A DNA stretch of 64,000 bases from Terriglobia bacterium. Lineage in GTDB: Bacteria > Acidobacteriota > Terriglobia > Acidiferrales > UBA7541. Positions 1-64,000 of the stretch are shown piece by piece. Under the pieces are notes generated by a model. The model was not told where the DNA came from. It worked only from the letters and a program-made list of their open reading frames with translations, and did no database searches. Every line of letters starts with the position of its first letter. Position 1 is the stretch's first letter. A program made the position numbers and the translations under genes. The stretch is taken from assembly GCA_020073705.1 (NCBI GenBank), contig JAIQES010000012.1, forward strand, positions 1-64,000, in the 5' to 3' direction.

Positions 1-2
1 CC

Positions 3-1081
3 TTACGCAACCTGCTCCTGCTGAGTCAACGACGGATTCAGTTTGCGCTGCAGGATTCCCAGTTCCCGGTAGTCTTTCCCCCGCCGGAATTTCTTTTCCG
101 CTTCGAGTAATCCGGTTGCGGTCCAGCGCAGCACGTGGTCCCCGGCTGGCCAGCGCTTCACGTTCCGTGCCACGCGCTCGACGGTGGAAAGACACGACTC
201 GACCGGATTCGTCGAAGCTAACGTTCTTCGCAACAGTGTTGCCACGCCCAGTCGGTGCACGGTGAGCGTTTCCTCCAGTCCTTCTTCCAGGCTGCGCGCC
301 GCGCTCGGATTGATCCGTTCCAATTGCCGGAAGATTTTCTCCAACTCGGCTTTGGCCTCCGCGTAGCTGGTCATCGCGTACGCGTTGCGGATTCTCCGGT
401 CCGTATCACCCGGGGCGCTCTTCGGCAAATGCTCTTTCAAGTTCCGCCGCTTGTGAATCTGGGAGCGCCGCACTTCGGCGCGCTCGCCGAACACTCGTTC
501 GAAGCAGCCCGCAGAGCCTTGGCCCCGTCGATCACAAACAAGTAGCGTGTTTCTGAATTTAGGCCGCGCGCCACCAGGTCTACCGGCAGCTCTTTTACGA
601 CGGTGCTGTTCTCCGTCGCGCCCTGCCATAGCCCCCAAACGTGTTTTTTTCCACTGCTCTCGATGCCCAGCGCCACCACCAGCACCTGCTTGCCAAGATG
701 AAACCCGTCGATCAGGATGGCCACCAGGTCCAGATCGTCGAGTTTCTTCTCACACAGTTTCTCCAACGGTGCCGCGCTGGCCTGCACGAACTGGCGGCTC
801 AGCTCACGCTGGATTTCTCGATCTCGTAGCCCTCCAGCACGCTGTCAACCGCGCGGTGATAGTTCCGCGAGGTCAGCCCGGCCACGATGCCTTCCCGCAC
901 CGCTGGCTGCCGTCGGCCGTCGTGTTGCAGCCGCCCATAACTGTCGAGCTGAACTTCTTCGCCTTGGCGCGTGCGTACCCGCGGAGGCTCGACGGCCACT
1001 TTCTGCCCGGCAAACACCACGTAGCCCGATTGCTGACCCCAGCGCAAGCAACTCGACGCGGGAGATGAAGCTGATGCGCAT
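3..1081 (-). pseudogene. IS256-family (mutator-type) transposase, frameshifted relic
   Basis: Reverse-strand remains of a DDE transposase of the IS256/mutator family. The C-terminal part (window bases 3 to about 510) is intact and carries the family-typical run ASTNPVESCLSTVERVARN followed by KRWPAGDHVLRW. The middle part (LVAILIDG, LWQGATENSTVVKEL) and the N-terminal part (SGYVVFAGQKV, PRVRTRQGEEV) lie in other frames. Two lesions are visible. One is a tandem 5-bp duplication, GCTCA-GCTCA at 797-806, which breaks the frame and creates a stop. The other is a one-base frame change near 505-515. A further frame change may lie near 1040, so the true 5' end is unclear. The stop codon is present at 3-5, but the left flank of the element is outside the window, so terminal inverted repeats and target duplication cannot be judged. 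Almost certainly inactive. Confidence 0.85.
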
Positions 1082-1285
1082 GGGACGCTGGCCGTCGCGG
1101 AATGCGTTCCTTCTTCAAAGGTGATGTGATCGGACGCACCACTTTATGAGGTGCTAAGCTTAATCCGTCTTACCAAACGGACGAGCATTTTTCCGTGCTT
1201 CGGGGGGCACTGGTTAGATTCGGCACCACGATGACCGGAATCATAAATGACTAACGGCAATTTTCAGTGCACAGGAAGATTCCTA

Positions 1286-2923
1286 TTAAGGTACAAACTT
1301 TTGAGCGATTGGAAATGGCCGACCCAGGCCGAAAGCACGTGAAGTGATTTTCAGCCCTGGAGGTGCCTGCCGACGCTTGTATTCGTTGCGATCCACCCTA
1401 ATGGCGATGGAGCGAACTAATTCCAGATGGTAGCCATAACGGGCTGCAATTTCTTCCGGGCTATTCACGTCTTCTATATAGGCCTTCAGTATCCGGTCCA
1501 GGACGTCATAAGGAGGGAGAGAATCCTGGTCCTTTTGGTTTGGCCGGAGCTCGGCGGAAGGCGGTTTCTCGATCGACGCGTGGGGAATCACTTCCCTACT
1601 CTGATTGATCAATTCAGCCAAGGCATACACCATGGTCTTGGGGACATCCGACAACAAGGCGAGCCCTCCAGCCATGTCCCCGTAGAGCGTGCAATACCCT
1701 ACTGCCATTTCCGATTTGTTGCCGGTGCTGAGAACCATGGACCCGAATTTGTTCGATAAGGCCATGAGGAAATTCCCGCGTATTCGTGCCTGGAGATTCT
1801 CTTCGGTTACATCTTCCGGGCGGCCCTGGAACGGTTCCGATAATGCTGCCCGATACGAGTTAAAGACTTCCGAGATCGGCAACGTCAAAAACTCGATCCC
1901 CAGATTTTTGGCAAGCTGCCTGGCATCCGTGCGGCTGCCCTCGGAGGAATATGGTCCGGGCATGGAAACGCCGAGGACATTCTCCTGTCCAACGGCAGCA
2001 ACCGCAATGGATGCTACGACGGATGAATCGATACCCCCACTCAGTCCTACAACCACCTTCCGAAAGCCCGACTTGAATACGTAGTCACGGGTGCCACAGA
2101 TGAGCCCCTGGAGGGCAACATCAAGCTCCCCCGGCGGCTGCGGGTGCACATCTCCCGATCCCGTCTCTGTGTCGAAAAAGATGAGATCTTCTTCGAAAGA
2201 ACGTGCCTGGGCGGCCAAGCGGCCATCGGGCAGAATGACCAGGCTGCCGCCATCAAAGAGCAAACTATCATTTCCACCAACCTGGTTAACATAGATCACA
2301 GGCCGGGCATGGGTTTTCGCAAGAGATCGTAGCATGTCGACGCGCAAAGCACGCTTGTCGATGGTGTAAGGAGACGCCGATATATTGATGAGAAGCGTGG
2401 CTCCCTTCCCGACCAATTCGGCGACGGGGTTGCGTTCGTAGAGTGGCTTGGCCCAAAAATTTTTGTCATTCCAGACGTCTTCGCAAATGGTGATCCCGAG
2501 TTTCTGACCATGAAATGAAAATACGCTTTGCGTGCGCGCAGGCTGAAAATAGCGGGACTCATCAAAAACATCGTAAGTCGGCAGCAGCATCTTATGTTGA
2601 AGGAATGCGATATTTCTGTTCTCCAGCAGCGCGGCCGCATTTGCAGCCGCCTTTCCCGTGGACTCATTCGCGCGTCCTGCATATCCGACGATGGCCGCGA
2701 TCGGCAGCTTCTTGGCCAAACAGTTCAGCTCATTCTCATTTCGCGCGATGAATTGAGGGCGCTCGATCAAGTCAAGAGGCAAATATCCGCACAGGCTGAG
2801 CTCGGAAAATACGGCCAAATCGGCCCCACGACGCTGGGCGAGCTCCGTCAACTCCAGAATCTTCGCAGAATTTCCGACGAAGTCTCCGACAGTGGGATTA
2901 ATCTGCGCGAGCGCAATCTTCAT
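1286..2923 (-). CDS. nadE: Glutamine-dependent NAD+ synthetase
   Basis: Cytosolic enzyme that makes NAD+ from deamido-NAD+ and ATP, taking ammonia from glutamine. The 545 residues fit the two-domain bacterial form. The N-terminal nitrilase-type glutaminase domain has the triad Glu41 (in VFSELSLCGY), Lys111 (QHKMLLPTYD) and Cys147 (GITICEDVW). The C-terminal synthetase domain has the ATP-pyrophosphatase P-loop LSGGIDSSVVAS near residue 295 and the STGNKSEMAVGY segment typical of NadE. The start ATG is followed directly by the conserved KIALAQINPTVGD, which fixes the N-terminus. It is monocistronic here: the downstream neighbour is the transposase relic, and the next gene upstream has its own terminator. 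Confidence 0.97.
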   Translation of the reverse strand: MKIALAQINPTVGDFVGNSAKILELTELAQRRGADLAVFSELSLCGYLPLDLIERPQFIARNENELNCLAKKLPIAAIVGYAGRANESTGKAAANAAALLENRNIAFLQHKMLLPTYDVFDESRYFQPARTQSVFSFHGQKLGITICEDVWNDKNFWAKPLYERNPVAELVGKGATLLINISASPYTIDKRALRVDMLRSLAKTHARPVIYVNQVGGNDSLLFDGGSLVILPDGRLAAQARSFEEDLIFFDTETGSGDVHPQPPGELDVALQGLICGTRDYVFKSGFRKVVVGLSGGIDSSVVASIAVAAVGQENVLGVSMPGPYSSEGSRTDARQLAKNLGIEFLTLPISEVFNSYRAALSEPFQGRPEDVTEENLQARIRGNFLMALSNKFGSMVLSTGNKSEMAVGYCTLYGDMAGGLALLSDVPKTMVYALAELINQSREVIPHASIEKPPSAELRPNQKDQDSLPPYDVLDRILKAYIEDVNSPEEIAARYGYHLELVRSIAIRVDRNEYKRRQAPPGLKITSRAFGLGRPFPIAQKFVP

Positions 2924-2995
2924 AAGCGCCCTATAGGATACGGGGCAAGGCTATGCTTTGCAATGAGCTGGCAGTATCGAAGCGTTTCCAGGTAT

Positions 2996-3031
2996 CAAAG
3001 AAAATGAGCCCCCGCATTCATTCGCGGAGGC
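2996..3031 (-). terminator. Intrinsic terminator after the A-type Fe-S carrier gene
   Basis: Read on the reverse strand, GCCTCCGC pairs with GCGGGGGC (one G-T wobble, 8-nt loop) and is followed by TCATTTTCTTT. It lies about 45 nt past the stop of the Fe-S carrier gene and before the nadE start, in the right orientation to separate the two units. Confidence 0.7.
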
Positions 3032-3076
3032 CTATTTCGAAACGCATTATAAAATTGGGTGAACAGCGGGGTGCTC

Positions 3077-3400
3077 TTAGACGCTGAACGAGCTGCCGCA
3101 ACCGCATGTGCTTTTGACGTTTGGATTATTGAACTTGAAGCCCGCGCCCTCGAGGCTCTCGACATAGTCAATCGAGACATTTTCAAGGTACATCTCGCTC
3201 ATCTGGTCGACCAGGACCTTAAGCCCATCGAACTCGTAGACATTGTCCGTGGGATTCTCCTGATTCTCAAAAGCCATGTGATAGCTGAAACCGGAGCAGC
3301 CGCCACCCACAACGGCAACGCGCAATGCCACTGGCGCAGGATTCTGCTGGCTCATAATTTCCTTAACTTTCGACGTCGCTACTGGGGTAACTGTAATCAT
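3077..3400 (-). CDS. A-type iron-sulfur carrier protein (IscA/ErpA family)
   Basis: Small HesB/IscA-fold protein that receives and delivers Fe-S clusters to apo-proteins. Starting at the ATG at 3400 (MITVTPVATSKV) gives 107 residues. This places the three ligand cysteines at 35 (GGGCSGF), 99 and 101 (STCGCGSS), the same positions as in the classical IscA proteins, so this start is preferred over an in-frame TTG eight codons upstream. The C-terminal CGCG motif and the conserved aromatic/Asn segment FKFNNPNVKSTCG are present. No isc or suf genes are adjacent, so it is probably an ErpA-like stand-alone carrier. The family call is firm, while the choice between erpA and iscA is not. Confidence 0.93.
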   Translation of the reverse strand: MITVTPVATSKVKEIMSQQNPAPVALRVAVVGGGCSGFSYHMAFENQENPTDNVYEFDGLKVLVDQMSEMYLENVSIDYVESLEGAGFKFNNPNVKSTCGCGSSFSV

Positions 3401-3619
3401 TTGAGTCTTTTCACTCCCTGCCAATTTTTCCGGCGATATTGAAATACACGCATATCATACCATGATCTGCAAACGCCACACGCTGTAATGCCAAGTACAC
3501 ACTCCAGCCCGCACATATAAGATGCTCTCGCCTGACAAAAGGTTCCCGAAATCCAGGAATTGTGCCCGTAAGAGAACACCTTGGGGGAAAGGCGCTTGGG
3601 CTAGAGATCAAGGAATATC

Positions 3620-3887
3620 ATGGGAGCGCGAACTCCAGCGCAACCGAAATCGGATGCGCAGGCATGGAGTGATTACGTGGACAGGAAGAATAACGACATG
3701 GCCCAAGTACAACGACGCCAAGAGCCAGATTTTCAAAACTTTCAGTCTGGAAGTCAATCCGACATATGTCGTCTTGGGCGGTGACGGATCAATCTTCGGA
3801 AAGGTTTATGACACGGACCCACAGAGGAGCATCGCCTACCGGCTGAAAGATATTCTGGCAAAGCGGCCGGAACTAAATCCAAACTGA
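3620..3887 (+). pseudogene. Thioredoxin/TlpA-like protein, truncated and frameshifted relic
   Basis: Two frames together resemble the C-terminal half of a TlpA/redoxin-type protein. From an ATG at 3620 (AAGGA upstream) the sequence reads PKSDAQAWSDYVDRKNN. After a one-base shift near 3691-3700 it continues as TWPKYNDAKSQIFKTFSLEV, then NPTYVVLGGDGSIFGKVY with the cis-Pro-type NPTYV segment. The N-terminal CxxC active-site half is not found upstream. The second frame alone stays open from 3522, but its first 45 residues look unrelated to any protein. Recognition rests on pattern only. It could also be a short hypothetical gene. Confidence 0.45.
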
Positions 3888-3901
3888 AACGCCAAAAGAT
3901 T

Positions 3902-4387
3902 TCACATCTTGTACCGGCCGAGATCCTCATCGGAGAGGCCCTCGAGCCATTTGCGGAGTTCTTCGCTGGTGGATTTTTCGGAGATGGCGCTGGAAATCTT
4001 GGAACTCTTCAGAACTTCGTCCTCGACGAAAATGGGGCAATCGACGCGCAGGGCGAGCGCCAGAGCGTCGCTCGGCCGCGAATCAATCGACAGAATCTCG
4101 CCGTTCCGCTCCACCCAGATGAGCGCATAGAAAGTGTCGTCTTTCAAATCATTGACGACGACTTTCTGCACACGCACATCCAGACCAAGGAAAACGTTGC
4201 GCAGCAAGTCATGCGTCATCGGACGCGGTGTCTGTACTTTTTCAATTTCGAGCGCGATGGCATTGGCTTCATAAACCCCCACCCAGATCGGGAGCACAGC
4301 AGTTCCCTGCGCATCCTTGAGCACAACAATGGGCATGTTTGTGACCGGGTCCATCATGAGTCCGCGGATTTTCATCTCAACTTCCAT
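3902..4387 (-). CDS. Bifunctional nuclease (BFN/DUF151) family protein
   Basis: Small cytosolic protein of the BFN-domain family (PF02577). Members have been linked to RNase/DNase activity in plants, but the bacterial role is unclear. The domain fills the 161 residues: MKIRGLMMDPVTNMPIVVL at the start, LPIWVGVYEANAIALEIE with the conserved I-G-x-x-EA-x-A-I pattern, then SRPSDALALALRVDCPIF. Translation may start at the fifth codon (MKIRG). The stop of this gene and the start of the gene after it in transcription are not coupled: miaB ends at 4406, 18 bp before this ATG, so the two are probably co-transcribed with miaB first. Confidence 0.9.
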   Translation of the reverse strand: MEVEMKIRGLMMDPVTNMPIVVLKDAQGTAVLPIWVGVYEANAIALEIEKVQTPRPMTHDLLRNVFLGLDVRVQKVVVNDLKDDTFYALIWVERNGEILSIDSRPSDALALALRVDCPIFVEDEVLKSSKISSAISEKSTSEELRKWLEGLSDEDLGRYKM

Positions 4388-4405
4388 GGCTGCCTCCCCG
4401 GACGC

Positions 4406-5809
4406 TCAAGTGACTTCCTCACCGACAAGGCTGTTGGGACTTGCGCGGGTGACGCGCACATGGACATATTGTCCCAAAAGGTCCGAGTGCGGCGAAGCGA
4501 AATTTAGGATGCGGTTGCTGGAACTGCGACCTGACCACTGACCGGGGCGCCGTGAGGCCCCATCCACGAGAACCTCAAATGTTTGACCGACCAACGCGTC
4601 ATTGCGGACGATCTGGATTTCGCGCTGGCGTTCCTGCACCACGGCCAGCCTCCGCCCCTTCTCTTCCTCGGGAACCGCATCGGCCAAATGCACCGCCGAA
4701 GTATTTGGCCGGGGCGAATACTGGAATGCAAACACGCCATCGAACTGCGCAGCATCGAGCAAGGAGAGCGTCTCCTCCACATCCTGCTCGGTCTCGCCGG
4801 GGAATCCCACGATGATGTCGGAGGTCAAACTGATGGAACGACGGCCCGAACGGATCAGCGCAATCTTTTCCAGATACTCTTCCCGCGTGTACATTCGTTG
4901 CATGGCGCGCAAGATGCGCGACGATCCGGATTGCACCGGAAGGTGGACGTGGTCGCACAGGGCCGGTACGGAATCTATCGCCTCGACAATGTCCCGGCCG
5001 AAGTCTCGCGGATGAGATGTCGTAAACCGCACGCGGCGGATTCCGGGCACCGCTGCAACCGCGACGAGAAGCTCCGCGAAGCTCATTCGCCGCGCCGCCG
5101 GATCTTGATACGAATTGACGGTCTGGCCCAGGAGTTGAATTTCGGAGTATCCCGCGCCGGCCAATTTCCGAACTTCTTCCAAAATCAAAGCGCTCGAACG
5201 GCTGCGCTCCGGCCCTCGCGTGTACGGAACGACGCAGTACGCGCAGGTCTTGTCGCAGCCTTCGATAATGGTCAGATACGCGCGGAACGGGTTATCGCGC
5301 CTGGTCATTTCCGTCTCAAAGGTTTCGTCGGTATGGGTACCCAGCCCGGTGACCCGGCGATTCCCTGCTTCGAGATCCTCGAGAAGTTCCGGCAATTTAC
5401 TGTAGCTGGCCGAGCCGCATACCAGATTCACCCACGGCGCGCGCTCGAAGATCTCTTCGCCTTCCTGCTGTGCGACACAACCCAGGACACCGATGATCTT
5501 TCTGCTGTCCGGCCGTTTCCTGAATTCTCCCAGACGCGAGAAAACCTTATGTGCCGCCTTTTCGCGGATGCTGCACGTGTTATAAAACACCAGCTTCGCC
5601 GCGTCGAGACTCTCGACCTGCCGATACCCGCGCCCGAGCAGGACTCCTGCGACTTTCTCAGAGTCATGAACATTCATCTGGCAGCCAAATGTCTCGATAT
5701 AGAACGTGCGGCTGTCCCCCGCTGAACTGGCGGGAGTATGCGCAACGTCTGGTGTCTCCGGCCGAGGGCCAGTTAAATCGCCGAGGCGGAAATCGAATGA
5801 TTGCGGCAT
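4406..5809 (-). CDS. miaB: tRNA-2-methylthio-N6-dimethylallyladenosine synthase
   Basis: Radical-SAM methylthiotransferase that converts i6A37 to ms2i6A37 in tRNAs reading UNN codons. The frame stays open well upstream, but ATG 5809 has an AAGGAG ribosome-binding site six bases before it and gives a normal 467-residue protein. The N-terminal UPF0004 domain has Cys43, Cys79 and Cys111 for the auxiliary cluster (FGCQMN, YNTCSIR, GVLGCVAQ). The radical-SAM CxxxCxxC is Cys185/189/192 in GCDKTCAYCVVPYTRG. A C-terminal TRAM domain begins around ALVGQTFEVLVDG. About 40 residues precede the first cysteine motif, a modest N-terminal extension. It is divergent from the tol operon. Confidence 0.97.
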   Translation of the reverse strand: MPQSFDFRLGDLTGPRPETPDVAHTPASSAGDSRTFYIETFGCQMNVHDSEKVAGVLLGRGYRQVESLDAAKLVFYNTCSIREKAAHKVFSRLGEFRKRPDSRKIIGVLGCVAQQEGEEIFERAPWVNLVCGSASYSKLPELLEDLEAGNRRVTGLGTHTDETFETEMTRRDNPFRAYLTIIEGCDKTCAYCVVPYTRGPERSRSSALILEEVRKLAGAGYSEIQLLGQTVNSYQDPAARRMSFAELLVAVAAVPGIRRVRFTTSHPRDFGRDIVEAIDSVPALCDHVHLPVQSGSSRILRAMQRMYTREEYLEKIALIRSGRRSISLTSDIIVGFPGETEQDVEETLSLLDAAQFDGVFAFQYSPRPNTSAVHLADAVPEEEKGRRLAVVQERQREIQIVRNDALVGQTFEVLVDGASRRPGQWSGRSSSNRILNFASPHSDLLGQYVHVRVTRASPNSLVGEEVT

Positions 5810-5999
5810 TCTATCTCCTTTAAATATTACCACAGTCAGCTGGCCTGGCCGTGGAGATGGGGAAATGCTCGGACTTGCATGCGGCAACCTTTGTTTTTGC
5901 CAATACATCGTATTACGAGGTGTTGCGTTGAACAGCACCATCAGGCACTTTTTCGCCTGTAATTGTTTGACCCCATTTTCAGCGTGTGCTAGGTTGCCC

Positions 6000-6728
6000 G
6001 TGGGGGCTATCGACCGTCTTTCTGAGGGGGAGACAATTCCACCACTAGGGTTTTTGCTGTTTGTAGGCCAACTCGGCACGCTGCTGGAACAAACAGGCTG
6101 GGTTGCTCGCGTAGTGCTCTTAATGCTGTTGGGTTTCTCGCTATTCTCCTGGGCGCTGATATTCCAAAAGTCGCGCATGTTCGCGCGAATGAATCAGCAG
6201 ACGGCGTTGTTCTTGCGTATTTTTCGCTCCAATAAGATTCTTCCCGACCCGAAACAGATGGGTGCGGGCGGTTCGCCGCTCGAGTCCCTCTATAGCGCCG
6301 GATACCGCGAGGTGGAAAGCCAGCTTCGCGGCGGAAGCCCGCACGGAAGAGTGACCAGTCTGAACGCCGTGACCGTCAGCATGCAACTCGCGGCTGCCGA
6401 TGAAGTGCGCAAAGCCGAAAAATACATGCCCTGGCTGGCGACCACGGGCTCGGTTACACCTTTCATTGGGCTGTTTGGCACGGTCTGGGGCGTGATGGAT
6501 GCATTCACGGGCCTAGGAACCGTCGGGGCCGCGAGCTTGCGAGCGGTTGCCCCCGGCATTGCGGAAGCCTTAATCACAACGGCGGCGGGGCTATTCACCG
6601 CGATTCCCGCTGTGATCGCATACAACCACTTTTTGCATGACATCAAGGATCTGGGCGCGCGAATGGATAGCTTTACGATGGAGGTCGTCACGCTGGTCGA
6701 GAAACTATACCCCGATCAACGGGCGTGA
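6000..6728 (+). CDS. tolQ: Tol-Pal system proton-channel subunit TolQ (ExbB/TolQ family)
   Basis: Inner-membrane subunit of the proton-driven Tol motor that constricts the outer membrane at division. The ExbB/TolQ fold is clear: helix 1 around VARVVLLMLLGFSLFSWAL, then a cytoplasmic loop, then the helix 2-3 core MPWLATTGSVTPFIGLFGTV and TTAAGLFTAIPAVIAYN. The start is uncertain. The frame is open from 5706, no good ATG with a ribosome-binding site is seen, and homology begins near 6050. GTG 6000 gives 242 residues, the usual size. It is followed after 50 bp by tolR, and the order Q-R-A-B-pal-cpoB confirms Tol rather than Exb. Confidence 0.9.
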   Translation: MGAIDRLSEGETIPPLGFLLFVGQLGTLLEQTGWVARVVLLMLLGFSLFSWALIFQKSRMFARMNQQTALFLRIFRSNKILPDPKQMGAGGSPLESLYSAGYREVESQLRGGSPHGRVTSLNAVTVSMQLAAADEVRKAEKYMPWLATTGSVTPFIGLFGTVWGVMDAFTGLGTVGAASLRAVAPGIAEALITTAAGLFTAIPAVIAYNHFLHDIKDLGARMDSFTMEVVTLVEKLYPDQRA

Positions 6729-6778
6729 CGGGCGGCAAGCGCGCGCATCGCCTGAAACTGTAAAGAAGGAAATTGAAA

Positions 6779-7195
6779 ATGGCCCACCTTTCTCGCCAAA
6801 CCGGCACATCTCTTTCGGACATCAATATTGTCCCTTTCGTGGACGTCATGCTTGTCCTTCTAGTGATTTTCATGATCACCGCGCCGATTCTGCAGTCCGG
6901 TATCGAGGTGGACGTCCCCAAAACAAAGACGGTCAAAGAGATCGCCGAGTCGCGAGTGGTTGTTTCCATTGACCGCGCTCAGCGAATCTACGTGGGCGAT
7001 GATGCCGTGAATATCCACGAATTGGGAAACAAGGTGCACACGCAAATGCGGAATTCGCAAGGCGAACCTGTCTACCTGCGCTGCGATAAGACCGTTCCGT
7101 TCGGCGCGTTTGCGCTCGTGGTGGACACGTTGCGGCAATCCAACATCCAAAATATCAGCGTGGTTACCGAGCCGCTCGACGATACTCCGCGCTGA
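6779..7195 (+). CDS. tolR: Tol-Pal system protein TolR (ExbD/TolR family)
   Basis: Single-pass inner-membrane partner of TolQ. Its transmembrane helix carries the proton-binding aspartate: DINIVPFVDVMLVLLVIFMI (Asp of the PFVDVML motif). A periplasmic domain follows the helix and contains the conserved VYLRCDKTVPFGAFALVVD. The 138-residue length is normal. ATG 6779 has AAGGA eight bases upstream, and an in-frame TTG two codons earlier is less likely. The gene is separated from the tolA-like gene by 7 bp. Confidence 0.95.
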   Translation: MAHLSRQTGTSLSDINIVPFVDVMLVLLVIFMITAPILQSGIEVDVPKTKTVKEIAESRVVVSIDRAQRIYVGDDAVNIHELGNKVHTQMRNSQGEPVYLRCDKTVPFGAFALVVDTLRQSNIQNISVVTEPLDDTPR

Positions 7196-7202
7196 GAGAG
7201 TC

Positions 7203-7997
7203 ATGCCCTATACCCCCATCCATCCCGGCGCAGATAGCTTGAAGAAGCCCCTGGTGTGGTCGCTCGGGTTCCATCTGATTCTGTTCGTCTCGCTAGGGGT
7301 TTCAACCATACTTTCACATCGCGGGAATCTCTGGGGAGGCCCCGGTGGCGACAACGCAGTCTCTGTCGGGCTGGTCGGCAAGCTTCCGGGTGTCCCGCTG
7401 CCCCATCCCGATGCCGTAACGACAAGCCGCGTCGTGGATACAAGTAAGGGGTTATACAAGTCCGAACCGCAGCCAAAACCAAAGGAAATCGAGACGGAGG
7501 CAAAGAAGATCCCGGAATTTACAAAGGAGAAGGCGCCGCATTATGTCACGCGCCCGTCCAAGACGCTTGAAGACACGACCCCTCCGCCACCGAATGCTAT
7601 CCCCTATGGTCAAGGCGGCACGCCATCGCTCCCCTACACGCAGTTCACGGTGAGCGGCGCAACGCAGGGAGGGATGGGGTTCACCGGCCCGGGAGGCGGC
7701 GATTTCACAGGACGGTTCCCCGCCTACGTGGACGCCGTGCGCAACCGCATCAGCAGCAACTGGCTGCAATCCAGCGTGGACCCGTCAGTCCGCTGGGCGC
7801 CGCGCACGATGTTCACGTTTCAGATCCTGCATGATGGAACGGTTACGAACGTCCAGCTCACGCAGTCGAGCGGCAACCGTTCGGTGGACAACTCAGCGCT
7901 GCGGGCCATCCTGAGTTCGAGTCCGGTATCGCCATTGCCGTCGAGCTACTCCGGCAACATTGTAACCGTCGAGTTCTGGTTTGAGTTTCGCCGCTAG
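7203..7997 (+). CDS. tolA: TolA/TonB-like periplasm-spanning protein
   Basis: Energy-transducing protein expected to link the TolQ-TolR motor to TolB/Pal. One N-terminal anchor helix (LVWSLGFHLILFVSLGVSTI, residues about 17-36) leads into a Pro/Lys/Glu-rich linker (residues about 80-130). A glycine-rich stretch comes next, and then a TonB/TolA C-terminal domain (about residues 175-264: TFQILHDGTVTNVQLTQSSG, IVTVEFWFEF). At 264 residues it is much shorter than enterobacterial TolA, whose long helical domain is replaced by the short Pro-rich stretch. ATG 7203 follows GAGAG. The function is inferred mainly from operon position plus the C-terminal domain. Confidence 0.85.
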   Translation: MPYTPIHPGADSLKKPLVWSLGFHLILFVSLGVSTILSHRGNLWGGPGGDNAVSVGLVGKLPGVPLPHPDAVTTSRVVDTSKGLYKSEPQPKPKEIETEAKKIPEFTKEKAPHYVTRPSKTLEDTTPPPPNAIPYGQGGTPSLPYTQFTVSGATQGGMGFTGPGGGDFTGRFPAYVDAVRNRISSNWLQSSVDPSVRWAPRTMFTFQILHDGTVTNVQLTQSSGNRSVDNSALRAILSSSPVSPLPSSYSGNIVTVEFWFEFRR

Positions 7998-8050
7998 CAA
8001 ATGCGGCAATGGGTTGAATTGTTCGAGCTTCACACAAAGGTGAGAGAATA

Positions 8051-9439
8051 ATGGGCATGATTCGGACGTCTCAGAGGTTCTCGACAAAAAGCGTCCGCTG
8101 TCTTCCTCTGTGCCTATCCGTGTTCCTCTGTGGCTTCCTTTCTCTGCTGTTCGCCCCGCCTGCAGCCTCGCAAGATTGGTTCCGTACGGGCACGGGCCTC
8201 GGGGTTTCGAAAGCGCGCGTCGCCGTGGCCGATTTTGCGGGCAAGTCCCCGTCAGCACAGCCGCTGGGCATCGAATTCAGCGACGTTGTGCGGTCAGATC
8301 TTGATTTCAGTGGAATCCTCGAATTGGTGAGCAAGAGCTATTATCCGCTGCAATCACCCAGCGCTCCCGCCGAATTGGATACCAAAGCCTGGACCGACGC
8401 TCCCGCGTCCGCGCAACTTCTGGCCTTCGGCAACCTGTCCGCAAGCGGCAATAGCCTTGAGATTCAAGCCTGGCTGAACGACGTCCGCAACGCCTCCCTG
8501 CCGCCGGTCATCGGGAAAGTGTATCGTGGCGAAGTCAACGACGCACAGGTTCGCATTTTTGCGCACCAGTTCGCTGATGAGATCATTAGCAAGCTATCCG
8601 GCGGCTTGCCGGGCATCGCCAGCACCCAGATCGCGTTTGTAAGCAATCGAAGCGGCAATAAAGAAATTTGGGCGATGGATTACGACGGCGAAAACCAGCA
8701 TCAGTTGACCCAGCTCCACACCATTGCGCTCACTCCACGCTGGTCGCCCGACGCCACGCGCATTGCTTTCACCTGTTATGCGCCACCGGGCAGCGGCAGC
8801 GTTCTGACCGCTCAGATTTGCATCCAATCGATGCTGACCAACCATCTCATTTCCTGGCCGCGGTTTCACGGCACAAACGCCTCGCCCGCATGGTCGCCTG
8901 ACGGATCGCAACTCATGTTCATGTCCAGCATGTACGGTAGCCCGGAATTGTTCGTGACCGATGCTTCGGGCGGACACCCAAAACGCATCACGTATTCCAC
9001 CGGCGCGAGCACGTCCCCATCCTGGAACCCGAAGACCGGCCAGCAGGTGGCTTTTGTCAGTGACCGCGGGGGCATCCCCCAGCTCTATACCATGAACGCC
9101 GACGGATCGAGCCAGACAAAAGTCGACTTGCCCGATATGGGATATGTCATTGATCCGGCATGGTCCCCCAATGGCCAGTTGCTGGCATTCAGTTGGCGGC
9201 GGCCCAACGGAAATTACGATCTCTACGTGATGGAAATCGCCACGCGCCAACTGGTCGAGCTGACGCGCGATGCTGGGCGCAACGAACGCCCGAGTTGGGC
9301 GCCTGACGGGCGCCATCTTGTTTTTGAATCCACCCGCACAGGGACGCGGCAGATCTGGTCCATGCTCGCGGATGGCACCGCCGCTCGACAGTTGACCAAG
9401 CAGGGGCAGAATGAGTCCCCCAACTGGTCACCGAAGTAA
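8051..9439 (+). CDS. tolB: Tol-Pal system beta-propeller protein TolB
   Basis: Periplasmic propeller that connects Pal with the inner-membrane Tol complex. A signal peptide (hydrophobic core LCLSVFLCGFLSLLF, cleavage expected near AASQ) precedes the TolB N-terminal domain (ARVAVADFAGKSPSAQPLGI onward). PD40/WD40-like blades run from about residue 195 to the end, with repeated motifs such as IAFVSNRSGNKEIWAMDYDG, WSPDATRIAFT, WSPDGSQLMFMS and WAPDGRHLVFEST. The length of 462 residues is typical. GTGAGAG lies upstream of the ATG. Confidence 0.96.
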   Translation: MGMIRTSQRFSTKSVRCLPLCLSVFLCGFLSLLFAPPAASQDWFRTGTGLGVSKARVAVADFAGKSPSAQPLGIEFSDVVRSDLDFSGILELVSKSYYPLQSPSAPAELDTKAWTDAPASAQLLAFGNLSASGNSLEIQAWLNDVRNASLPPVIGKVYRGEVNDAQVRIFAHQFADEIISKLSGGLPGIASTQIAFVSNRSGNKEIWAMDYDGENQHQLTQLHTIALTPRWSPDATRIAFTCYAPPGSGSVLTAQICIQSMLTNHLISWPRFHGTNASPAWSPDGSQLMFMSSMYGSPELFVTDASGGHPKRITYSTGASTSPSWNPKTGQQVAFVSDRGGIPQLYTMNADGSSQTKVDLPDMGYVIDPAWSPNGQLLAFSWRRPNGNYDLYVMEIATRQLVELTRDAGRNERPSWAPDGRHLVFESTRTGTRQIWSMLADGTAARQLTKQGQNESPNWSPK

Positions 9440-9551
9440 ATTGGATGTTGGAGGCTGGGCCGATTCAGAATATCTGTTTTCGAAAGGTTTAAGATCGGAT
9501 TTGCACTTGCTACACTTGCGCCGGTAGATTGCTAAAGGAGGAAGAAGAACG

Positions 9552-10301
9552 ATGCGGACTCGCACCTATACTAAGGCCCTGTTCGGCACTTTGCTCGTCG
9601 TGGTCGCTCTGGTTGCAGCTTGCAAGAAGCCTGCGCCACAAGCGCCACCACCACCCCCACCCCCCGCAGTGGCGCCGCCTGCTCGACCGACGGTGACCCT
9701 GCAGTCGTCCTCGACTTTCATCCAGAAGGGTGAGTCGGTGACGCTGACTTGGTCTTCAACTAATGCCACCACGCTGAGTCTCTCGCCAGGCGTAGGAAAT
9801 GTGTCGCCGGAAGGGTCGACTCGCGTGACGCCGCCGGATTCAACCACCTACACGATTACCGCCACAGGACCGGGCGGGACTGCTGATAGCAGCGTGCATA
9901 TTTCTGTCACCGCTCCTCCGCCGCCGGCCCCGGTAACTCACGAGCCGTCGCTGCAGGAGTTGTTCGACAAGGAGGTGAAAGACGCCTTCTTTGACTTTGA
10001 TAAGGCGGACATTCGCGCCGACGCGCGCGATGCCCTCTCGCAGACGGGTCAGTTCCTGCGCTCCTATCCGCAGCTGAAGGTCGTTATCGAAGGACATTGC
10101 GACGAGCGCGGTTCTACGGAGTACAATTTGGCTCTGGGCGACCGGCGTGCCGCGTCAGCCAAGCAATTCCTGGTTTCGCTAGGCATCCCGGCCGACCGGA
10201 TGGAAACGGTCAGCTACGGCAAGGAGCGCCCGTTCTGCAGCGCTTCCACCGAAGAGTGCTGGCAGCAGAATCGCCGGGCACACATTATAATGGCGAAGTA
10301 A
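9552..10301 (+). CDS. pal: Peptidoglycan-associated lipoprotein Pal with an Ig-like spacer
   Basis: Outer-membrane lipoprotein that anchors the membrane to peptidoglycan. The lipobox LVAAC puts the lipidated cysteine at residue 24. It is followed by a Pro-rich run (about residues 27-48) and an Ig-like beta domain (about 49-120: VTLQSSSTFIQKGESVTLTW, STTYTITATGPGGTADSS). The OmpA-like peptidoglycan-binding domain comes last (about 135-249: FFDFDKADIRADARDAL, VIEGHCDERGSTEYNLALGD). Ordinary Pal proteins are about 170 residues and lack the Ig-like module. A strong AAAGGAGG precedes the ATG. Confidence 0.95.
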   Translation: MRTRTYTKALFGTLLVVVALVAACKKPAPQAPPPPPPPAVAPPARPTVTLQSSSTFIQKGESVTLTWSSTNATTLSLSPGVGNVSPEGSTRVTPPDSTTYTITATGPGGTADSSVHISVTAPPPPAPVTHEPSLQELFDKEVKDAFFDFDKADIRADARDALSQTGQFLRSYPQLKVVIEGHCDERGSTEYNLALGDRRAASAKQFLVSLGIPADRMETVSYGKERPFCSASTEECWQQNRRAHIIMAK

Positions 10302-10389
10302 CTCGGGCTCATCCGTGGGGCTGGCAGCAGCGGCCCCACGGACGCCCCACAATTTCATGAGGAGTCCCTGCCCTCGAAGGAGGACCACC

Positions 10390-11283
10390 GTGCGTACCCG
10401 ATGGATTCTATTTTTTTGTGCGGCCATGCTCGCGGGAGCCTTGGGCGGCGCCCTGCTTGGTCCGGCGCCGGCTGGCGCCGTCGCGCGGGAGATCATTGAA
10501 CTGCAAACCGCGGTGAACCAGTTAGTTCAGGGCCAGCAGGCCATGCAAACGGCCATCACGCAGAACAACGCCGTGGAGCGGACCCTGATCGAGCAGTCGC
10601 TCGACGCCGTCAATAAGCTCAGTGTCGGGATGGCCGCGGTCCAGAAGAATACCCAAGATTTTTCAGCGGCTTCCGGCGCGCGCCTCGACACGATGGGCAC
10701 TCAAGTTCAAGGGCTATCCGACAACGTCGCGGACCTGCAGGCACGCTTGGGGAAGCTTGATCAGAAGCTCTCCGATATCCAGAACACGCTGCAGAATGTT
10801 GACTCGAAGCTGGCCTCGCCCGCCCCCGCAGCGATGCCCGCAGTTGCCGGCGCGCCAGGACCGGGACCCGGTTCCACGGCCTCCGCCGCGCCTCCCCCGT
10901 CGGCCGACGTGCTGTATTCCAACGGCCTTCGCGACATCAACGGAAGACACTATGACCTGGCAACTCAAGAATTCACGGATTACCTCAAATATTACGGCGA
11001 TACGGATTTGGCCTCGAACGCGCAGTTCTACCTCGGCGAAATTGCCTTCATGCAGAGCCAGTACCAGCAGGCGCTGGACGCCTACAGCAAGGTGATTGCT
11101 GACTACCCGAAGAGCTTCAAGACTGCGTCCGCGCGAATGAGGAAGGGATTCTGCCTCGCGGAACTCGGACAGAAGGCTGCTGCCATCCGCGAACTCCGCA
11201 CGGTCATCCGCCAGTACCCCGGAACGGACGAAGCAAAGCGCTCTGCCGCCAAATTGCGCGAACTAGGTGTTGCTGGCGGCTAG
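10390..11283 (+). CDS. cpoB: Cell division coordinator CpoB/YbgF
   Basis: Periplasmic TPR protein that coordinates peptidoglycan synthesis with Tol-driven outer-membrane constriction. GTG 10390 is chosen because GAAGGAGG lies seven bases upstream and the next codons open directly into a signal peptide (WILFFCAAMLAGALGG). Residues about 40-145 form a coiled coil, with heptads rich in Gln/Leu/Val such as TQVQGLSDNVADLQARLGKL. A Pro/Ala linker precedes C-terminal TPR units (LYSNGLRDINGRHYDLATQE, AQFYLGEIAFMQSQYQQAL, RMRKGFCLAELGQKAAAI). It is the last gene of the tol operon, as in many Gram-negatives. Confidence 0.93.
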   Translation: MRTRWILFFCAAMLAGALGGALLGPAPAGAVAREIIELQTAVNQLVQGQQAMQTAITQNNAVERTLIEQSLDAVNKLSVGMAAVQKNTQDFSAASGARLDTMGTQVQGLSDNVADLQARLGKLDQKLSDIQNTLQNVDSKLASPAPAAMPAVAGAPGPGPGSTASAAPPPSADVLYSNGLRDINGRHYDLATQEFTDYLKYYGDTDLASNAQFYLGEIAFMQSQYQQALDAYSKVIADYPKSFKTASARMRKGFCLAELGQKAAAIRELRTVIRQYPGTDEAKRSAAKLRELGVAGG

Positions 11284-11433
11284 AGATTGGCCAGCCGTTC
11301 TCTTTAGAACTGTCATTGGGGCCGCGGCTTTAGTTGCAACATGAACCGCATCTCAACTTCACGAGCTTTGGCACCTGAAGTTCTATGAAGTTTGAAATCT
11401 CCACATTCTTGATACGCTCGGGGCCGCCTCAGT

Positions 11434-11462
11434 TTGCACGGCGCTCGCTGCCGTGTTATCTT
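11434..11462 (+). promoter_or_regulatory. Candidate sigma-70-type promoter for ssb
   Basis: TTGCAC at 11434-11439 and TATCTT at 11457-11462 are separated by 17 bp, ending 22 bp before the ssb start. The spacing is ideal and the hexamers match the vegetative consensus at most positions. Prediction from sequence only. Confidence 0.45.
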
Positions 11463-11484
11463 CCCCCGCGCAGGGAGAGACGAT

Positions 11485-11940
11485 ATGTCCGTCAATAAAG
11501 CAATTCTGGTGGGACGTCTGGGCCGTGACCCGGAGACTCGATACACGAGTGCCGGCCAGGCCGTCTGTAACTTTTCACTTGCCACCGATGAAACCTACAA
11601 GGACCGCAACGGCGAGCGCCAGAAGCGCACCGAATGGCACAAGATCGTCGTTTGGGGAAAACAAGCCGAAATTGCCCAGCAGTACCTCAGGAAAGGCTCC
11701 CTCATATTTGTTGAGGGGCGCATCCAGTCGCGCCAGTGGGACGACAAGAAGGACGGCACCAAGCGGACCAGTTTCGAAATCGTCGCCAGCAACTTCCGCA
11801 TGCTAGGTTCGCGCTCGGATTCGACTGGCGCAAGCCCACGCAGCAGCGCCCCGGCTGGGGATTCCGAGGCCGAAGCTCCCGCTCCCCCGAGCGACGAGCA
11901 AGCCGGTCCCGAAGTCACCGACGAAGATATTCCCTTCTAG
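11485..11940 (+). CDS. ssb: Single-stranded DNA-binding protein
   Basis: Homotetrameric OB-fold protein that coats single-stranded DNA in replication and repair. The ATG follows AGGGAGAG. The OB domain fills residues 1-110 (MSVNKAILVGRLGRDPETRY, WHKIVVWGKQAEIAQQYLRK, FVEGRIQSRQWDDKKDGTKR). A Pro/Ala/Glu-rich linker ends in the acidic tip DEDIPF that recruits partner proteins. The length of 151 residues is typical. Its open frame extends upstream, but the stretch before this ATG has no SSB character. Confidence 0.97.
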   Translation: MSVNKAILVGRLGRDPETRYTSAGQAVCNFSLATDETYKDRNGERQKRTEWHKIVVWGKQAEIAQQYLRKGSLIFVEGRIQSRQWDDKKDGTKRTSFEIVASNFRMLGSRSDSTGASPRSSAPAGDSEAEAPAPPSDEQAGPEVTDEDIPF

Positions 11941-11966
11941 TAGTCTTTCATGTTCCTCTGAAAAGC

Positions 11967-11996
11967 AAAACGCACAGGTTCAAGCCCGCGCGTTTT
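11967..11996. terminator. Possible bidirectional terminator between ssb and the permease gene
   Basis: AAAACGC and GCGTTTT form a 7-bp inverted repeat around a 16-nt loop in the 81 bp between two convergent genes. On either strand the stem ends in a short T run. The stem is modest, so this is a weak call. Confidence 0.35.
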
Positions 11997-12021
11997 CCAA
12001 TCCAACATGCAATGAAATCCT

Positions 12022-13239
12022 TTATTCGTACCGCAATGCTTCGATTGGATCGAGCTGCGCGGCTTTGCGCGCGGGGTAATATCCGAAGAAGATGCCCACG
12101 GCAGCGGAGAAAATGGCCGCGGCGATGATGGCCTTGCCTGAAATCAGGGTGGGCCAAGAGAGAAAGTTGCTGATCAGCGCCGAGCCAACCAGCCCGAACA
12201 CGATCCCAATCGCTCCGCCCATCATGCTAAGCGTGACGGCTTCCACCAGAAATTGACGCTGCACGTCGCTTTCCGTTGCGCCGACGGCCATGCGCAACCC
12301 GATTTCCCGCGTCCGCTCGGTCACCGACACCAGCATGATGTTCATGATCCCAATGCCGCCGACCAGCAAGGACACCGAAGCAATCCCTCCTAGAAGCATC
12401 GTCATGACGGACTGCGTCTGATTCGCCAGGTCCGCGATGTCCGATTGAGTGCGGACCATGAAGTCGTCGTCTTCCCCGCGCCGGATGCGGTGCCGCTCTT
12501 GCAGCAAACTCGTAATGGGAGCAACCGCCGCCACGGACGCCTCCTGGGAAATCGCGGATGCATTGATGAACTGCAGCCACGTGATGCCGGAGACCTTGCG
12601 TTGTACGGTGGTGTACGGCGCGAAGATGGCGTCATCTTGGTCCTGGCCCATCACGTTCTGGCCTTTGGATTCGAGCACGCCGTCAACCCGGAATGGCAGG
12701 TTCCCGATTCGCAAAGTTTTTCCAACAGGGTTTTCATCCGCGAATAAAACCCTCGCGACGGTGGTTCCGATCACGCACACGTTCGCGGCGAGATCCACTT
12801 CCTCATCGCTAAAGACCGAGCCTGCTTGCACCGGCCAAGTCCGGATGTCAAAAAAATTCGGCGTAGTGCCCGTGATCTGTGTGTTCCAGTTCTGATTCCC
12901 ATACACCACCTGCTGGCGGCTGGTTACGGACGGCGCAGCCTGCTTGATGATGGGAATCTCACGCAGGATGGCGTTCATATCGTCGATCGTCAGGGTCTTC
13001 ACTCCACCGTATCCCTGCCGCACACCGCCCGCCCGGCTGCTTCCCGCTATGATGAACACCGCGTTGGTTCCCATGGCCTGAATTCCCTGCTGGACCAGAT
13101 ACTGTGCGCCCTGGCCGATGCTCACCACCGCGATCACGGCACCTACGCCGATGACGATACCCAGCATCGTCAATGCCGACCGCATTTTATTTCTGGCGAG
13201 TGCCCGCAGCGCCAGCCGAAACGTGTTCATGAAGTCCAT
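12022..13239 (-). CDS. MacB-type ABC transporter permease (FtsX family)
   Basis: Inner-membrane permease of a MacB/LolCE-like exporter, here encoded separately from its ATPase. It has an N-terminal transmembrane helix (residues about 20-45: LTMLGIVIGVGAVIAVVSIG), then a MacB periplasmic core domain (about 50-265). The FtsX domain has three C-terminal helices (about 280-400: SVTERTREIGLRMAVGATES and KAAQLDPIEALRYE). The length of 405 residues is normal for the split form. It is the last gene of a unit that also encodes the adaptor and ATPase. Such tripartite systems export peptides, lipids or antibiotics. The substrate cannot be read from the sequence. Confidence 0.92.
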   Translation of the reverse strand: MDFMNTFRLALRALARNKMRSALTMLGIVIGVGAVIAVVSIGQGAQYLVQQGIQAMGTNAVFIIAGSSRAGGVRQGYGGVKTLTIDDMNAILREIPIIKQAAPSVTSRQQVVYGNQNWNTQITGTTPNFFDIRTWPVQAGSVFSDEEVDLAANVCVIGTTVARVLFADENPVGKTLRIGNLPFRVDGVLESKGQNVMGQDQDDAIFAPYTTVQRKVSGITWLQFINASAISQEASVAAVAPITSLLQERHRIRRGEDDDFMVRTQSDIADLANQTQSVMTMLLGGIASVSLLVGGIGIMNIMLVSVTERTREIGLRMAVGATESDVQRQFLVEAVTLSMMGGAIGIVFGLVGSALISNFLSWPTLISGKAIIAAAIFSAAVGIFFGYYPARKAAQLDPIEALRYE

Positions 13240-13264
13240 TTATTTACTCCAGACTGCGCGGCAG

Positions 13265-14122
13265 TTACTTTGCTGCATCCGACTTTGCCATCTTTTCGTG
13301 GCGGGCATTATCTTCCGCGTCTTCGGCGGCTTGCTCCTCAGGCGTGGGAAGTGTTTTCAATACTTCGTGGGCGATCAAACGATTGGAAACAACGTTGTCC
13401 CGGCGCAACTTGCCGTCGAGGAATTCCAGTGTCCGTTTAGCATATCGAGCAATGTCCGGCTCGTGCGTGACCAGCACGATGGTCAGGCCTTCTTCATTAT
13501 TCAGCGTTTGCAGGATGTCCATGATCTCGACCGATGTCCGGCTGTCTAGGTTCCCGGTAGGTTCATCGGCAAGCAGGATCGAAGGCCGGTTCACCAGTCC
13601 CCGCGCAATCGCGACGCGCTGCTGCTGTCCCCCAGAAAGCTGGGAGGGATGATGCCCGGCACGGTCGGCTAGGCCGACGCGCGTGAGCGACTCCATCGCC
13701 CGCTTGGTCCGCTCCTCGGGACTGATTCCTGCATATACCGTCGGCAACTCGACATTCTCAAGCGCAGAAGTGCGCGATAGCAGGTTGAATTGCTGGAACA
13801 CGAATCCCAGCTTCCGGTTCCGGATCCGCGCCAGATCAGTCTTCGACATCCCTGAAACATCCACGTCATCGAGGTAGTAGTGCCCCCTTGTGGGGCGGTC
13901 CAGACATCCCAGAATATTCATCACCGTGGACTTGCCGGAGCCGGACGGCCCCATCACCGCGACAAATTCTCCTTCGCGCACCTCAAGAGAGATCCCGCGC
14001 AACGCCTGAACCTGAATCTCACCCAGATCATAAACCTTGTAGACGTTTTCAAGACGAATGACTGGTTTGCCAGTAGCTGCCGTTTGATTCGGTTCCGTCA
14101 ACACCGTGGTTTGTTCAGCCAT
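13265..14122 (-). CDS. ABC transporter ATP-binding protein (LolD/MacB type)
   Basis: ATPase subunit for the adjacent FtsX-type permease. The Walker A is MGPSGSGKST, the signature LSGGQQQRVAIARGL, the Walker B with D-loop ILLADEPTGNLDS, and the H-loop LVTHEPDIARYA. ATG 14122 gives 285 residues. A TTG at 14152 directly after the stop of the adaptor gene is an alternative start that would couple translation of the two. A C-terminal extension of about 45 charged residues (EEQAAEDAEDNARHEKM) goes beyond the usual 230-residue LolD core. The gene is 25 bp from the permease. Confidence 0.93.
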   Translation of the reverse strand: MAEQTTVLTEPNQTAATGKPVIRLENVYKVYDLGEIQVQALRGISLEVREGEFVAVMGPSGSGKSTVMNILGCLDRPTRGHYYLDDVDVSGMSKTDLARIRNRKLGFVFQQFNLLSRTSALENVELPTVYAGISPEERTKRAMESLTRVGLADRAGHHPSQLSGGQQQRVAIARGLVNRPSILLADEPTGNLDSRTSVEIMDILQTLNNEEGLTIVLVTHEPDIARYAKRTLEFLDGKLRRDNVVSNRLIAHEVLKTLPTPEEQAAEDAEDNARHEKMAKSDAAK

Positions 14123-14153
14123 GTTCTTGATGTCTGGGGAGTCAGAATTCAAA

Positions 14154-15806
14154 TTAGAACCTGCGTGGGACGCCCGCGGGCCCGCCTACTGGGCTGCGGG
14201 TTTGACTTTGCGCCGTCGTCGCCTTGGTCGAGGACTGGCCAATGACGAGTTCGTCGCCTGGATTCAGTTTTCCACTTAGCATCGCAGTGAATGTGAAATC
14301 GGTCACGCCAAGCCCCACTTGGACAGGCTCAAGAGTCTTGTCCGGAAGCAGCTTCCAGACAACACCTGTGTCCTCGCGTTGGCTGTTTGCGCCCGCCCCA
14401 CGCCCGCCGTTCTGGCCCCCACCAGCTCCAGCTGCGCCATTGGCGCCACCCTGACGGTTTCCCCCACCGCCTTGACCTCGCTGACCACCCCGGCCTGGAC
14501 CACCTTGCCTACCTGACGCCCCGCCGCCCGTGGTATCCGCGGCTCCAGTGGAGGGGCTCGCAGCGGCCCCCTGGCCGCCACCAGCAGCGGCTGGACTGCC
14601 AACTGCGGCGATGCGCCCGGCAGTGGTTCCACGCGCATTGTCGGTGATGCCGTACTTCGCATAGAGCGTGTTGCGTTCGCTGTCAGTCAGGTCCGGCTTG
14701 AACCGCAGAGCCCCGTTGGGGATCTTGACCACATTGTTGGCCCACGCGACAGGGATAGAAACGTAGGCGGTCATTCCTGGAAAGAGTCTTACGTCGGGAT
14801 TATCGAACGCGATAGTCGTGTTGTACGTCACGACATTTTGAATCGTCGCCGCGTTCATGCGGATCTGCGCGACCTGTCCGTAAAACGTCTCCCGTGGAAA
14901 CGTGTCCACCCGGAAGGTGGCCTGCGCTCCGACCCGGATGCGGCCAACGTCCGCCTCATCGGTGTTGGTATACACGAGCATATGAGTCAGATCCTGCCCG
15001 ATGTTGAACAAGTTTGGCGCTTGCAGGCTGGCCGCCACCGGCTGGCCCACATTCACAGTGCGGTTAACCACGGTGCCATCGATGGGAGCGCGGATCGTGC
15101 AGTAATCCAGCTGCAGGCGCGCCGAGTTCGCCGAAGCCTTCTTCATGAGCACCTGCGCCTTGGCTTGATCCCGCTGGGCGGTCGTGGCTGCCAGTTGCGC
15201 CTCGGCCTGCCTCTCCTGCGCTTCGGTCGCATGCTCACTCGCGACGGCACTATCATAGTTCGCCTGGGCATCATCCTTCTGCTGGGCGGATAGAACACCC
15301 TGCTCCGCCAGCGCCTTCGTGCGTTGAAGCTGCGTTCCCATGTTAACGGTTGCCGCGTGCGCCTTGGCAATGTTGGCCTTCATCGTCGCCACGTTGGCGC
15401 GGCCCGTCTCGATCTGCGCCTCCAAATTTGTTACGTTTGCCAGTGCATTTTGGTAATCTGCTTGGGCCTGTGCGAGCTGATTCTGAAACGGGGTGGGATC
15501 GATCTGAGCGAGGATGTCGCCTTTCTTCACTTTCGAATTAAAGTCGACATTGATGGCCACCACGTTGCCCGACACCACCGAGCCCACTGGGACGGAGTTG
15601 ATGGGATTGATCGTTCCCGTTGCTTGCACGACTTGGGAAATGTCGCCCTTCTCCACTTTGGCAGTGAAATACTGCACACCTCCGCGCTCGCCGACGGAAA
15701 CATAACCGAGCCAGAGGAGTAGCGCGATTGGAGGAGCCACCAACATTGCGCGCTGCAACATTGACCGCCGCCACATTTCTTTCACTTTTTCAACGAGACG
15801 TTTCAT
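14154..15806 (-). CDS. MacA-like efflux periplasmic adaptor (membrane fusion protein) with a glycine-rich insert
   Basis: Inner-membrane-anchored adaptor that links a MacB-type pump to an outer-membrane exit duct. The anchor helix is around LVAPPIALLLWLGYVSV (residues about 22-38). The lipoyl half-motifs are VVSGNVVAINVDFNSKVKKG and LDYCTIRAPIDGTVVNRTV. They flank a long alpha-helical hairpin (residues about 105-215) with repeated Ala/Gln heptads. The beta-barrel is around VGAQATFRVDTFPRETFYGQ. Residues about 400-472 are a low-complexity Gly/Ala/Gln/Arg insert, after which the membrane-proximal domain resumes (VVWKLLPDKTLEPVQVGLGV). At 550 residues it is well above the usual 370-400, mostly because of this insert. 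Confidence 0.92.
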   Translation of the reverse strand: MKRLVEKVKEMWRRSMLQRAMLVAPPIALLLWLGYVSVGERGGVQYFTAKVEKGDISQVVQATGTINPINSVPVGSVVSGNVVAINVDFNSKVKKGDILAQIDPTPFQNQLAQAQADYQNALANVTNLEAQIETGRANVATMKANIAKAHAATVNMGTQLQRTKALAEQGVLSAQQKDDAQANYDSAVASEHATEAQERQAEAQLAATTAQRDQAKAQVLMKKASANSARLQLDYCTIRAPIDGTVVNRTVNVGQPVAASLQAPNLFNIGQDLTHMLVYTNTDEADVGRIRVGAQATFRVDTFPRETFYGQVAQIRMNAATIQNVVTYNTTIAFDNPDVRLFPGMTAYVSIPVAWANNVVKIPNGALRFKPDLTDSERNTLYAKYGITDNARGTTAGRIAAVGSPAAAGGGQGAAASPSTGAADTTGGGASGRQGGPGRGGQRGQGGGGNRQGGANGAAGAGGGQNGGRGAGANSQREDTGVVWKLLPDKTLEPVQVGLGVTDFTFTAMLSGKLNPGDELVIGQSSTKATTAQSQTRSPVGGPAGVPRRF

Positions 15807-15852
15807 CCGCTATCTTCCTCTGTGGCCTGGTGCACTATCACTACGTTAATTG

Positions 15853-16257
15853 CTAGCGCCCGTGCTCTTCGCTCTCCCGCTTCCGGCGTTCCGCATCCAT
15901 TCTCAGCAGCAACTCTTCAAACTTCGGTCCCTGCTCCGGTGTCAGCACTCGCCGGATTCGCTCTCGGCTCTCCTGCCGGACCTTTTCATACTGGGGATCG
16001 GCCTGCTTGCGAATCTCAGCGTAGCGCGCGCGTGTGTCGTTGAAGATGGCCTCGATCTGCTTCCGCTGCTCAGCATTTAGGTCCAAATCTCTGCTAAATG
16101 AAGCCATTCTGTTGGCCGGATTGCGGACGGCCTGCGGGCGCGCGGCATGCACACGCGTGGCAACCACATAGGTTCCGACTGAGCCCAATGCGATGCCCAG
16201 CACGAAGACCAGAAAAACAAGCAGGAACGCTTTGCGACTGCCTTGGCTAGTGTCCAT
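15853..16257 (-). CDS. Spy/CpxP-like periplasmic stress protein, membrane-anchored
   Basis: 134-residue protein with one N-terminal helix (AFLLVFLVFVLGIALGSVGT), probably an uncleaved anchor or signal peptide. A fully helical, highly charged periplasmic part follows, with LNAEQRKQIEAIF and RRVLTPEQGPKFEELL. The two LTxEQ-like motifs are those of Spy/CpxP/zinc-resistance (heavy-metal sensor) proteins, which act as chaperones or feedback sensors of envelope stress. The gene overlaps the end of the anti-sigma gene by 11 bp, so both are translated from the same message. Its position between sigma/anti-sigma and the exporter suggests a stress-sensing role (inference). Confidence 0.8.
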   Translation of the reverse strand: MDTSQGSRKAFLLVFLVFVLGIALGSVGTYVVATRVHAARPQAVRNPANRMASFSRDLDLNAEQRKQIEAIFNDTRARYAEIRKQADPQYEKVRQESRERIRRVLTPEQGPKFEELLLRMDAERRKRESEEHGR

Positions 16258-16711
16258 AATTCCTCTCGGCCAGCGATTGCAGCACTTCTTCGTTACTCAC
16301 GGGGTCCCCGGGCGGCTGCGGGAAATCCGTGGCATTCAGCTCGGATCGAGGAGAGGGAGGAGTTGCTGTACGGCGCGGTGTAAACTCCGCCAGATACACC
16401 GAAAGAGCGAGCAGCAGCATCGCTGCCGTCAGCGACAACCGTGACGCCAGGAATTCGAGCGGATTCCAGAATGCCGCCGGCGATTGGGCGCGGATTTGTT
16501 CCTCTCGAATTCTCGCCATCACACCCGCCAGAAACGCGCTGCCGGGTTCGCCCGCCGGTTCCCAGGCCTCGCGCAGCCACTTTCCCGCCATCCGCGAGTC
16601 CTCCAGAGCCATGCGGCAGCTCGCACACTGGCTGAGGTGTTCGTTGACTTCGGAGTCCGCAGCCCCATTGAGGTAATCCTCGAGGCGTGCTTCATACCTT
16701 CGACACTGCAT
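16247..16711 (-). CDS. Zinc-finger (zf-HC2) membrane anti-sigma factor
   Basis: Predicted to bind and silence the ECF sigma factor encoded just upstream. The N-terminal zf-HC2 module has HLSQCASCRMAL, the H-x3-C-x2-C signature, preceded by Cys3 (MQCRRYEARLEDYL). A single transmembrane helix lies near residues 90-112 (LSLTAAMLLLALSVYLAEF), and a short periplasmic tail follows. ATG 16711 has AAGGG upstream and opens directly into the zinc-finger domain. GTG 16735 is an alternative. The gene lies 40 bp after the sigma gene and overlaps the Spy-like gene, the classic sigma/anti-sigma arrangement. Confidence 0.85.
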   Translation of the reverse strand: MQCRRYEARLEDYLNGAADSEVNEHLSQCASCRMALEDSRMAGKWLREAWEPAGEPGSAFLAGVMARIREEQIRAQSPAAFWNPLEFLASRLSLTAAMLLLALSVYLAEFTPRRTATPPSPRSELNATDFPQPPGDPVSNEEVLQSLAERNYGH

Positions 16712-16751
16712 GGGAGCCCTTGTTTGTCTAAACACGTCTGTCGCTCCTTCC

Positions 16752-17432
16752 CTACTTGATGCCAGGTCGAGGAAGCGGCCGCTTGTGCAGCCGCTTCCGA
16801 TAAATCTCCATCAGCCGGCCTCGTGCGCGAAACAGCCGCACCTTTACCGTGTTGATGTTCAGTCCCAGAACCTCCCCGATCTCCTCAACCGAGAACCCCT
16901 CGACTTCTTTCATCACCAGCATCAGCTGGTCCTTTTCCTCCAGCTCCCCCAGCAGTCGCTCTACCAATTGGCGCTGCTCGACTCTGCGTCCTGCGTCTTC
17001 GCGAGGCCGCCAATCGCCGAAACTGTATTCCGGCACCGAATCCAATTTTCGAACCTGTTCTTCGCTCAAATCTGCTTCATACACGAGTCGCCGCACTTTC
17101 TTCTTTCTCAGGTAGTCCCAACACTCATTCACCGCAATCTTGTAGAGCCAGGTGCCGAAGGCCGACCGGAGATCGAAACCCCGAATCGAAAAATAAGCTT
17201 TCGCCAGCGCCTGTTGCGCCACATCTTCCACGTCCTCGCTGCCGCGCAGGATCCCTCCCACCACCCCCAGCACCCGGCGTTGATGGGTTCTCACCAATTC
17301 CTCGTAGGCACTGGCGTCACCCTCCTGCGCCCGTCGCACGAGCAGCTTTTCCTCTTCCGCGGGTGTCAGCGGCTCGCCCGGCCTTCCGGCCCGCTCCCCA
17401 CGAGTTATGCCTGACTTTGTGACGTTCGCCAT
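16752..17432 (-). CDS. ECF-type RNA polymerase sigma factor (sigma-70 family, RpoE-like)
   Basis: Alternative sigma factor of about 226 residues. Region 2 is seen in ILRGSEDVEDVAQQALAKAY and FGTWLYKIAVNECWDYLRKK. Region 4 with its helix-turn-helix is seen in LVMKEVEGFSVEEIGEVLGL followed by NINTVKVRLFRARGRLMEIY. ATG 17432 is preferred, and GTG 17468 would add 12 residues. It heads the unit sigma / zinc-finger anti-sigma / Spy-like / adaptor / ATPase / permease. It therefore probably controls that set in response to an envelope signal (inference). A divergent XRE-type regulator gene starts 78 bp away. Confidence 0.93.
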   Translation of the reverse strand: MANVTKSGITRGERAGRPGEPLTPAEEEKLLVRRAQEGDASAYEELVRTHQRRVLGVVGGILRGSEDVEDVAQQALAKAYFSIRGFDLRSAFGTWLYKIAVNECWDYLRKKKVRRLVYEADLSEEQVRKLDSVPEYSFGDWRPREDAGRRVEQRQLVERLLGELEEKDQLMLVMKEVEGFSVEEIGEVLGLNINTVKVRLFRARGRLMEIYRKRLHKRPLPRPGIK

Positions 17433-17510
17433 TGATTTCCGGTTACACGGCTTTCCTGGTATTTCCACTTTCCGCTTGCAGGTACCGTAACTCTATGGAA
17501 CAATTCTTAT

Positions 17511-17882
17511 ATGATTATAGGTGATCGTCTTCGAGCTCTGCGTGAAGAAAAGAAGTTCTCCCAAGGGGATATCGAGAAGCGCACTGGATTGCTACGCTGC
17601 TACATTTCACGCGTGGAAAACGGCCATACGGTTCCTGCCATTGAAACACTCGAAAAAATGGCCCGCGCTTTGGAAGTCCCCCTTTATCAGCTTTTCTATG
17701 ACGGAGAAGAACCACCCGAACTCCCCAATCTTCCGAAGCGCAAGAGCGCCGGCGATATTGTTTGGGGCAGGTCCGGGAAAGAGGCTCGTCTTCTGAACAA
17801 GTTCCGCAGGCTGATGGGTCGTATTGCAGAAGGTGACCGTCGGCTCCTGCTTTACATGGCTCAGAAAATGGCCAACCGCTAA
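17511..17882 (+). CDS. XRE-family helix-turn-helix regulator
   Basis: 123-residue DNA-binding protein. Residues 4-62 form an HTH_3 (cro/C1) domain: RLRALREEKKFSQGDIEKRT, then CYISRVENGHTVPAIETLEK and ALEVPLYQLFYDGEE. The C-terminal half is basic and helical (ARLLNKFRRLMGRIAEGDRR), with no ligand domain that I recognise. The gene is transcribed away from the ECF sigma factor and shares its 78-bp promoter region, so it may regulate that operon. The target is not known. Confidence 0.88.
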   Translation: MIIGDRLRALREEKKFSQGDIEKRTGLLRCYISRVENGHTVPAIETLEKMARALEVPLYQLFYDGEEPPELPNLPKRKSAGDIVWGRSGKEARLLNKFRRLMGRIAEGDRRLLLYMAQKMANR

Positions 17883-18061
17883 GTCCGGCGGTGTCCCGGC
17901 CCGGTCGGGAAGTCTTTCTCTGGCAAACAAGCTCAAAGGCCCAGGTATCCCCGCAAGTGGTGTTGATGTCGCGAAATTCACTCCACCCGGGCCGAACCCA
18001 CATCTCATTTTTCAGGCGATGTTTCATTGTAGAACATCCGGTCTTGGCTTCCGTCTCCGCT

Positions 18062-19612
18062 TTACTCCCACTCGATCGTGCTGGGCGGTTTCGAGCTAAT
18101 GTCGTATACCACCCGGTTGATCCCGTGAACTTCATTCACGATTCGAGTCGAGATCCGCTCCAGAACTTCCGTGGGAAGGCGCGTCCAATCGGCCGTCATG
18201 GCGTCTTCCGATTCCACAACACGAACGGCCACCGTAAAGCCGTAGCTCCGTTCATCGCCCATTACGCCCACGCTTCGTACTGGCAACAGCACGGCGAAGG
18301 CCTGCCACACCTTCTCATAAAGTCCGGCGCGCCGGATTTCCTCGACGACAATGGCATCCGCCTCTCGAAGCAGTGCGAGACGCTCCTCATTTACTTCTCC
18401 CAGCAACCGCACTGCAAGGCCAGGTCCCGGGAACGGATGCTTGGTCAATATTTCTTCCGGCAGACCGAGCTCGCGTCCGATGCTCCTCACCTCATCCTTG
18501 AACAGCTCTCGCAGTGGCTCGATCAGTGCAAACGGCAGAACCTCCGGAAGGCCTCCCACATTATGGTGCGTCTTGATGGTTTGCGAGGGGCCTCGAACAG
18601 CGACCGACTCGATCACGTCCGGGTAAAGAGTTCCCTGCACCAGGAAAGCTGCCCGGTTAGAACCGCTGGCCATCTGGCGAGCCTGCTCATCGAACACAGC
18701 GATAAACTCCGCGCCGATCCGTTTTCGTTTGTCTTCCGGGTCTGTAACACCACTCAGACGCGACAGAAAGCGTTTCGCTGCGTCCACCCCCACAACTTGG
18801 AGTCCCATCCGGTCGCGCAGCAGTTCGAGGGTCTCGGAGAACTCATTCTTCCTGAGCAGTCCGTTATCGACGAAAATGTTAGTCAGCCGGTCCCCGATTG
18901 CGCGGTGAACCAATACCGCCGCCACTGCCGAATCGACTCCGCCGCTCAGCGCACAGATCGCTCTCGCGTCTCCTGCTTTTTTGCGAATCGATTCCACTGT
19001 TTCAGCGATAAAGGCCGCGCCACTCCAGAGCGGCCGCGCGTGGCAGATGTCAAAGACGAAATTGCGCAGGATCTCGGCGCCGCAGTCGGTGTGCCGCACT
19101 TCCGGATGAAATTGGACCGCGTAAAGTCTTCTGGCCGGGTCCTCGACTGCGGCGACGGCGTTCCCGGTTTCTCCGGTCACGTGGAATCCCGGAGGAAGCG
19201 CTCGCACATGGTCGCCGTGGCTGGCCCAGATCCGAAGCCTATGTGGCAGTCCGGCAAACAAAGGCGAACCGTTCTTCACTAGGAGTTCCGCCCGACCGTA
19301 TTCCCGCCGGTCGGCTCGCTCAACACGCCCGCCTAGGATGTGCGCCATCCACTGCAAGCCATAGCAGATGCCCAGCACGGGCACGCCCAAAGACAACACT
19401 CCGGGGTCGCAGTGCGGCGCACCGGCGTCGTACACGGAGTTTGGTCCGCCGGATAAGACGATACCGGCCGGCTCGTATTTGCGGATTTGCTCGACCGTCG
19501 CCGTGCAGGGCAGGATTGCGCTGAACACCTGCTGCTCGCGGATCCGCCGCGCGATCAACTGCGTATACTGCCCGCCAAAATCGAGCACTACGATACCGCC
19601 GCGCTCACTCAT
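18062..19612 (-). CDS. guaA: GMP synthase (glutamine-hydrolysing)
   Basis: Converts XMP to GMP with ATP and glutamine, the last step of guanine nucleotide synthesis. The N-terminal class I amidotransferase domain has the nucleophile Cys83 ([10 protein letters not shown]) and the His-Glu pair in [11 protein letters not shown]. The ATP-pyrophosphatase domain has the P-loop [20 protein letters not shown]. The C-terminal dimerisation domain contains [11 protein letters not shown] and ends in KPPSTIEWE, which is invariant in GuaA. ATG 19612 ([16 protein letters not shown]) gives 516 residues. The frame is open 15 codons further up, but nothing conserved lies there. It follows leuS by 51 bp. Confidence 0.97.
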
Positions 19613-19663
19613 CGCTGCAATTCGCTCCCAGTCTTCTCCCCGAAAAAGGCGGAGCACATTTCT

Positions 19664-22177
19664 TCACCTCAAAACCACGTTGACCAGCTTATCCGGCACT
19701 ACGATTCTCTTGAATATGCGCTGTCCATCCAATAGTTTCATGATCTTCGGTTCGGACAGCACTCGCTCAACCAGTTCTGCCTCGCCGAGTCCGGCTTCGA
19801 CTTGAATTCTTCTCTTTACGCGGCCGTTCACTTGCACCACAACTTCCACCTGATCCTCGGCGGCCAGTTGCGGCACAAATTGTGGCCATCGGGAATGCGC
19901 CAGTGTCTGCTGTGTGCGGCCCATCATCTCCCAAAGCTCCTCGGCCAAATGCGGCACCATGGGCGCGAGCATCAACGTCAGGAGTTCGAAGATTTCCCTG
20001 GCAACTTCGGGGCGCACGCCTTCTTCGAGCGGCTCCTGCGTCTGGATTTCATTGACCAGTTCCATCAGCAACGCCGTGGCACTATTGAAATGCCAGCGCG
20101 ACTCGAAGTCGTTGGTCACGCGCCTCAGCACCTGATGCGCCTTCCGCAGCAGAGCCTTTTCTTTGGGCGTCGCGGAATCGAGCGAAACACCAAGCCCGCT
20201 CCCTGCAGGCGCCTTGCTCAGAAGGTCCGCGTGCCGTGACACTAATCGGTGCACGCGCTGCAAGAAACGTGCGCAACCTTCAATCGCCTGCTCGCTCCAT
20301 TCGAGATCTTTTTCCGGCGGCGCGGCGAACAGCGTATACAGGCGCCCTGTGTCGCAGCCGTACTTCTGCGCCATGTCTTCGGCCCCCACGACGTTTCCCT
20401 TCGATTTCGACATGGCCGTGCCACCCTTGAGCACCAGGCCCTGCGTGAACAGCCTCTTCACCGGCTCATCGTGATTCACAAGTCCCAGGTCGCGCATCAC
20501 CTTGCAGAAAAACCGCGTGTAAAGCAAATGCAGGATCGCGTGGACGATCCCGCCAATGTATTGGTCCACTGGCAGCCAGTACCGGACGATGGCCGGGTCG
20601 AATGGCGCCTTGTCGTTGTGCGCGTCGGCATAACGGTAGAAGTACCACGAAGAATCGATGAACGTATCCATCGTGTCCGTCTCGCGCCGGGCGGCCCCGC
20701 CGCACTTCGGGCACTTCACATTCACGAATTCCGGCACGCTCGCCAGCGGTGACTGGCCCGTCCCGCTGAACTTCGTGATCGTCGGCAACACAACCGGCAA
20801 ATCCTTGTCCGGAACAGCGACCACCCCGCACTTCTCGCAGAACAACACGGGAATTGGCGTGCCCCAGTAGCGTTGCCGCGAGATGCCCCAGTCCTTCAGG
20901 CGGAAAATAATTTCGCCCTTGGCGAACCCGCGCGCTTCGGCATCCGCGGTCATCTTTTCGATAGCCCGTTCAGAGGGAAGTCCCGAGTACGGCCCTGAGT
21001 TCACCGACTTGCCGTATTCGGTGAACGCCGCGTCTAGTGACTCCGGCGTGAGCGGTTTATCTTCGTCCGGCTGGACGACGATCGGCTTTGCCAAACCATA
21101 CTTGGTCGCAAATTCAAAGTCGCGCTCATCGTGGGCGGGAACGCACATCACCGCGCCCGTCCCGTATTCCATCAATACAAAATTTCCCACCCAGATCGGA
21201 ATCTTTTCGCCGTTGAACGGATTGATTGCGTGCCAGCCAAGATCGATTCCCTCTTTTTCCGCAGTCGCAATATCTTCGGTCTTCACCGACGCTTGCCGTA
21301 GTCTTAGCAGTCTTGTCCAATACAGACTCTTGGTGCCTGCATAGCCGAGTAGCTTCTCGACTAGCGGGTGATTCGGCGCCAAGATAACCGCGCTCGCGCC
21401 ATAAATCGTGTCGATTCGAGTCGTAAACACTTCGATGAACTCGCCACGATTGCCACGGGGATCGTCCACGGTAAATCGAATACGTGTCCCCCGCGACTTC
21501 CCGATCCAGTTCCGCTGCATCGTCAAAACACGCTCGGGCCAGCCGTCCTCGAGTTGATCGAGCGTCTCCAGCAGTTCGTCGGCGTACTGCGTGATGCGCA
21601 GGAACCACTGTTCGATCTCTTTCGCTTCCACCGGCGTATCTTCATGACGCCAGCAGCACCCGTTCACCACCTGCTCGTTCGCCAGCACCGTCTGGCACTT
21701 CGGACACCAATTCACACGGCTGCGTTTCCGGTAAGCGATGCCGCGTTCGAGCATCCGGAGGAAAAACCACTGGTTCCAGCGGTAATACTCCGGCTCGCAG
21801 GTGGAGATTTCCCTCCGCCAGTCGTAGCTGAAGCCGAACCGCCGGCAGACGCGCTTAAACGACTCAATATTCGTGTTGGTCCACTCGCGTGGATGAATGC
21901 CCCGCTGGATCGCCGCGTTTTCCGCCGGCAAGCCGAATGCGTCCCATCCCATCGGATGGATCACATGAAATCCCTGCATGCGGCGATAACGCGCGATAAC
22001 GTCGCCGATGGTGTAGTTGCGCATGTGCCCCATGTGCATCGTGCCGGAGGGATACGGCAGCATTTCGAGCACATAATATTTCAGCTTCGAAGGATCGGGA
22101 TCGGCCTCGAACGCCCGGTCAGCGTCCCAGCGCGCCTGCCACTTCCGTTCAATCGCTTGTGGATCGTATTCCGCCAC
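19664..22177 (-). CDS. leuS: Leucyl-tRNA synthetase
   Basis: Class I aminoacyl-tRNA synthetase of 837 residues charging tRNA-Leu. Near the N-terminus are [20 protein letters not shown] with the HIGH-type motif (HMGH) and [15 protein letters not shown] zinc-type segment is [23 protein letters not shown]1 editing domain contains [20 protein letters not shown] and [20 protein letters not shown]. The second catalytic signature reads [15 protein letters not shown], so the first Lys of KMSKS is Ala here. A further CxxC pair (VKCPKCGGA) sits in the leucine-specific region. The anticodon-binding and C-terminal domains are complete. It lies upstream of guaA and downstream of the endonuclease IV gene. 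Confidence 0.97.
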
Positions 22178-22204
22178 GGTTGCTTGTTCGCCTCCGCAGA
22201 AATT

Positions 22205-22224
22205 GCACAGCCTAAAGGCTGTGC
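22205..22224. repeat. Short palindrome GCACAGCC-TAAA-GGCTGTGC
   Basis: An 8-bp perfect inverted repeat with a 4-nt loop in the 60 bp between the endonuclease IV gene and leuS, followed by ACTACAG. It could act as a transcript hairpin or be a dispersed repeat. I cannot search the genome for other copies. Confidence 0.6.
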
Positions 22225-22237
22225 ACTACAGCGTATC

Positions 22238-23347
22238 TCATCGCTTCGTCTTCCGCGCCTTCACGGTCCCCTTCTTCGCTTTCTCTTTCTTTCTCCGTGT
22301 CCTCCGTGGTGAACTCTTAGTCTTCTTCCGCACCATGGAGAACCCGGCATCCGCCTTCGGAGCCTGCTTCAGATCCACGCCGACCAGATCCCAAACAGCG
22401 CGCACGTTTCGACGATCATCACCGGGCCGGTCGATCGGTGTTTCGAGGATAAACGCACGTCCTGGCAAACCCTGCAACCCAGGCCCCAGCTGTGGATGAT
22501 TCAGGATTCTGCCAAACGCTTTGAGCCCGATCTTTCCATAACCAATGTGTTCATGCCTGTCCACGCGAGAGCCGAGCGGCGTCTTGGAGTCGTTCACGTG
22601 CAGCACGCACACACGGTCAAGCCCTACGGTGCGTTCCACCTCGTCGAGGGTCCGCGCGAGTCCTTCCTCGGTCGTAATGTCGTAGCCGGCTTCGAATGTG
22701 TGCGCCGTATCCAGACATACGCCCATCGGCAGATCGGTTGTCGCATCCAGGATGGCTCGCAGCTCTTCGAACCGCGCGCCCACCGCCGATCCCATTCCCG
22801 ACGTATTCTCGACCAGGATCCGCAGCCCGCTGAGTTTCATTCCCCGCGCCGCCTGGCGCATCCCCTGCGCAATTTCGGCAATCGCCTGGGATTTCTCACT
22901 CCCCAAGCAAGCACCCGGATGCGCAACCAGAAAATCCGCGCCGAGAGATACCGCGCGAACCAGCTCGTCGTGGAACGCCTGAATCGATCGCGCGCGCATC
23001 ACGCGGTCAGGCGACGCCAGATTGATCAAATAATTATCATGGACGACCAGCGGCCCCAGACCCCACTCGCTGCGGCGCGCGCGGAATCTCGCGGCGTCCG
23101 CCTCCGCAAGGCGTATGCCGCCACGCGGCCACATCCGCGGGCTGGCCGAAAAGATCTGCAGCGCGTTCGATCCCAGCTTCGCCGCCGTATCGAGCGCCCC
23201 TGTGATATCTCCCGCGATCGAAGTGTGAATGCCGATGCGAAAACTGCCGTCCTGCCACGCAGGCGGCTCAGGATTGGGTTCAGGTTCCGGACGATACTCG
23301 TCGCTAACATCGTAGGCGGGTTCTATACTCTTCAATGGGTTGGCCAT
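22238..23347 (-). CDS. nfo: Endonuclease IV (AP endonuclease) with N- and C-terminal extensions
   Basis: Zinc-dependent apurinic/apyrimidinic endonuclease of base-excision repair. The TIM-barrel core (residues about 34-325) carries GIHTSIAGDITGALDTAAKL, ALQIFSASPRMW, FLVAHPGACLGS, ILVENTSGMGSAVGARFEEL, MGVCLDTAHTFEAGYD and CVLHVNDSKTPLGSRVDRHE. These contain the His/Glu/Asp zinc ligands. About 33 Pro/Glu-rich residues precede the core. The last 30 or so residues are almost entirely Lys/Arg (RKKTKSSPRRTRRKKEKAKK), likely a nonspecific DNA-binding tail. At 369 residues it is longer than the usual 280. Confidence 0.94.
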   Translation of the reverse strand: MANPLKSIEPAYDVSDEYRPEPEPNPEPPAWQDGSFRIGIHTSIAGDITGALDTAAKLGSNALQIFSASPRMWPRGGIRLAEADAARFRARRSEWGLGPLVVHDNYLINLASPDRVMRARSIQAFHDELVRAVSLGADFLVAHPGACLGSEKSQAIAEIAQGMRQAARGMKLSGLRILVENTSGMGSAVGARFEELRAILDATTDLPMGVCLDTAHTFEAGYDITTEEGLARTLDEVERTVGLDRVCVLHVNDSKTPLGSRVDRHEHIGYGKIGLKAFGRILNHPQLGPGLQGLPGRAFILETPIDRPGDDRRNVRAVWDLVGVDLKQAPKADAGFSMVRKKTKSSPRRTRRKKEKAKKGTVKARKTKR

Positions 23348-23617
23348 TCCCTCAACAATGCATTCAGATGAGTGGTAAACATTCTATTCTAGCGGATGCC
23401 TGCTCCACCGGCAATCACATCCGGAGCAGGGTGTGGGCCAGTTAACCAGGAAAAGCGATAGGCGAAAAGTCTCCGGTAGAACATGGTTGGCACTGCACAA
23501 CCAGTCTGCTTGTCTGTGTCAGGAACCGATGGGCGTCGTTACAGCACGATGAATCTGCGGAAAAGCGAAATCACACCCCCTCATTCCAACATGGGATGGA
23601 GGAGACTGCGATTCGGC

Positions 23618-23971
23618 TCACATTTGCTTTCTGCGCTCCCTTTTCTTTGCAGCAGCGATGGTCCAGCTGCCAAGGTAGCCCGGATCGTTAACCACTTCGC
23701 CGGAGGCACGATTGCGATACTGACCAGGGGGTGGCGGTGTAATTCCTCGCGTGTCTGGCGGAAACTATTTTTCGTCACTCGTTTGATGGTCTCGGACGCA
23801 TATTCCGTGGACCCGATCAGCGATGGTCACCAAACCGAATATCTGGCAGCGATGGAGCATCTTCCCTGCCGAGTCTGTGTGGGTTATCCCAATGAGAATA
23901 GATTTACCAACGAGCTCCTTGGCCAAGGCGTCGTCGAATATATTGTGAGGCGGGAGATTCTTTTTGCGCAT
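23618..23971 (-). pseudogene. Small uncharacterised protein gene interrupted by an in-frame amber codon
   Basis: From ATG 23971 the frame reads NIFDDALAKELVGKSILIGI and onward to HQTSDEK, then TAG (23765-23767). It then continues in the same frame for 48 codons to a TGA at 23618: FPPDTRGITPPPPGQYRNRA, SGEVVNDPGYLGSWTI and a basic tail. The part after the TAG has clear coding character (PPD...PPGQYRNRASGEVV...SW) and fits the part before it. The pattern resembles small uncharacterised bacterial proteins that I recall only loosely, with LPPD...PPGEYRLRSTGEVV. Either a recent nonsense mutation, a sequencing error or readthrough. Confidence 0.55.
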
Positions 23972-24290
23972 CGGGCACAGATTATCACCATACCGGCTTG
24001 CAGTCAGTTCCCGATAAACGGTGCCAGCTCAACCGGTCGATGCAACACTTTCTAATCAGTTGATCTGACAATACTTCCCCTCGAGAATCGATCTGTACAG
24101 CCGTACTCAGATCAGAACCTAAACAGGGCAGTGTTTTGTTTGAATCAACGCTCGCGAACGAAATCAGCCTCGGAGACTGCTAAAAGAAGACTTCAAGCAA
24201 GTGTTGCGTCGACCCATTGAGACCGCCGGGCTTGTCGGTAACTGGGATGGCTCCGCTTGACAACACGCGCGCTGTTCTTGTGACGGCCGC
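23972..24290. other. Gene-poor intergenic stretch
   Basis: About 320 bp between the amber-interrupted gene and the secreted two-domain protein gene. No open frame here has coding character, and I see no convincing terminator or repeat. It may contain the promoter of the amber-interrupted gene. Confidence 0.4.
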
Positions 24291-25223
24291 CTACGATTTT
24301 GGCGGCACGATGGGCACGGCCGACTGAATTGTCGTTTGATAGCTGAAGGCCATCCGCCACATGCCATCGCGATTGACCCAGACGCGGCTGATATGCGCCG
24401 GTTTGCCTGAATATGGGTTGGCTTGCGCAATCATCACGACACTGTCGCCAAAATGGAAAAAGCGCACCTGCGGATCGGCGGCCAGTTGCGGCGGCGCCGG
24501 ACCGATGCCTGGCTTGCTGAGTTGCGCCAGTCGGCCTGCCTTATTCACCGGATCAGTGCCGCTCGAAGAAATCAGCACGAATTCATCGAGGAAATGCGGA
24601 GACCAGCCTTGGGGGTCGTGGTTTGTGACGGCGGTCTCGAGCTCGCCCCAGGACTTCAGGATACCTTTCTCGGCGTCGTTCTTCGGCGTGTAGGGTACAC
24701 CCTTGCAGGGATTCTCGCAGTCGTTAGTGGTGGGCCCGGGTGGCGGCGCCGCTCCGGAACGTTGCGTAACCTCGTGATAATCGAGCAGCCGCCAGCCTGC
24801 CGGCCGCATCACCCAGATACGCAAGATGTGCACCTTGCCGCTGGCGACCTGCACGGCGCTGACCTGGCCGTAGGTGCGCTCGCTGACCTGGGCGCCGCTC
24901 TCATCGCCGAGGGGCGGTTTAGGCAGGTAATCCGGGACCTTACCGGTACTAAAATCTTCTAGCGTGTCGCCGGCCGAGTTGGTCCACATGAAATTCGCAT
25001 CGAACATATTGCTGGCCGCTGCTTTGTCGGCTTTGGCAAGTGCCGCGACTATCATGTGGTCGGCGGCCATTACGTCATTGTTGTTGTCGGGGGCGTTTGT
25101 GGGATTCCCCCTGGCAAACGGCGCAGCCAGCATGACCGCAACAAACGGTGCGAAATTATAGGCAATCGTCATACCGATACAAACCATCCCGATGAGGACC
25201 GTTCCGGAGATGAAGCGTCTCAT
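24291..25223 (-). CDS. Exported protein with two SnoaL/DUF4440-like domains, function unknown
   Basis: 310 residues from ATG 25223, which has AGGAG six bases upstream. The frame runs on but nothing conserved lies there. An N-terminal hydrophobic segment (SGTVLIGMVCIGMTIAYNFA) suggests export or anchoring. Two similar alpha/beta cone (NTF2-like) units follow. The first is at about residues 50-150 (VAALAKADKAAASNMFDANF, VHILRIWVMRPAGWRLLDYH). The second is at about 185-300 (LETAVTNHDPQGWSPHFLDE, VVMIAQANPYSGKPAHISRV, NRDGMWRMAFSYQT). Such domains often bind small molecules or act as enzymes, but no catalytic set is recognisable. It is divergent from the propeller gene. Confidence 0.75.
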   Translation of the reverse strand: MRRFISGTVLIGMVCIGMTIAYNFAPFVAVMLAAPFARGNPTNAPDNNNDVMAADHMIVAALAKADKAAASNMFDANFMWTNSAGDTLEDFSTGKVPDYLPKPPLGDESGAQVSERTYGQVSAVQVASGKVHILRIWVMRPAGWRLLDYHEVTQRSGAAPPPGPTTNDCENPCKGVPYTPKNDAEKGILKSWGELETAVTNHDPQGWSPHFLDEFVLISSSGTDPVNKAGRLAQLSKPGIGPAPPQLAADPQVRFFHFGDSVVMIAQANPYSGKPAHISRVWVNRDGMWRMAFSYQTTIQSAVPIVPPKS

Positions 25224-25458
25224 TGAACACTCCTTTTGGCTTGCATTTTCGTACAACCAGACGGCGGGGATTATAGTCCCGCTGTGTGGCCGATACAATA
25301 GCAACGCTTCCAAGGTGCCGAGCGACGCATACATCTCTGCTGATTCCGCCCGAGAAACGGGATTTTTCGGAAAGTGGCCCACATCCGGCCATGGAGTAAC
25401 ATATCTTCCCTTTCTTCGCCGTGACTCCGTGTCTCTGTGGCAGAATCACTAGCTCACA

Positions 25459-26580
25459 ATGCCACGCCGACTCAACTACCGACTATTGTTCGTGTTGTTG
25501 CTGATCCTGGTCGCGGCCACCACCGAAATTCTCAGGGAACACCGGCCATCCTTTCTCCGTCCGGGCCTGCGGCTGTACGCATTCATCGGCAACGCAGGCG
25601 ACGGCACGGTTTCGGTGGTGGACCTGGTGCGATTGGAAAAGATTGCCACGATCCCGGTCGGACCAGCTCCTTCCGGCCTGCGGGCGCACCCTAAGTTCGC
25701 TCAGGTCTGGGGGGTGTCGACAGAAGGAGGATACGCGTTCGCCATCGACGCGGCCACGGGCCGAGTTGTATCGCGCGTCCCGGTCGGCGCGGCACCCTTC
25801 GCGGTCGATTTTTCCCCTGACGGACATCTCGCCTATGTTGCGGCCTCGGGATCGGCAACTCTGGTTGCCATCGATTGCCGGACGGGACAGGTTGTCGCCC
25901 GCGCGCGCACCGGCCGGAAACCGTGGCTCGCACGCGTGACACCCGACGGGAGGAATGTTCTGGTCCCCAATCGCGACGATTCCACCGTCGAAGTGTTCGA
26001 CGCCTCGACACTCGCGCTTCTGGCCACGATCGGCGTGGCGAATCATCCGGAGCAGCTCGTTCTCTTGCCGGACAGTTCCGTGGCATTCGTGTCCGCTACG
26101 GGTTCAAACGAAATTTCGGCGATCGATCTTCGCCGCCGCGCATTGATCACGAACCTGCGCCTGCATGGAGCGCCCGCCGCGCTCTTGCTCAAACCCGACG
26201 GTGGAGAACTCTACGTCAACGTGCCTGGTTCGCATGGTCTCGAAATCATCGGCACGTGGAGAACTGAAATTTCAGGGTCCATGCTGCTGGGCTCGGCCCC
26301 AACCGAAGGCACCATGACGGCCGACGGTTCCCTGGTGTACGTTTCCGATGCCGCTGCTGGAAGCGTCACGCCCATTGAAATGGCCACGCGGCACCTGCTC
26401 TTGCCGATTACAACCGGGCGGCATCCCGGCCCATGTGCGCTCGACCCAAGCGGAGACCTCCTCCTGGTCGCCAACGAAGACTCTGGCGATCTGGCCGTGA
26501 TTCGTGTCCGCACGCAAAGCCTCATCACGATGATTCCTGTAGGCTCGCACCCACGTTCACTCGCAATCAAGCTGTTCTAG
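25459..26580 (+). CDS. YncE-like beta-propeller (YVTN repeat) protein
   Basis: 373-residue, probably exported propeller. An N-terminal helix (LLFVLLLILVAATTEI) is followed by about seven blades. Their repeated pattern is x-V-x-D-x-x-x-x-x-V-x-x-I-x-V-G-x-x-P, for example NAGDGTVSVVDLVRLEKIAT, ATGRVVSRVPVGAAPFAV, RDDSTVEVFDASTLALLATI and EDSGDLAVIRVRTQSLITMI. This is the 40-residue YVTN/lactonase-like repeat of the YncE family, whose members bind DNA or cell-wall ligands or have unknown roles. No enzymatic motif is seen. Its last four bases overlap the end of the convergent GH57 gene. Confidence 0.85.
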   Translation: MPRRLNYRLLFVLLLILVAATTEILREHRPSFLRPGLRLYAFIGNAGDGTVSVVDLVRLEKIATIPVGPAPSGLRAHPKFAQVWGVSTEGGYAFAIDAATGRVVSRVPVGAAPFAVDFSPDGHLAYVAASGSATLVAIDCRTGQVVARARTGRKPWLARVTPDGRNVLVPNRDDSTVEVFDASTLALLATIGVANHPEQLVLLPDSSVAFVSATGSNEISAIDLRRRALITNLRLHGAPAALLLKPDGGELYVNVPGSHGLEIIGTWRTEISGSMLLGSAPTEGTMTADGSLVYVSDAAAGSVTPIEMATRHLLLPITTGRHPGPCALDPSGDLLLVANEDSGDLAVIRVRTQSLITMIPVGSHPRSLAIKLF

Positions 26581-28766
26581 ACAGGCCAACCGAAGTTCTC
26601 GGCGCCGAGTTGAATCTCCAGCAGGCCTTCCGCAGGAAGCACATCCACGGGCAAGCCGCCTTCCCAGAGGGCGATTCCGAGCGAAATGGATTTTCGTTCT
26701 CCGAGCAATACCATCTCTTTCGCAACGGACACTTCTAGAATCTTCTCGCAAGCCACCTGGACCGCTTCATCCGGCCCGAGCAGACAAAGATCGCGTGATT
26801 CGACCAGGTAGCCGGACGCGCGGCCTTTCTCCAGGTGCACCACGACCCTCAGTACCTGCTCGGCGAGCAGCGTAATACGGAATTCGGCGTCTTTCAGTTC
26901 GGCCAGCGCCTCAGCGAATACATCCACCCGCAGGCAAAAACGCTTATCATCGAATCCGTAATGCAGTTCGTGCAACAGCAACAAACGGCCATGCATTGCG
27001 CTGCTGCGGCGGTCGGCGGAATACAGCCCCGCGCCCATCCATTCGAAATAGGTGGATTCGCGGCCGTCCACTTTCACGGAGAGATAGGCCGATGGCGGCA
27101 GGATGAGCGCGCGTTCCGGCAGGCGTTTGATTGGCTCGGCCAGAACATCGGGGGCTTCCGCTCCCAGCGCGAGATACACTTCGGTCAACAGCTTCCGGTA
27201 GAACGCGTCGAACTCCTCGTCGTTGGCTGAGCTGTGTTCCGGGCCATACCACCAGCACCAGTCGCTTCCCTCCGCCCCGAGCAAAGCCTCATAAGAGGCC
27301 GCGAGTTGCTCGCGGGTCGGCGCGTTTGGAAAACCTTTGGTCGCTTTCTCCGCTTCCTGCGCATAGAAATCGCGCGCGCGGTGCAGATGTTCCCACGCCA
27401 ACACGTCTTCGCCCGAACCGATCCAGACATCAAAGTTGGCGTTAATCCATGACGCCGGAAAAATTCCATTGTTCACAGGAATTTCTCCCGCCGCGGAAAC
27501 TGCTTCGCTTGCCGTCAGCGCGCGGATATCGGGATCGTTCTCGATCCGGCGATAAAACTGCCGCAGAAATTCGCGACCGTTCCCCGGGTAATACTCCCAT
27601 GCGTTTTCGCCGTCGAGGATCAAGGAAATAGTCAAAGGACGCCCGGTCCGGACGCGCTCGCCAATGGCGCGAATCCGGCGATAGAGGTCCTCAGCCGCAG
27701 CCCCGGAATCCATCCGGCTATAGACGAAACCGACCAGGTCCGACAGATAGTGATCGCGGAAAAATCCAGCCATTTCGCGGCCGCCCACCCGCACACGTAG
27801 CGGGGAGTAAAGCTTCTCCGCGTTGTCCGGCACGCCGGTGCTATCCCGGCCAAACCCAACACCGAGGGTATGTCCGAGCACACCTTCGTCCGTGGCGAAC
27901 CACTTGAACCCCAGTCCGGCCGCGAGCGAGAGAGCCTCCTCGGAAACAGAACCCTCCGATGGCCACAATCCGTCCGGCGCACGTCCGAAAACTCGCTCAT
28001 GATAACGCCGCGCGCGCACGAGCTGTTCGAGGGCGTCTTCCGGATGGCGAAACGCAGGCGCGGGCAGCGGTGTTCCGGAATTCGACACGCGCGCAATGTC
28101 GGTATTGCACAGCAACGGGAGGATGGGATGGTAGAACGGTGTCACCGAAATTTCGATCTGCCCCGAGGAAGCGGCGCGGCGGTATTCCGGCAACACGCGT
28201 CCGAGAAGTTCGAACTGTTTCGCGCGAAGCTCTTGCTTGTCATGCTCGGTATAGTCGTCTCCTCTCTGGGCCAGGCGCGAAACGACCGGATCGCTCGCCA
28301 AATACTCCTCATCCATCCAGGCGAGTTGTGAAAGCAGTTGGAGATCGCGCCAATCGCGCTCGCCAAACGTCTGCGTGGCGCGCTGATTGCCCTGCGCCTG
28401 CACCCGTTGATAAAGTTCGACAAACCGCGGCCACCGCGCCATCAAATGCTCATAATTGAGCTGGAAGGCGCGCACCAGGATTTCAGATTTATCTTCTGCA
28501 GTCAGGCTTGCCGTCGGACGGAACGCCGTCGCAAACCAAGGCTCGTCAAAATGTCCGCTCGCATATTCCTCGAGCTGTGCGCCGAGCGACGGCACGACGT
28601 TGAATGTCGCGTGCACGCCGGGAAATTCCTCGAGCACGCGAACCATTCCCCAGTAATCTTTGAGCGCATGCAGCCGCGTCCATGGCAGCACGTACCGGCC
28701 CGTGGACGGATCACGGTATTGCGGCTGGTGCATGTGCCATAGGACCATCAGATGGACGCGGTTCAT
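26577..28766 (-). CDS. Glycoside hydrolase family 57 protein
   Basis: 729-residue alpha-glucan-acting enzyme (amylase, amylopullulanase or glucanotransferase type). The GH57 signatures appear in order: LMVLWHMHQPQYRDP (HQP motif, residues about 6-20), GLWPSEGSVSEEALSLAAGL near residue 265, GFKWFATDEGVLG, and ISLILDGENAWEYYPGNGRE near residue 385 containing the acid Asp. A C-terminal beta-rich region of about 200 residues (LRVDVFAEALAELKDAEFRI) follows. No signal peptide is seen, so a cytosolic glycogen/maltodextrin role is likely (inference). The exact specificity is not deducible. The gene is divergent from the lptF-lptG fusion, 57 bp away. Confidence 0.92.
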   Translation of the reverse strand: MNRVHLMVLWHMHQPQYRDPSTGRYVLPWTRLHALKDYWGMVRVLEEFPGVHATFNVVPSLGAQLEEYASGHFDEPWFATAFRPTASLTAEDKSEILVRAFQLNYEHLMARWPRFVELYQRVQAQGNQRATQTFGERDWRDLQLLSQLAWMDEEYLASDPVVSRLAQRGDDYTEHDKQELRAKQFELLGRVLPEYRRAASSGQIEISVTPFYHPILPLLCNTDIARVSNSGTPLPAPAFRHPEDALEQLVRARRYHERVFGRAPDGLWPSEGSVSEEALSLAAGLGFKWFATDEGVLGHTLGVGFGRDSTGVPDNAEKLYSPLRVRVGGREMAGFFRDHYLSDLVGFVYSRMDSGAAAEDLYRRIRAIGERVRTGRPLTISLILDGENAWEYYPGNGREFLRQFYRRIENDPDIRALTASEAVSAAGEIPVNNGIFPASWINANFDVWIGSGEDVLAWEHLHRARDFYAQEAEKATKGFPNAPTREQLAASYEALLGAEGSDWCWWYGPEHSSANDEEFDAFYRKLLTEVYLALGAEAPDVLAEPIKRLPERALILPPSAYLSVKVDGRESTYFEWMGAGLYSADRRSSAMHGRLLLLHELHYGFDDKRFCLRVDVFAEALAELKDAEFRITLLAEQVLRVVVHLEKGRASGYLVESRDLCLLGPDEAVQVACEKILEVSVAKEMVLLGERKSISLGIALWEGGLPVDVLPAEGLLEIQLGAENFGWPV

Positions 28767-28823
28767 CTGGCTGCCGCCTGCAACCCCAATGTCGCGGGCA
28801 TGCTAGAATGGCGGCTTCTTGCG

Positions 28824-31154
28824 ATGCGCCTTATCGACAGGTATATCTGCCGCCAGGTTTTCTCCCACGCGCTGCTGGGACTAGGAATTTTCACATTTGT
28901 CTTTTTCGTGCCGCAACTGGTGCGGCTGATGGATTTGGTTGTCCGCCACTCGGCGTCCTGGACGACGCTTGGGGTGCTCTTCCTGTGCACATTTCCCGGA
29001 ATTCTCAGCTTCACCCTGCCCATCGGCGTTCTGGTCGGCGTGCTGATTGCGCTGGGACGCCTGTCCGCCGATAGCGAGATCATCGCCATGACCTCGCTCG
29101 GCATGGGACGCCGCCGGTTGCTGGTGCCGGTTGGAATCCTCGCTGTAGGCGCAACCCTGATCACTTTTTCCATGACGCTCTGGCTCGCGCCCCTTTCTGT
29201 GCGCACCTATCGCGCGCTCGAAGATCACTTGCGGGCCGGACAAGCTTCCTACCAGATTGCGCCGCGCGTCTTCGACGAACGATTCCCTCGCCTGGTCCTC
29301 TACGTGAATGATATCGACGCGGCCGCCACACGCTGGCACGGAGTCTTCCTCGCGGAGACGGACACTAAGGACGTCTCGCGCCTTACTCTGGCGGAGCAAG
29401 CGATTGTAATTGCCGACCGCAGCGAGGGCAAGCTGGAGTTGCACTTGCGTAACGGAAGCGTTCACGAATTCTCTCTCAGCGAGCCGGGCAACTATTCTCT
29501 CTCAGGCTTCGCTGAACGCGACTTGCCCGTCGAAATCCACGGACTCGAAACCGAGCGCGCATCCGAGCCAGCCATCCCAGGCCGCACGATGGGTGTTCTC
29601 CTCCGTGAACGCGGCAAGGGCGCCCGCGACGCGAGCGTCGAGATTCAGCGCCGCCTCTCCTTTCCATTCGCATGTATTTCCTTTGCTCTCCTGGCCATAC
29701 CGCTCGGAGCGCGTCCCCGGCGCGGAGGCCGTGCCGCTGGATTTCTGATCACGCTCCTCCTCATCTGCGGATACTACCTGATGTTCACGATCGGCGTGGC
29801 ATTGGCACGCCAGGGTGCAGTACCGGTTTGGGCAGGAATCTGGTCAGCGAACGTGCTGATGGCGGGGCTGGGGTTGTTTCTGTTGCCCCGGCTGGAGAGA
29901 ATGCCGGGCAACAGTAAATGGGACGCTGCCATTGCCTCCATGACAGACTGGCGTCTCTGGAAAATGTTCCTGCGCGAGAAACACGGTCTTGCGGCCACGA
30001 GCACGAGCAACGATCCGGTGTCGCGCCGTCGCCCTGGCCTGACCCGGATAGGACGCGGGGGCATTCCGCAACTGCTCGACATTTACCTGTTGCGCAGCTT
30101 CTTCTACTACTTTCTCCTCTTGACCGCGGGCTTCATCTTGCTCTTCGAGGTGTTCACGTTTTTCGATCTCTTGGAAGATATTGCCCTGCATCGCACCGGG
30201 CTGTTGGAAGTCCTCGACTATTTTCTTTATCTCGCGAGCTACCTGTTCTATCAGCTCGCGCCGCTGTCCGCGCTGGTGGCTGTGTTGGTCACGCTCGGTA
30301 TCATGACGAAAAACAACGAACTCGTCGCCTTCAAGGCCGGAGGCATCAGTCTTTACCGCATTTCTCTGCCGCTGCTGCTGGCAGGGCTGATGCTTGCCGG
30401 AGGATTGGTATTGCTGGATGACACCTATCTGCCTTACGCCAATCAGCGCCAGGATGCCCTGCGAAATCAGATCAAAGGCCGCCCTGCGCAAACCTACTAC
30501 CAGCCTCGCCGGCAATGGATCTTCGGAGAAAATTCGAACGTTTATAATTACGAATTCTTTGACGCAGACACGGAACTGTTCGGAGGGCTGAATGTCTTCG
30601 AACTCGACCCCGCTACGTTCGAAATCAGGAGGCGTATCTATGCTGCACGCGCCCATTGGGACAAACAGCAGCGGGTCTGGATTCTGGAATCCGGATGGCT
30701 CCGCGATTTCGACCATGGCCACGTCTCTCGCTACGTGCCGTTCCTGGGCTATGCGCTCAAAGAGGTGAACGAGCCGCCTTCATATTTCAACCGCGAGGTG
30801 CGCCAGTCTTACCAGATGACATGGTGGGAATTGAAACAATACATCGGCGACCTTCGCCGGGCAGGGTTCGACGTGGCGCGGCTTTCCGTGCAGTTGCAGA
30901 AAAAAATCTCATTCCCTTTGATCGCGCCCATTATCATCCTGCTCGCGATTCCCTTCTCGATTCTTGTGGGAACCCGCGGCGCCGTGGGTGGCCTCGCGCT
31001 GGGGGTAGGAATTGCGATTGTGTACTGGGCGGCTTCCGCACTGGCGGAAGCGATGGGCGCCGTCGGCCAGTTGCCTCCGCTGCTGGCCGGATGGGCCCCG
31101 GACACGATCTTTGGCTTTCTTGGACTTTATTTCTTCCTGAAGATGCCTACTTAG
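28824..31154 (+). CDS. LptF-LptG fusion: single-chain LPS export permease
   Basis: One uninterrupted 776-residue frame contains two complete YjgP/YjgQ permease units. Unit 1 is at residues about 1-380 (MRLIDRYICRQVFSHALLGL, LPIGVLVGVLIALGRLSADS, EIIAMTSLGMGRRRLLVP, EIQRRLSFPFACISFALLAI). Unit 2 is at about 430-776 (LLDIYLLRSFFYYFLLLTAG, NNELVAFKAGGISLYRISLP, VQLQKKISFPLIAPIIILLA). Each has six helices around a periplasmic beta-jellyroll. A linker of about 55 residues joins them. In most Gram-negatives LptF and LptG are separate subunits of the LptB2FG extractor that drives lipopolysaccharide across the periplasm. ATG 28824 is chosen by homology. TGCTAGAAT just upstream could be an extended -10. 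Confidence 0.93.
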   Translation: MRLIDRYICRQVFSHALLGLGIFTFVFFVPQLVRLMDLVVRHSASWTTLGVLFLCTFPGILSFTLPIGVLVGVLIALGRLSADSEIIAMTSLGMGRRRLLVPVGILAVGATLITFSMTLWLAPLSVRTYRALEDHLRAGQASYQIAPRVFDERFPRLVLYVNDIDAAATRWHGVFLAETDTKDVSRLTLAEQAIVIADRSEGKLELHLRNGSVHEFSLSEPGNYSLSGFAERDLPVEIHGLETERASEPAIPGRTMGVLLRERGKGARDASVEIQRRLSFPFACISFALLAIPLGARPRRGGRAAGFLITLLLICGYYLMFTIGVALARQGAVPVWAGIWSANVLMAGLGLFLLPRLERMPGNSKWDAAIASMTDWRLWKMFLREKHGLAATSTSNDPVSRRRPGLTRIGRGGIPQLLDIYLLRSFFYYFLLLTAGFILLFEVFTFFDLLEDIALHRTGLLEVLDYFLYLASYLFYQLAPLSALVAVLVTLGIMTKNNELVAFKAGGISLYRISLPLLLAGLMLAGGLVLLDDTYLPYANQRQDALRNQIKGRPAQTYYQPRRQWIFGENSNVYNYEFFDADTELFGGLNVFELDPATFEIRRRIYAARAHWDKQQRVWILESGWLRDFDHGHVSRYVPFLGYALKEVNEPPSYFNREVRQSYQMTWWELKQYIGDLRRAGFDVARLSVQLQKKISFPLIAPIIILLAIPFSILVGTRGAVGGLALGVGIAIVYWAASALAEAMGAVGQLPPLLAGWAPDTIFGFLGLYFFLKMPT

Positions 31155-31297
31155 TATTCCACCTTAACAACATTCCTATTCCTGCGATCTATAACTTAAA
31201 ATATGAGATTCCAACTTCGCGCAATTCGTGTCGGCCAATACTTGAGGAATTACTCTCAAGCTTTGCTGGACGTCATCGCTTGATGGGATAGGTGTGC

Positions 31298-31759
31298 TCA
31301 AAATCTAATGTTACACTTGAGATTGTTAATGATTCGTCGTATCGGGTTAATCTGAATAGCTTCAGATTGAACTTCGAGCGTTTCTTGAGGTCTGTCTCGT
31401 GGTTGAAGTGCCAGCGAGACCTCGTTGATGCCCAGAGCTAAATCGAGCGCCCGGTCATTGGTGCGGAAAAAGCCCCGTTTCGAGAGCATTGGATGGATTT
31501 GACCGGGGTGAAGATTGTGGAGTTCGAACCGGCCAGCAGTATCGCTATAGGCCCTTTGAGAACCACTATGTCCGAAGTCGAGAACAACTTCGACAAGCGA
31601 AGCGAGCTCCCCATTTTCGTCGATCACCTGAAGCTGTAATTCTGTTTCACCGGGTTGCGATTGTGCTGTTCCCCGCGAAGCAGACAGGAACACGAGTGCA
31701 AGCAACGCACCGATAGATGCTTTCGACCTGCATTGGCGCGCGTTCATTCTCTTTGTCAT
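31298..31759 (-). CDS. Exported carboxypeptidase-regulatory-like (CarboxypepD_reg) protein, possibly truncated
   Basis: 153 residues: a signal peptide (IGALLALVFLSASRGTAQ), then one beta-sandwich of the CarboxypepD_reg type (residues about 38-120). It contains LQLQVIDENGELASLVEVVL, RAYSDTAGRFELHNLHPGQI and INEVSLALQPRDR. The C-terminus reads QETLEVQSEAIQINPIRRII and then stops. In acidobacterial Oar-like TonB-dependent receptors this same arrangement precedes the plug domain, so the gene could be the 5' stump of such a receptor. It could equally be a complete small protein, because no receptor sequence follows downstream. Confidence 0.6.
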   Translation of the reverse strand: MTKRMNARQCRSKASIGALLALVFLSASRGTAQSQPGETELQLQVIDENGELASLVEVVLDFGHSGSQRAYSDTAGRFELHNLHPGQIHPMLSKRGFFRTNDRALDLALGINEVSLALQPRDRPQETLEVQSEAIQINPIRRIINNLKCNIRF

Positions 31760-31847
31760 GCTTCATGTTTGTGATATACAAATTCCACTCTCAATTTGCC
31801 AGTGAAAGAATGCATCCCGGCGCGGATTGGACCTTAATCGCGTCCTT

Positions 31848-31861
31848 GTCGGCGGACCGAC
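31848..31861. repeat. GTCGGC-NN-GCCGAC palindrome, diverged copy (one mismatch)
   Basis: Reads GTCGGCGGACCGAC in the intergenic region between the CarboxypepD_reg gene and ppdK. It differs at one base from the perfect 14-mers found at 34682, 35822, 37588 and 38565. Confidence 0.45.
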
Positions 31862-31918
31862 TTCCCTTGCTCCAATTTGTGGACCTGACGATGCGCCATT
31901 GAAAAAGTGCCTGGTGAG

Positions 31919-34639
31919 CTACCTCTTCTTTTTCTTACTCTTGCCAATCTTCTTGCCGGGATCCCTTACAGAATGCTCCTCGATGATCGCCTGTGCCGCA
32001 GCTAACCGCGCAATTGGCACTCGGAAAGGTGATGCACTCACGTAGTCCATGCCTACCTGGTGGCAGAACTTGACGCTCGCCGTGTCGCCACCATGTTCAC
32101 CGCAAATCCCGATCTTGAGTTTTGGCCGTGTCGACCGCCCGCGTTCGATACACCAACGGATCAGCAAACCTACGCCGTGGATGTCCAGCGATTGGAAAGG
32201 ATCGTACGAAAAAACTGCCGCCTTCTTCTCGTCTATGTAATCTGGCAGAAACCGTCCTGCGTCATCGCGAGACAGTCCCATGGTCATCTGTGTCAAATCA
32301 TTCGTTCCGAAAGAAAAGAATTGGGCCACTTCGGCGATCTCATCGGCAAGTAATGCGGCCCTCGGAAGTTCGATCATGGTCCCCACCATATATTCAAGTT
32401 TCACTCCAGATTTCTGAATAATCTCATCCGCAACGCGATGTGTCGCATCGGTTAGGATCTGCAATTCTTTTCGATCCATGACGAGAGGGTGCATAATCTC
32501 AGGCAGAACTTTGATTCCTAGTTTCTTACACTCAACTGCCGCTTCAATAATCGCCCGGACCTGCATTTCTAATATCTCAGGATAGGTGATGGCGAGCCTG
32601 CAGCCGCGGTGCCCGAGCATGGGATTCGCTTCGTATAATTGCTCGATCCGCCGCGCGACGATCTCGACGTCCACACCGATTTTCCGCGCTAACTCCTCCT
32701 GCTTCTCCCGATCATGTGGCACGAACTCATGCAGGGGCGGGTCGATCAACCGGACCGTGACCGGGAAGCCATCCATCGCCTTGAAAATACCCACGAAATC
32801 TCGCCGCTGGTAAGGAAGGAGCTTCTCAAGGGCCTTGCGTCGTGCGTCAGGGGAATCGGCGATGATCATTTCTTGAATCGCAAGTTGCCGGTCAAGACTT
32901 TTCTCCGGCTGCTCGAAATCCTTGAAGAACATGTGCTCTGTGCGGCACAGACCGATTCCCTCAGCTCCCATCTGACGGCCTTTTCGTGCGTCGTGCGGCG
33001 TGTCGGCGTTAGTTCGGACGCGCAGCCTACGGATGCTGTCTGTCCAACCCATCAAAGTCGAAAATGTGTCAGGCAGTTCTGGAGTTGAAAGTTTTACTTC
33101 ACCTTCGTAGACCACCCCTTCATTCCCATCGAGCGTTATCCAGTCGCCCTGGCGAATCATCCTTCCATTCGCAGTCGCAGTTTTCGAAATATAGTCGATG
33201 TTGAGTTGCTCGCAGCCCACAACGCAGCATTTGCCCCAGCCTCGAGCCACAACCGCCGCGTGACTTGTCTTCCCTCCGGTTGCTGTCACGACGCCCTGCG
33301 CGGCGAACATCCCTCCCACATCTTCCGGGCTTGTTTCTCGCCGGACGAGAATGACCTTTTCGCCTATTCGTGCCATTGCTTCGGCGTCTTCGGCTGTGAA
33401 GACGGCCTTGCCCGCCGCCGCGCCGGGCACTGCGTTAATTCCGGTAGCCAACTTCCTCTCCCCGAGTTCGGCTTTCGGTACCGAAGGATCAATCACCGGA
33501 TAAAAGAGCCTCTCGATATCCTCTGCCTTGATGCGGTTGATGGCCTCTTCCTTAGTGATGAGGCCTTCCTTCGCCATGTCCGCGGCCATCTTGAAGGTAG
33601 CCGCCGGCGTGCGCTTTCCGACGCGCGTTTGCAGCATGTAGAGCGTTCCTTCTTCGACGGTGAATTCCATGTCTTGCATGTCACGGTAATGCGCTTCCAG
33701 CAGCTTGCGGACTTTCTGGAGTTGCCTGTATACCTTCGGCATCCGGGTCGCCATCTCGCTTAATTGCATCGGCGTCCGGATACCGGCGACGACGTCCTCA
33801 CCTTGCGCGTTGATCAGGAAATCCCCGTAGAAGATCTTTTCACCGGTCGAAGGATCACGTGTGAAACAAACGCCTGTTCCCGAATTGTCGCCGACATTGC
33901 CGAATACCATCTGCACGACGTTAACGGCCGTCCCAAGCAGACCGCTAATGTGCTCCACTTGGCGGTATTTCACTGCCTTCTCGGCCATCCACGATCCGAA
34001 CACAGCGCCGATTGCCCCCCAAAGCTGCTCTTCCGGGTCTTCCGGAAAATCTTTCCCGGTCCGTTTCTTGAAATGCTCCTTGTATTCGCCGACCAATTCT
34101 TGCCATCCGTATGCTGGCACCTGGGTATCATCCCTCACTCCGAGCCGTGCTTTCATGGCGCGTAGCTTTTCTTCAAGTTCTTCTTTAGACAATCCAATAA
34201 CAACAGTAGAGTACATTTGAACAAACCGCCGGTAGGCATCCCACGCAAAACGGTCGTTTTTGGTATTCAGGGCCAGCGCCTCGACCGACTGATTGTTCAA
34301 TCCCAAGTTCAGAATTGTCTCCATCATGCCGGGCATAGACCTTGCAGAGCCAGATCGCACGCTCACCAGGAGAGGATCCTTTGCATCGCCGAGCTTCTTT
34401 TTCGTGGCACGTTCGAGACGAGCCAGGTTCTTCTTCACTTCTGCAGCCAGCGATTGGGGGTACTTGCGTTCGTGTTTTAAGTAGTAGTCACAACATTCCG
34501 TTGTGATGGTGAATCCGGCCGGCACGGGGAGACCAATGCGGGTCATTTCGGCGAGGCCGGCACCTTTGCCGCCAAGCAATTCCTTCATCGTGCCAGCGCC
34601 TTCTGCTTTTCCTGCACCAAAGAAGTAAACGTATTTCAC
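31919..34639 (-). CDS. ppdK: Pyruvate, phosphate dikinase
   Basis: Interconverts pyruvate, ATP and phosphate with phosphoenolpyruvate, AMP and pyrophosphate. The 906 residues cover all domains. The nucleotide-binding part begins with YVYFFGAGKAEGAGTMKELL and GGKGAGLAEMTRIGLPVPAG. The central phosphohistidine domain has TGGKTSHAAVVARGWGKCCV, where His carries the phosphate and the preceding Thr/Ser are the usual regulatory sites. The C-terminal PEP barrel contains GLCRTEHMF and SFGTNDLTQMTMGLSRDD. The start is GTG, preceded by GGGAGTGAG. The tail is basic (KKIGKSKKKKR). It lies downstream of glyS on the same strand, separated by a palindrome. Confidence 0.97.
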   Translation of the reverse strand: MKYVYFFGAGKAEGAGTMKELLGGKGAGLAEMTRIGLPVPAGFTITTECCDYYLKHERKYPQSLAAEVKKNLARLERATKKKLGDAKDPLLVSVRSGSARSMPGMMETILNLGLNNQSVEALALNTKNDRFAWDAYRRFVQMYSTVVIGLSKEELEEKLRAMKARLGVRDDTQVPAYGWQELVGEYKEHFKKRTGKDFPEDPEEQLWGAIGAVFGSWMAEKAVKYRQVEHISGLLGTAVNVVQMVFGNVGDNSGTGVCFTRDPSTGEKIFYGDFLINAQGEDVVAGIRTPMQLSEMATRMPKVYRQLQKVRKLLEAHYRDMQDMEFTVEEGTLYMLQTRVGKRTPAATFKMAADMAKEGLITKEEAINRIKAEDIERLFYPVIDPSVPKAELGERKLATGINAVPGAAAGKAVFTAEDAEAMARIGEKVILVRRETSPEDVGGMFAAQGVVTATGGKTSHAAVVARGWGKCCVVGCEQLNIDYISKTATANGRMIRQGDWITLDGNEGVVYEGEVKLSTPELPDTFSTLMGWTDSIRRLRVRTNADTPHDARKGRQMGAEGIGLCRTEHMFFKDFEQPEKSLDRQLAIQEMIIADSPDARRKALEKLLPYQRRDFVGIFKAMDGFPVTVRLIDPPLHEFVPHDREKQEELARKIGVDVEIVARRIEQLYEANPMLGHRGCRLAITYPEILEMQVRAIIEAAVECKKLGIKVLPEIMHPLVMDRKELQILTDATHRVADEIIQKSGVKLEYMVGTMIELPRAALLADEIAEVAQFFSFGTNDLTQMTMGLSRDDAGRFLPDYIDEKKAAVFSYDPFQSLDIHGVGLLIRWCIERGRSTRPKLKIGICGEHGGDTASVKFCHQVGMDYVSASPFRVPIARLAAAQAIIEEHSVRDPGKKIGKSKKKKR

Positions 34640-34681
34640 GAGATACTCACTCCCTTCGAATAAGGCTTAAAATAGTTTTGT

Positions 34682-34695
34682 GTCGGCTCGCCGAC
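34682..34695. repeat. Perfect palindrome GTCGGC-TC-GCCGAC between glyS and ppdK
   Basis: One of four perfect GTCGGC-NN-GCCGAC sites in this region. The symmetry extends to TGTCGGCTCGCCGACA (34681-34696). It lies 31 bp past the glyS stop on the transcribed strand and is followed by CAAAACTATTTT, so it could also act as a weak terminator or RNA hairpin before ppdK. Confidence 0.65.
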
Positions 34696-34726
34696 AACAT
34701 AAGTCATACGCATTTCTTGACACGCC

Positions 34727-36859
34727 TTACGCCTTCTCTCTCGTTGCGATCTCAGAAAAATCCGCAATCTTCGAAAATTCCGAGAGTAGTTCCGAGAGCA
34801 GAGTCAGCCTGTTCTTACGGATCTGCTCGTCATCCGCCATCACCATCACATCGTCAAAAAAAAGGTCCACTACAGGACGCAGTCCCGCGATTCCTTGTAG
34901 CGCTTCACGGTATCGGCCTTCCCTCTTGTATTTCTCCGCCTCGCGCGCCACCGTTGCCGCTTGCGAGTGCAACTGGCGTTCGGCTTCCTCTGTGAACAAA
35001 TCGGGCCGCACGGCCGGAAGCTTCCAGCCTGAATCGGGGCCCGCCTTTTCGAGGATCTTCCGAATACGCTTGAAGGAGATTGCCAGCGGCTCGAAGTTTC
35101 TCGTCTTGCGGATCCCCTTAATAGCCTCGATCCGCCGCACGGCGTCTACCAGATCATCAGCGCCTGCGGCAAAGGCAGCGTTGATTTCATCGTATGCCAA
35201 GCCTCCCCGTTCTCTCAAAACGAACCGCGCGCGTTCGAGAATAAACTCCATCACCTGCTTTTCCGCATCCGGAGCAACCGCAATTGGGGCAGGCGATTTC
35301 GCCAGTGTACGGATCGAGCGCGCGATCATCAACGAGAGAGAGAGCGGCAATTTGGTTTCGATCAGGATCTTGACAATTCCCATCGCCGCCCTGCGCAACG
35401 CGAACGGATCGCTCGACCCGGAAGGAATTAACCCCACGGCGAAACAGCCCGCCAGAGAATCAAGCTTGTCTGCGAGAGCAACAGCCTGGCCCGCAATGTT
35501 TCTGGGAATTGGGTCATCGAGCCCGAGGGGCTTGTAATGATCGTATACGGCCCAGGCTACTTCTTCAGGTTCTCCTTGAGCTTTTGCATAAAGGCCTCCA
35601 ACAATGCCCTGCAACTCCGTAAACTCGCGGACCATGTCCGTAACCAGATCGCACTTGGCAAGCTCGGCGGCGCGATCAGCTGATGCCACGCTCGCATGAG
35701 AGATGCCGCTTGCAAACCACTGTTCGGCGAGCCATCGTGCGAGCGAGCGCACGCGCTCCACCTTGTCTCCGTAGCTCCCGAGCTTCGCCTGATAAGTCAC
35801 TGCCCCCAACTTCGGCAAATAGTCGGCCAGCCGACATTTCTGATCCGCCTCCCAAAAAAAACGGGCATCCGCAAACCGGGCACGCAACACGCGCTCGTGT
35901 CCCGCGCGAATCAGTCCTGCTCGATCCTTGTCCAGATTGATGATCGTTAGAAAATGGGGAGCCAGAGATCCATCCTTCCGCTCCACCGCGAAATACTTCT
36001 GATGGCCCCGCATAACGGTAATCAGGATCTCGTCCGGCAGATCCAAATAACTGGGATCAAATCCGCCCAGGATCGCGGCCGGAAATTCATTGAGATACGT
36101 CACCAGATCCATGAGGCGTGCGTCTTCATGAACGCGTAACCCCTTGCTGGCGACGAGCCGGCGCAGTTCCGTCGCAATCTTCTTTCTCCGATCCTCAGCA
36201 CGCACGAGTACGAAATTCCGGCGCAATTTTGAGGCATAATCCTTAGCGCCACTGACCGGCACCCTCGACTTCCCCAGAAATCGATGCCCTGCCGAGAATT
36301 TGCCGGCCACAGCATCACCTAAAGTCAGTCGAAGAGTTTTTCCTCCAAGCAGTGCTACAACCCAACGAATCGGCCGGATAAAGCGCAATCCCGTTGCGCC
36401 GGTCCAGTACATGCTCCGCGGCCACGTGATTTCCGCAACGACACGCGGGAGGATCTCCTCCAAAATGTCTTTCGCTGCTCTTCCACGGATCACCTGCTTC
36501 GCAGCGAGATACTCGCCCTTGGGCGTGGTGACAAGGGAAAGTTTAGAGATCGGTAGACCGACTTTGTGGGCAAAACTCTCGGCTGCCCGAGTCGGCGTGC
36601 CAACATTATCGAATGCTACCGACTTTGGCGGTCCCGTCATTTCTTTGATCTCGTCAGGTTGCCTGGCGCGAATGCTTGCGCAAGTGGCAGCCAATCGGCG
36701 CGGAGCTCCAAGCGTTTCGACAGCAGCTTCCTCCAATAGCTTATGAGCCCCAAAATATTTTTCAAGTATTACTTTAAATTCCTCCACAGCGCCAGGAAGC
36801 ATCCCTGCGGGGATTTCTTCGCAGCCGATTTCAAACAGGAAGTCCGTTGTCGCCTTCAT
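34727..36859 (-). CDS. glyS: Glycyl-tRNA synthetase beta subunit
   Basis: Beta chain of the heterotetrameric bacterial GlyRS, which provides tRNA recognition. Its 710 residues are a normal length. The N-terminus [20 protein letters not shown] is diagnostic. [40 protein letters not shown] and an HD-like region with [20 protein letters not shown] follow, then the C-terminal anticodon-binding domain ([19 protein letters not shown]). Its ATG overlaps the glyQ stop (ATGA), so the subunits are translationally coupled. The order is recO-glyQ-glyS-ppdK. Confidence 0.97.
35822..35835. repeat. Perfect palindrome GTCGGC-CA-GCCGAC inside glyS
   Basis: A member of the GTCGGC-NN-GCCGAC set. This copy lies within the coding sequence of glyS and is read through as part of the protein. 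Confidence 0.55.
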
Positions 36860-37815
36860 TTGCTTACCCCGGAAACATTAGCAGAGGTTGCGGCTAAGCT
36901 TTGTTGTTCCAAGAAATCCGCGGCCACACGACAGGCGATTTGCCGGGCCCTTTCGATCAACTGGGCGCGTTCAGTGGTGGAAATCACGCCTCGTGAATCG
37001 AGCAGGTTAAATAGATGGGAGCATTTCAAACAATGATCATATGCGGCCAGCAGTGGAAAGCATTTCTTTCTCTCCGCATCCGTTTTTCGATAGCTATCCA
37101 GGAGTTGCGCCGCCTCTTTCTCGTGAAGCTCAAATAGCTTGCGCGTTATGACCGGATCGGCATATTCGAAGTTATAAGCGGAGAATTCCTGCTCCTCAAG
37201 TAGACGCACCTGGCCATAGGTTTGGTCTTTTGACCAGCGCAGGTTAAAAACGCTGTCTACGTCCTGAAGATACGCACAAATTCGATCCAGGCCATAGGTC
37301 AACTCGACGGAAACAGGGTCCAAGTTCACTCCCCCGCTTTGCTGAAAATAAGTGAACTGCGTAATTTCGAGTCCATCCAGAAGCACCTGCCACCCGATGC
37401 CCCAGGCCCCCAGCGTTGGCGACTCCCAATTATCCTCCTCGAACCTCACGTCATGATCGGCAAGGCGCAGCCCGATTGCCGTCAGACTTTGTAGATAGAG
37501 ATCCTGCACATTGGCCGGCGATGGCTTTAAAACGACCTGCAATTGATGATGTTTGAAAAGGCGGTTCGGATTCTCACCGTACCGGCCGTCGGCGGGCCGA
37601 CGAGAAGGCTGGACGTATGCAACACGATATGGCTCCGGGCCAAGCACGCGAAAAAATGTTTCCGGGTGCATCGTGCCCGCTCCAACTTCGATGTCATACG
37701 GTTGTTGAATCACACATCCACGATCCCCCCAATAATATTGAAGCTGGAGGATGAGATCTTGAAAGGTGGGTCCCTTAAGAGCCTTAATTTTTGACTTCGG
37801 TTTCAATTTATTCAT
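36856..37815 (-). CDS. glyQ: Glycyl-tRNA synthetase alpha subunit
   Basis: Catalytic alpha chain of heterotetrameric GlyRS. The class II core is unmistakable: [20 protein letters not shown], then [60 protein letters not shown] and [20 protein letters not shown]. At 319 residues it is slightly longer than the usual 290-300 because of its C-terminal tail. The start overlaps the recO end by 8 bp and the stop overlaps glyS by 4 bp, so the three genes form one translational unit. Confidence 0.97.
37588..37601. repeat. Perfect palindrome GTCGGC-GG-GCCGAC inside glyQ
   Basis: A member of the GTCGGC-NN-GCCGAC set. It lies in the glyQ codons for the RRPADG segment, which is itself conserved among GlyQ proteins, so this copy may be partly dictated by protein sequence. 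Confidence 0.5.
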
Positions 37816-38557
37816 TCACTCCCGTGCCGAGCAATTTTCTAGTTACCAATTTTCGCTCCATATGGTGCTCCAGGATATCTAAAGCAAAACTTGATATCTC
37901 ATTTGAGCTTATCTTGGAAGGATTTTCCTGCAGCAAGCGGTCTAGTGTTCCAGAAAGAATCTGGCGACCTAGCATTCGCGCCGAAGGAGAAATTGCCCTC
38001 ATCCATTCCTGGCGGCACTGCCCGCACAAAAGGCCGGGGGAGCCAGCGGAAAAATAAGCGGGCTCATGCTCCATGGCCCTTCCGCATCGAGAGCACTGGT
38101 CCAACGAACCCAACCAGCCCCCAAGCCGAACCGTCCAGAGGCAAAAGTAAGCGAGGACGACAGGCGATGGTCCGTGCTGCCTGACACCTCTCGCCGTCAG
38201 CAACACCAGACGAAACTGCGCGTCTGCGACCTCGCGTTCACCCAGAATCGCCTCTGTGACTTCGCTAACCAAGGCCAGGATAATCCCGGCCTGATAGTCA
38301 CTCTGCACATCCAGGAAAGACTCAATGAGTTCGCATTGATTGATGCGAACCAGATCCCTGGTCTCACGCTCAAAATACCAGATTCGAATATGAGAGAGCA
38401 GCTCAAGAGTCGAACCGAAGCGGCTCTTGGGCAGTCTAGCCCCGCGCGCGACACCGCGCAACCGCCCAGACTGACGGTCGAGAAAGCTGACCAGACGATC
38501 ACCCTCGCCCAGCGGAAAACTGCGCAAAACAATGGCCTCAGATTCCTTGAGCGGCAT
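37808..38557 (-). CDS. recO: DNA repair protein RecO
   Basis: Recombination mediator that helps load RecA in the RecFOR pathway. The 249 residues comprise an N-terminal OB-fold ([40 protein letters not shown]) and a helical C-terminal domain. The latter carries a four-Cys zinc motif ([11 protein letters not shown] and [11 protein letters not shown]). The length and the opening sequence are typical. The gene heads the recO-glyQ-glyS unit. Confidence 0.94.
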
Positions 38558-38939
38558 CCATTTTGTCGGCGCGCCGACCGGCCGTGAACCACTCCCCAGC
38601 CGAATCGCGCGGCGAAATTCAGAGCTTTGTTACTTACCACACCAGGAAGCTCGACGCAATTGAGAATCACACCGTGAAACAAAATTTATTGCCCATTTTC
38701 CTTATAAAGAACTCGTACCTTTTCCTGCCGGACGTAAGACCAAACAATATGCCCGGCCCCTTCGCATGGCTTTCGCAATTCCCTGAACACGACATGAGGC
38801 CAGCAAAGTCCGCATGCGTCCTGGTTTACGAGGGTCTTACATAATATGTTTACAAGAAGATGTTGCGGAGAATATTATCAGACGGCCCCAGCTCTTCATT
38901 TTTGTTTGCACCTGGCCTCTTTTTTCGTAGAGTGTCTCC
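38558..38939. other. Intergenic region between divergent recO and the PfkB kinase gene
   Basis: About 380 bp with no convincing gene. It holds the palindrome at 38565-38578, just 8 bp upstream of the recO start, and AT-rich stretches (TTACATAATATG near 38840, GAATATTATC near 38872) that could be promoters for the kinase gene. A 93-codon open frame here lacks any recognisable protein character. Confidence 0.4.
38565..38578. repeat. Perfect palindrome GTCGGC-GC-GCCGAC upstream of recO
   Basis: A member of the GTCGGC-NN-GCCGAC set. It lies 8 bp before the recO start codon and would overlap the recO ribosome-binding region, so it could affect recO expression. It is followed by CGGCCG, which lengthens the GC-rich core. 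Confidence 0.6.
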
Positions 38940-39911
38940 ATGTCCGAGTCTCTCCCAGTTGTGGATGTCGTGGGCGTGGGGCTTAATGCCACCGACACAA
39001 TCATTCGACTCCCTCACTTCCCTGCTTTCAATTCAAAGGTGGAATTCCTCACCTCTGACGTTTTGCCCGGCGGCCAAGTTGCCAGCGCCATGGTGGCCTG
39101 CTCCAGGTGGGGTTTGACGACTCGGTACGTCGGCAAGATTGGGGATGATCCGTCGGGACGGCTTCAGCGGGATGAAATGGAACGCGCGGCCGTGGAATCC
39201 CACTGGATCGTCACGCCGAATTGCCAGAGTCAGTCCTCGTTTATCCTTGTTGATAATGCCACGGGAGAACGAACCATCCTCTGGAAACGCGATTCCCGGC
39301 TCGAACTTCGGCCCGATGAAATTCGCCGCGAGTGGGTTACGCAATCAAGGCTGCTTCATGTCGACGGCCACGACTGCGCTGGCGCGACCGCTGCTGCACG
39401 ATGGGCGCGCGCGGCTAGTATCCCTGTAACCGCCGACCTCGACAACCTCTACGCTGGGGTGGAAGTATTGCTTGAGAATGTGGATTACCTTATTTCGTCT
39501 CGCGAGTTTCCGGCGCGCCTATCCGGCGAGAATAATCTCCTGAATTCCCTGCCCGCTCTTTCCAGGCGCTTCGGCTGTCGAGTCGTGGCGGCAACACTGG
39601 GCGTAGAAGGGGTTCTGGCCTGGGACGGCTTGATGTTCCACTATTTGCCCGCATTCGAAGTCGAACCCGTGGACACAACCGGCGCGGGCGACATTTTCCA
39701 TGCGGGTTTCGCCTATGCGGTAGTACAGGGCTGGAACCTTCCCCAAGCTCTCGAATTCAGTTGTGCCGCGGGTGCCGCGGCATGCACGGCCCAAGGAGCA
39801 CGCGGCGGGATTGCTTCCGTGGATCAACTAAGAGATATAATTAGCAAAGGCCATCGGCGCCCCGCCGCATATTCTCAAGAACAACTTAAAGTCACCGGAG
39901 CGGTGAGATGA
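38940..39911 (+). CDS. PfkB-family carbohydrate/nucleoside kinase
   Basis: Ribokinase-like sugar kinase of 323 residues. An N-terminal Rossmann-type opening (VVDVVGVGLNATDTIIRLPH) leads to the PfkB motif 1 region LPGGQVASAMVACSRWGLTT, with GKIGDDPSGRLQRDEME. The C-terminal motif 2 is EVEPVDTTGAGDIFHAGFAY, with DTTGAGD supplying the catalytic Asp and anion hole. The substrate cannot be assigned with confidence (candidates include 2-keto-3-deoxygluconate, ribose or fructose derivatives). The last bases overlap the rhomboid gene (ATGA), suggesting co-expression. Confidence 0.9.
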   Translation: MSESLPVVDVVGVGLNATDTIIRLPHFPAFNSKVEFLTSDVLPGGQVASAMVACSRWGLTTRYVGKIGDDPSGRLQRDEMERAAVESHWIVTPNCQSQSSFILVDNATGERTILWKRDSRLELRPDEIRREWVTQSRLLHVDGHDCAGATAAARWARAASIPVTADLDNLYAGVEVLLENVDYLISSREFPARLSGENNLLNSLPALSRRFGCRVVAATLGVEGVLAWDGLMFHYLPAFEVEPVDTTGAGDIFHAGFAYAVVQGWNLPQALEFSCAAGAAACTAQGARGGIASVDQLRDIISKGHRRPAAYSQEQLKVTGAVR

Positions 39912-40576
39912 TCCCCCTGCGCGTCGATATTCTGCGCACACGTGTCGCTGTCTCCAATGCCCTGCTCATCCTGCTGAACATTCTGGCCTTCTTCTATGAA
40001 CTCTCCCTTTCTCCCCGGGCAGGTCAATCTCTTGTTTACACTTTCGGACTGGTGCCATCGCAGGCTCAGTTGTTATTCGCTAAGCACGGCATCACCCTTG
40101 GACAGGCGCTTCTACCCTTTCTGACCAGTATGTTTCTCCACGCGGGATGGATGCATCTTTTGGGAAACATGCTCTTTCTTTGGGTCTTTGGAGGCAGTAT
40201 CGAAGAAGCGCTCGGTCATTTTCAATATCTAATCTTTTACTTCATTGGCGGTGTGGGAGCCGCGATCGTACACACGATCCTTAACTGGGGATCAAATATT
40301 CCTACGGTAGGCGCCAGTGGCGCAATTTCCGGTGTCATGGGTGCATTTATTGTCCTGTTTCCGCGCGCGCGCGTGACTACGCTCATTCCCGCATTGTTCT
40401 TCTTTTTCACCATACGAATTCCAGCCGTTCTGATGCTGGGTTATTGGTTTTTCATCCAGTTCTTTAGCGGAGTAGCCTCTCTTGGTGTAGCCAACCAGGG
40501 TGGCGTCGCCTGGTGGGCGCACATCGGGGGATTCCTTCTAGGAGCGCTGCTAGTCGTGGGAAAACGCCGGCAGTAG
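39908..40576 (+). CDS. Rhomboid-family intramembrane serine protease
   Basis: Polytopic inner-membrane protease of 222 residues with about six helices. The catalytic serine is in VGASGAISGVMGAFIVLF (GxSG), the histidine in WWAHIGGFLLGALLV, and the loop/helix signature is MFLHAGWMHLLGNMLFLWVF. An extra segment, ALFFFFTIRIPAVLMLGYWF, is typical of the GlpG-unlike bacterial subgroup found in many soil bacteria. It is translationally coupled to the PfkB-like kinase. The substrates are unknown. Confidence 0.93.
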   Translation: MIPLRVDILRTRVAVSNALLILLNILAFFYELSLSPRAGQSLVYTFGLVPSQAQLLFAKHGITLGQALLPFLTSMFLHAGWMHLLGNMLFLWVFGGSIEEALGHFQYLIFYFIGGVGAAIVHTILNWGSNIPTVGASGAISGVMGAFIVLFPRARVTTLIPALFFFFTIRIPAVLMLGYWFFIQFFSGVASLGVANQGGVAWWAHIGGFLLGALLVVGKRRQ

Positions 40577-40587
40577 CGGTTAGGCAG

Positions 40588-41682
40588 CTACGCCAATTGT
40601 TTGGTGACGTTCTTGGCGAGCCAATCTCCCGCTTCGCGCGTTCCCAACGATCCCCCGATATCCTGCGTCGTCTGCCTTGCGCTCACTGACGCGCGCACCG
40701 CACGGCGCAGCATCCCGGCCTGCGGACTCAACCCCAGGTGATCGAGCATCAGGGCGGAGGCCAGGACGGCCCCCACTGGATTTGCAATGTTTTTGCCAGC
40801 AATATCAGGGGCCGAGCCATGCACCGGCTCAAACAGGGAGATGCGGCCCGGATGGATATTCCCCGATGGCGCCAAGCCAAGTCCTCCCGCCAACTGCGCA
40901 CCCAGGTCACTCAGAATGTCGCCGAAAAGGTTGCAGGTAACGATGACGCGAAATTGGCCAGGATCGCGGACGATTTCCATAACCAGGGTGTCGATATACA
41001 AGTGCCGCGACTCAATTCCGGGATACTCGGTCTTAACTTCCGAAAACACGCGCTGCCAGATTTCGTGTCCGTAGGTGAGCGCATTTGATTTGTCGCTCAT
41101 GCAGACCCGACCCAGATTGTGATGGCTTGCATACTCGAAAGCATACCGGATGATGCGTTCGACACCCTTGCGTGTATTGACGTCCACCTGAAGGGCAACT
41201 TCGTTCGGGGTGCCGTGCTGGAATTGCCCCCCCACCCCGGCATAGAGGCCTTCCGTATTCTCGCGCAGCACTACAAAGTTAACTTCGGTTGTTCCGCGGC
41301 CACGCAGGGGGGTCAAGGCATGGTCGAACAGTTCGACAGGCCGGAGGTTCACGTAAAGGTCTAGCCTGGTCCGCATTCCCAATAGGATGTCCGCAGCATG
41401 CTTGTTCGCGGGCACGCGCGGGTCGCCTATGGCCCCAAACAGAATGGCATCGAAATCGCGCCGCAGCATCTGGATGGCGCCCTCCGGCAGCGTTGTGCCA
41501 TCGCGCAGGTAGCGCTCCGCACCCCAATCAAATTCGGTAAATTCCAGCTTGCTGGGCCCGCCAGAGGCCGCAGCCTTCAACACCTTCAGGGCTTCGCGCG
41601 TGACTTCGACACCGATGCCATCGCCAGGAATGACCGCGATCCGCCTAGTGCCTGAGATGGTTTCCGCCGGCTTCGATGGCAT
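40588..41682 (-). CDS. leuB: 3-isopropylmalate dehydrogenase (isocitrate/isopropylmalate dehydrogenase family)
   Basis: NAD-dependent oxidative decarboxylase of the leucine pathway. The 364 residues carry RRIAVIPGDGIGVEVTREAL at the N-terminus, then LRENTEGLYAGVGGQ and CNLFGDILSDLGAQLAGGLG with the metal-binding Asp residues. FEPVHGSAPDIAGKNIANPV marks the NAD site. The segment LLGMRTRLDLYVNLRPVEL holds the substrate-binding arginines. The subgroup (FGAIGDPRVPANKHAADILL) is the shorter type often annotated as LeuB or tartrate-dehydrogenase-like. No leuA/leuCD is nearby, so the exact substrate is likely but not certain. Confidence 0.87.
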   Translation of the reverse strand: MPSKPAETISGTRRIAVIPGDGIGVEVTREALKVLKAAASGGPSKLEFTEFDWGAERYLRDGTTLPEGAIQMLRRDFDAILFGAIGDPRVPANKHAADILLGMRTRLDLYVNLRPVELFDHALTPLRGRGTTEVNFVVLRENTEGLYAGVGGQFQHGTPNEVALQVDVNTRKGVERIIRYAFEYASHHNLGRVCMSDKSNALTYGHEIWQRVFSEVKTEYPGIESRHLYIDTLVMEIVRDPGQFRVIVTCNLFGDILSDLGAQLAGGLGLAPSGNIHPGRISLFEPVHGSAPDIAGKNIANPVGAVLASALMLDHLGLSPQAGMLRRAVRASVSARQTTQDIGGSLGTREAGDWLAKNVTKQLA

Positions 41683-41763
41683 CCACGGCTCTCCTAACAG
41701 AACTTGGGCGCCACGCTAACACGCTCCAAGAATGCGGTCAACGCGGCGCGGATCAGCGCCAGG

Positions 41764-42870
41764 TCACTGAAGAATTTCTTTTCTGGCAGCGAGTTTCTCG
41801 ATGCGGTTGAAGCGTGGCTCATAGCCAATGCCAGGCCCTGCCGGCACACGAATCGTACCCTGCGGTGTGACCGTAACCTCCGGGTCAATTACATCCTCGA
41901 TCCAATAGCGGCGGCTGGCAGTGACGTCGCCTGGAAGGGAGAAATTCTCGAGTGTTGAAAGCGCGATGTTGTGAGCCCGGCCAATGCCGGATTCGAGCAT
42001 TCCACCGCACCAAACCGGAATCTGCTTCGACTGGCACAGGTCATGGATACGCCGCGCTGGGGTGTACCCCCCTACGCGCCCCAGCTTGATATTGATGATC
42101 TTGCAGGCGCCCAGTTCGATGGCCGCGCGCGCATGCTCCTCAGTGTGGATACATTCATCGAGGCAGACCGGCGTGTCGAGCTTGCGCTGCAGCTCCGCAT
42201 GACCATACAGGTCGTCCCAACCCAGGGGTTGTTCGATCATCATGAGGTGGTATGCGTCGAGCCGTTTCAGGTGGGGCCCATCTTCAATTCGATATGCAGA
42301 ATTTGCGTCCACCATCAGACGTATCCGCGAGAATCGCTGGCGCAACCTCTCAACCGGCTCGATGTCTTTCCCCGGCTTGATCTTGATTTTGATTCGCTGA
42401 TATCCCGCATCCAACTCGCGCTCGACAGCCAACACCAAGTCATCAAGTGTTTCTTTAATGCCAATCGACACGCCGCAGGGGATCTCATTTCGCACTCCGC
42501 CCAGAAGCTTCCATAGCGGGAGGCCTTTCTGTCTTGCTTCGGCATCCCACACGGCTGACTCGATGGCGGCCTTAGCCATGTTATGCCCTCGTATCGGCGA
42601 TAATAGACCCCAGACTTCAGAGGCAGAATTGAGTTCCCGGTTCTTCAGGACCGGCCAGATGAAATCGCGCAGGATGTGCCAGGCAGTCTCAACTGTTTCT
42701 GGAGCATAGAACGGCCCTTCGCCAGCCACGGACTCAGCCCAACCACTGACTCCGTCAACATCAGCCTCGACGATAAGCATCCGGCGATTGGTCAGGCGGC
42801 CGAAACTAGTTTCGAAGGGCGTCACCAGCGGCATTCTGATTTCGCGAAGCGTGATCCTTTGAACCTTCAT
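41764..42870 (-). CDS. N-succinylamino acid racemase / o-succinylbenzoate synthase (enolase superfamily)
   Basis: Muconate-lactonising-type barrel enzyme of 368 residues. The metal ligands are Asp188 (LMVDANSAY), Glu213 (MIEQPLGWDD) and Asp238 (VCLDECI). The acid/base lysines are Lys163 (RIKIKIKPG) and Lys262 (INIKLGRVGG), matching the NSAR/OSBS subgroup. The C-terminal PVWCGGMLESGIGRAHNIAL and NFSLPGDVTASRRYW are also close to N-acylamino acid racemases as I recall them. ATG 42870 overlaps the stop of the GNAT gene (ATGA) and has AAGGAACC upstream. No menaquinone genes are nearby. With the coupled acetyltransferase-like gene, racemisation of N-succinyl amino acids is more likely than a menC role (inference). 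Confidence 0.88.
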   Translation of the reverse strand: MKVQRITLREIRMPLVTPFETSFGRLTNRRMLIVEADVDGVSGWAESVAGEGPFYAPETVETAWHILRDFIWPVLKNRELNSASEVWGLLSPIRGHNMAKAAIESAVWDAEARQKGLPLWKLLGGVRNEIPCGVSIGIKETLDDLVLAVERELDAGYQRIKIKIKPGKDIEPVERLRQRFSRIRLMVDANSAYRIEDGPHLKRLDAYHLMMIEQPLGWDDLYGHAELQRKLDTPVCLDECIHTEEHARAAIELGACKIINIKLGRVGGYTPARRIHDLCQSKQIPVWCGGMLESGIGRAHNIALSTLENFSLPGDVTASRRYWIEDVIDPEVTVTPQGTIRVPAGPGIGYEPRFNRIEKLAARKEILQ

Positions 42871-43667
42871 GGTTCCTTCCAAGGCTCGAGTATGTAATCC
42901 ACGCCGGATTGGTTCGGCGCGACAGCCGTTGCGGCGTATCCCTTGCCCAGCAGACGCATAAACTGAGCCCGAATCTCGGACTGGCGCCGGACCGCCTTGG
43001 CTGGGTCGCTTCTTTTCGTGTCTTCCAAGTTGGCCGCGATCGAAATTCGCGCGGCCTTTTTCGAAAACACTGGAGTTGCGTGTTTCCCGGCCAACATCCT
43101 CCGCACGCGCGGCGAACGAAGATGCCATTCCGCCACGAGCCGGTCCGTCGGAAGCGCGGCGTGCAACGGGCTGGTTGTGATTCCATATGCATTTGGCAGA
43201 TATCGCCGAGCGACGGCGCCCAGGCGCATCAAATTAAAGTAAGCATTCTTGGCGATCAAAGGGTCGAATGTCCATTCGATCAGGGAAATCCCGCGCGCGA
43301 GCGCATCCTCCCGCTGAAAAAGCTTGAGCCTGCGCCCTATGCCGCAGTCGCGGTATCTGTCGAGCACCGCCGTCATATGGGAGTGAAGAAACGGTTTGCG
43401 ATCGCGCCATCCAGCAATGGCCATGGTAAACCCGACCACATTGCGGCCGTGAAACGCACCAATCACTTGTCCACCCGTTTCCGAGGCGATCACAAACAGA
43501 GGGATTGGGACAACGTCGATATCTGCAGACTTCCAGACTGCCCGCTCCACTTTGATGCAGGCCTTAAATTCCTCGATTCCATGGCACGGCCGAATCAGGA
43601 TGCCATTACAAATTTCCGCACGTGGCCCTTTCACACCAGAAGGCGACCGTGCGGCGCGAGATTTCAT
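42867..43667 (-). CDS. GNAT-family N-acyltransferase, candidate D-amino acid N-succinyltransferase
   Basis: 266-residue GNAT-fold enzyme. The acyl-CoA site is seen in KPFLHSHMTAVLDRYRDCGI and GRRLKLFQREDALARGISLI, followed by WTFDPLIAKNAYFNLMRLGA and VARRYLPNAYG. These features fit the COG3375-type acyltransferases. In Geobacillus a member of this type works with N-succinylamino acid racemase and a desuccinylase to turn D-amino acids into L-amino acids. Here it is translationally coupled to the racemase (ATGA) and to mazG upstream (ATGA). No M20-type hydrolase lies nearby. The family call is firm and the substrate is inferred from context. Confidence 0.82.
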   Translation of the reverse strand: MKSRAARSPSGVKGPRAEICNGILIRPCHGIEEFKACIKVERAVWKSADIDVVPIPLFVIASETGGQVIGAFHGRNVVGFTMAIAGWRDRKPFLHSHMTAVLDRYRDCGIGRRLKLFQREDALARGISLIEWTFDPLIAKNAYFNLMRLGAVARRYLPNAYGITTSPLHAALPTDRLVAEWHLRSPRVRRMLAGKHATPVFSKKAARISIAANLEDTKRSDPAKAVRRQSEIRAQFMRLLGKGYAATAVAPNQSGVDYILEPWKEP

Positions 43668-44641
43668 GATTCATGTCCTTGCGATCTTGCCACCCGCGAG
43701 CGCGCCTTGGCAGCCTCCCAAAGGATCTCGAGTTCTTCCTTAGAGAGCTGGGCGAGACGCTTTCCAGAATGTGCAGCTTCAGCTTCCATGCTCTGAAAGC
43801 GTGACTTGAATTTTAGATTCGAATGTTTAAGCGCTATTTCAGGGTCAAATCCGAGAAAGCGGGCGATATTCACAGCAACGAATAGCAAGTCGCCAAGTTC
43901 TTCCTCGCGACAGGCCCGGTCAGGCCCGGCCAAAGCCGCGCGTAATTCGGAAGCTTCTTCGTGCAGCTTGTCGAAAATGCCTTCGATGTTTTCCCAGTCA
44001 AAGCCCACCTGAGCGGCTCGGCGCGTCAGTTGATAGGCCTCCAGAAGCGCCGGCAGGCTCCGAGGGATCCCGTCAAGCACGGAGGGAAGTAACGGTCTTG
44101 CCGAGGCGTCTCCGCCGGAGCCCGCCTGTTTCTCCTCGGCCTTCAACTTTGCCCAATTTTTTAAGACCTGGCCGGATGTTTCGGCCTTAACATCGCCGAA
44201 TACGTGCGGGTGCCGTCGAACCATCTTGTTATGGATCCCTGAGACAACCTCGGATATGTCAAACCGTCCGGCTTCCCGTCCCAAGTCGGCGTGGAAAACA
44301 ATCTGCAAGAGCAAGTCTCCGAGTTCTTCGGCCAATCCCTTTGCGTCTCCCTTATCGAGCGCATCTAGTACCTCATAGGCTTCCTCGATCAGGCAGGTCT
44401 TGAGCGTATCGTGGGTTTGTTCGCGATCCCAGGGACAGCCGCCCGGAGCCCGCAGCCGCGCTTGTAGGGTCACGAAAGCCTCGAAGAGATCGCCAATCCC
44501 CTTCCCTGCCGGCGCTAAACTGGCCGCACGCGCCTTAGGAATTTGCCGGCGCGCAGACTTTGACCGCACCTGCTTGGCGCCCACGCGGTGCTTTGGCTTT
44601 AGCTTCTTCTTTTTTCCCCGTTTCAGTTGGCGCGGAGGCAC
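43664..44641 (-). CDS. mazG: Nucleoside triphosphate pyrophosphohydrolase MazG
   Basis: House-cleaning all-alpha NTP pyrophosphatase with two MazG repeats. The first is GGCPWDREQTHDTLKTCLIE, then EEAYEVLDALDKGDAKGLAE and ELGDLLLQIVFHADLG (EExxE and ExxD metal ligands). The second is FDKLHEEASELRAAL with EEELGDLLFVAVNIARFLGF. The 325 residues include an unusual, very basic N-terminal extension of about 45 residues (KRGKKKKLKPKHRVGAKQVR) that normal MazG proteins (about 265 residues) lack. A shorter protein may start downstream, but no internal ATG is seen before the first repeat. It is the first gene of the mazG-GNAT-racemase unit. Confidence 0.94.
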   Translation of the reverse strand: MPPRQLKRGKKKKLKPKHRVGAKQVRSKSARRQIPKARAASLAPAGKGIGDLFEAFVTLQARLRAPGGCPWDREQTHDTLKTCLIEEAYEVLDALDKGDAKGLAEELGDLLLQIVFHADLGREAGRFDISEVVSGIHNKMVRRHPHVFGDVKAETSGQVLKNWAKLKAEEKQAGSGGDASARPLLPSVLDGIPRSLPALLEAYQLTRRAAQVGFDWENIEGIFDKLHEEASELRAALAGPDRACREEELGDLLFVAVNIARFLGFDPEIALKHSNLKFKSRFQSMEAEAAHSGKRLAQLSKEELEILWEAAKARSRVARSQGHES

Positions 44642-44821
44642 TGTGGGTAGTCGGCTCCTGATTCAAATAAAAACTCTACGGCACGGGCTGCCAATTCACA
44701 AGGACGAAGTCGGCGCGTCCATGAAATTGCACTTTGGAGTCCGCTCTTGTGAGCGTGTGCGCGGCGGTGCTAAACTGGCTTTTTAACACATCGATTCCAG
44801 GATTACTTGAGGGAGACTCCG

Positions 44822-45358
44822 TTGTCCGAACCCAAGCACGATGAAACTTTCAAGGTTGTAGACCGCCGATTGTTCACAGCGGAGGGCGAACTTCGCAAGG
44901 ACGTCGCCGAGCAGCAGGACCGGGAGCGCAACGCAGCGTCTGTGCTGGGTGCCACCCCTGCGAGCCCCAAAGCGCCTGTTGCCGGAGGAGCACCCGCGCC
45001 TGCAAGCAGCGCCACGAAGCCTGAACCACGCGGCGCCGAGCCTACTACGCAGCCCGCGCTAGATACTCCCAAGCGGTCCCCTGCATTCGAGAACCTCATC
45101 CGCTCGCTCGGACAGAATGCAGCGATACTCCTCGGAGGGTATGCGGACCCACAAACGGGGCAGCCCATGCTCGACCTCGAAGGGGCCCGAGAGATGATTG
45201 ACATGCTGGATGCTCTGCGCGAAAAGACGCGCGGCAATTTGGCGTCAGAGGAAGAGACGCTGGTTATCGATGTCCTGGGCAATCTGAAGCTCGCCTTTAT
45301 GGAAATGACCAAGGCCACAGCAGCAGCCGCTATGCAAGACAAGGCCAAATCCCGCTGA
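44822..45358 (+). CDS. DUF1844 domain protein
   Basis: Small cytosolic protein of unknown function, about 178 residues from TTG 44822, which has GAGGGAG eight bases upstream. An upstream in-frame TTG lacks a ribosome-binding site. The N-terminal part (EPKHDETFKVVDRRLFTAEG) is typical of the family. A Pro/Ala-rich linker (residues about 45-85) leads to the DUF1844 domain (FENLIRSLGQNAAILLGGYA, ARE-MIDMLDALREKTRGNL, EETLVIDVLGNLKLAFMEMT). The family is often found beside housekeeping genes, here the MBL hydrolase and ribF on the same strand 33 bp downstream. Confidence 0.88.
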   Translation: MSEPKHDETFKVVDRRLFTAEGELRKDVAEQQDRERNAASVLGATPASPKAPVAGGAPAPASSATKPEPRGAEPTTQPALDTPKRSPAFENLIRSLGQNAAILLGGYADPQTGQPMLDLEGAREMIDMLDALREKTRGNLASEEETLVIDVLGNLKLAFMEMTKATAAAAMQDKAKSR

Positions 45359-45391
45359 GGGTCCGCTCTGCCCCCGTCGCCACCGAATTCG

Positions 45392-46171
45392 GTGCTCGAA
45401 CTCACGGTGCTGGGCTCCGGCACGTCCATGGGAGTGCCGACGCTGACCTGCCATTGCCGCGTTTGCAGTTCCAAGGACCCGCGCGACAATCGCATGCGCC
45501 CTTCGGTCCTTCTGGTTCACGGCGGGCAGACCGCCGTGATTGACACGGCACCGGACTTTCGGCTCCAGGCGCTTCGCGTGGGTCTCGAACGCTTGGACGC
45601 GATCCTGTTCACACATGCCCACGCCGATCACATCCTGGGCTTCGACGACATCCGGCCCTACAATCTCCGGCAGCAATCGCCGCTGCCGGTGTATGCCTCG
45701 CTCGAAACGATCGCAACCCTTAAACATACCTTCGCGTACGTTTTTGACGGCGCTCCCGTAATAAGCACCATCCCGCGGGTGACCCTGCATCCGATCAACG
45801 GCCCTTTTGAAGTCATTGGAACGCGCATTGTGCCGATTCCCGCGCGGCATGGCGACATCGGTGTGCTCGGTTTCCGCTTCGGCTCTGCGGCCTACCTCAC
45901 CGATTTCAGCGTTCTTCCCGGCGATTCGAAACCTTTGCTCGCCGGTCTGGACGACCTCGTGCTGGATGCGTTGCGTGACGAGCCGCATCCCATGCATCAG
46001 ACCGTGGAACAGGCGCTCGCACTCATCCACGAACTTCAGCCGCGCCGCGCCTGGTTCACGCACATCGCGCATGAACTGCCGCACTCGGAAACCAATGCGC
46101 GTCTGATCGCCGCGGGATTCCCTCATGTTGCCCTCGCCTACGACGGGCTGCATTTTGAGGTTCGAGTCTGA
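45392..46171 (+). CDS. MBL-fold metal-dependent hydrolase (PhnP-like)
   Basis: 259-residue metallo-beta-lactamase-fold hydrolase. The opening LELTVLGSGTSMGVPTLTCH with CHCRVC (an N-terminal Cys/His pattern) and the metal motif FTHAHADHILGFDDIRPYN resemble PhnP-type cyclic phosphodiesterases and related RNase Z-like enzymes. Additional ligands are in RHGDIGVLGFRFG, AAYLTDFSVLP and RAWFTHIAHELPH. The start is taken as GTG 45392, directly before the conserved strand. The stop codon overlaps the ribF start by one base (TGATG). The natural substrate is unknown. Confidence 0.88.
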   Translation: MLELTVLGSGTSMGVPTLTCHCRVCSSKDPRDNRMRPSVLLVHGGQTAVIDTAPDFRLQALRVGLERLDAILFTHAHADHILGFDDIRPYNLRQQSPLPVYASLETIATLKHTFAYVFDGAPVISTIPRVTLHPINGPFEVIGTRIVPIPARHGDIGVLGFRFGSAAYLTDFSVLPGDSKPLLAGLDDLVLDALRDEPHPMHQTVEQALALIHELQPRRAWFTHIAHELPHSETNARLIAAGFPHVALAYDGLHFEVRV

Positions 46172-47145
46172 TGACGCTTGCCATTCTGCATTCCCCCGAA
46201 CAATGGACCGCACGCTTCGGCGCCGGGGGCCGGACCGTGCTTTCGGTCGGCAACTTTGACGGCATCCATCTTGGCCACCAGAAGATCCTGCGCCTGGTTC
46301 TGGAGCGGGCCCGCGCCACCGCGCAACTTTCGGCGGTGGTGACATTCGATCCCCATCCTCTGCGGGTGCTTCGCCCGGAGCAAGCCCCGCGGATGATTCA
46401 GACGCTTGCGCAGCGTCTCAAAGATTTCGACCGGACGGGCCTCGATGCGGCGCTCGTCCTGCATTTTGATCGCGCTCTATCCCTGCTCTCGCCCGAGGAA
46501 TTCATCCAGCGCATTTTGATCCATCGCTTGCATCTCGCGGCCATTCTTGTCGGCGCAAATTTCCGTTTTGGTCATGGCGGCGCGGGGAACGTGCGCCTGC
46601 TCGCTAATTTCGGAAAACAGCACGGTTTTGATGTCGAAATCGTCTCTCCGGTCGAAGTCGAAGGGCGGGTGGTTTCGAGCACTGCCGTCCGCAATGCAAT
46701 TGCTGAAGGAAATGTCGCCGACGCCGTTCCCTTGCTCGGGCGTCCATTTTCGCTCACCGGTGAGATTCGCCCGGGAGCCGGCCGCGGACGGACGATCCTT
46801 TTCCCCACGCTCAATCTGGTCCCCGAGCAGGAACTGCTGCCGAAACACGGGGTATATGCGACCGAATCCGTGATCGGAGCGAGCGCCCACCGCTCGGTCA
46901 CGAACGTCGGCACACGGCCAACCTTCGATGGCCAGGACGTGACCGTCGAGAGCTACTTACTTGGATTCAAAGAACAGGTTACAGGCGGGCCGATGGAGGT
47001 CCGCTTCCACGCACGCCTCCGCGATGAACAGAAATTTCCCGGTCCCGATCAGCTCCGGGCACAGATGACGCGTGATATCGCCGCGGCGCAGGATTACTTT
47101 TCCCGGAGCGGTGTCCCGGAACACGCATCGGCAAGTGAAGCATGA
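46171..47145 (+). CDS. ribF: Bifunctional riboflavin kinase / FAD synthetase
   Basis: Makes FMN and FAD from riboflavin. The 324 residues include an N-terminal adenylyltransferase domain with VLSVGNFDGIHLGHQKILRL (HxGH type), LVGANFRFGHGGAGNVRLL and VSSTAVRNAIAEGNV. The C-terminal flavokinase domain has GRPFSLTGEIRPGAGRGRTI, LFPTLNLVPEQELLPKHGVY and TVESYLLGFKEQVTGGPMEV. Translation is coupled to the MBL hydrolase. It is convergent with the fur-like gene, with about 40 bp between them and no clear terminator. Confidence 0.96.
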   Translation: MTLAILHSPEQWTARFGAGGRTVLSVGNFDGIHLGHQKILRLVLERARATAQLSAVVTFDPHPLRVLRPEQAPRMIQTLAQRLKDFDRTGLDAALVLHFDRALSLLSPEEFIQRILIHRLHLAAILVGANFRFGHGGAGNVRLLANFGKQHGFDVEIVSPVEVEGRVVSSTAVRNAIAEGNVADAVPLLGRPFSLTGEIRPGAGRGRTILFPTLNLVPEQELLPKHGVYATESVIGASAHRSVTNVGTRPTFDGQDVTVESYLLGFKEQVTGGPMEVRFHARLRDEQKFPGPDQLRAQMTRDIAAAQDYFSRSGVPEHASASEA

Positions 47146-47184
47146 CTCCCGCATGGAAAGATTCGTGAGGGTCCGGCGTGAAAT

Positions 47185-47700
47185 CTATTTACGGCACTTT
47201 TCGCAGTAGCCGCCGACTTCAGTGCGCGTCATCGTAATTTCGATACCGCAGTCCTGTTCGATCTGTTTTTTCAGCTTCTCGTAGAGGCGGGATTCGAATT
47301 CCCGCACTTTCCCGCACTTCAAGCACGCCACGTGAATGTGATCGCGCGGGCCGTGACTTTCGTAGAAGTGCTGGCCCCCGCGGAGGTGGAGCAGGTCGAG
47401 CTCATCGATCAGACCATTGCGCTTGAGCAGATCAATGGTTCTGTACACCGTGACGCGGTGCACGCGAGAATCGAGCTTTCGGGCGCGCTCGAGGATCGCG
47501 TCCGCGTCCAGATGACGTTCGGCGTTATCCATCACCTCGAGCAGGATCCTCCGCTGGCGCGTCAACCGCACGCCACGCTTTTGGAGCGCCGCTTGCAAGC
47601 GGCCCGGGCGCTCGTGCGCATGGATGCGTTCGCCGGAGGAGACTCGATGTGCGGAAGCAGTGGGCATGTCGATGGATGCGGAATTCCCCAACCCGTCCAA
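47185..47700 (-). CDS. Fur-family transcriptional regulator
   Basis: 171-residue metal-dependent repressor. Residues about 30-110 form the winged helix (LQAALQKRGVRLTRQRRILL, VHRVTVYRTIDLLKRNGLID). The C-terminal dimerisation domain carries HFYESHGPRDHIHVACLKCG, with the family's His-rich metal site and CxxC. A second pair, GGYCEKCRK, is at the very end, so there are four structural-zinc cysteines. A 25-30 residue N-terminal extension precedes the domain, and translation could instead start at the internal Met12. Whether it senses iron, zinc or peroxide cannot be told. It lies downstream of rseP on the same strand, 39 bp away. Confidence 0.9.
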   Translation of the reverse strand: MDGLGNSASIDMPTASAHRVSSGERIHAHERPGRLQAALQKRGVRLTRQRRILLEVMDNAERHLDADAILERARKLDSRVHRVTVYRTIDLLKRNGLIDELDLLHLRGGQHFYESHGPRDHIHVACLKCGKVREFESRLYEKLKKQIEQDCGIEITMTRTEVGGYCEKCRK

Positions 47701-47739
47701 AACGCGGTGTCCTCTTGAATTCGCTTGCGCGGACGCGCG

Positions 47740-49056
47740 TTAGCGGTGCGGGATCAGGCGCAAAACATCATTGTACATAACGATGGCGAAAACCAGCAAC
47801 AGGAACACCACGCTGACAGTGACGAACCGTTCCTTCACGCGAACGCTCAAATCGCGCCGCATCGTCCCTTCGATGAACAGAAGCAGAATGTGTCCTCCGT
47901 CGAGCGGGGGGATCGGCAGCAGGTTCAGGATGCCGAGGTTTACGCCAATCATGGCCATCAGGGAAAGCAACTCGGCCATTCCCTGACGCGCTGCTCGCCC
48001 GGATTCCCGCGCGATTCCAAGAGGTCCTTCAAGTTGTTTCAGCGAGATCTTGCCGCGAAACAACTCAATCACGACGTATACAACCTGGCGCCCCATCAGG
48101 CTGTTCATTCCAACCGATTCCACGATGGCCGCGCCAAATGGCAGGCGGCGTTCCACTAATTCACCGCTTCGAAGAACACCAATTTGCCATCGTGACACGT
48201 CGTTTCCTACGTTCACTTGTTGTGCATGGACAACGATAAGCATCTTTCGGTCGCCCCGCAGGATTTCCAGATTCAACGGCTTCGCCTGCGACTGTTCTAC
48301 GATGGAAGGAAGTTCTGCTCCACTGGCCAACGCTTTCCCGTTGACTGTCAGGACCTCATCGCCCGCCTTCAACCCGCTCCGCTCGGCTGGCATTCCCGGC
48401 ATGACCGCCCCGATAAGGAGCCGATCAGCCGGATATCCAAAGACGTCTTCCAGCGATGACCCTGTAGGAACGTATATCGAAAGCTCCTGACCACCCCGTT
48501 CGACGACGAGCGAAAGTGAATGCCCCGGCAAAGTCGAAATCAACTCCATTTGAGCCCGATCCCACGTGGGATCGCTTACACCGTTTATCTTGACGACGTG
48601 GTCCCCGGCGGCGAGGCCGGACTTCTGTGCTGTCGAATTCTGCAAAACGCCAGCCAGGACCATGGGCCGGTCCAAATATGCCGGTTGTTTGCTGCCGTGC
48701 ATGTATAGGCCGGAGACAATCACAATCGACAGGATGATATTCGTCGCCGGACCCGCCACGGCGATCACCACACGCTGCCACCTCGGCTTCGATAAAAATT
48801 CATCCGGATCGCCCTTGCGGTCTTCGAGCGGATTATCGCCGGCCATCTTCACGTAGCCGCCCAGCGGCAATGCGCTGATACGATAATCCGTGTCGCCCTT
48901 CTTGAGTCCCCAGAGCCTCGGCCCGAAACCGATGGAAAAAATCTCGACACGCACACCAAAAGCTTTGGCGACGATGAAATGACCCCACTCGTGCACGAGG
49001 ACCATGACCCCGAGCACGACAGACACGGAAACAATCATCACGATAAAATCCGGCAC
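47740..49056 (-). CDS. rseP: Site-2 intramembrane zinc metalloprotease (RseP)
   Basis: Regulated intramembrane protease that cleaves anti-sigma factors and signal-peptide remnants. Helix 1 holds the zinc motif HEWGH (residues 22-26, MVLVHEWGHFIVAKAFGVR). The C-terminal helices hold NLLPIPPLDGGHILLLFIEG with the third ligand Asp. Two PDZ domains lie between them (AAGDHVVKINGVSDPTWDRA, KAGDEVLTVNGKALASGAEL). The 438 residues are typical. It belongs to the uppS-cdsA-dxr-rseP cluster, but a 266-bp gap with a large palindrome separates it from dxr. It is a candidate to process the zinc-finger anti-sigma encoded near 16.5 kb (inference). Confidence 0.96.
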   Translation of the reverse strand: MPDFIVMIVSVSVVLGVMVLVHEWGHFIVAKAFGVRVEIFSIGFGPRLWGLKKGDTDYRISALPLGGYVKMAGDNPLEDRKGDPDEFLSKPRWQRVVIAVAGPATNIILSIVIVSGLYMHGSKQPAYLDRPMVLAGVLQNSTAQKSGLAAGDHVVKINGVSDPTWDRAQMELISTLPGHSLSLVVERGGQELSIYVPTGSSLEDVFGYPADRLLIGAVMPGMPAERSGLKAGDEVLTVNGKALASGAELPSIVEQSQAKPLNLEILRGDRKMLIVVHAQQVNVGNDVSRWQIGVLRSGELVERRLPFGAAIVESVGMNSLMGRQVVYVVIELFRGKISLKQLEGPLGIARESGRAARQGMAELLSLMAMIGVNLGILNLLPIPPLDGGHILLLFIEGTMRRDLSVRVKERFVTVSVVFLLLVFAIVMYNDVLRLIPHR

Positions 49057-49119
49057 GATCTTCTCCTAAACACTCCGGCGCGGCATGCCGCACCACATTC
49101 GGAACGCCGCGGCTAAACG

Positions 49120-49255
49120 GGCTGCGGAAAAACTCAAAACGTTGTCATTCCGAGGCACGCTGCGTGCCGAGGAATCTCTCTTTTCTTGGGTTTTGAACGA
49201 AGAGAGATTCCTCGCTTCGCTCGGAATGACACCCTAACCCACTTTTTCCCCAGCC
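49120..49255. repeat. Large REP-like imperfect palindrome between dxr and rseP
   Basis: Nested inverted repeats. GTCATTCCGAG (49144-49154) pairs with CTCGGAATGAC (49220-49230), and GAGGAATCTCTCTT pairs with AAGAGAGATTCCTC further in. Outer arms GGCTGCGGAAAAACT (49120 on) and ACTTTTTCCCCAGCC (ending 49255) extend the symmetry. The left half contains its own hairpin, GGCACGC-T-GCGTGCC. Elements with the GTCATTCCGAG/GAGGAATCTC vocabulary recur in soil bacterial genomes as I recall. Transcribed within the dxr-rseP message, it would form a long stem. Confidence 0.85.
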
Positions 49256-49322
49256 TGTAAAACAGCGACCCGCAAAGCCGCTGCTCTAAAATGCCATTCC
49301 CTTTGGGCTCATACCGACTCCA

Positions 49323-50510
49323 TCATACCGCCGCGGCTCGCCTGGCCACCCGTTCCACCTCTTCCAGGGCCACTCGCCGCGCCTCGGAGTCCGCCGCGAG
49401 CACGTCGCTGATCGCGCCCATCTTGATCCTTGGCGTCCGGCCCAGCACGCGCTCAATCACTTCTGCGATCCCCGCAAACGGCAGCCGCCGATCGAGAAAT
49501 GCCTCGACGGCCACCTCGTCGGCCGCGTTAAAGGCGCAGGGATACGCGCCCTTCTTCCGCAATGCTTCACGCGCAAGGCGCAGACAGGGGAACCGCCGCG
49601 ACGAAACCCTTTCGAAATCAAGACGCCGTAACTTACTCCAATCGAGGGCTATTCCATTGGATGCAGCCCGCTCCGGATAGGTTAACGCATATTGGATGGG
49701 CATGCGCATGTCTGTCGGTCCGAGTTGCGCCAAGATGGACCCGTCCACAAACTCCACCAGCGAATGAATCGTGGACTGCGGATGAACCACGACCTCAATC
49801 TGATCCGGGCGCATGTCAAACAACCAATGCGCTTCGATAACCTCAAATCCCTTGTTCACCAGCGTCGCCGAGTCGATCGTGATCCGCCGTCCCATGCGCC
49901 AGTTTGGGTGCGCCAACGCTTGCTCGGGGGTCGCCGAAGCCATTTCCCGCAGCGACGCCTTTCGAAAAGGCCCGCCTGACGCTGTCAGAACCAGGCGTTT
50001 CACTTCGGTGTGCCGCCCGGCGCGCAGGCATTGGTGGATCGCGTTGTGCTCGCTGTCCACGGGCAACAACTCGACGTTTGCCTCGCGCGCCGCGGCCATT
50101 ACGATTTCACCCGCCGCCACCAGCACTTCCTTGTTCGAAAGCGCGACCTGCTTCCCCGTTTTCACCGCCGCATACGTCGCCTCCAGGCCAACCACGCCCA
50201 CCGCCGCGGAAACCACCATCGTTGCATCCGGGTGCGTTGCCACGGCCGTCAGCCCCGCGGCGCCGTGCTGAATTTCCGGAAACTTCGCGAGCCTCTCCGC
50301 GCGCAACCGCTCCGCAAGCTCCGACGCCAGCGCTGCGCTCGCGACAGAGACGAGTTCGGGATGATGCCGCGAAACCTGCTGCGCCAGCTCCTCCATGTTA
50401 TGGCCGGCAGCGAGCGCAACCACACCAAACCGCTCCGGCAGCGCATCAACGACTGCCAGGGTTTGCCGTCCGATTGACCCCGTCGAACCCAAAATGGCAA
50501 TCTGTTTCAA
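49323..50510 (-). CDS. dxr: 1-deoxy-D-xylulose 5-phosphate reductoisomerase
   Basis: Second enzyme of the MEP isoprenoid pathway, which makes MEP from DXP with NADPH. The 395 residues open with the nucleotide-binding loop MKQIAILGSTGSIGRQTLAV. ALSNKEVLVAAGEIVMAAAR follows, then the metal/substrate site LLPVDSEHNAIHQCLRAGRH. Other conserved parts are TASGGPFRK, WRMGRRITIDSATLVNKGFE, HPQSTIHSLVEFVDGSILAQ and AFNAADEVAVEAFL. It sits between cdsA and rseP in the conserved lipid/envelope cluster and supplies precursors for the UppS product. Confidence 0.97.
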   Translation of the reverse strand: MKQIAILGSTGSIGRQTLAVVDALPERFGVVALAAGHNMEELAQQVSRHHPELVSVASAALASELAERLRAERLAKFPEIQHGAAGLTAVATHPDATMVVSAAVGVVGLEATYAAVKTGKQVALSNKEVLVAAGEIVMAAAREANVELLPVDSEHNAIHQCLRAGRHTEVKRLVLTASGGPFRKASLREMASATPEQALAHPNWRMGRRITIDSATLVNKGFEVIEAHWLFDMRPDQIEVVVHPQSTIHSLVEFVDGSILAQLGPTDMRMPIQYALTYPERAASNGIALDWSKLRRLDFERVSSRRFPCLRLAREALRKKGAYPCAFNAADEVAVEAFLDRRLPFAGIAEVIERVLGRTPRIKMGAISDVLAADSEARRVALEEVERVARRAAAV

Positions 50511-50743
50511 TTCGTCTTCCTCACCACATAGCGTGTGGCACTATTGGCATCACTGCTGATTCTGGTGTTTCCATGTGCCCGGCGATCCCTGTGCTGTAGC
50601 CGCCCCGGACAGAGCGGAGCTGCGGTTTCTGCCATTCACAAGAATACGTCCCGCGTCTCAAGTGCAGGCTAGGCATCCCGGCACGGCCAGGGACGCAGCT
50701 ACAACTGCAAGCGGAATTGAAGAGCCAACAATACATGGGCGAT
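50511..50743. repeat. Intergenic region with dispersed-repeat-like sequences between cdsA and dxr
   Basis: A 233-bp gap inside an otherwise compact operon. It contains TGTAGCCGCCCCGGACAGAG near 50597 and GGCATCCCGGCACGGCCAGG near 50672, then GACGCAGCTACA. The words GGACAGAGCG and GCATCCCGGCA recur in the gap at 55738-55795. A small inverted repeat CCACA-TAGCG-TGTGG (50525 region) lies just upstream of dxr. No gene is recognised. Confidence 0.4.
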
Positions 50744-51613
50744 TCAAAACCTTCTCATCACGAACCATTCGAAATAGTACCAGACTGCCGGGGCTGCAAG
50801 AATCAGCGCGTCAATCCGGTCGAGAATTCCTCCATGCCCGGGCAGGATCGTTCCGGAATCCTTTACGCCGGCACTGCGTTTGAATGTCGACTTGAATACG
50901 TCTCCCACCTGCCCCGCGATACTACCGAGAATGGCCATGGCGAGCATGTGCACAGGCTCGATCTTCATCCAATATCCGAACAGGGCGCCCACCAGCAAAG
51001 CACCGAGCAGATTCGCTCCCGCTCCCTCCCACGTCTTGTTCGGACTCACCTGTGGAGACATCTTCATCCGTCCGAAGGCCCTGCCCACGAAGTATGCCGC
51101 TGTGTCCCCAACCCAGACCAGGACTACCGTGAATAGGAGCAGTTGCGGTCCGAGCATATACACGCCGTTCAAACGGACGACCGCGCTGAACGGAATCACG
51201 ATGACGACAAGGCCCGCCGCACTGACCGAAACCGAAGAGAACACCTCGGCCAACGGGCGGCGGCTCCCCAACGCAATTCCTGCAGCGCCCAGAACGAACC
51301 CGAACAGCACCAACTCAAGGGACACTTGAGGAGAGCGCGCCCGATCGAGCAAGTCGACCAGCCTCGAATTACTTGACAACCGCGCCGCGTGCCATTGCTG
51401 CGTAAAAATTCCGAGCGCCGCGAGGCAAGTCCAGAGGCGATAGGCATGAAATCCGATCCGCTCCGCCATGGCGAAAAATTCGAGGAGCGCCAAGACCGCG
51501 ATGATCCCTGCCAATCCTGCCACCAGCCACGTAGGGCCCCACCAAATCGCCGCTACCACTACAGGGATGAGCACCGCCGCTGTCAGTACGCGCAGTTGTG
51601 TCCCGGAACTCAC
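50744..51613 (-). CDS. cdsA: Phosphatidate cytidylyltransferase (CDP-diglyceride synthase)
   Basis: Integral membrane enzyme making CDP-diacylglycerol for phospholipid synthesis. The 289 residues have about eight hydrophobic helices (VLIPVVVAAIWWGPTWLVAG near the N-terminus). The family signature at the C-terminal side is SPNKTWEGAGANLLGALLVG, then GQVGDVFKSTFKRSAGVKDS and ILPGHGGILDRIDALILAAP. These contain the conserved S-x-x-K-R-x-x-K-D-x-x-x-x-x-x-G-H-G-G-x-x-D-R-x-D pattern. It lies between uppS and dxr on the same strand. Confidence 0.96.
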   Translation of the reverse strand: MSSGTQLRVLTAAVLIPVVVAAIWWGPTWLVAGLAGIIAVLALLEFFAMAERIGFHAYRLWTCLAALGIFTQQWHAARLSSNSRLVDLLDRARSPQVSLELVLFGFVLGAAGIALGSRRPLAEVFSSVSVSAAGLVVIVIPFSAVVRLNGVYMLGPQLLLFTVVLVWVGDTAAYFVGRAFGRMKMSPQVSPNKTWEGAGANLLGALLVGALFGYWMKIEPVHMLAMAILGSIAGQVGDVFKSTFKRSAGVKDSGTILPGHGGILDRIDALILAAPAVWYYFEWFVMRRF

Positions 51614-51789
51614 GGAATGCCTCCCTCCTTTCTATTGTGTCTCGTGGACAGGCCCATCCGCATCATGCACGGAAATCAAGTTTCTGAAGGCAAACCAACA
51701 TTTTCGCAAGATTGGCACAATTCATTCCGGAATCGTTGCACGTGTGCCGGGTTAGGAAACCTCAAATCTGAAAAAGGTGTGCGACGCAC

Positions 51790-52602
51790 TCAGACGGTGA
51801 CACGCTGCCGCGTTTCCGCCAGACCGCCGTACCGCCGCTCGCGCTTCTGAAAATCGAGCAGGGCCTCATAGAGTTGGGCGCGTGTGAAATCAGGCCACAA
51901 CGTCTCGGTCACATAAATTTCGGCGTATGCAATCTGCCACAGTAGAAAATTGCTCACGCGCATCTCTCCGCTCGTGCGGATCAGCAAATCTGGATCGGGT
52001 AATCCAGCCGTGTACAGATACTGCGAGATCGTTTCCTCATCCACGCGCGCGTTGGCCAGGCCATTGTTCCGCACACGATCGAGGATGCGGTTGAACGCAT
52101 CCACCAGCTCCGCGCGGCCGCCATAATTCAGGGCCACCGCGAGTTTCATGCCCGAGTTCTCCGCCGTTTGCTCCATCGCCCGCACGACATCCGCGCGCAC
52201 CGCAGCGGGCAATTGGTCCGGGCGGCCAATGACCAGCAGGCGGATGTTATTTCGATGAATCACGGGAAGTTCTTTACGCAAATACTCACGCAGGAGACGC
52301 ATCAGAAAATCAATTTCCGCTTTTGGGCGGCGCCAGTTCTCCATGGAAAAGGCGTACAGGGTAAGTGCGGGAATTTTCAGCCGCGCGCAGGTCTCGATCA
52401 CTGTCCGGGCGGACAGCACACCGGCGCGGTGCCCCGCAATACGCGGCAGGTGACGCCGCTGTGCCCAGCGACCGTTGCCGTCCATAATCACGGCAATGTG
52501 CTGCGGTAGCCGGTTTGCGTCAAGCTCAGCAAGCAGTCTCTCTTCCTCGCCGCCTGATGGTTTGAGAGAGTCGGGTGCTTTCACGCGATTATTCCTGAGC
52601 AT
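51790..52602 (-). CDS. uppS: Isoprenyl transferase (undecaprenyl diphosphate synthase)
   Basis: Cis-prenyltransferase building the undecaprenyl carrier for cell-wall and O-antigen synthesis. ATG 52602 gives 270 residues. The frame is open 44 codons further upstream but without conserved sequence. The core has LPQHIAVIMDGNGRWAQRRH with the catalytic Asp, HRAGVLSARTVIETCARLKI, LTLYAFSMENWRRPKAEIDF, ALNYGGRAELVDAFNRIL and PDPDLLIRTSGEMRVSNFLL, then WQIAYAEIYVTETLWPDFTR. It heads the uppS-cdsA-dxr-rseP cluster, with 176 bp before cdsA. Confidence 0.96.
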   Translation of the reverse strand: MLRNNRVKAPDSLKPSGGEEERLLAELDANRLPQHIAVIMDGNGRWAQRRHLPRIAGHRAGVLSARTVIETCARLKIPALTLYAFSMENWRRPKAEIDFLMRLLREYLRKELPVIHRNNIRLLVIGRPDQLPAAVRADVVRAMEQTAENSGMKLAVALNYGGRAELVDAFNRILDRVRNNGLANARVDEETISQYLYTAGLPDPDLLIRTSGEMRVSNFLLWQIAYAEIYVTETLWPDFTRAQLYEALLDFQKRERRYGGLAETRQRVTV

Positions 52603-52815
52603 CCCACGTAACGGGTTGAGGCCGATGCGCCCACATTTCAATGTTGGAAAGTTAACATACAGCATCACACCGCGCAACACGCTCGGCGTAACTTTCCCTG
52701 AGAATTGATAGGCATGCGAATGGCGTATCTCCATCTGAGCTTCTGATCAATGGAGAGCGCACACACCTGCCAGGCTCAGCGTGCCCAATCAATTTTTACT
52801 GCTCGGCTAGCAGGA

Positions 52816-54207
52816 TTATAAGCCTGGGAGGCGGGGAACGCTGCCGGAATGGAAGATGCCTACATAGACCAGGACGAGGGTGAGAACGATCATGGCAACG
52901 GTGGTGACCCAGGCGATGACGTTGAACGTGCGCGTGTTCACCAAGTCACCCATCAGGTCGCGGCGATTCACAAGCAATAGGATGAAAATCAACACGACGG
53001 GAAGCCAGACGCCGTTGCCGACCTGCGAGAGAACAAGAATCTTCTGGAGCGGCGCTCGTGGAATGAGGATCACGGCAGCGCCGACTGCGATCATGCCGGT
53101 ATACAGGCTGTAGAAAATCGGAGCATCATTGAACTTGTGATCGATCCCCGCTTCAAAGCCCATGCCCTCGCAAATCACGTGCGCGGTTGACAAGGGCAAG
53201 ATGGATGCGGCAAATAGAGACGCGTTCAGGAGCCCGAACGCGAATAGCATCCCGGCCCACTTCCCTGCCAGTGGGACCAATGCTTGGGCGGCCTCGCTGG
53301 CGTCGGTGATGTTGAAATGTCCCGTGGCATGCAATGTCGCGGCGGTACAAATGATGATGAAGAAAACGATTACCATGCAACTTATGCTGCCGACCAGCAC
53401 ATCCGCGCGGGCCTGGGGGTATTGGCGGCGCGCCACGCGCTTCTCCACGACCGCAGCCTGCAAATAGAAGAATTGCCATGGAGCGATGGTTGTGCCAACC
53501 AGCGCGGTCAGCATGAGCAAGTATCCGCCATCGAGATGCATCGTGGGGATTACGGTGTTCTTTGCCGCAAGCACCCATTCGGGTTTCGCTAGAAACGCGG
53601 ATGCGATATATGACAAATAGAGGACACAGGCGGCTAGAAAGATCTTTTCGACGGCACGCGCCGTTCCCCGCATCACCAGAAACCCCACAGCGAGCGCCGC
53701 AATCGGCACGGATATGTATTTTGAGATTCCGAAAATCTGCATGGAAGCGGCCACGCCGGCAAACTCCGCCGCGACGTTGCCCATATCCACGATGAGCCCG
53801 GCGAGGATCAGGAAAAAAGTGGGGCGAAAACCGAATTCCTCGCGAATCAGGTCGGAAAGACCTTTGCCCGTCACCACGCCCATCCGCGCGCACATTTCCT
53901 CCGTAACGTAGAGGGCGATCGTCATGGGGATCAGCGACCATAGCAGTGCGTAGCCGTACTTTGCGCCTACCTGCGAGTACACCGAAATGCCGCCGGCATC
54001 GTTGTCCACGTTGGATGTGATTACACCCGGACCAACCACCGCCAGGAACAAAAGCAGGCGGCGGCGCCAGAAGCGCGTTGTCTTGCCCCACGCGGCCAGG
54101 CGTTCGCGCCAGGGCTCGACCCAGCCAGGGACGAGCTTCCACCGTGCGACGGGCGTGGAATTCTGCGCCGGCTGCTTCGCTTCTTCGTCTTTGCGCAGTC
54201 CTGCCAC
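52816..54207 (-). CDS. Atypical Nramp-family (SLC11-related) metal transporter lacking the DPGN and MPH motifs
   Basis: 463-residue polytopic protein with 11-12 helices and Nramp architecture. Helix 1 reads LAVVGPGVITSNVDNDAGGI: the canonical DPGN is replaced by Thr64-Ser-Asn-Val67 and followed by Asp68-Asn-Asp70. Helix 6 reads ALVGTTIAPWQFFYLQAAVV, so the conserved Met-Pro-His is Ala242-Pro-Trp244. Both positions supply the Mn2+/Fe2+ ligands in classical MntH. Loss of the helix-6 Met is a known feature of Nramp-related Mg2+ transporters. An N-terminal extension of about 48 residues is charged. The gene lies 32 bp after a soluble PRC-MgtE_N-CBS gene. Substrate unproven: an Mg2+-like hard metal is favoured over Mn2+. 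Confidence 0.88.
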   Translation of the reverse strand: MAGLRKDEEAKQPAQNSTPVARWKLVPGWVEPWRERLAAWGKTTRFWRRRLLLFLAVVGPGVITSNVDNDAGGISVYSQVGAKYGYALLWSLIPMTIALYVTEEMCARMGVVTGKGLSDLIREEFGFRPTFFLILAGLIVDMGNVAAEFAGVAASMQIFGISKYISVPIAALAVGFLVMRGTARAVEKIFLAACVLYLSYIASAFLAKPEWVLAAKNTVIPTMHLDGGYLLMLTALVGTTIAPWQFFYLQAAVVEKRVARRQYPQARADVLVGSISCMVIVFFIIICTAATLHATGHFNITDASEAAQALVPLAGKWAGMLFAFGLLNASLFAASILPLSTAHVICEGMGFEAGIDHKFNDAPIFYSLYTGMIAVGAAVILIPRAPLQKILVLSQVGNGVWLPVVLIFILLLVNRRDLMGDLVNTRTFNVIAWVTTVAMIVLTLVLVYVGIFHSGSVPRLPGL

Positions 54208-54239
54208 GTTTCCAACCTTCCTGACTTACCCTAGTTTGT

Positions 54240-55478
54240 TTACCGCTTCCTCAAGCGCGTGACAATGTCGTCCACGGCAATGGCTCCGATGGGGTGACCG
54301 GCCTTATCCACCACTGCCAGGCTGTGCAGATTGTACTTGTCGAAAAGCTCAAATACTTCTTTCTCCTGTGCGTCCGGCGCCACCGAGAGCAGCGGCTCCG
54401 CCTTCAACGCTTCCATCCGCTCGTCCGCAGGTGCGAGTAAGAGGCGTCCGACGGCGACGGCGCCGGTGAGTTTTGCGTCGCCGTCGATGAGAAATATGGT
54501 ATCGAGCTGTTCCAGGTCCACATCCTTTTCGTGAATCCATGCGACCACTTCTTCACGTGTCGCCGTTTCGCCCACGTATATGAAATCGGTATTCATCATT
54601 CCGCCGGCGGAGCTTTCTTCAAACTTCAGCAGTTCGCGCACCTCGCGGGCTTCTTCGCCCGGCATTTCGCGCAGGACGTCACGCGAGCTTTCCGGCGTCA
54701 AACCTGCCAGCACATCAGCGGCCTGATCCGGGTCCATTTCTTCCAAAATGTCCGCCGCCTTTTCCGGGTCCAGAGTCTCGACGATTTGCGTGGTCAGCCG
54801 CTTGTCCAGCTCGGCGAGCGCTTCCGCGGCGGTTTCCTCATCGAGCGACGCAACGATCGACTGCCGCTCGACGGGAGACAATTCTTCCATGATGTCTGCC
54901 AGGTCGGCTGGGTGCATCCGCTCCAGTTTCTGATGCGTGATGCGCAGCTTCACGCGGCGGAGCGGATCGGATTCGATCAGGTTGACGAATTCCCAGGGGA
55001 TCAGGCGTGTTGGCAGCTTGGTCGCGAGTCCGCGAATCAGCCCCGGCGAGGCCACGCCGTGGAGCAGGCGTCGCGCCGCACCGGTCAGACCCACATCCAC
55101 CTGCGTAACGCGCAATTCGACGGTCCCGTTGGTTCGGTGCTCGGAAAGGTCAATATCATTGACCCTGACTACTTTCCGGCCGCTGGTGTCGATGATCTGT
55201 TGGTCGAGTAAATCTTTGCGCAGGGCAAGCCAGCCTTCATTCGGACGGTAATGCTCCAGCTCCTTTTCCTCGACGTTCAATTTGAGGACGCCCGGAGCAA
55301 CGAAGGCGAGGTGATCATAGCGTGCGACCAGAGGGAGATACTTCCCGCGCCCGAGCAGCATGCGAGCAACCCGGTTCGGCTGGTCGGCAGGTTCGATAAA
55401 AAGTTCGCTGACGTGACCGACAAAATGGCCGTCACGATCATAGACTTCTCCGCCCAAAAGCTCTGTAGCGTGCAGCAT
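54240..55478 (-). CDS. Soluble PRC-barrel / MgtE-N / CBS protein, candidate metal sensor for the adjacent transporter
   Basis: 412 residues without transmembrane helices. PRC-barrel-like units are at about 1-150 (LLGGEVYDRDGHFVGHVSEL, DTSGRKVVRVNDIDL). An MgtE N-terminal superhelical domain follows at about 185-290 (LERMHPADLADIMEELSPVE, ETLDPEKAADILEEMDPDQA, ADVLAGLTPESSRDVLREMP). A tandem CBS pair closes the protein at about 295-412 (GGMMNTDFIYVGETATREEV, YNLHSLAVVDKAGHPIGAIA). In MgtE channels the N and CBS domains sense cytosolic Mg2+ and gate the pore, but here the pore is absent. AAGGAGG precedes the ATG. Co-transcribed with the Nramp-like gene downstream. Confidence 0.88.
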   Translation of the reverse strand: MLHATELLGGEVYDRDGHFVGHVSELFIEPADQPNRVARMLLGRGKYLPLVARYDHLAFVAPGVLKLNVEEKELEHYRPNEGWLALRKDLLDQQIIDTSGRKVVRVNDIDLSEHRTNGTVELRVTQVDVGLTGAARRLLHGVASPGLIRGLATKLPTRLIPWEFVNLIESDPLRRVKLRITHQKLERMHPADLADIMEELSPVERQSIVASLDEETAAEALAELDKRLTTQIVETLDPEKAADILEEMDPDQAADVLAGLTPESSRDVLREMPGEEAREVRELLKFEESSAGGMMNTDFIYVGETATREEVVAWIHEKDVDLEQLDTIFLIDGDAKLTGAVAVGRLLLAPADERMEALKAEPLLSVAPDAQEKEVFELFDKYNLHSLAVVDKAGHPIGAIAVDDIVTRLRKR

Positions 55479-55904
55479 ATCGCCTCCTTTCTTCGCGCCG
55501 CGTGCCAGGTCCGGGATGCGGCCATTCGGCTTATTATCATAAACTTATAAGCAGCGCATGATTCTGAAACCGATCCGATAGCCTGTGGGCCTCATCGCCG
55601 GCCGAATCAAGTGGTTTCCTGTGGCGCGGATTCGGAAAACAAAAGACCCGCGACCAGGGGTGTAGCCCGGCCGCGGGTGGTTGCGGTTTCCTCGCTCTAC
55701 CCGAGGCGCGTGCGGCACCGTTTCAAAACACGACGCATTGGCATCCCGGCAGCCCTTGACTGTGCCAGACGAGGACAGAGCGCCGCTACGTCCTTGCTAC
55801 TCGGAAAGGGTTCTTGCGCTGCTGATTCGCTCATTTCCGGACGAAAAAACTCCAACACAGTTAGGTAAACGGAGTTGAGATTTTTGTCAAGGAAAGAGTG
55901 CGTG
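55479..55904. other. Regulatory/intergenic region upstream of the PRC-MgtE_N-CBS gene
   Basis: About 425 bp between two reverse-strand genes. It contains an intrinsic terminator (see 55636-55679), a repeat-like block at 55738-55795 sharing GCATCCCGGCA and GGACAGAGCG with the gap at 50.6 kb, and an AT-rich stretch read on the reverse strand as CTTATAAGTTTATGATAATA near 55528-55552, a possible promoter. No gene is recognised, and I do not recognise a known metal riboswitch class. Confidence 0.4.
55636..55679 (-). terminator. Intrinsic terminator upstream of the metal-transport operon
   Basis: On the reverse strand ACCCGCGGCC pairs with GGTCGCGGGT (one G-T wobble), enclosing a small GGG/CCC inner helix, and is followed by CTTTTGTTTT. 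It lies 225 nt past the CYTH gene stop and about 160 nt before the PRC-MgtE_N-CBS start. It may therefore end the CYTH transcript or act as a leader attenuator for the metal genes. Confidence 0.65.
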
Positions 55905-56573
55905 CTAACGCAATTTTTTTGTTGGCATAAAGAGCATATCAGCGGGTTTGTGTCCGCGGAGCCGGCAGCTGGCAATGTAGAGAGCCCCGTAGGTCTTAGT
56001 AATGTAGTCCGCCCGGGTGTATCCGAAAAGTTTGGCAGCGCGATCAATGGCCGACGGGGCGCCTTCCAGTTCGAGGAACGCGCCGATGGGAGTCTCATCG
56101 AACTCAATCTTCAGGCCGCGGATGCCTGGTAGAGTGTATGTGGTCCTGAATTTTTCGTAACGGAACACTGGCCGCAGTCCCAGAGCAATCAGGATGAGCC
56201 GCATCTGTTCCCCGCGAGCGACGGCGACTTCGATTTCTTCTCTTATCTTATATCGTCCCGCCTTCCTCAGTTTGCCGAGCGTGGTCCGCGCGCCGCGCAA
56301 CGATTGAGACGAGCCCTTGTAGGTCAGCGTGGACTTGACGGCCCCCAGACGATCCTTCCCGCCACCGTGCGAATTTGGCCGCTCGATTCGGATTCGAATG
56401 AGCTGGCGGCGCCGGGCCAGGTCCTTCTTCGGGGTGTCATAGAGCGTGTCAGATTCGTAGGTGCGTGGGCAAGACTCCCGGGCTTGGAGCTGCTTCAGGC
56501 AACGCCGCAATGCGGCGACATCCGCGACGCGTAGCTTAATCTCGACTTCCTGATTGGAACTGCTTGCTGGCAT
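55905..56573 (-). CDS. CYTH-domain protein (CyaB/thiamine-triphosphatase-like)
   Basis: 222-residue triphosphate-tunnel metalloenzyme. The signature ExExK is at Glu9-Glu11-Lys13 (QEVEIKLRVAD). Basic and acidic strand residues of the tunnel follow: RRRQLIRIRIERPN, KSTLTYKGSS, KIREEIEVAVARGEQMRLIL, FRYEKFRTTYTL and LKIEFDETPIGAFLELEGAP. Members hydrolyse inorganic or organic triphosphates, and some are class IV adenylate cyclases. The substrate cannot be predicted. The last 25 residues are basic. It is divergent from mutS. Confidence 0.9.
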   Translation of the reverse strand: MPASSSNQEVEIKLRVADVAALRRCLKQLQARESCPRTYESDTLYDTPKKDLARRRQLIRIRIERPNSHGGGKDRLGAVKSTLTYKGSSQSLRGARTTLGKLRKAGRYKIREEIEVAVARGEQMRLILIALGLRPVFRYEKFRTTYTLPGIRGLKIEFDETPIGAFLELEGAPSAIDRAAKLFGYTRADYITKTYGALYIASCRLRGHKPADMLFMPTKKLR

Positions 56574-56696
56574 GATGGGACAGTATACGTCAGTCGAGCC
56601 TGACCTACGGGCAATCGTCTCGACAGAAGTGAACGCGGCAGGGTATAAACTTTCTGTAGCCGCCCGGCAGTTTCACTTCCGGCGCTCCACGAACAC

Positions 56697-59396
56697 ATGA
56701 CTGAACCAGCCACGCCGCTGATGCGGCAATATCACGCCATCAAAACGCGCTACCCGCATGTGCTGGTGCTTTTCCGGCTGGGAGATTTCTACGAACTCTT
56801 CTATGAAGACGCGATCGCCGCGTCGCGCGAATTGCAAATTACCCTAACCTCCAGAAATCGGGAGCGAGGCGAGCCCGTGCCAATGTGCGGCGTTCCTTAC
56901 CACGCCGCGGAGGGCTATATCGCGCGGCTGCTGCGCGCCGGATACAAGATCGCAGTCTGCGACCAGATGGAACAGCCGGGACCCGGGAAGAAGCTGGTGC
57001 GGCGCGAAGTGGTGCGCGTGATTACTCCGGGCACGGCAACCAGCCTCAATCTCCTCGAGCCGAAGGAAAACAATTACCTTGCCGCGCTGGCTCGCTCCGC
57101 GGCGGGAACGCCTGTTGGCCTCGCCTACGCGGACGTCACGACCGGCGAGTTCCTGGTGACGGAGTTCTCCGGCGCTGACGCCGACGAGAAATTGCGCGAT
57201 GAGCTGCACCGGCTGAAGCCGCGCGAGATACTTCTCCCCCGTCAGGCCGGGTTGTTTGCGACATCGCCCGGCGAGACCAACGGCTCCGGCCAGGGCCACG
57301 GCGCACGATTGGAATTGCGTGACGGCGTCGAAACGCGCATAGAAGAATGGGTTTTCCGCACCGACTATGCCGAGCGGATGCTACGCGAACAATTCGGCGT
57401 CGCGAGCCTTGACGGGTTCGGCCTTGCCGGTCATCCGCAAGCGGTGTCTGCAGCCGGCGCCATGGTGCATTATCTACGCGAAACTTCGGGCAAGGGTCCC
57501 GAGAACGCCGGCCATCTGGAGGCGGCGCTGGGCCACCTGGATCGCGTGCGGTATTACGAGCAGGCGGACGCCCTGGTGCTCGACACGGTAACGGTGCGAA
57601 ACCTGGAGCTAGTGGCGCCCATTTTCGCGGAGGATGCCGGACGCGGCGGAGCGCTGACGCTGCTGGCGGCACTGGACGAAACCGCAACAGGCATGGGGGC
57701 GCGCCTGTTGCGGCAGTGGATCCTGCGGCCACAAGTGAATCGCGATGAAATCGAGGCGCGCCTCGACGCCGTAGCTGAATTGAAATCGCACACGGTCCTG
57801 CGCGAAGAAATCCGGCACGACCTTGCCGGCGTGCAGGATTTGGAGCGCCTCGCCGGCCGCGTTACGCTGGGCGTGGCGTCGCCGCGCGATCTCATCGGCC
57901 TGCGGCAGTCGCTCGCGCGCATTCCTCTGCTGCGCAAATACCTGGCGAATTGCATCTCCGGACGGCTGGCGGCGTTGCACGCGCAAATGGATGAGCTATC
58001 CGACGTGCGTAAGCAGATCGAATCCGTGCTGGCGGACGATCCGCCCGCACTCGCGTCGGACCCAGGTGTGATCCGCCCCGGCTGCAACGCGGAATTGGAC
58101 CAACTGCGCGACCTCTCGCAACACAGCAAGCAGATCATCGCCCAGATGGAAGAGCGCGAGCGCAAGCGCACGGGGATTGCTTCGCTGAAGATCCGCTTCA
58201 ACCAGGTTTTCGGCTATTACATCGAGGTTACCAAGCCAAACCTGCATCTGGTGCCGAACGATTTTGAGCGCAAGCAGACGCTGGTGAACGCGGAACGCTA
58301 TACCGCTCCGGAGTTGAAGGAGTATGAACGGAAAGTGTTGGACGCCGACGAGCGAATCGCGGAGATCGAGCGGCGGTTGTTCGGCGAATTGCGGGCGTGG
58401 ATCGGGGAACAGGCCGCGCGCCTTCGCCGCACCGCATCAGCGGTGGCGCAGCTCGACGGACTGGGAAATTTCGCGAGCCTCGCCGCGTCGCGGAACTACA
58501 CGCGGCCGGAGTTTAGCGACGACGGCCAACTCATGATCCTTGCGGGCCGTCATCCGGTCATCGAACAATTGCTCGAGCAAAAGGGCGAGCGGTTTGTGCC
58601 CAATGACCTCTACCTCGACGACACCACGCAGCAGATTTTGCTGATCACGGGGCCGAACATGGGCGGGAAGTCCACCTACCTGCGGCAAGCCGCGCTGATT
58701 GTGCTGATGGCCCAGATGGGGTCTTTCGTCCCCGCAAGCCAGGCCCGGCTCCCGATGACCGACCGGATTTTTACACGCATCGGCGCAGCCGATAACCTGG
58801 CGCGCGGGCGCTCGACCTTCCTGGTCGAAATGACCGAAGTCGCCGCCATCTTGAACACGGCCACGCCGTCAAGCCTGGTTCTGCTCGACGAGGTGGGGAG
58901 AGGCACGGCGACGTTCGACGGGCTTTCGATCGCGTGGGCCGTGGTGGAGCATCTTTCCAGCGAAACCAAGTCGCGCACGCTGTTTGCGACCCATTACCAC
59001 GAATTGACCGAACTCGCGGACCTGCTGCCGGGCGTCAAGAATGTGCACGTGTCAGCCCGGGAGACCTCGACTGGAATCGTCTTCCTGAAACGCGTTGAAA
59101 CCGGAAGCGCGGACAAAAGCTACGGCATCGAAGTCGCGCGAATGGCCGGGCTTCCCCCAGCGGTGATTGCGCGGGCTCGCGAAATATTGGCGCGGCACGA
59201 ACAGGCCGAGCACCAGTTGAGTGAAAAGCTGACCCCGGGAACCATTGTCGCGGGTGAACCAACGCCAGAACAACAGGCGCTGTTCACTCCGCTCGACCGC
59301 CGCGTGCTCGAAGCCCTGCGCGGGGCTGATCTGGACAATCTGAAACCGATTGAAGCGCTCAATCTGCTGGCGGAGCTGAAGAAACAGATTCTATGA
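56697..59396 (+). CDS. mutS: DNA mismatch repair protein MutS
   Basis: Mismatch-recognition ATPase of 899 residues. Domain I has the mismatch-stacking Phe-x-Glu at Phe31-Glu33 (FRLGDFYELFYEDA). The connector, core and clamp follow (FGYYIEVTKPNLHLVPNDFE, RKQTLVNAERYTAPELKEYE). The ATPase has Walker A ITGPNMGGKSTYLRQAAL near residue 655, FTRIGAADNLARGRSTFLVE, Walker B SLVLLDEVGRGTATFDGLSI and ATHYHELTELADLLPGVKN. The C-terminal helix-turn-helix dimerisation region is present. The stop overlaps the anmK start (ATGA). No mutL is in the window. Confidence 0.97.
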   Translation: MTEPATPLMRQYHAIKTRYPHVLVLFRLGDFYELFYEDAIAASRELQITLTSRNRERGEPVPMCGVPYHAAEGYIARLLRAGYKIAVCDQMEQPGPGKKLVRREVVRVITPGTATSLNLLEPKENNYLAALARSAAGTPVGLAYADVTTGEFLVTEFSGADADEKLRDELHRLKPREILLPRQAGLFATSPGETNGSGQGHGARLELRDGVETRIEEWVFRTDYAERMLREQFGVASLDGFGLAGHPQAVSAAGAMVHYLRETSGKGPENAGHLEAALGHLDRVRYYEQADALVLDTVTVRNLELVAPIFAEDAGRGGALTLLAALDETATGMGARLLRQWILRPQVNRDEIEARLDAVAELKSHTVLREEIRHDLAGVQDLERLAGRVTLGVASPRDLIGLRQSLARIPLLRKYLANCISGRLAALHAQMDELSDVRKQIESVLADDPPALASDPGVIRPGCNAELDQLRDLSQHSKQIIAQMEERERKRTGIASLKIRFNQVFGYYIEVTKPNLHLVPNDFERKQTLVNAERYTAPELKEYERKVLDADERIAEIERRLFGELRAWIGEQAARLRRTASAVAQLDGLGNFASLAASRNYTRPEFSDDGQLMILAGRHPVIEQLLEQKGERFVPNDLYLDDTTQQILLITGPNMGGKSTYLRQAALIVLMAQMGSFVPASQARLPMTDRIFTRIGAADNLARGRSTFLVEMTEVAAILNTATPSSLVLLDEVGRGTATFDGLSIAWAVVEHLSSETKSRTLFATHYHELTELADLLPGVKNVHVSARETSTGIVFLKRVETGSADKSYGIEVARMAGLPPAVIARAREILARHEQAEHQLSEKLTPGTIVAGEPTPEQQALFTPLDRRVLEALRGADLDNLKPIEALNLLAELKKQIL

Positions 59397-60565
59397 AACA
59401 TTCCCGAATAGGCGGAAAGTTGGCGCTCGGGATCATGTCCGGAACGTCGGCGGACGGAATCGACGTGGCTCTGGTTCGAATCTCAGATCGAGCCGCCAGT
59501 CTCGAGAATTTTGCCGCCTTCCCCTTCCCTGCACGCATTCGCGAAACCATTCTGCGGCTGGGCGAGGGCCGGGCGACGACGACGGCCGAACTCAGCCAAA
59601 TCAATTTTCTTCTAGGTGAGGAATTTGCCGGCGCAGCGCTGGCGGCCTGCCGAAAATTTCGCATACGTCCCTCGCAGATCGCCTTGATCGGCTCCCACGG
59701 GCAGACGGTGTTTCATCAGGGGGCGCCGGCGTGGTTCTGCGGACGGCGTGCGGCTTCCACACTACAGATCGGCGAGCCTTCGGTAATCGCGGCGCGCACA
59801 GGGATCACCACCGTTGGCGATTTCCGTCCGGCGGACATGGCGGCGGGCGGACAAGGCGCGCCGCTGGTGCCGTTTGTCGATTACCTGCTCTATCGCAATG
59901 CGCGTGTGGGACGGGCAGCGCTCAATATCGGCGGGATTGCGAATGTAACCGTGATTCCCCGGTCTGCGAAAATTAAGGATGTCTTCGCCTTCGATACCGG
60001 CCCCGGAAACATGGTTATCGATGCGCTGGTGCGGCACTTCACGCACGGGCGGAAATCATTTGACCGGAATGGGGAAATGGCCGCGCGCGGCAAGCTGTTG
60101 CCGCGCCTGCTCGACCAATTGCTGTGTGACAAGTATTTTCTCAAACCACCTCCGAAAACGGCAGGACGCGAACAATACGGCGAGAATTACCTGCGGCGCG
60201 TGCTGGCGCATCGCGAAGCGCGCCGCGCGCGGCCCCAGGACGTGATACGCACCGCGACGATCCTGACTGCGCTCTCGATTGTCGATGCATTTCATCGCTA
60301 TGTTCTGCCGAGGACGAAGGTTGGGGAGACGATCATTTCAGGCGGCGGCACGCACAATCCCGTGCTTGTCGCCCAACTGGAGGCGAGCTTGCCGGGCATT
60401 CTCCTCCGAACATCCGGCGAACTCGGCGTGCCGCAAGACGCCAAGGAAGCGTTTGCATTTGCATTGCTCGCTTGGGAGACGCTGCACCGGCGTCCAGCGA
60501 ATGTGCCCGGTGCAACGGGGGCGAAGAAGGCGGCCGTGCTGGGCAAGGTGTGTTATGCAGAGTAA
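59393..60565 (+). CDS. anmK: Anhydro-N-acetylmuramic acid kinase
   Basis: Peptidoglycan-recycling kinase that opens and phosphorylates 1,6-anhydro-MurNAc. The 390 residues begin with the ATPase loop LALGIMSGTSADGIDVALVR. ALIGSHGQTVFHQ, LQIGEPSVIAARTGITTVGD, FRPADMAAGGQGAPLVPFVD, LNIGGIANVTVIP and FDTGPGNMVIDALVRHFTHG follow, and near the C-terminus ETIISGGGTHNPVLV. It is translationally coupled to mutS and overlaps the following solute-binding-protein gene by 11 bp. That fits uptake and reuse of wall or peptide fragments (inference). Confidence 0.96.
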   Translation: MKHSRIGGKLALGIMSGTSADGIDVALVRISDRAASLENFAAFPFPARIRETILRLGEGRATTTAELSQINFLLGEEFAGAALAACRKFRIRPSQIALIGSHGQTVFHQGAPAWFCGRRAASTLQIGEPSVIAARTGITTVGDFRPADMAAGGQGAPLVPFVDYLLYRNARVGRAALNIGGIANVTVIPRSAKIKDVFAFDTGPGNMVIDALVRHFTHGRKSFDRNGEMAARGKLLPRLLDQLLCDKYFLKPPPKTAGREQYGENYLRRVLAHREARRARPQDVIRTATILTALSIVDAFHRYVLPRTKVGETIISGGGTHNPVLVAQLEASLPGILLRTSGELGVPQDAKEAFAFALLAWETLHRRPANVPGATGAKKAAVLGKVCYAE

Positions 60566-62219
60566 GGAAGGCGGTAAAAGATGTGCAGGAGGTAAAGGAC
60601 GTAGAGGAAGTAAAGGAAGTGAAGGAAGTGGAGGATCAAGACAACCACCCAACTGCACCGCGTTGCGGCGTGGTTTCTCCTTCACTTCCTTTGCTTCCTC
60701 AATTTCCTTGACCTCCCTTCTCCTTGTCCTCGCACTGTCTTCCTGCAGCCATTCCGTCCATACCGAACCTGGTGTCGTCAATTTTCTGATCGAAACGATG
60801 CCCACAAATCTGGACCCGCGGATCGGCACCGATGCCCAATCGCAGCGTCTGGACAGCCTGATCTTCAGCAGCCTGGTCGAACTCGACGCGCAGAGGAACG
60901 TGCACGGCGATCTGGCCGACAAATGGGAGATGCCGGACCCGCTCACGTATGTGTTTCACCTGCGGCCCGGCGTGAAGTTCCACGACGGCCGCCCGCTCAC
61001 CTCGGCGGACGTGAAGTACACATTTGACTCCATCCTCGACGGTACCGTGTCGTCGCCCAAGCGCGGATCCTACCTCGTCATACAGGCCATCGAGACACAG
61101 GATCCAGCGACGGTCATTTTTCATCTGAAAGAGCCCTATGCAGGATTCCTATGGAACATCGCGCGGCCGGCCATTGGGATCGTTCCGGCGGGGGCCGGGG
61201 CAGACTTTGCGAGTCAGCTCGTTGGGACGGGCCCATTCCGGTTCGTCAGTGCGCAACAGGACGACAACGTAGTGCTCGAACGGAATACGGCTTATTTTGG
61301 GGCTGCACCAAAGATTTCCCGTGTGCGATTCCGAGTCGTGCCCGAAGCTATCGTGCGCGCGCTCGAACTGCGCAAGGGAACAGCCGACCTCGAGATGAAC
61401 TCCCTCGCGCCGGACATGATTCCGGTTCTTCGCAAACAACCGGCGATCGAAGTGACCGAGCAGCCCGGAACGAATTACGCTTACATTGCGTTCAACCTCG
61501 ATGACCCGGTGCTGGCCAGGCGAGAGGTGCGCCAAGCGTTGGCGTGGGCAACCGACCGGGAAGAGATCATCCGCTACCTGCTACGAGGGCAGGCGCGTCT
61601 GGCGGATGGTCCGCTGCCAACAAACAGTTGGGCGTATGAACCTGGCGTTATGCACTACGGCTACGACCCGCAACAGGCCGAAAGACTGCTGGATGCGGCA
61701 GGATTCCCACGGCGACCTTCAGACGGCGGATTGCGCATGAAACTCACGCTCAAGACTTCGACTGAGGAATTGTCACGTCTGCTGGGCTCTGTTCTGCAGG
61801 AACAATGGCGCAAGGCCGGGGTGGATCTCGAGGTGCGACCGCTTGAGTTCGCGACGCTGTATTCGGACGTCACGCGGGGAAGTTTCGAACTCTACACGCT
61901 GCGATGGGTGGGTGCCAACAACGATCCCGACTTCTTCGAATATATTTTCAGCTCAAAAAAAATGCCTCCCGCCGGGGCTAATCGCGGTCACTACCACAAT
62001 GCGGCGCTCGATGCGCTGCTCGACCAGGGGCGCGTCGAAAGCGACCAGGAGAAGCGGCGCAAACTGTTCAGCGAGGTCCAGAAAATCGTCGCGCAGGACT
62101 TGCCGTACCTGAGCCTCTGGTTCACGGACAACATCAGCGTCCACCGGAAAAGAATCAGCAATGTGCAGCTCACGCCCTCCGGAGATTACGATTTCCTACG
62201 CAACATCGAAGCACAGTAA
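60555..62219 (+). CDS. ABC transporter solute-binding lipoprotein (peptide/nickel type, SBP_bac_5)
   Basis: 554-residue family 5 binding protein. ATG 60555 has AAGG upstream and sits inside the anmK end. The export signal has an unusual 36-residue Gly/Ser/Lys/Arg-rich n-region made by a 9-bp tandem repeat, then SSISLTSLLLVLALSSCSHS with a lipobox (LSSC). The mature protein has the family pattern: NFLIETMPTNLDPRIGTDAQ, LADKWEMPDPLTYVFHLRPG, VKFHDGRPLTSADVKYTFDS, VGTGPFRFVSAQQDDNVVLE and ALAWATDREEIIRYLLRGQA. Near the C-terminus are SLWFTDNISVHRKRISNVQL. No permease or ATPase genes follow. The ligand is unknown, and peptides or muropeptides are plausible next to anmK. Confidence 0.92.
   Translation: MQSKEGGKRCAGGKGRRGSKGSEGSGGSRQPPNCTALRRGFSFTSFASSISLTSLLLVLALSSCSHSVHTEPGVVNFLIETMPTNLDPRIGTDAQSQRLDSLIFSSLVELDAQRNVHGDLADKWEMPDPLTYVFHLRPGVKFHDGRPLTSADVKYTFDSILDGTVSSPKRGSYLVIQAIETQDPATVIFHLKEPYAGFLWNIARPAIGIVPAGAGADFASQLVGTGPFRFVSAQQDDNVVLERNTAYFGAAPKISRVRFRVVPEAIVRALELRKGTADLEMNSLAPDMIPVLRKQPAIEVTEQPGTNYAYIAFNLDDPVLARREVRQALAWATDREEIIRYLLRGQARLADGPLPTNSWAYEPGVMHYGYDPQQAERLLDAAGFPRRPSDGGLRMKLTLKTSTEELSRLLGSVLQEQWRKAGVDLEVRPLEFATLYSDVTRGSFELYTLRWVGANNDPDFFEYIFSSKKMPPAGANRGHYHNAALDALLDQGRVESDQEKRRKLFSEVQKIVAQDLPYLSLWFTDNISVHRKRISNVQLTPSGDYDFLRNIEAQ
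60583..60636 (+). repeat. Six tandem 9-bp units, consensus GTRRAGGAR
   Basis: Units in order: GTGCAGGAG, GTAAAGGAC, GTAGAGGAA, GTAAAGGAA, GTGAAGGAA, GTGGAGGAT. They are pure-strand purine-rich and fall within the signal-peptide n-region of the solute-binding lipoprotein. There they encode Gly-Lys/Arg/Ser-Gly-type residues. A slippage-prone microsatellite. Confidence 0.85.
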
Positions 62220-62347
62220 GGCAGGCAATGAGTCGTCGGTGGCATTTGCTCTTCGGGCTTGACGAGACACCGTACCCTGCAAAATTCCGGCACTCACATT
62301 TTTGCACCGCACCTGCCTAGCTTCCAGGGGGCCTTTGGGTATATATA

Positions 62348-62363
62348 CTTGTCGCGCGACAAG
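62348..62363 (+). promoter_or_regulatory. Perfect 16-bp palindrome overlapping the dodecin ribosome-binding site
   Basis: CTTGTCGCGCGACAAG is a perfect inverted repeat. Its last three bases are the first bases of the AAGGAGG ribosome-binding site of dodecin, and TATATA lies just upstream (62341 region). It could be an operator overlapping the promoter, or a 6-bp RNA stem with a GCGC loop that hides part of the ribosome-binding site. Confidence 0.55.
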
Positions 62364-62372
62364 GAGGCAGCC

Positions 62373-62573
62373 ATGCCACAGAAAGTCATCGAGATCGTCG
62401 GTACCTCGAAGGAAAGCTTCGCCAAGGCCGCGGAGAATGCGGTGGCCGAAGCCGCCAAGACTGTCCACGGTCTGAAGTGGGCGCGCGTCGCGGAAATGGA
62501 AATGCAGCTTGACGACAAGAAGATCATCGAGTACCGGGCGACCACGCGCATCTATTTCGACGTAAAGCGGTAG
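62373..62573 (+). CDS. Dodecin (flavin-binding small protein)
   Basis: 66-residue protein forming hollow dodecamers that store or sequester flavins. ATG 62373 follows AAGGAGG. The sequence is typical: QKVIEIVGTSKESFAKAAEN, AVAEAAKTVHGLKWARVAEM, then MQLDDKKIIEYRATTRIYFD. The conserved Trp (residue 36 region, LKWARV) that stacks on the flavin and the Gln (EMQLDD) are both present. The frame is open upstream but not coding. The gene stands alone between the solute-binding-protein gene and a degenerate copy of that gene's 3' end. Confidence 0.95.
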   Translation: MPQKVIEIVGTSKESFAKAAENAVAEAAKTVHGLKWARVAEMEMQLDDKKIIEYRATTRIYFDVKR

Positions 62574-63157
62574 TCGGGTTTCGCGCGCCGTATGGGCCTG
62601 ACCGCGGCCCAGGCGCGTTCGACCGGAGCTGAGGCCATCGCTATATAGGGGCAGCATCTCGGCGTAGCGCCGTTCAATCGCGGTCACTACCCGAATGCGG
62701 CGCAAACTGTTCACTGAGGTCCAGAAAATCGTCGCGGAGAACTTGCCGTACCTGAGCCTCTGGTTCACGGACAACATCTGCGTGCACCGGAAAAGAATCA
62801 GCAATGTGCAGCTCACGCCTTCCGGAGATTACGATTTCCTACGCAACATCGAAGCGCAGTAAGGCAGGCAATAAGTTGCAGGTGGCAAGGGAAGAGTTTT
62901 CTTCGTAGTCGGCCGTCAGTTTGAATTTCCCTTCTAGTTTGCAGTGCCGGATTCTGTGAGAGCTGTTTGGGCCTTCGCGCGGTACTGCTTCCGAGTACGC
63001 CGTGATCCGGGCACGATCGCCAGCGTGCCGAGGCGAGCACATTTCCGGTTAGGTGACAGTGGGCCCATTGCCACGATTCGACCGGCACTGGAGTTTTCCA
63101 GGTTTTCTACATCGAAAGCATCCCGATTCGCGACCTTCAACGGCCTATAATGAATGC
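62574..63157. other. Degenerate intergenic region before the methyltransferase-like gene
   Basis: No intact gene. It contains the duplicated solute-binding-protein tail (62677-62873) and, at 62991-63021, CCGAGTACGCCGTGATCCGG, the first member of a roughly 30-bp direct-repeat pair whose second member is at 63940-63969. The remainder shows no coding character. Confidence 0.5.
62677..62873 (+). pseudogene. Duplicated 3' end of the solute-binding-protein gene
   Basis: Matches 61981-62229 almost base for base except for an internal deletion of roughly 50 bp. The last 54 codons keep the reading frame: RRKLFTEVQKIVAENLPYLS, then LWFTDNICVHRKRISNVQL and DYDFLRNIEAQ with the stop, followed by the same GGCAGGCAAT trailer. 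Differences from the intact copy are few, and several change amino acids (Ser to Thr, Gln to Glu, Asp to Asn, Ser to Cys). No start or upstream part of a second gene is present, so this is a fragment. Confidence 0.85.
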
Positions 63158-63787
63158 ATGTCGAATCCGTGGCTTGCCATCGCACTGGAAGACTACGAAG
63201 GGCACATGGGCTCCGATAATGTGCGCCAATTGGAGGCGCTTTCGGATCTTTTTAAGCGCGCTCTCGATCTTTGTAGTCCGGAAAGTGTTGCGGTTCTCGG
63301 GGTCGCTGGCGGCAATGGACTACAGCGGGTTGATTCCGCCATTACGAAGAGGATCATCGGGCTGGACATCAATGCGCGGTATCTCGAAGCCGTCCGACAG
63401 CGATACGGGGCCTTACCAGGTCTCGAACTCTGCTGTGCTGATTTGGCCGACAAGCACTTGAGCTTAGCTCCAGTGGAATTGGTGCACGCGGCTCTGTTTT
63501 TCGAACATACGGGATTGGGACGTTGTCTCGAGAATGCGCTGTTCTTGGTTGCGCCTGGGGGCAAGTTGTCCGTTGTGTTGCAGTTGCCGAGTGAGGCAGA
63601 ACAGGATGTGACGCCGACGCCCTATTCATCCATGCAAGCGTTGCGGGACTGTTTTGCATTGATCGATGTCTCGCAGTTTTGCCGAAAGCTTGAGGGAAAG
63701 GGGTTCCATCTGTTCCAGCAGGAGCAGCGGTCTCTACCGACCGGGAAGGCTTTCTGGCTCGGGATCTTCGCCCATAGAACCCGGTGA
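63158..63787 (+). CDS. Predicted class I SAM-dependent methyltransferase
   Basis: 209-residue protein from ATG 63158. The Rossmann-type pattern fits SAM enzymes. Motif I is ESVAVLGVAGGNGLQRVDSA, and the acidic motif II is RIIGLDINARYLEAVRQRYG. A motif IV/post-I region is LELCCADLADKHLSLAPVEL, and FLVAPGGKLSVVLQLPSEAE resembles motif VI. The start is set by the conserved-looking PWLAIALEDYEGHMGSDNVR opening. Single-gene unit with no functional neighbours, so the substrate is unknown. It is bracketed by a short direct repeat on both sides, which hints at recent arrival. Confidence 0.8.
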   Translation: MSNPWLAIALEDYEGHMGSDNVRQLEALSDLFKRALDLCSPESVAVLGVAGGNGLQRVDSAITKRIIGLDINARYLEAVRQRYGALPGLELCCADLADKHLSLAPVELVHAALFFEHTGLGRCLENALFLVAPGGKLSVVLQLPSEAEQDVTPTPYSSMQALRDCFALIDVSQFCRKLEGKGFHLFQQEQRSLPTGKAFWLGIFAHRTR

Positions 63788-64000
63788 ACGCGACTGTCGC
63801 TTACTCCACTGAAGGCCCATCACGGATTCCACGGCGGTGGAGCCCACTTGTTCGAACAACGGACTCAACGCAGGGGTGCCCTTCGCTTCCCGGACATTCT
63901 GGGCGCATTGTCGCCGACCTTTCCACAATCCGGTTGTGTCCGAGTAGGCCGTGATCCGGAACAATCGCCCTGATCTGTGTCGGCTCGAAGGGGGCCGGAT
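63788..64000. other. Right-edge non-coding stretch with the second direct-repeat copy
   Basis: No gene recognised. Contains CCGAGTAGGCCGTGATCCGG (63940 on) and AACAATCGCC, which match 62991-63021 with three changes and one indel. The sequence is cut by the window edge. Confidence 0.4.

Follow-up and report, generated by a model that had tools for sequence, protein, structure and literature searches.

In E. coli, complete translation of the MgtL leader peptide keeps mgtA switched off; when Mg2+ is low, the ribosome drops off at the EPDP sequence of MgtL and mgtA is transcribed (PMC11282234). In Salmonella, mgtB is controlled in a comparable manner by acidic (Asp/Glu) codons of mgtQ, which acts on translation from within the mgtCBR operon, while mgtM and mgtP in the leader of the same operon sense ATP and charged tRNA-Pro (PMC8092293). 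These short ORFs have in common that acidic or proline codons, together with alternative stem-loops, control a Mg2+ transporter. Mycobacterium tuberculosis likewise has a Mg2+-responsive operon whose leader contains a small conserved ORF, uORF2, with N-terminal conservation that includes a proline; control there is by an M-box aptamer and Rho (PMC12810186).

The NRMT branch of the SLC11 transporters is defined by a DxxG and a TxxA motif, and its structurally characterized member, EleNRMT (7QIA), carries Mn2+ as well as Mg2+ in vitro (PMC8806188). Shin et al. (2014) named NrmT and described a gene for an MgtE-like fragment beside most members of the group (PMC4072509). The NrmT of Acidobacterium capsulatum, which they tested, rescued a Mn2+-uptake mutant fully and a Mg2+-uptake mutant weakly, and co-expression of the fragment brought no gain in Mg2+ rescue (PMC4072509). 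Thus, Mg2+ need not be the metal carried by all members of the group, and gating by the fragment is a proposal. The known Mg2+-responsive NRMTs lie behind an M-box riboswitch.

We describe herein an NRMT operon from a Terriglobia bacterium of the order Ca. Acidiferrales, a group of soil bacteria (assembly GCA_020073705.1). In this operon a leader ORF, a predicted antiterminator and an intrinsic terminator stand in the place of the M-box. All positions refer to the window, that is, the whole stretch of 64,000 nucleotides of contig JAIQES010000012.1 that was analysed. Our main reading, to which we give a probability of roughly 0.6, is that leader, MgtE_N-CBS gene and NRMT gene form a Mg2+-uptake operon, governed by a translation-dependent leader switch and with the MgtE_N-CBS protein serving as a brake or monitor. 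A switch of this kind looks to be undescribed in the literature searched.

The transporter gene (52816-54207, minus strand; 463 aa, GTG start; Pfam Nramp, 302 bits) and the partner gene upstream of it (54240-55478, minus strand; 412 aa) had both been flagged in an initial annotation of this DNA, and their ORFs, Pfam matches and 32 bp spacing were all confirmed. Among PDB entries, the transporter matched EleNRMT best (7qia; 340 bits, E=2e-100), with MntH at 119 bits (E=3e-33), and a maximum-likelihood tree placed it inside a 32-row clade with EleNRMT (support 98/94). The same clade also takes in NRMTs that lie behind M-box Mg2+ riboswitches; MntH and the DDDPSG/ISPY Nramp outgroup fall outside it. 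Alignment to 7qia and DraNramp sets the helix-1 metal motif at D70-A-G-G73 (53989-54000, minus strand), the equivalent of DPGN, and the helix-6 motif at T239-T-I-A242, followed by P243-W244 (53482-53493, minus strand), so that the DxxG and TxxA/T motifs of NRMTs are both present. The annotation had rightly read Ala242-Pro-Trp244 in place of MPH and had rightly seen that DNDAGG is kept; it had misaligned helix 1, however, by assigning TSNV (residues 64-67) to the DPGN position, which belongs to the DAGG within DNDAGG itself. Since the metal-binding Asp is retained and only Asn has become Gly, its description of a transporter without its metal-binding motifs was too strong. Judged by its sequence, the protein is an ordinary NRMT of an already known kind, sharing the transporter clade, the DxxG/TxxA motifs and the adjacent MgtE-cytosolic-domain gene with C. 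acetobutylicum Ca_c0685, EleNRMT and the nrmT of A. capsulatum (PMC4072509, PMC8806188).

Mg2+ is probably the main substrate of this transporter. This view derives from relatives 54-60% identical to it in which an M-box lies directly before the same gene pair (L092, L110, L115, L116, L121, L124 and L140), and from the inventory of the source genome (97% complete), in which neither CorA nor an MgtE pore was found, while a second, canonical MntH with DPGN and MPH is present, along with one MgtA-type ATPase. A physiological importer of Mn2+ (or of divalent metals in general), with the MgtE_N-CBS gene in some other role, would fit the rescue pattern of the A. capsulatum NrmT (PMC4072509); such an importer is unlikely here, given the separate MntH, the missing CorA and MgtE pore, the presence in the sister clade of the M-box-controlled transporter of L092, itself from an acidobacterium, and the Mg2+ transport by EleNRMT in vitro (PMC8806188). 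In the order, CorA passed the cut-off in 7 of 61 genomes and the MgtE pore in 2 of them, NRMT was nearly universal and an M-box was found in none. NRMT appears to be the order's main Mg2+ importer.

The partner consists of the cytosolic part of an MgtE channel with a PRC barrel added in front, as the initial annotation had proposed. Pfam places PRC at residues 3-33, the MgtE_N superhelix at 188-288 (54615-54917, minus strand) and CBS at 361-409, and similarity to MgtE over residues 173-408 indicates a CBS pair. Neither a plug helix nor the pore domain PF01769 was found in it, and no membrane segment was detected, its maximum Kyte-Doolittle-19 value being 1.07 as compared to 2.78 for the transporter. 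An AlphaFold model (mean pLDDT 84) was best matched by the MgtE cytosolic domain (2YVY). With metal- and ATP-site residues assigned after PMC5529423 and PMC5882242, the partner's E219, D251, D255 and D404 (the last in CBS) correspond, in this order, to E59 (Mg7), D91 (Mg4), D95 (Mg6; kept in 12 of 13 partners) and D247 (Mg4) of T. thermophilus MgtE. On the contrary, the Mg5 residues D226 and D250 and the ATP-site residues Y170, R187, D188 and F227 have been lost. Mg2+-dependent closure of the domains therefore seems plausible from the residues kept, and ATP binding of the MgtE kind does not. Between the PRC barrel and MgtE_N, at residues of about 86-128 (55095-55223), lies a strongly conserved stretch, LLDxQIIDxxGRKVVRVNDV, to which Pfam assigns no domain. 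It resembles a further barrel of the PRC type and might be the surface that contacts the transporter.

The initial annotation had named rare adjacency in other genomes as grounds for refutation; on the contrary, the pairing of the two genes is the rule. The partner lies directly upstream at every NRMT locus of the order fetched with enough flank, and within the fetched flank at 59 of 80 named loci from Acidobacteriota, Myxococcota, Thermodesulfobacteriota, Nitrospirota, Bacillota and other phyla. In a distant NRMT-like clade of Acidobacteriota with a VADNDAGG motif (L064-L069), the MgtE_N-CBS gene stands downstream of the transporter instead of upstream, so the association outlasts a change of gene order; the DDDPSG outgroup has no adjacent partner gene. 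The central idea of the initial annotation, a transporter for hard metals served by a separate sensor of the MgtE type, agrees with this evidence, but the pairing, Acidobacterium included, is already known from Shin et al. (2014) (PMC4072509). Apparent NRMT-MgtE_N fusions at L049, L052 and L071, which would have spoken for contact between the two proteins, proved to be stop-free read-through frames. Granulicella rosea and one related Acidobacteria genome carry a conserved gene of about 350 aa, glycosyltransferase-like as judged by eye, between MgtE_N-CBS and NRMT (L123:2898-3977 and L139:2834-3874), and gaps of a similar 1.1 kb occur at L131, L154 and L160.

Control of the operon is where this locus departs from described NRMTs. 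The same annotation had remarked in passing that a terminator about 160 nt upstream may add leader control; this was a good hint, and the leader turned out to be the most interesting part of the locus. It sits, in the order, between a CYTH gene and the MgtE_N gene. Its predicted promoter, TTGACA-17 nt-TACCTA (55862-55890, minus strand), follows a pattern shared by almost all of the order's leaders, namely TTGAC[ATC], a spacer of 17-18 nt and a -10-like hexamer (TAnnnn). At a median distance of 26 nt past the -10 element begins an ORF of 45-68 codons, which in the window (55697-55834, minus strand) encodes the 45 aa MSESAAQEPFPSSKDVAALCPRLAQSRAAGMPMRRVLKRCRTRLG. The N-termini of these peptides vary around M-S-x-x-S-[E/N]-x-[E/D]-P-x-[P/S/G]; 39 of the order's 54 leaders, including that of the window, have the near-N-terminal [E/D]P motif, as do L082 and L083. 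In the window it reads E8-P9-F10-P11 (55802-55813, minus strand), a candidate ribosome-destabilising motif comparable to the EPDP of MgtL (PMC11282234).

Synonymous codons alternate at the Glu/Asp positions (GAA/GAG, GAC/GAT) and the Pro positions (CCT/CCC/CCG) of the leader ORF. In the best-sampled cluster, mismatch at codon positions 1/2/3 is 0.21/0.15/0.24 over codons 2-13 and 0.17/0.10/0.25 at the end, as compared to 0.40/0.43/0.37 for the middle; thus, both ends of the ORF are conserved and the middle is not. A motif-bearing ORF reaches the terminator in 41 of 41 leaders, whereas shuffling predicts 0.11. This contrast sets an upper bound on the signal, since the leaders share common descent and were selected for the [E/D]P motif, which about a quarter of the order's leaders do not carry. 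The Shine-Dalgarno signal is moderate (median -5.2 versus -2.9 shuffled; 25 of 41 below -4). In two deep genomes of the order, G005 and G007, the leader ORF is missing between promoter and terminator (L209 and L212), which may mean that the terminator predates the peptide. Most clusters, though not the window's, also conserve a purine-rich stretch resembling GGGAGG some 15-20 nt ahead of the leader stop codon.

The leader ORF stops shortly before the intrinsic terminator, which is real: a hairpin of 13 pairs, 10 of them GC (55646-55678, minus strand; -25.9 kcal/mol), followed by CUUUUGUUUU; from its end to the start codon of MgtE_N there are 167 nt. The 5' arm of this hairpin can also pair with the stop codon of the ORF and the two to three codons that precede it, with a second helix inside. 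In the window, the predicted antiterminator joins CCUCGGGU (55699-55706, minus strand), which covers the last codons and the first base of the stop codon, to the shared arm ACCCGCGG (55671-55678, minus strand), which would serve both as antiterminator 3' arm and as terminator 5' arm; the duplex has a predicted energy of -17.5 kcal/mol. The same antiterminator is the consensus fold of 38 leaders once the terminator 3' arm is omitted. Its pairs are kept in 81.1% of cells versus 75.2% after shuffling, every slid version being far lower, and its covariation is 0.226 versus 0.150 shuffled, a value reached in 0 of 500 shuffles. Native arms pair better than swapped ones among 21 representatives (-15.3 versus -13.8 kcal/mol, p=0.004), and different clusters attain the same pairing by different sequences, as in GGCGGC/GCCGCC, CCGACC/GGTCGG, CCGGCC/GGCCGG and CGGGT/ACCCG. 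Compared with shuffles, the folding energy of the pre-terminator RNA stands out only modestly (mean z-score -0.7), and in the consensus fold on the mixed alignment the covariation term is a net penalty. The predicted pairing, the conservation of pairs and their covariation suggest that antiterminator and terminator may be mutually exclusive.

A promoter, an ORF and a terminator also make a complete unit, so that the leader might be read as an independent small gene, for a small protein or an sRNA, adjoining an operon with its own promoter. The 167 nt between terminator and MgtE_N in the window would leave room for this, and a hidden promoter could lie within them. In at least 10 genomes, however, the terminator ends only 32-60 nt before the MgtE_N start codon, which makes a separate operon promoter unlikely there. 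The predicted antiterminator is conserved and covarying, the element is found only before the NRMT operon, and conservation is missing from the middle of the peptide; taken together, these points leave the small gene improbable. The architecture of promoter, leader ORF, predicted antiterminator and terminator is well supported.

The closest parallel to that leader is mgtL of mgtA in E. coli and Salmonella (PMC11282234), with which it shares an N-terminal acidic-proline motif, predicted alternative RNA structures, a probable Mg2+ importer downstream and the predicted polarity of control. MgtL is short and works through a Rho-dependent terminator, whereas the ORFs described here have 45-68 codons, overlap at their end with a predicted antiterminator and precede an intrinsic terminator; sequence, phylum and transporter all differ as well. 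The homologous short peptide and the Rho-dependent terminator before mgtA that mark the enterobacterial family are both absent from this leader. Early acidic and proline codons in a short ORF upstream of a Mg2+ transporter gene, a feature of the MgtL type, are nonetheless present in 39 of 54 leaders. We therefore regard the leader as a new form of the mgtL kind of attenuator and not as a member of the mgtL family. It differs from mgtQ in that it would not act on translation from within the operon, from mgtM and mgtP in the signal proposed (PMC8092293), and from the uORF2 leader in that the window contains no M-box (PMC12810186).

We infer the following course of events, including translation of the leader, ribosome drop-off, the direction of control and the role of Mg2+ as the signal. 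With enough Mg2+, the ribosome would reach the leader stop codon and mask the 5' arm of the antiterminator, the terminator would form and the operon would be off. When Mg2+ is low, ribosomes would be lost at the Glu/Asp-Pro motif near the start of the peptide; the 3' part of the ORF, left bare, would pair with the terminator 5' arm, and transcription would read through and switch the importer on. The MgtE_N-CBS protein would then most likely restrain or monitor the transporter in a Mg2+-dependent way, as does the same domain within MgtE.

A translation-coupled attenuator could also respond to something other than Mg2+, for example charged tRNA-Pro, EF-P activity or the general fitness of the ribosome, with the proline codons stalling the ribosome and not destabilising it. 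Salmonella mgtP offers a precedent, as it responds to charged tRNA-Pro (PMC8092293), and [E/D]P-x-P is present in 24 of the 41 leaders. The other 17 have no second proline, however, which makes Glu/Asp-Pro, and not poly-proline, the common core, and the genes downstream are Mg2+ genes. For these reasons, we consider a signal of this sort rather unlikely, and Mg2+ remains the signal that we prefer.

A covariance model finds the leader element at the NRMT operon, usually once per genome, and detected nothing convincing elsewhere in the order or class; one additional R1 hit, a weak one at G000:C21, falls within a gene resembling nuoL and is due to chance. The source genome's own mgtA-type ATPase gene has no such leader in front. 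Among Rfam elements searched in the window, the M-box included, none has a genuine match in the leader, and a mir-451 match of 26 bits on the terminator hairpin is weak and spurious.

The element occupies the position held by the M-box in other phyla. Whether the order independently evolved a ribosome-based Mg2+ sensor that replaced the M-box, in front of what became its main Mg2+ importer after the loss of CorA and MgtE, appears to us evenly balanced. A relation between CorA loss and presence of an [E/D]P leader (0/39 versus 6/15) was set aside as key evidence, as it is confounded by phylogeny. Two CorA-bearing genomes, G023 and G048, have acidic/proline-rich leaders of another spelling, with which the count becomes 2/43 versus 4/12 (p=0.017), so that CorA loss and leader presence are imperfectly linked. 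If the proposed switch is true, Mg2+ sensing through aborted translation at acidic/proline codons arose again outside the enterobacteria, in a distant phylum and with another transporter family, and ribosome-based control holds the place of the relatives' RNA aptamer. The same two genes would then offer a clean natural comparison of riboswitch and ribosome-based control. An order with NRMT as its apparent main Mg2+ importer is also a good place to settle the role of the MgtE-like fragment, a question dating from 2014.

Directly downstream of the NRMT gene and on the same strand (49323-52734, minus strand) are genes that read by eye as uppS, cdsA and dxr; the transporter may thus be co-transcribed with isoprenoid and phospholipid genes.
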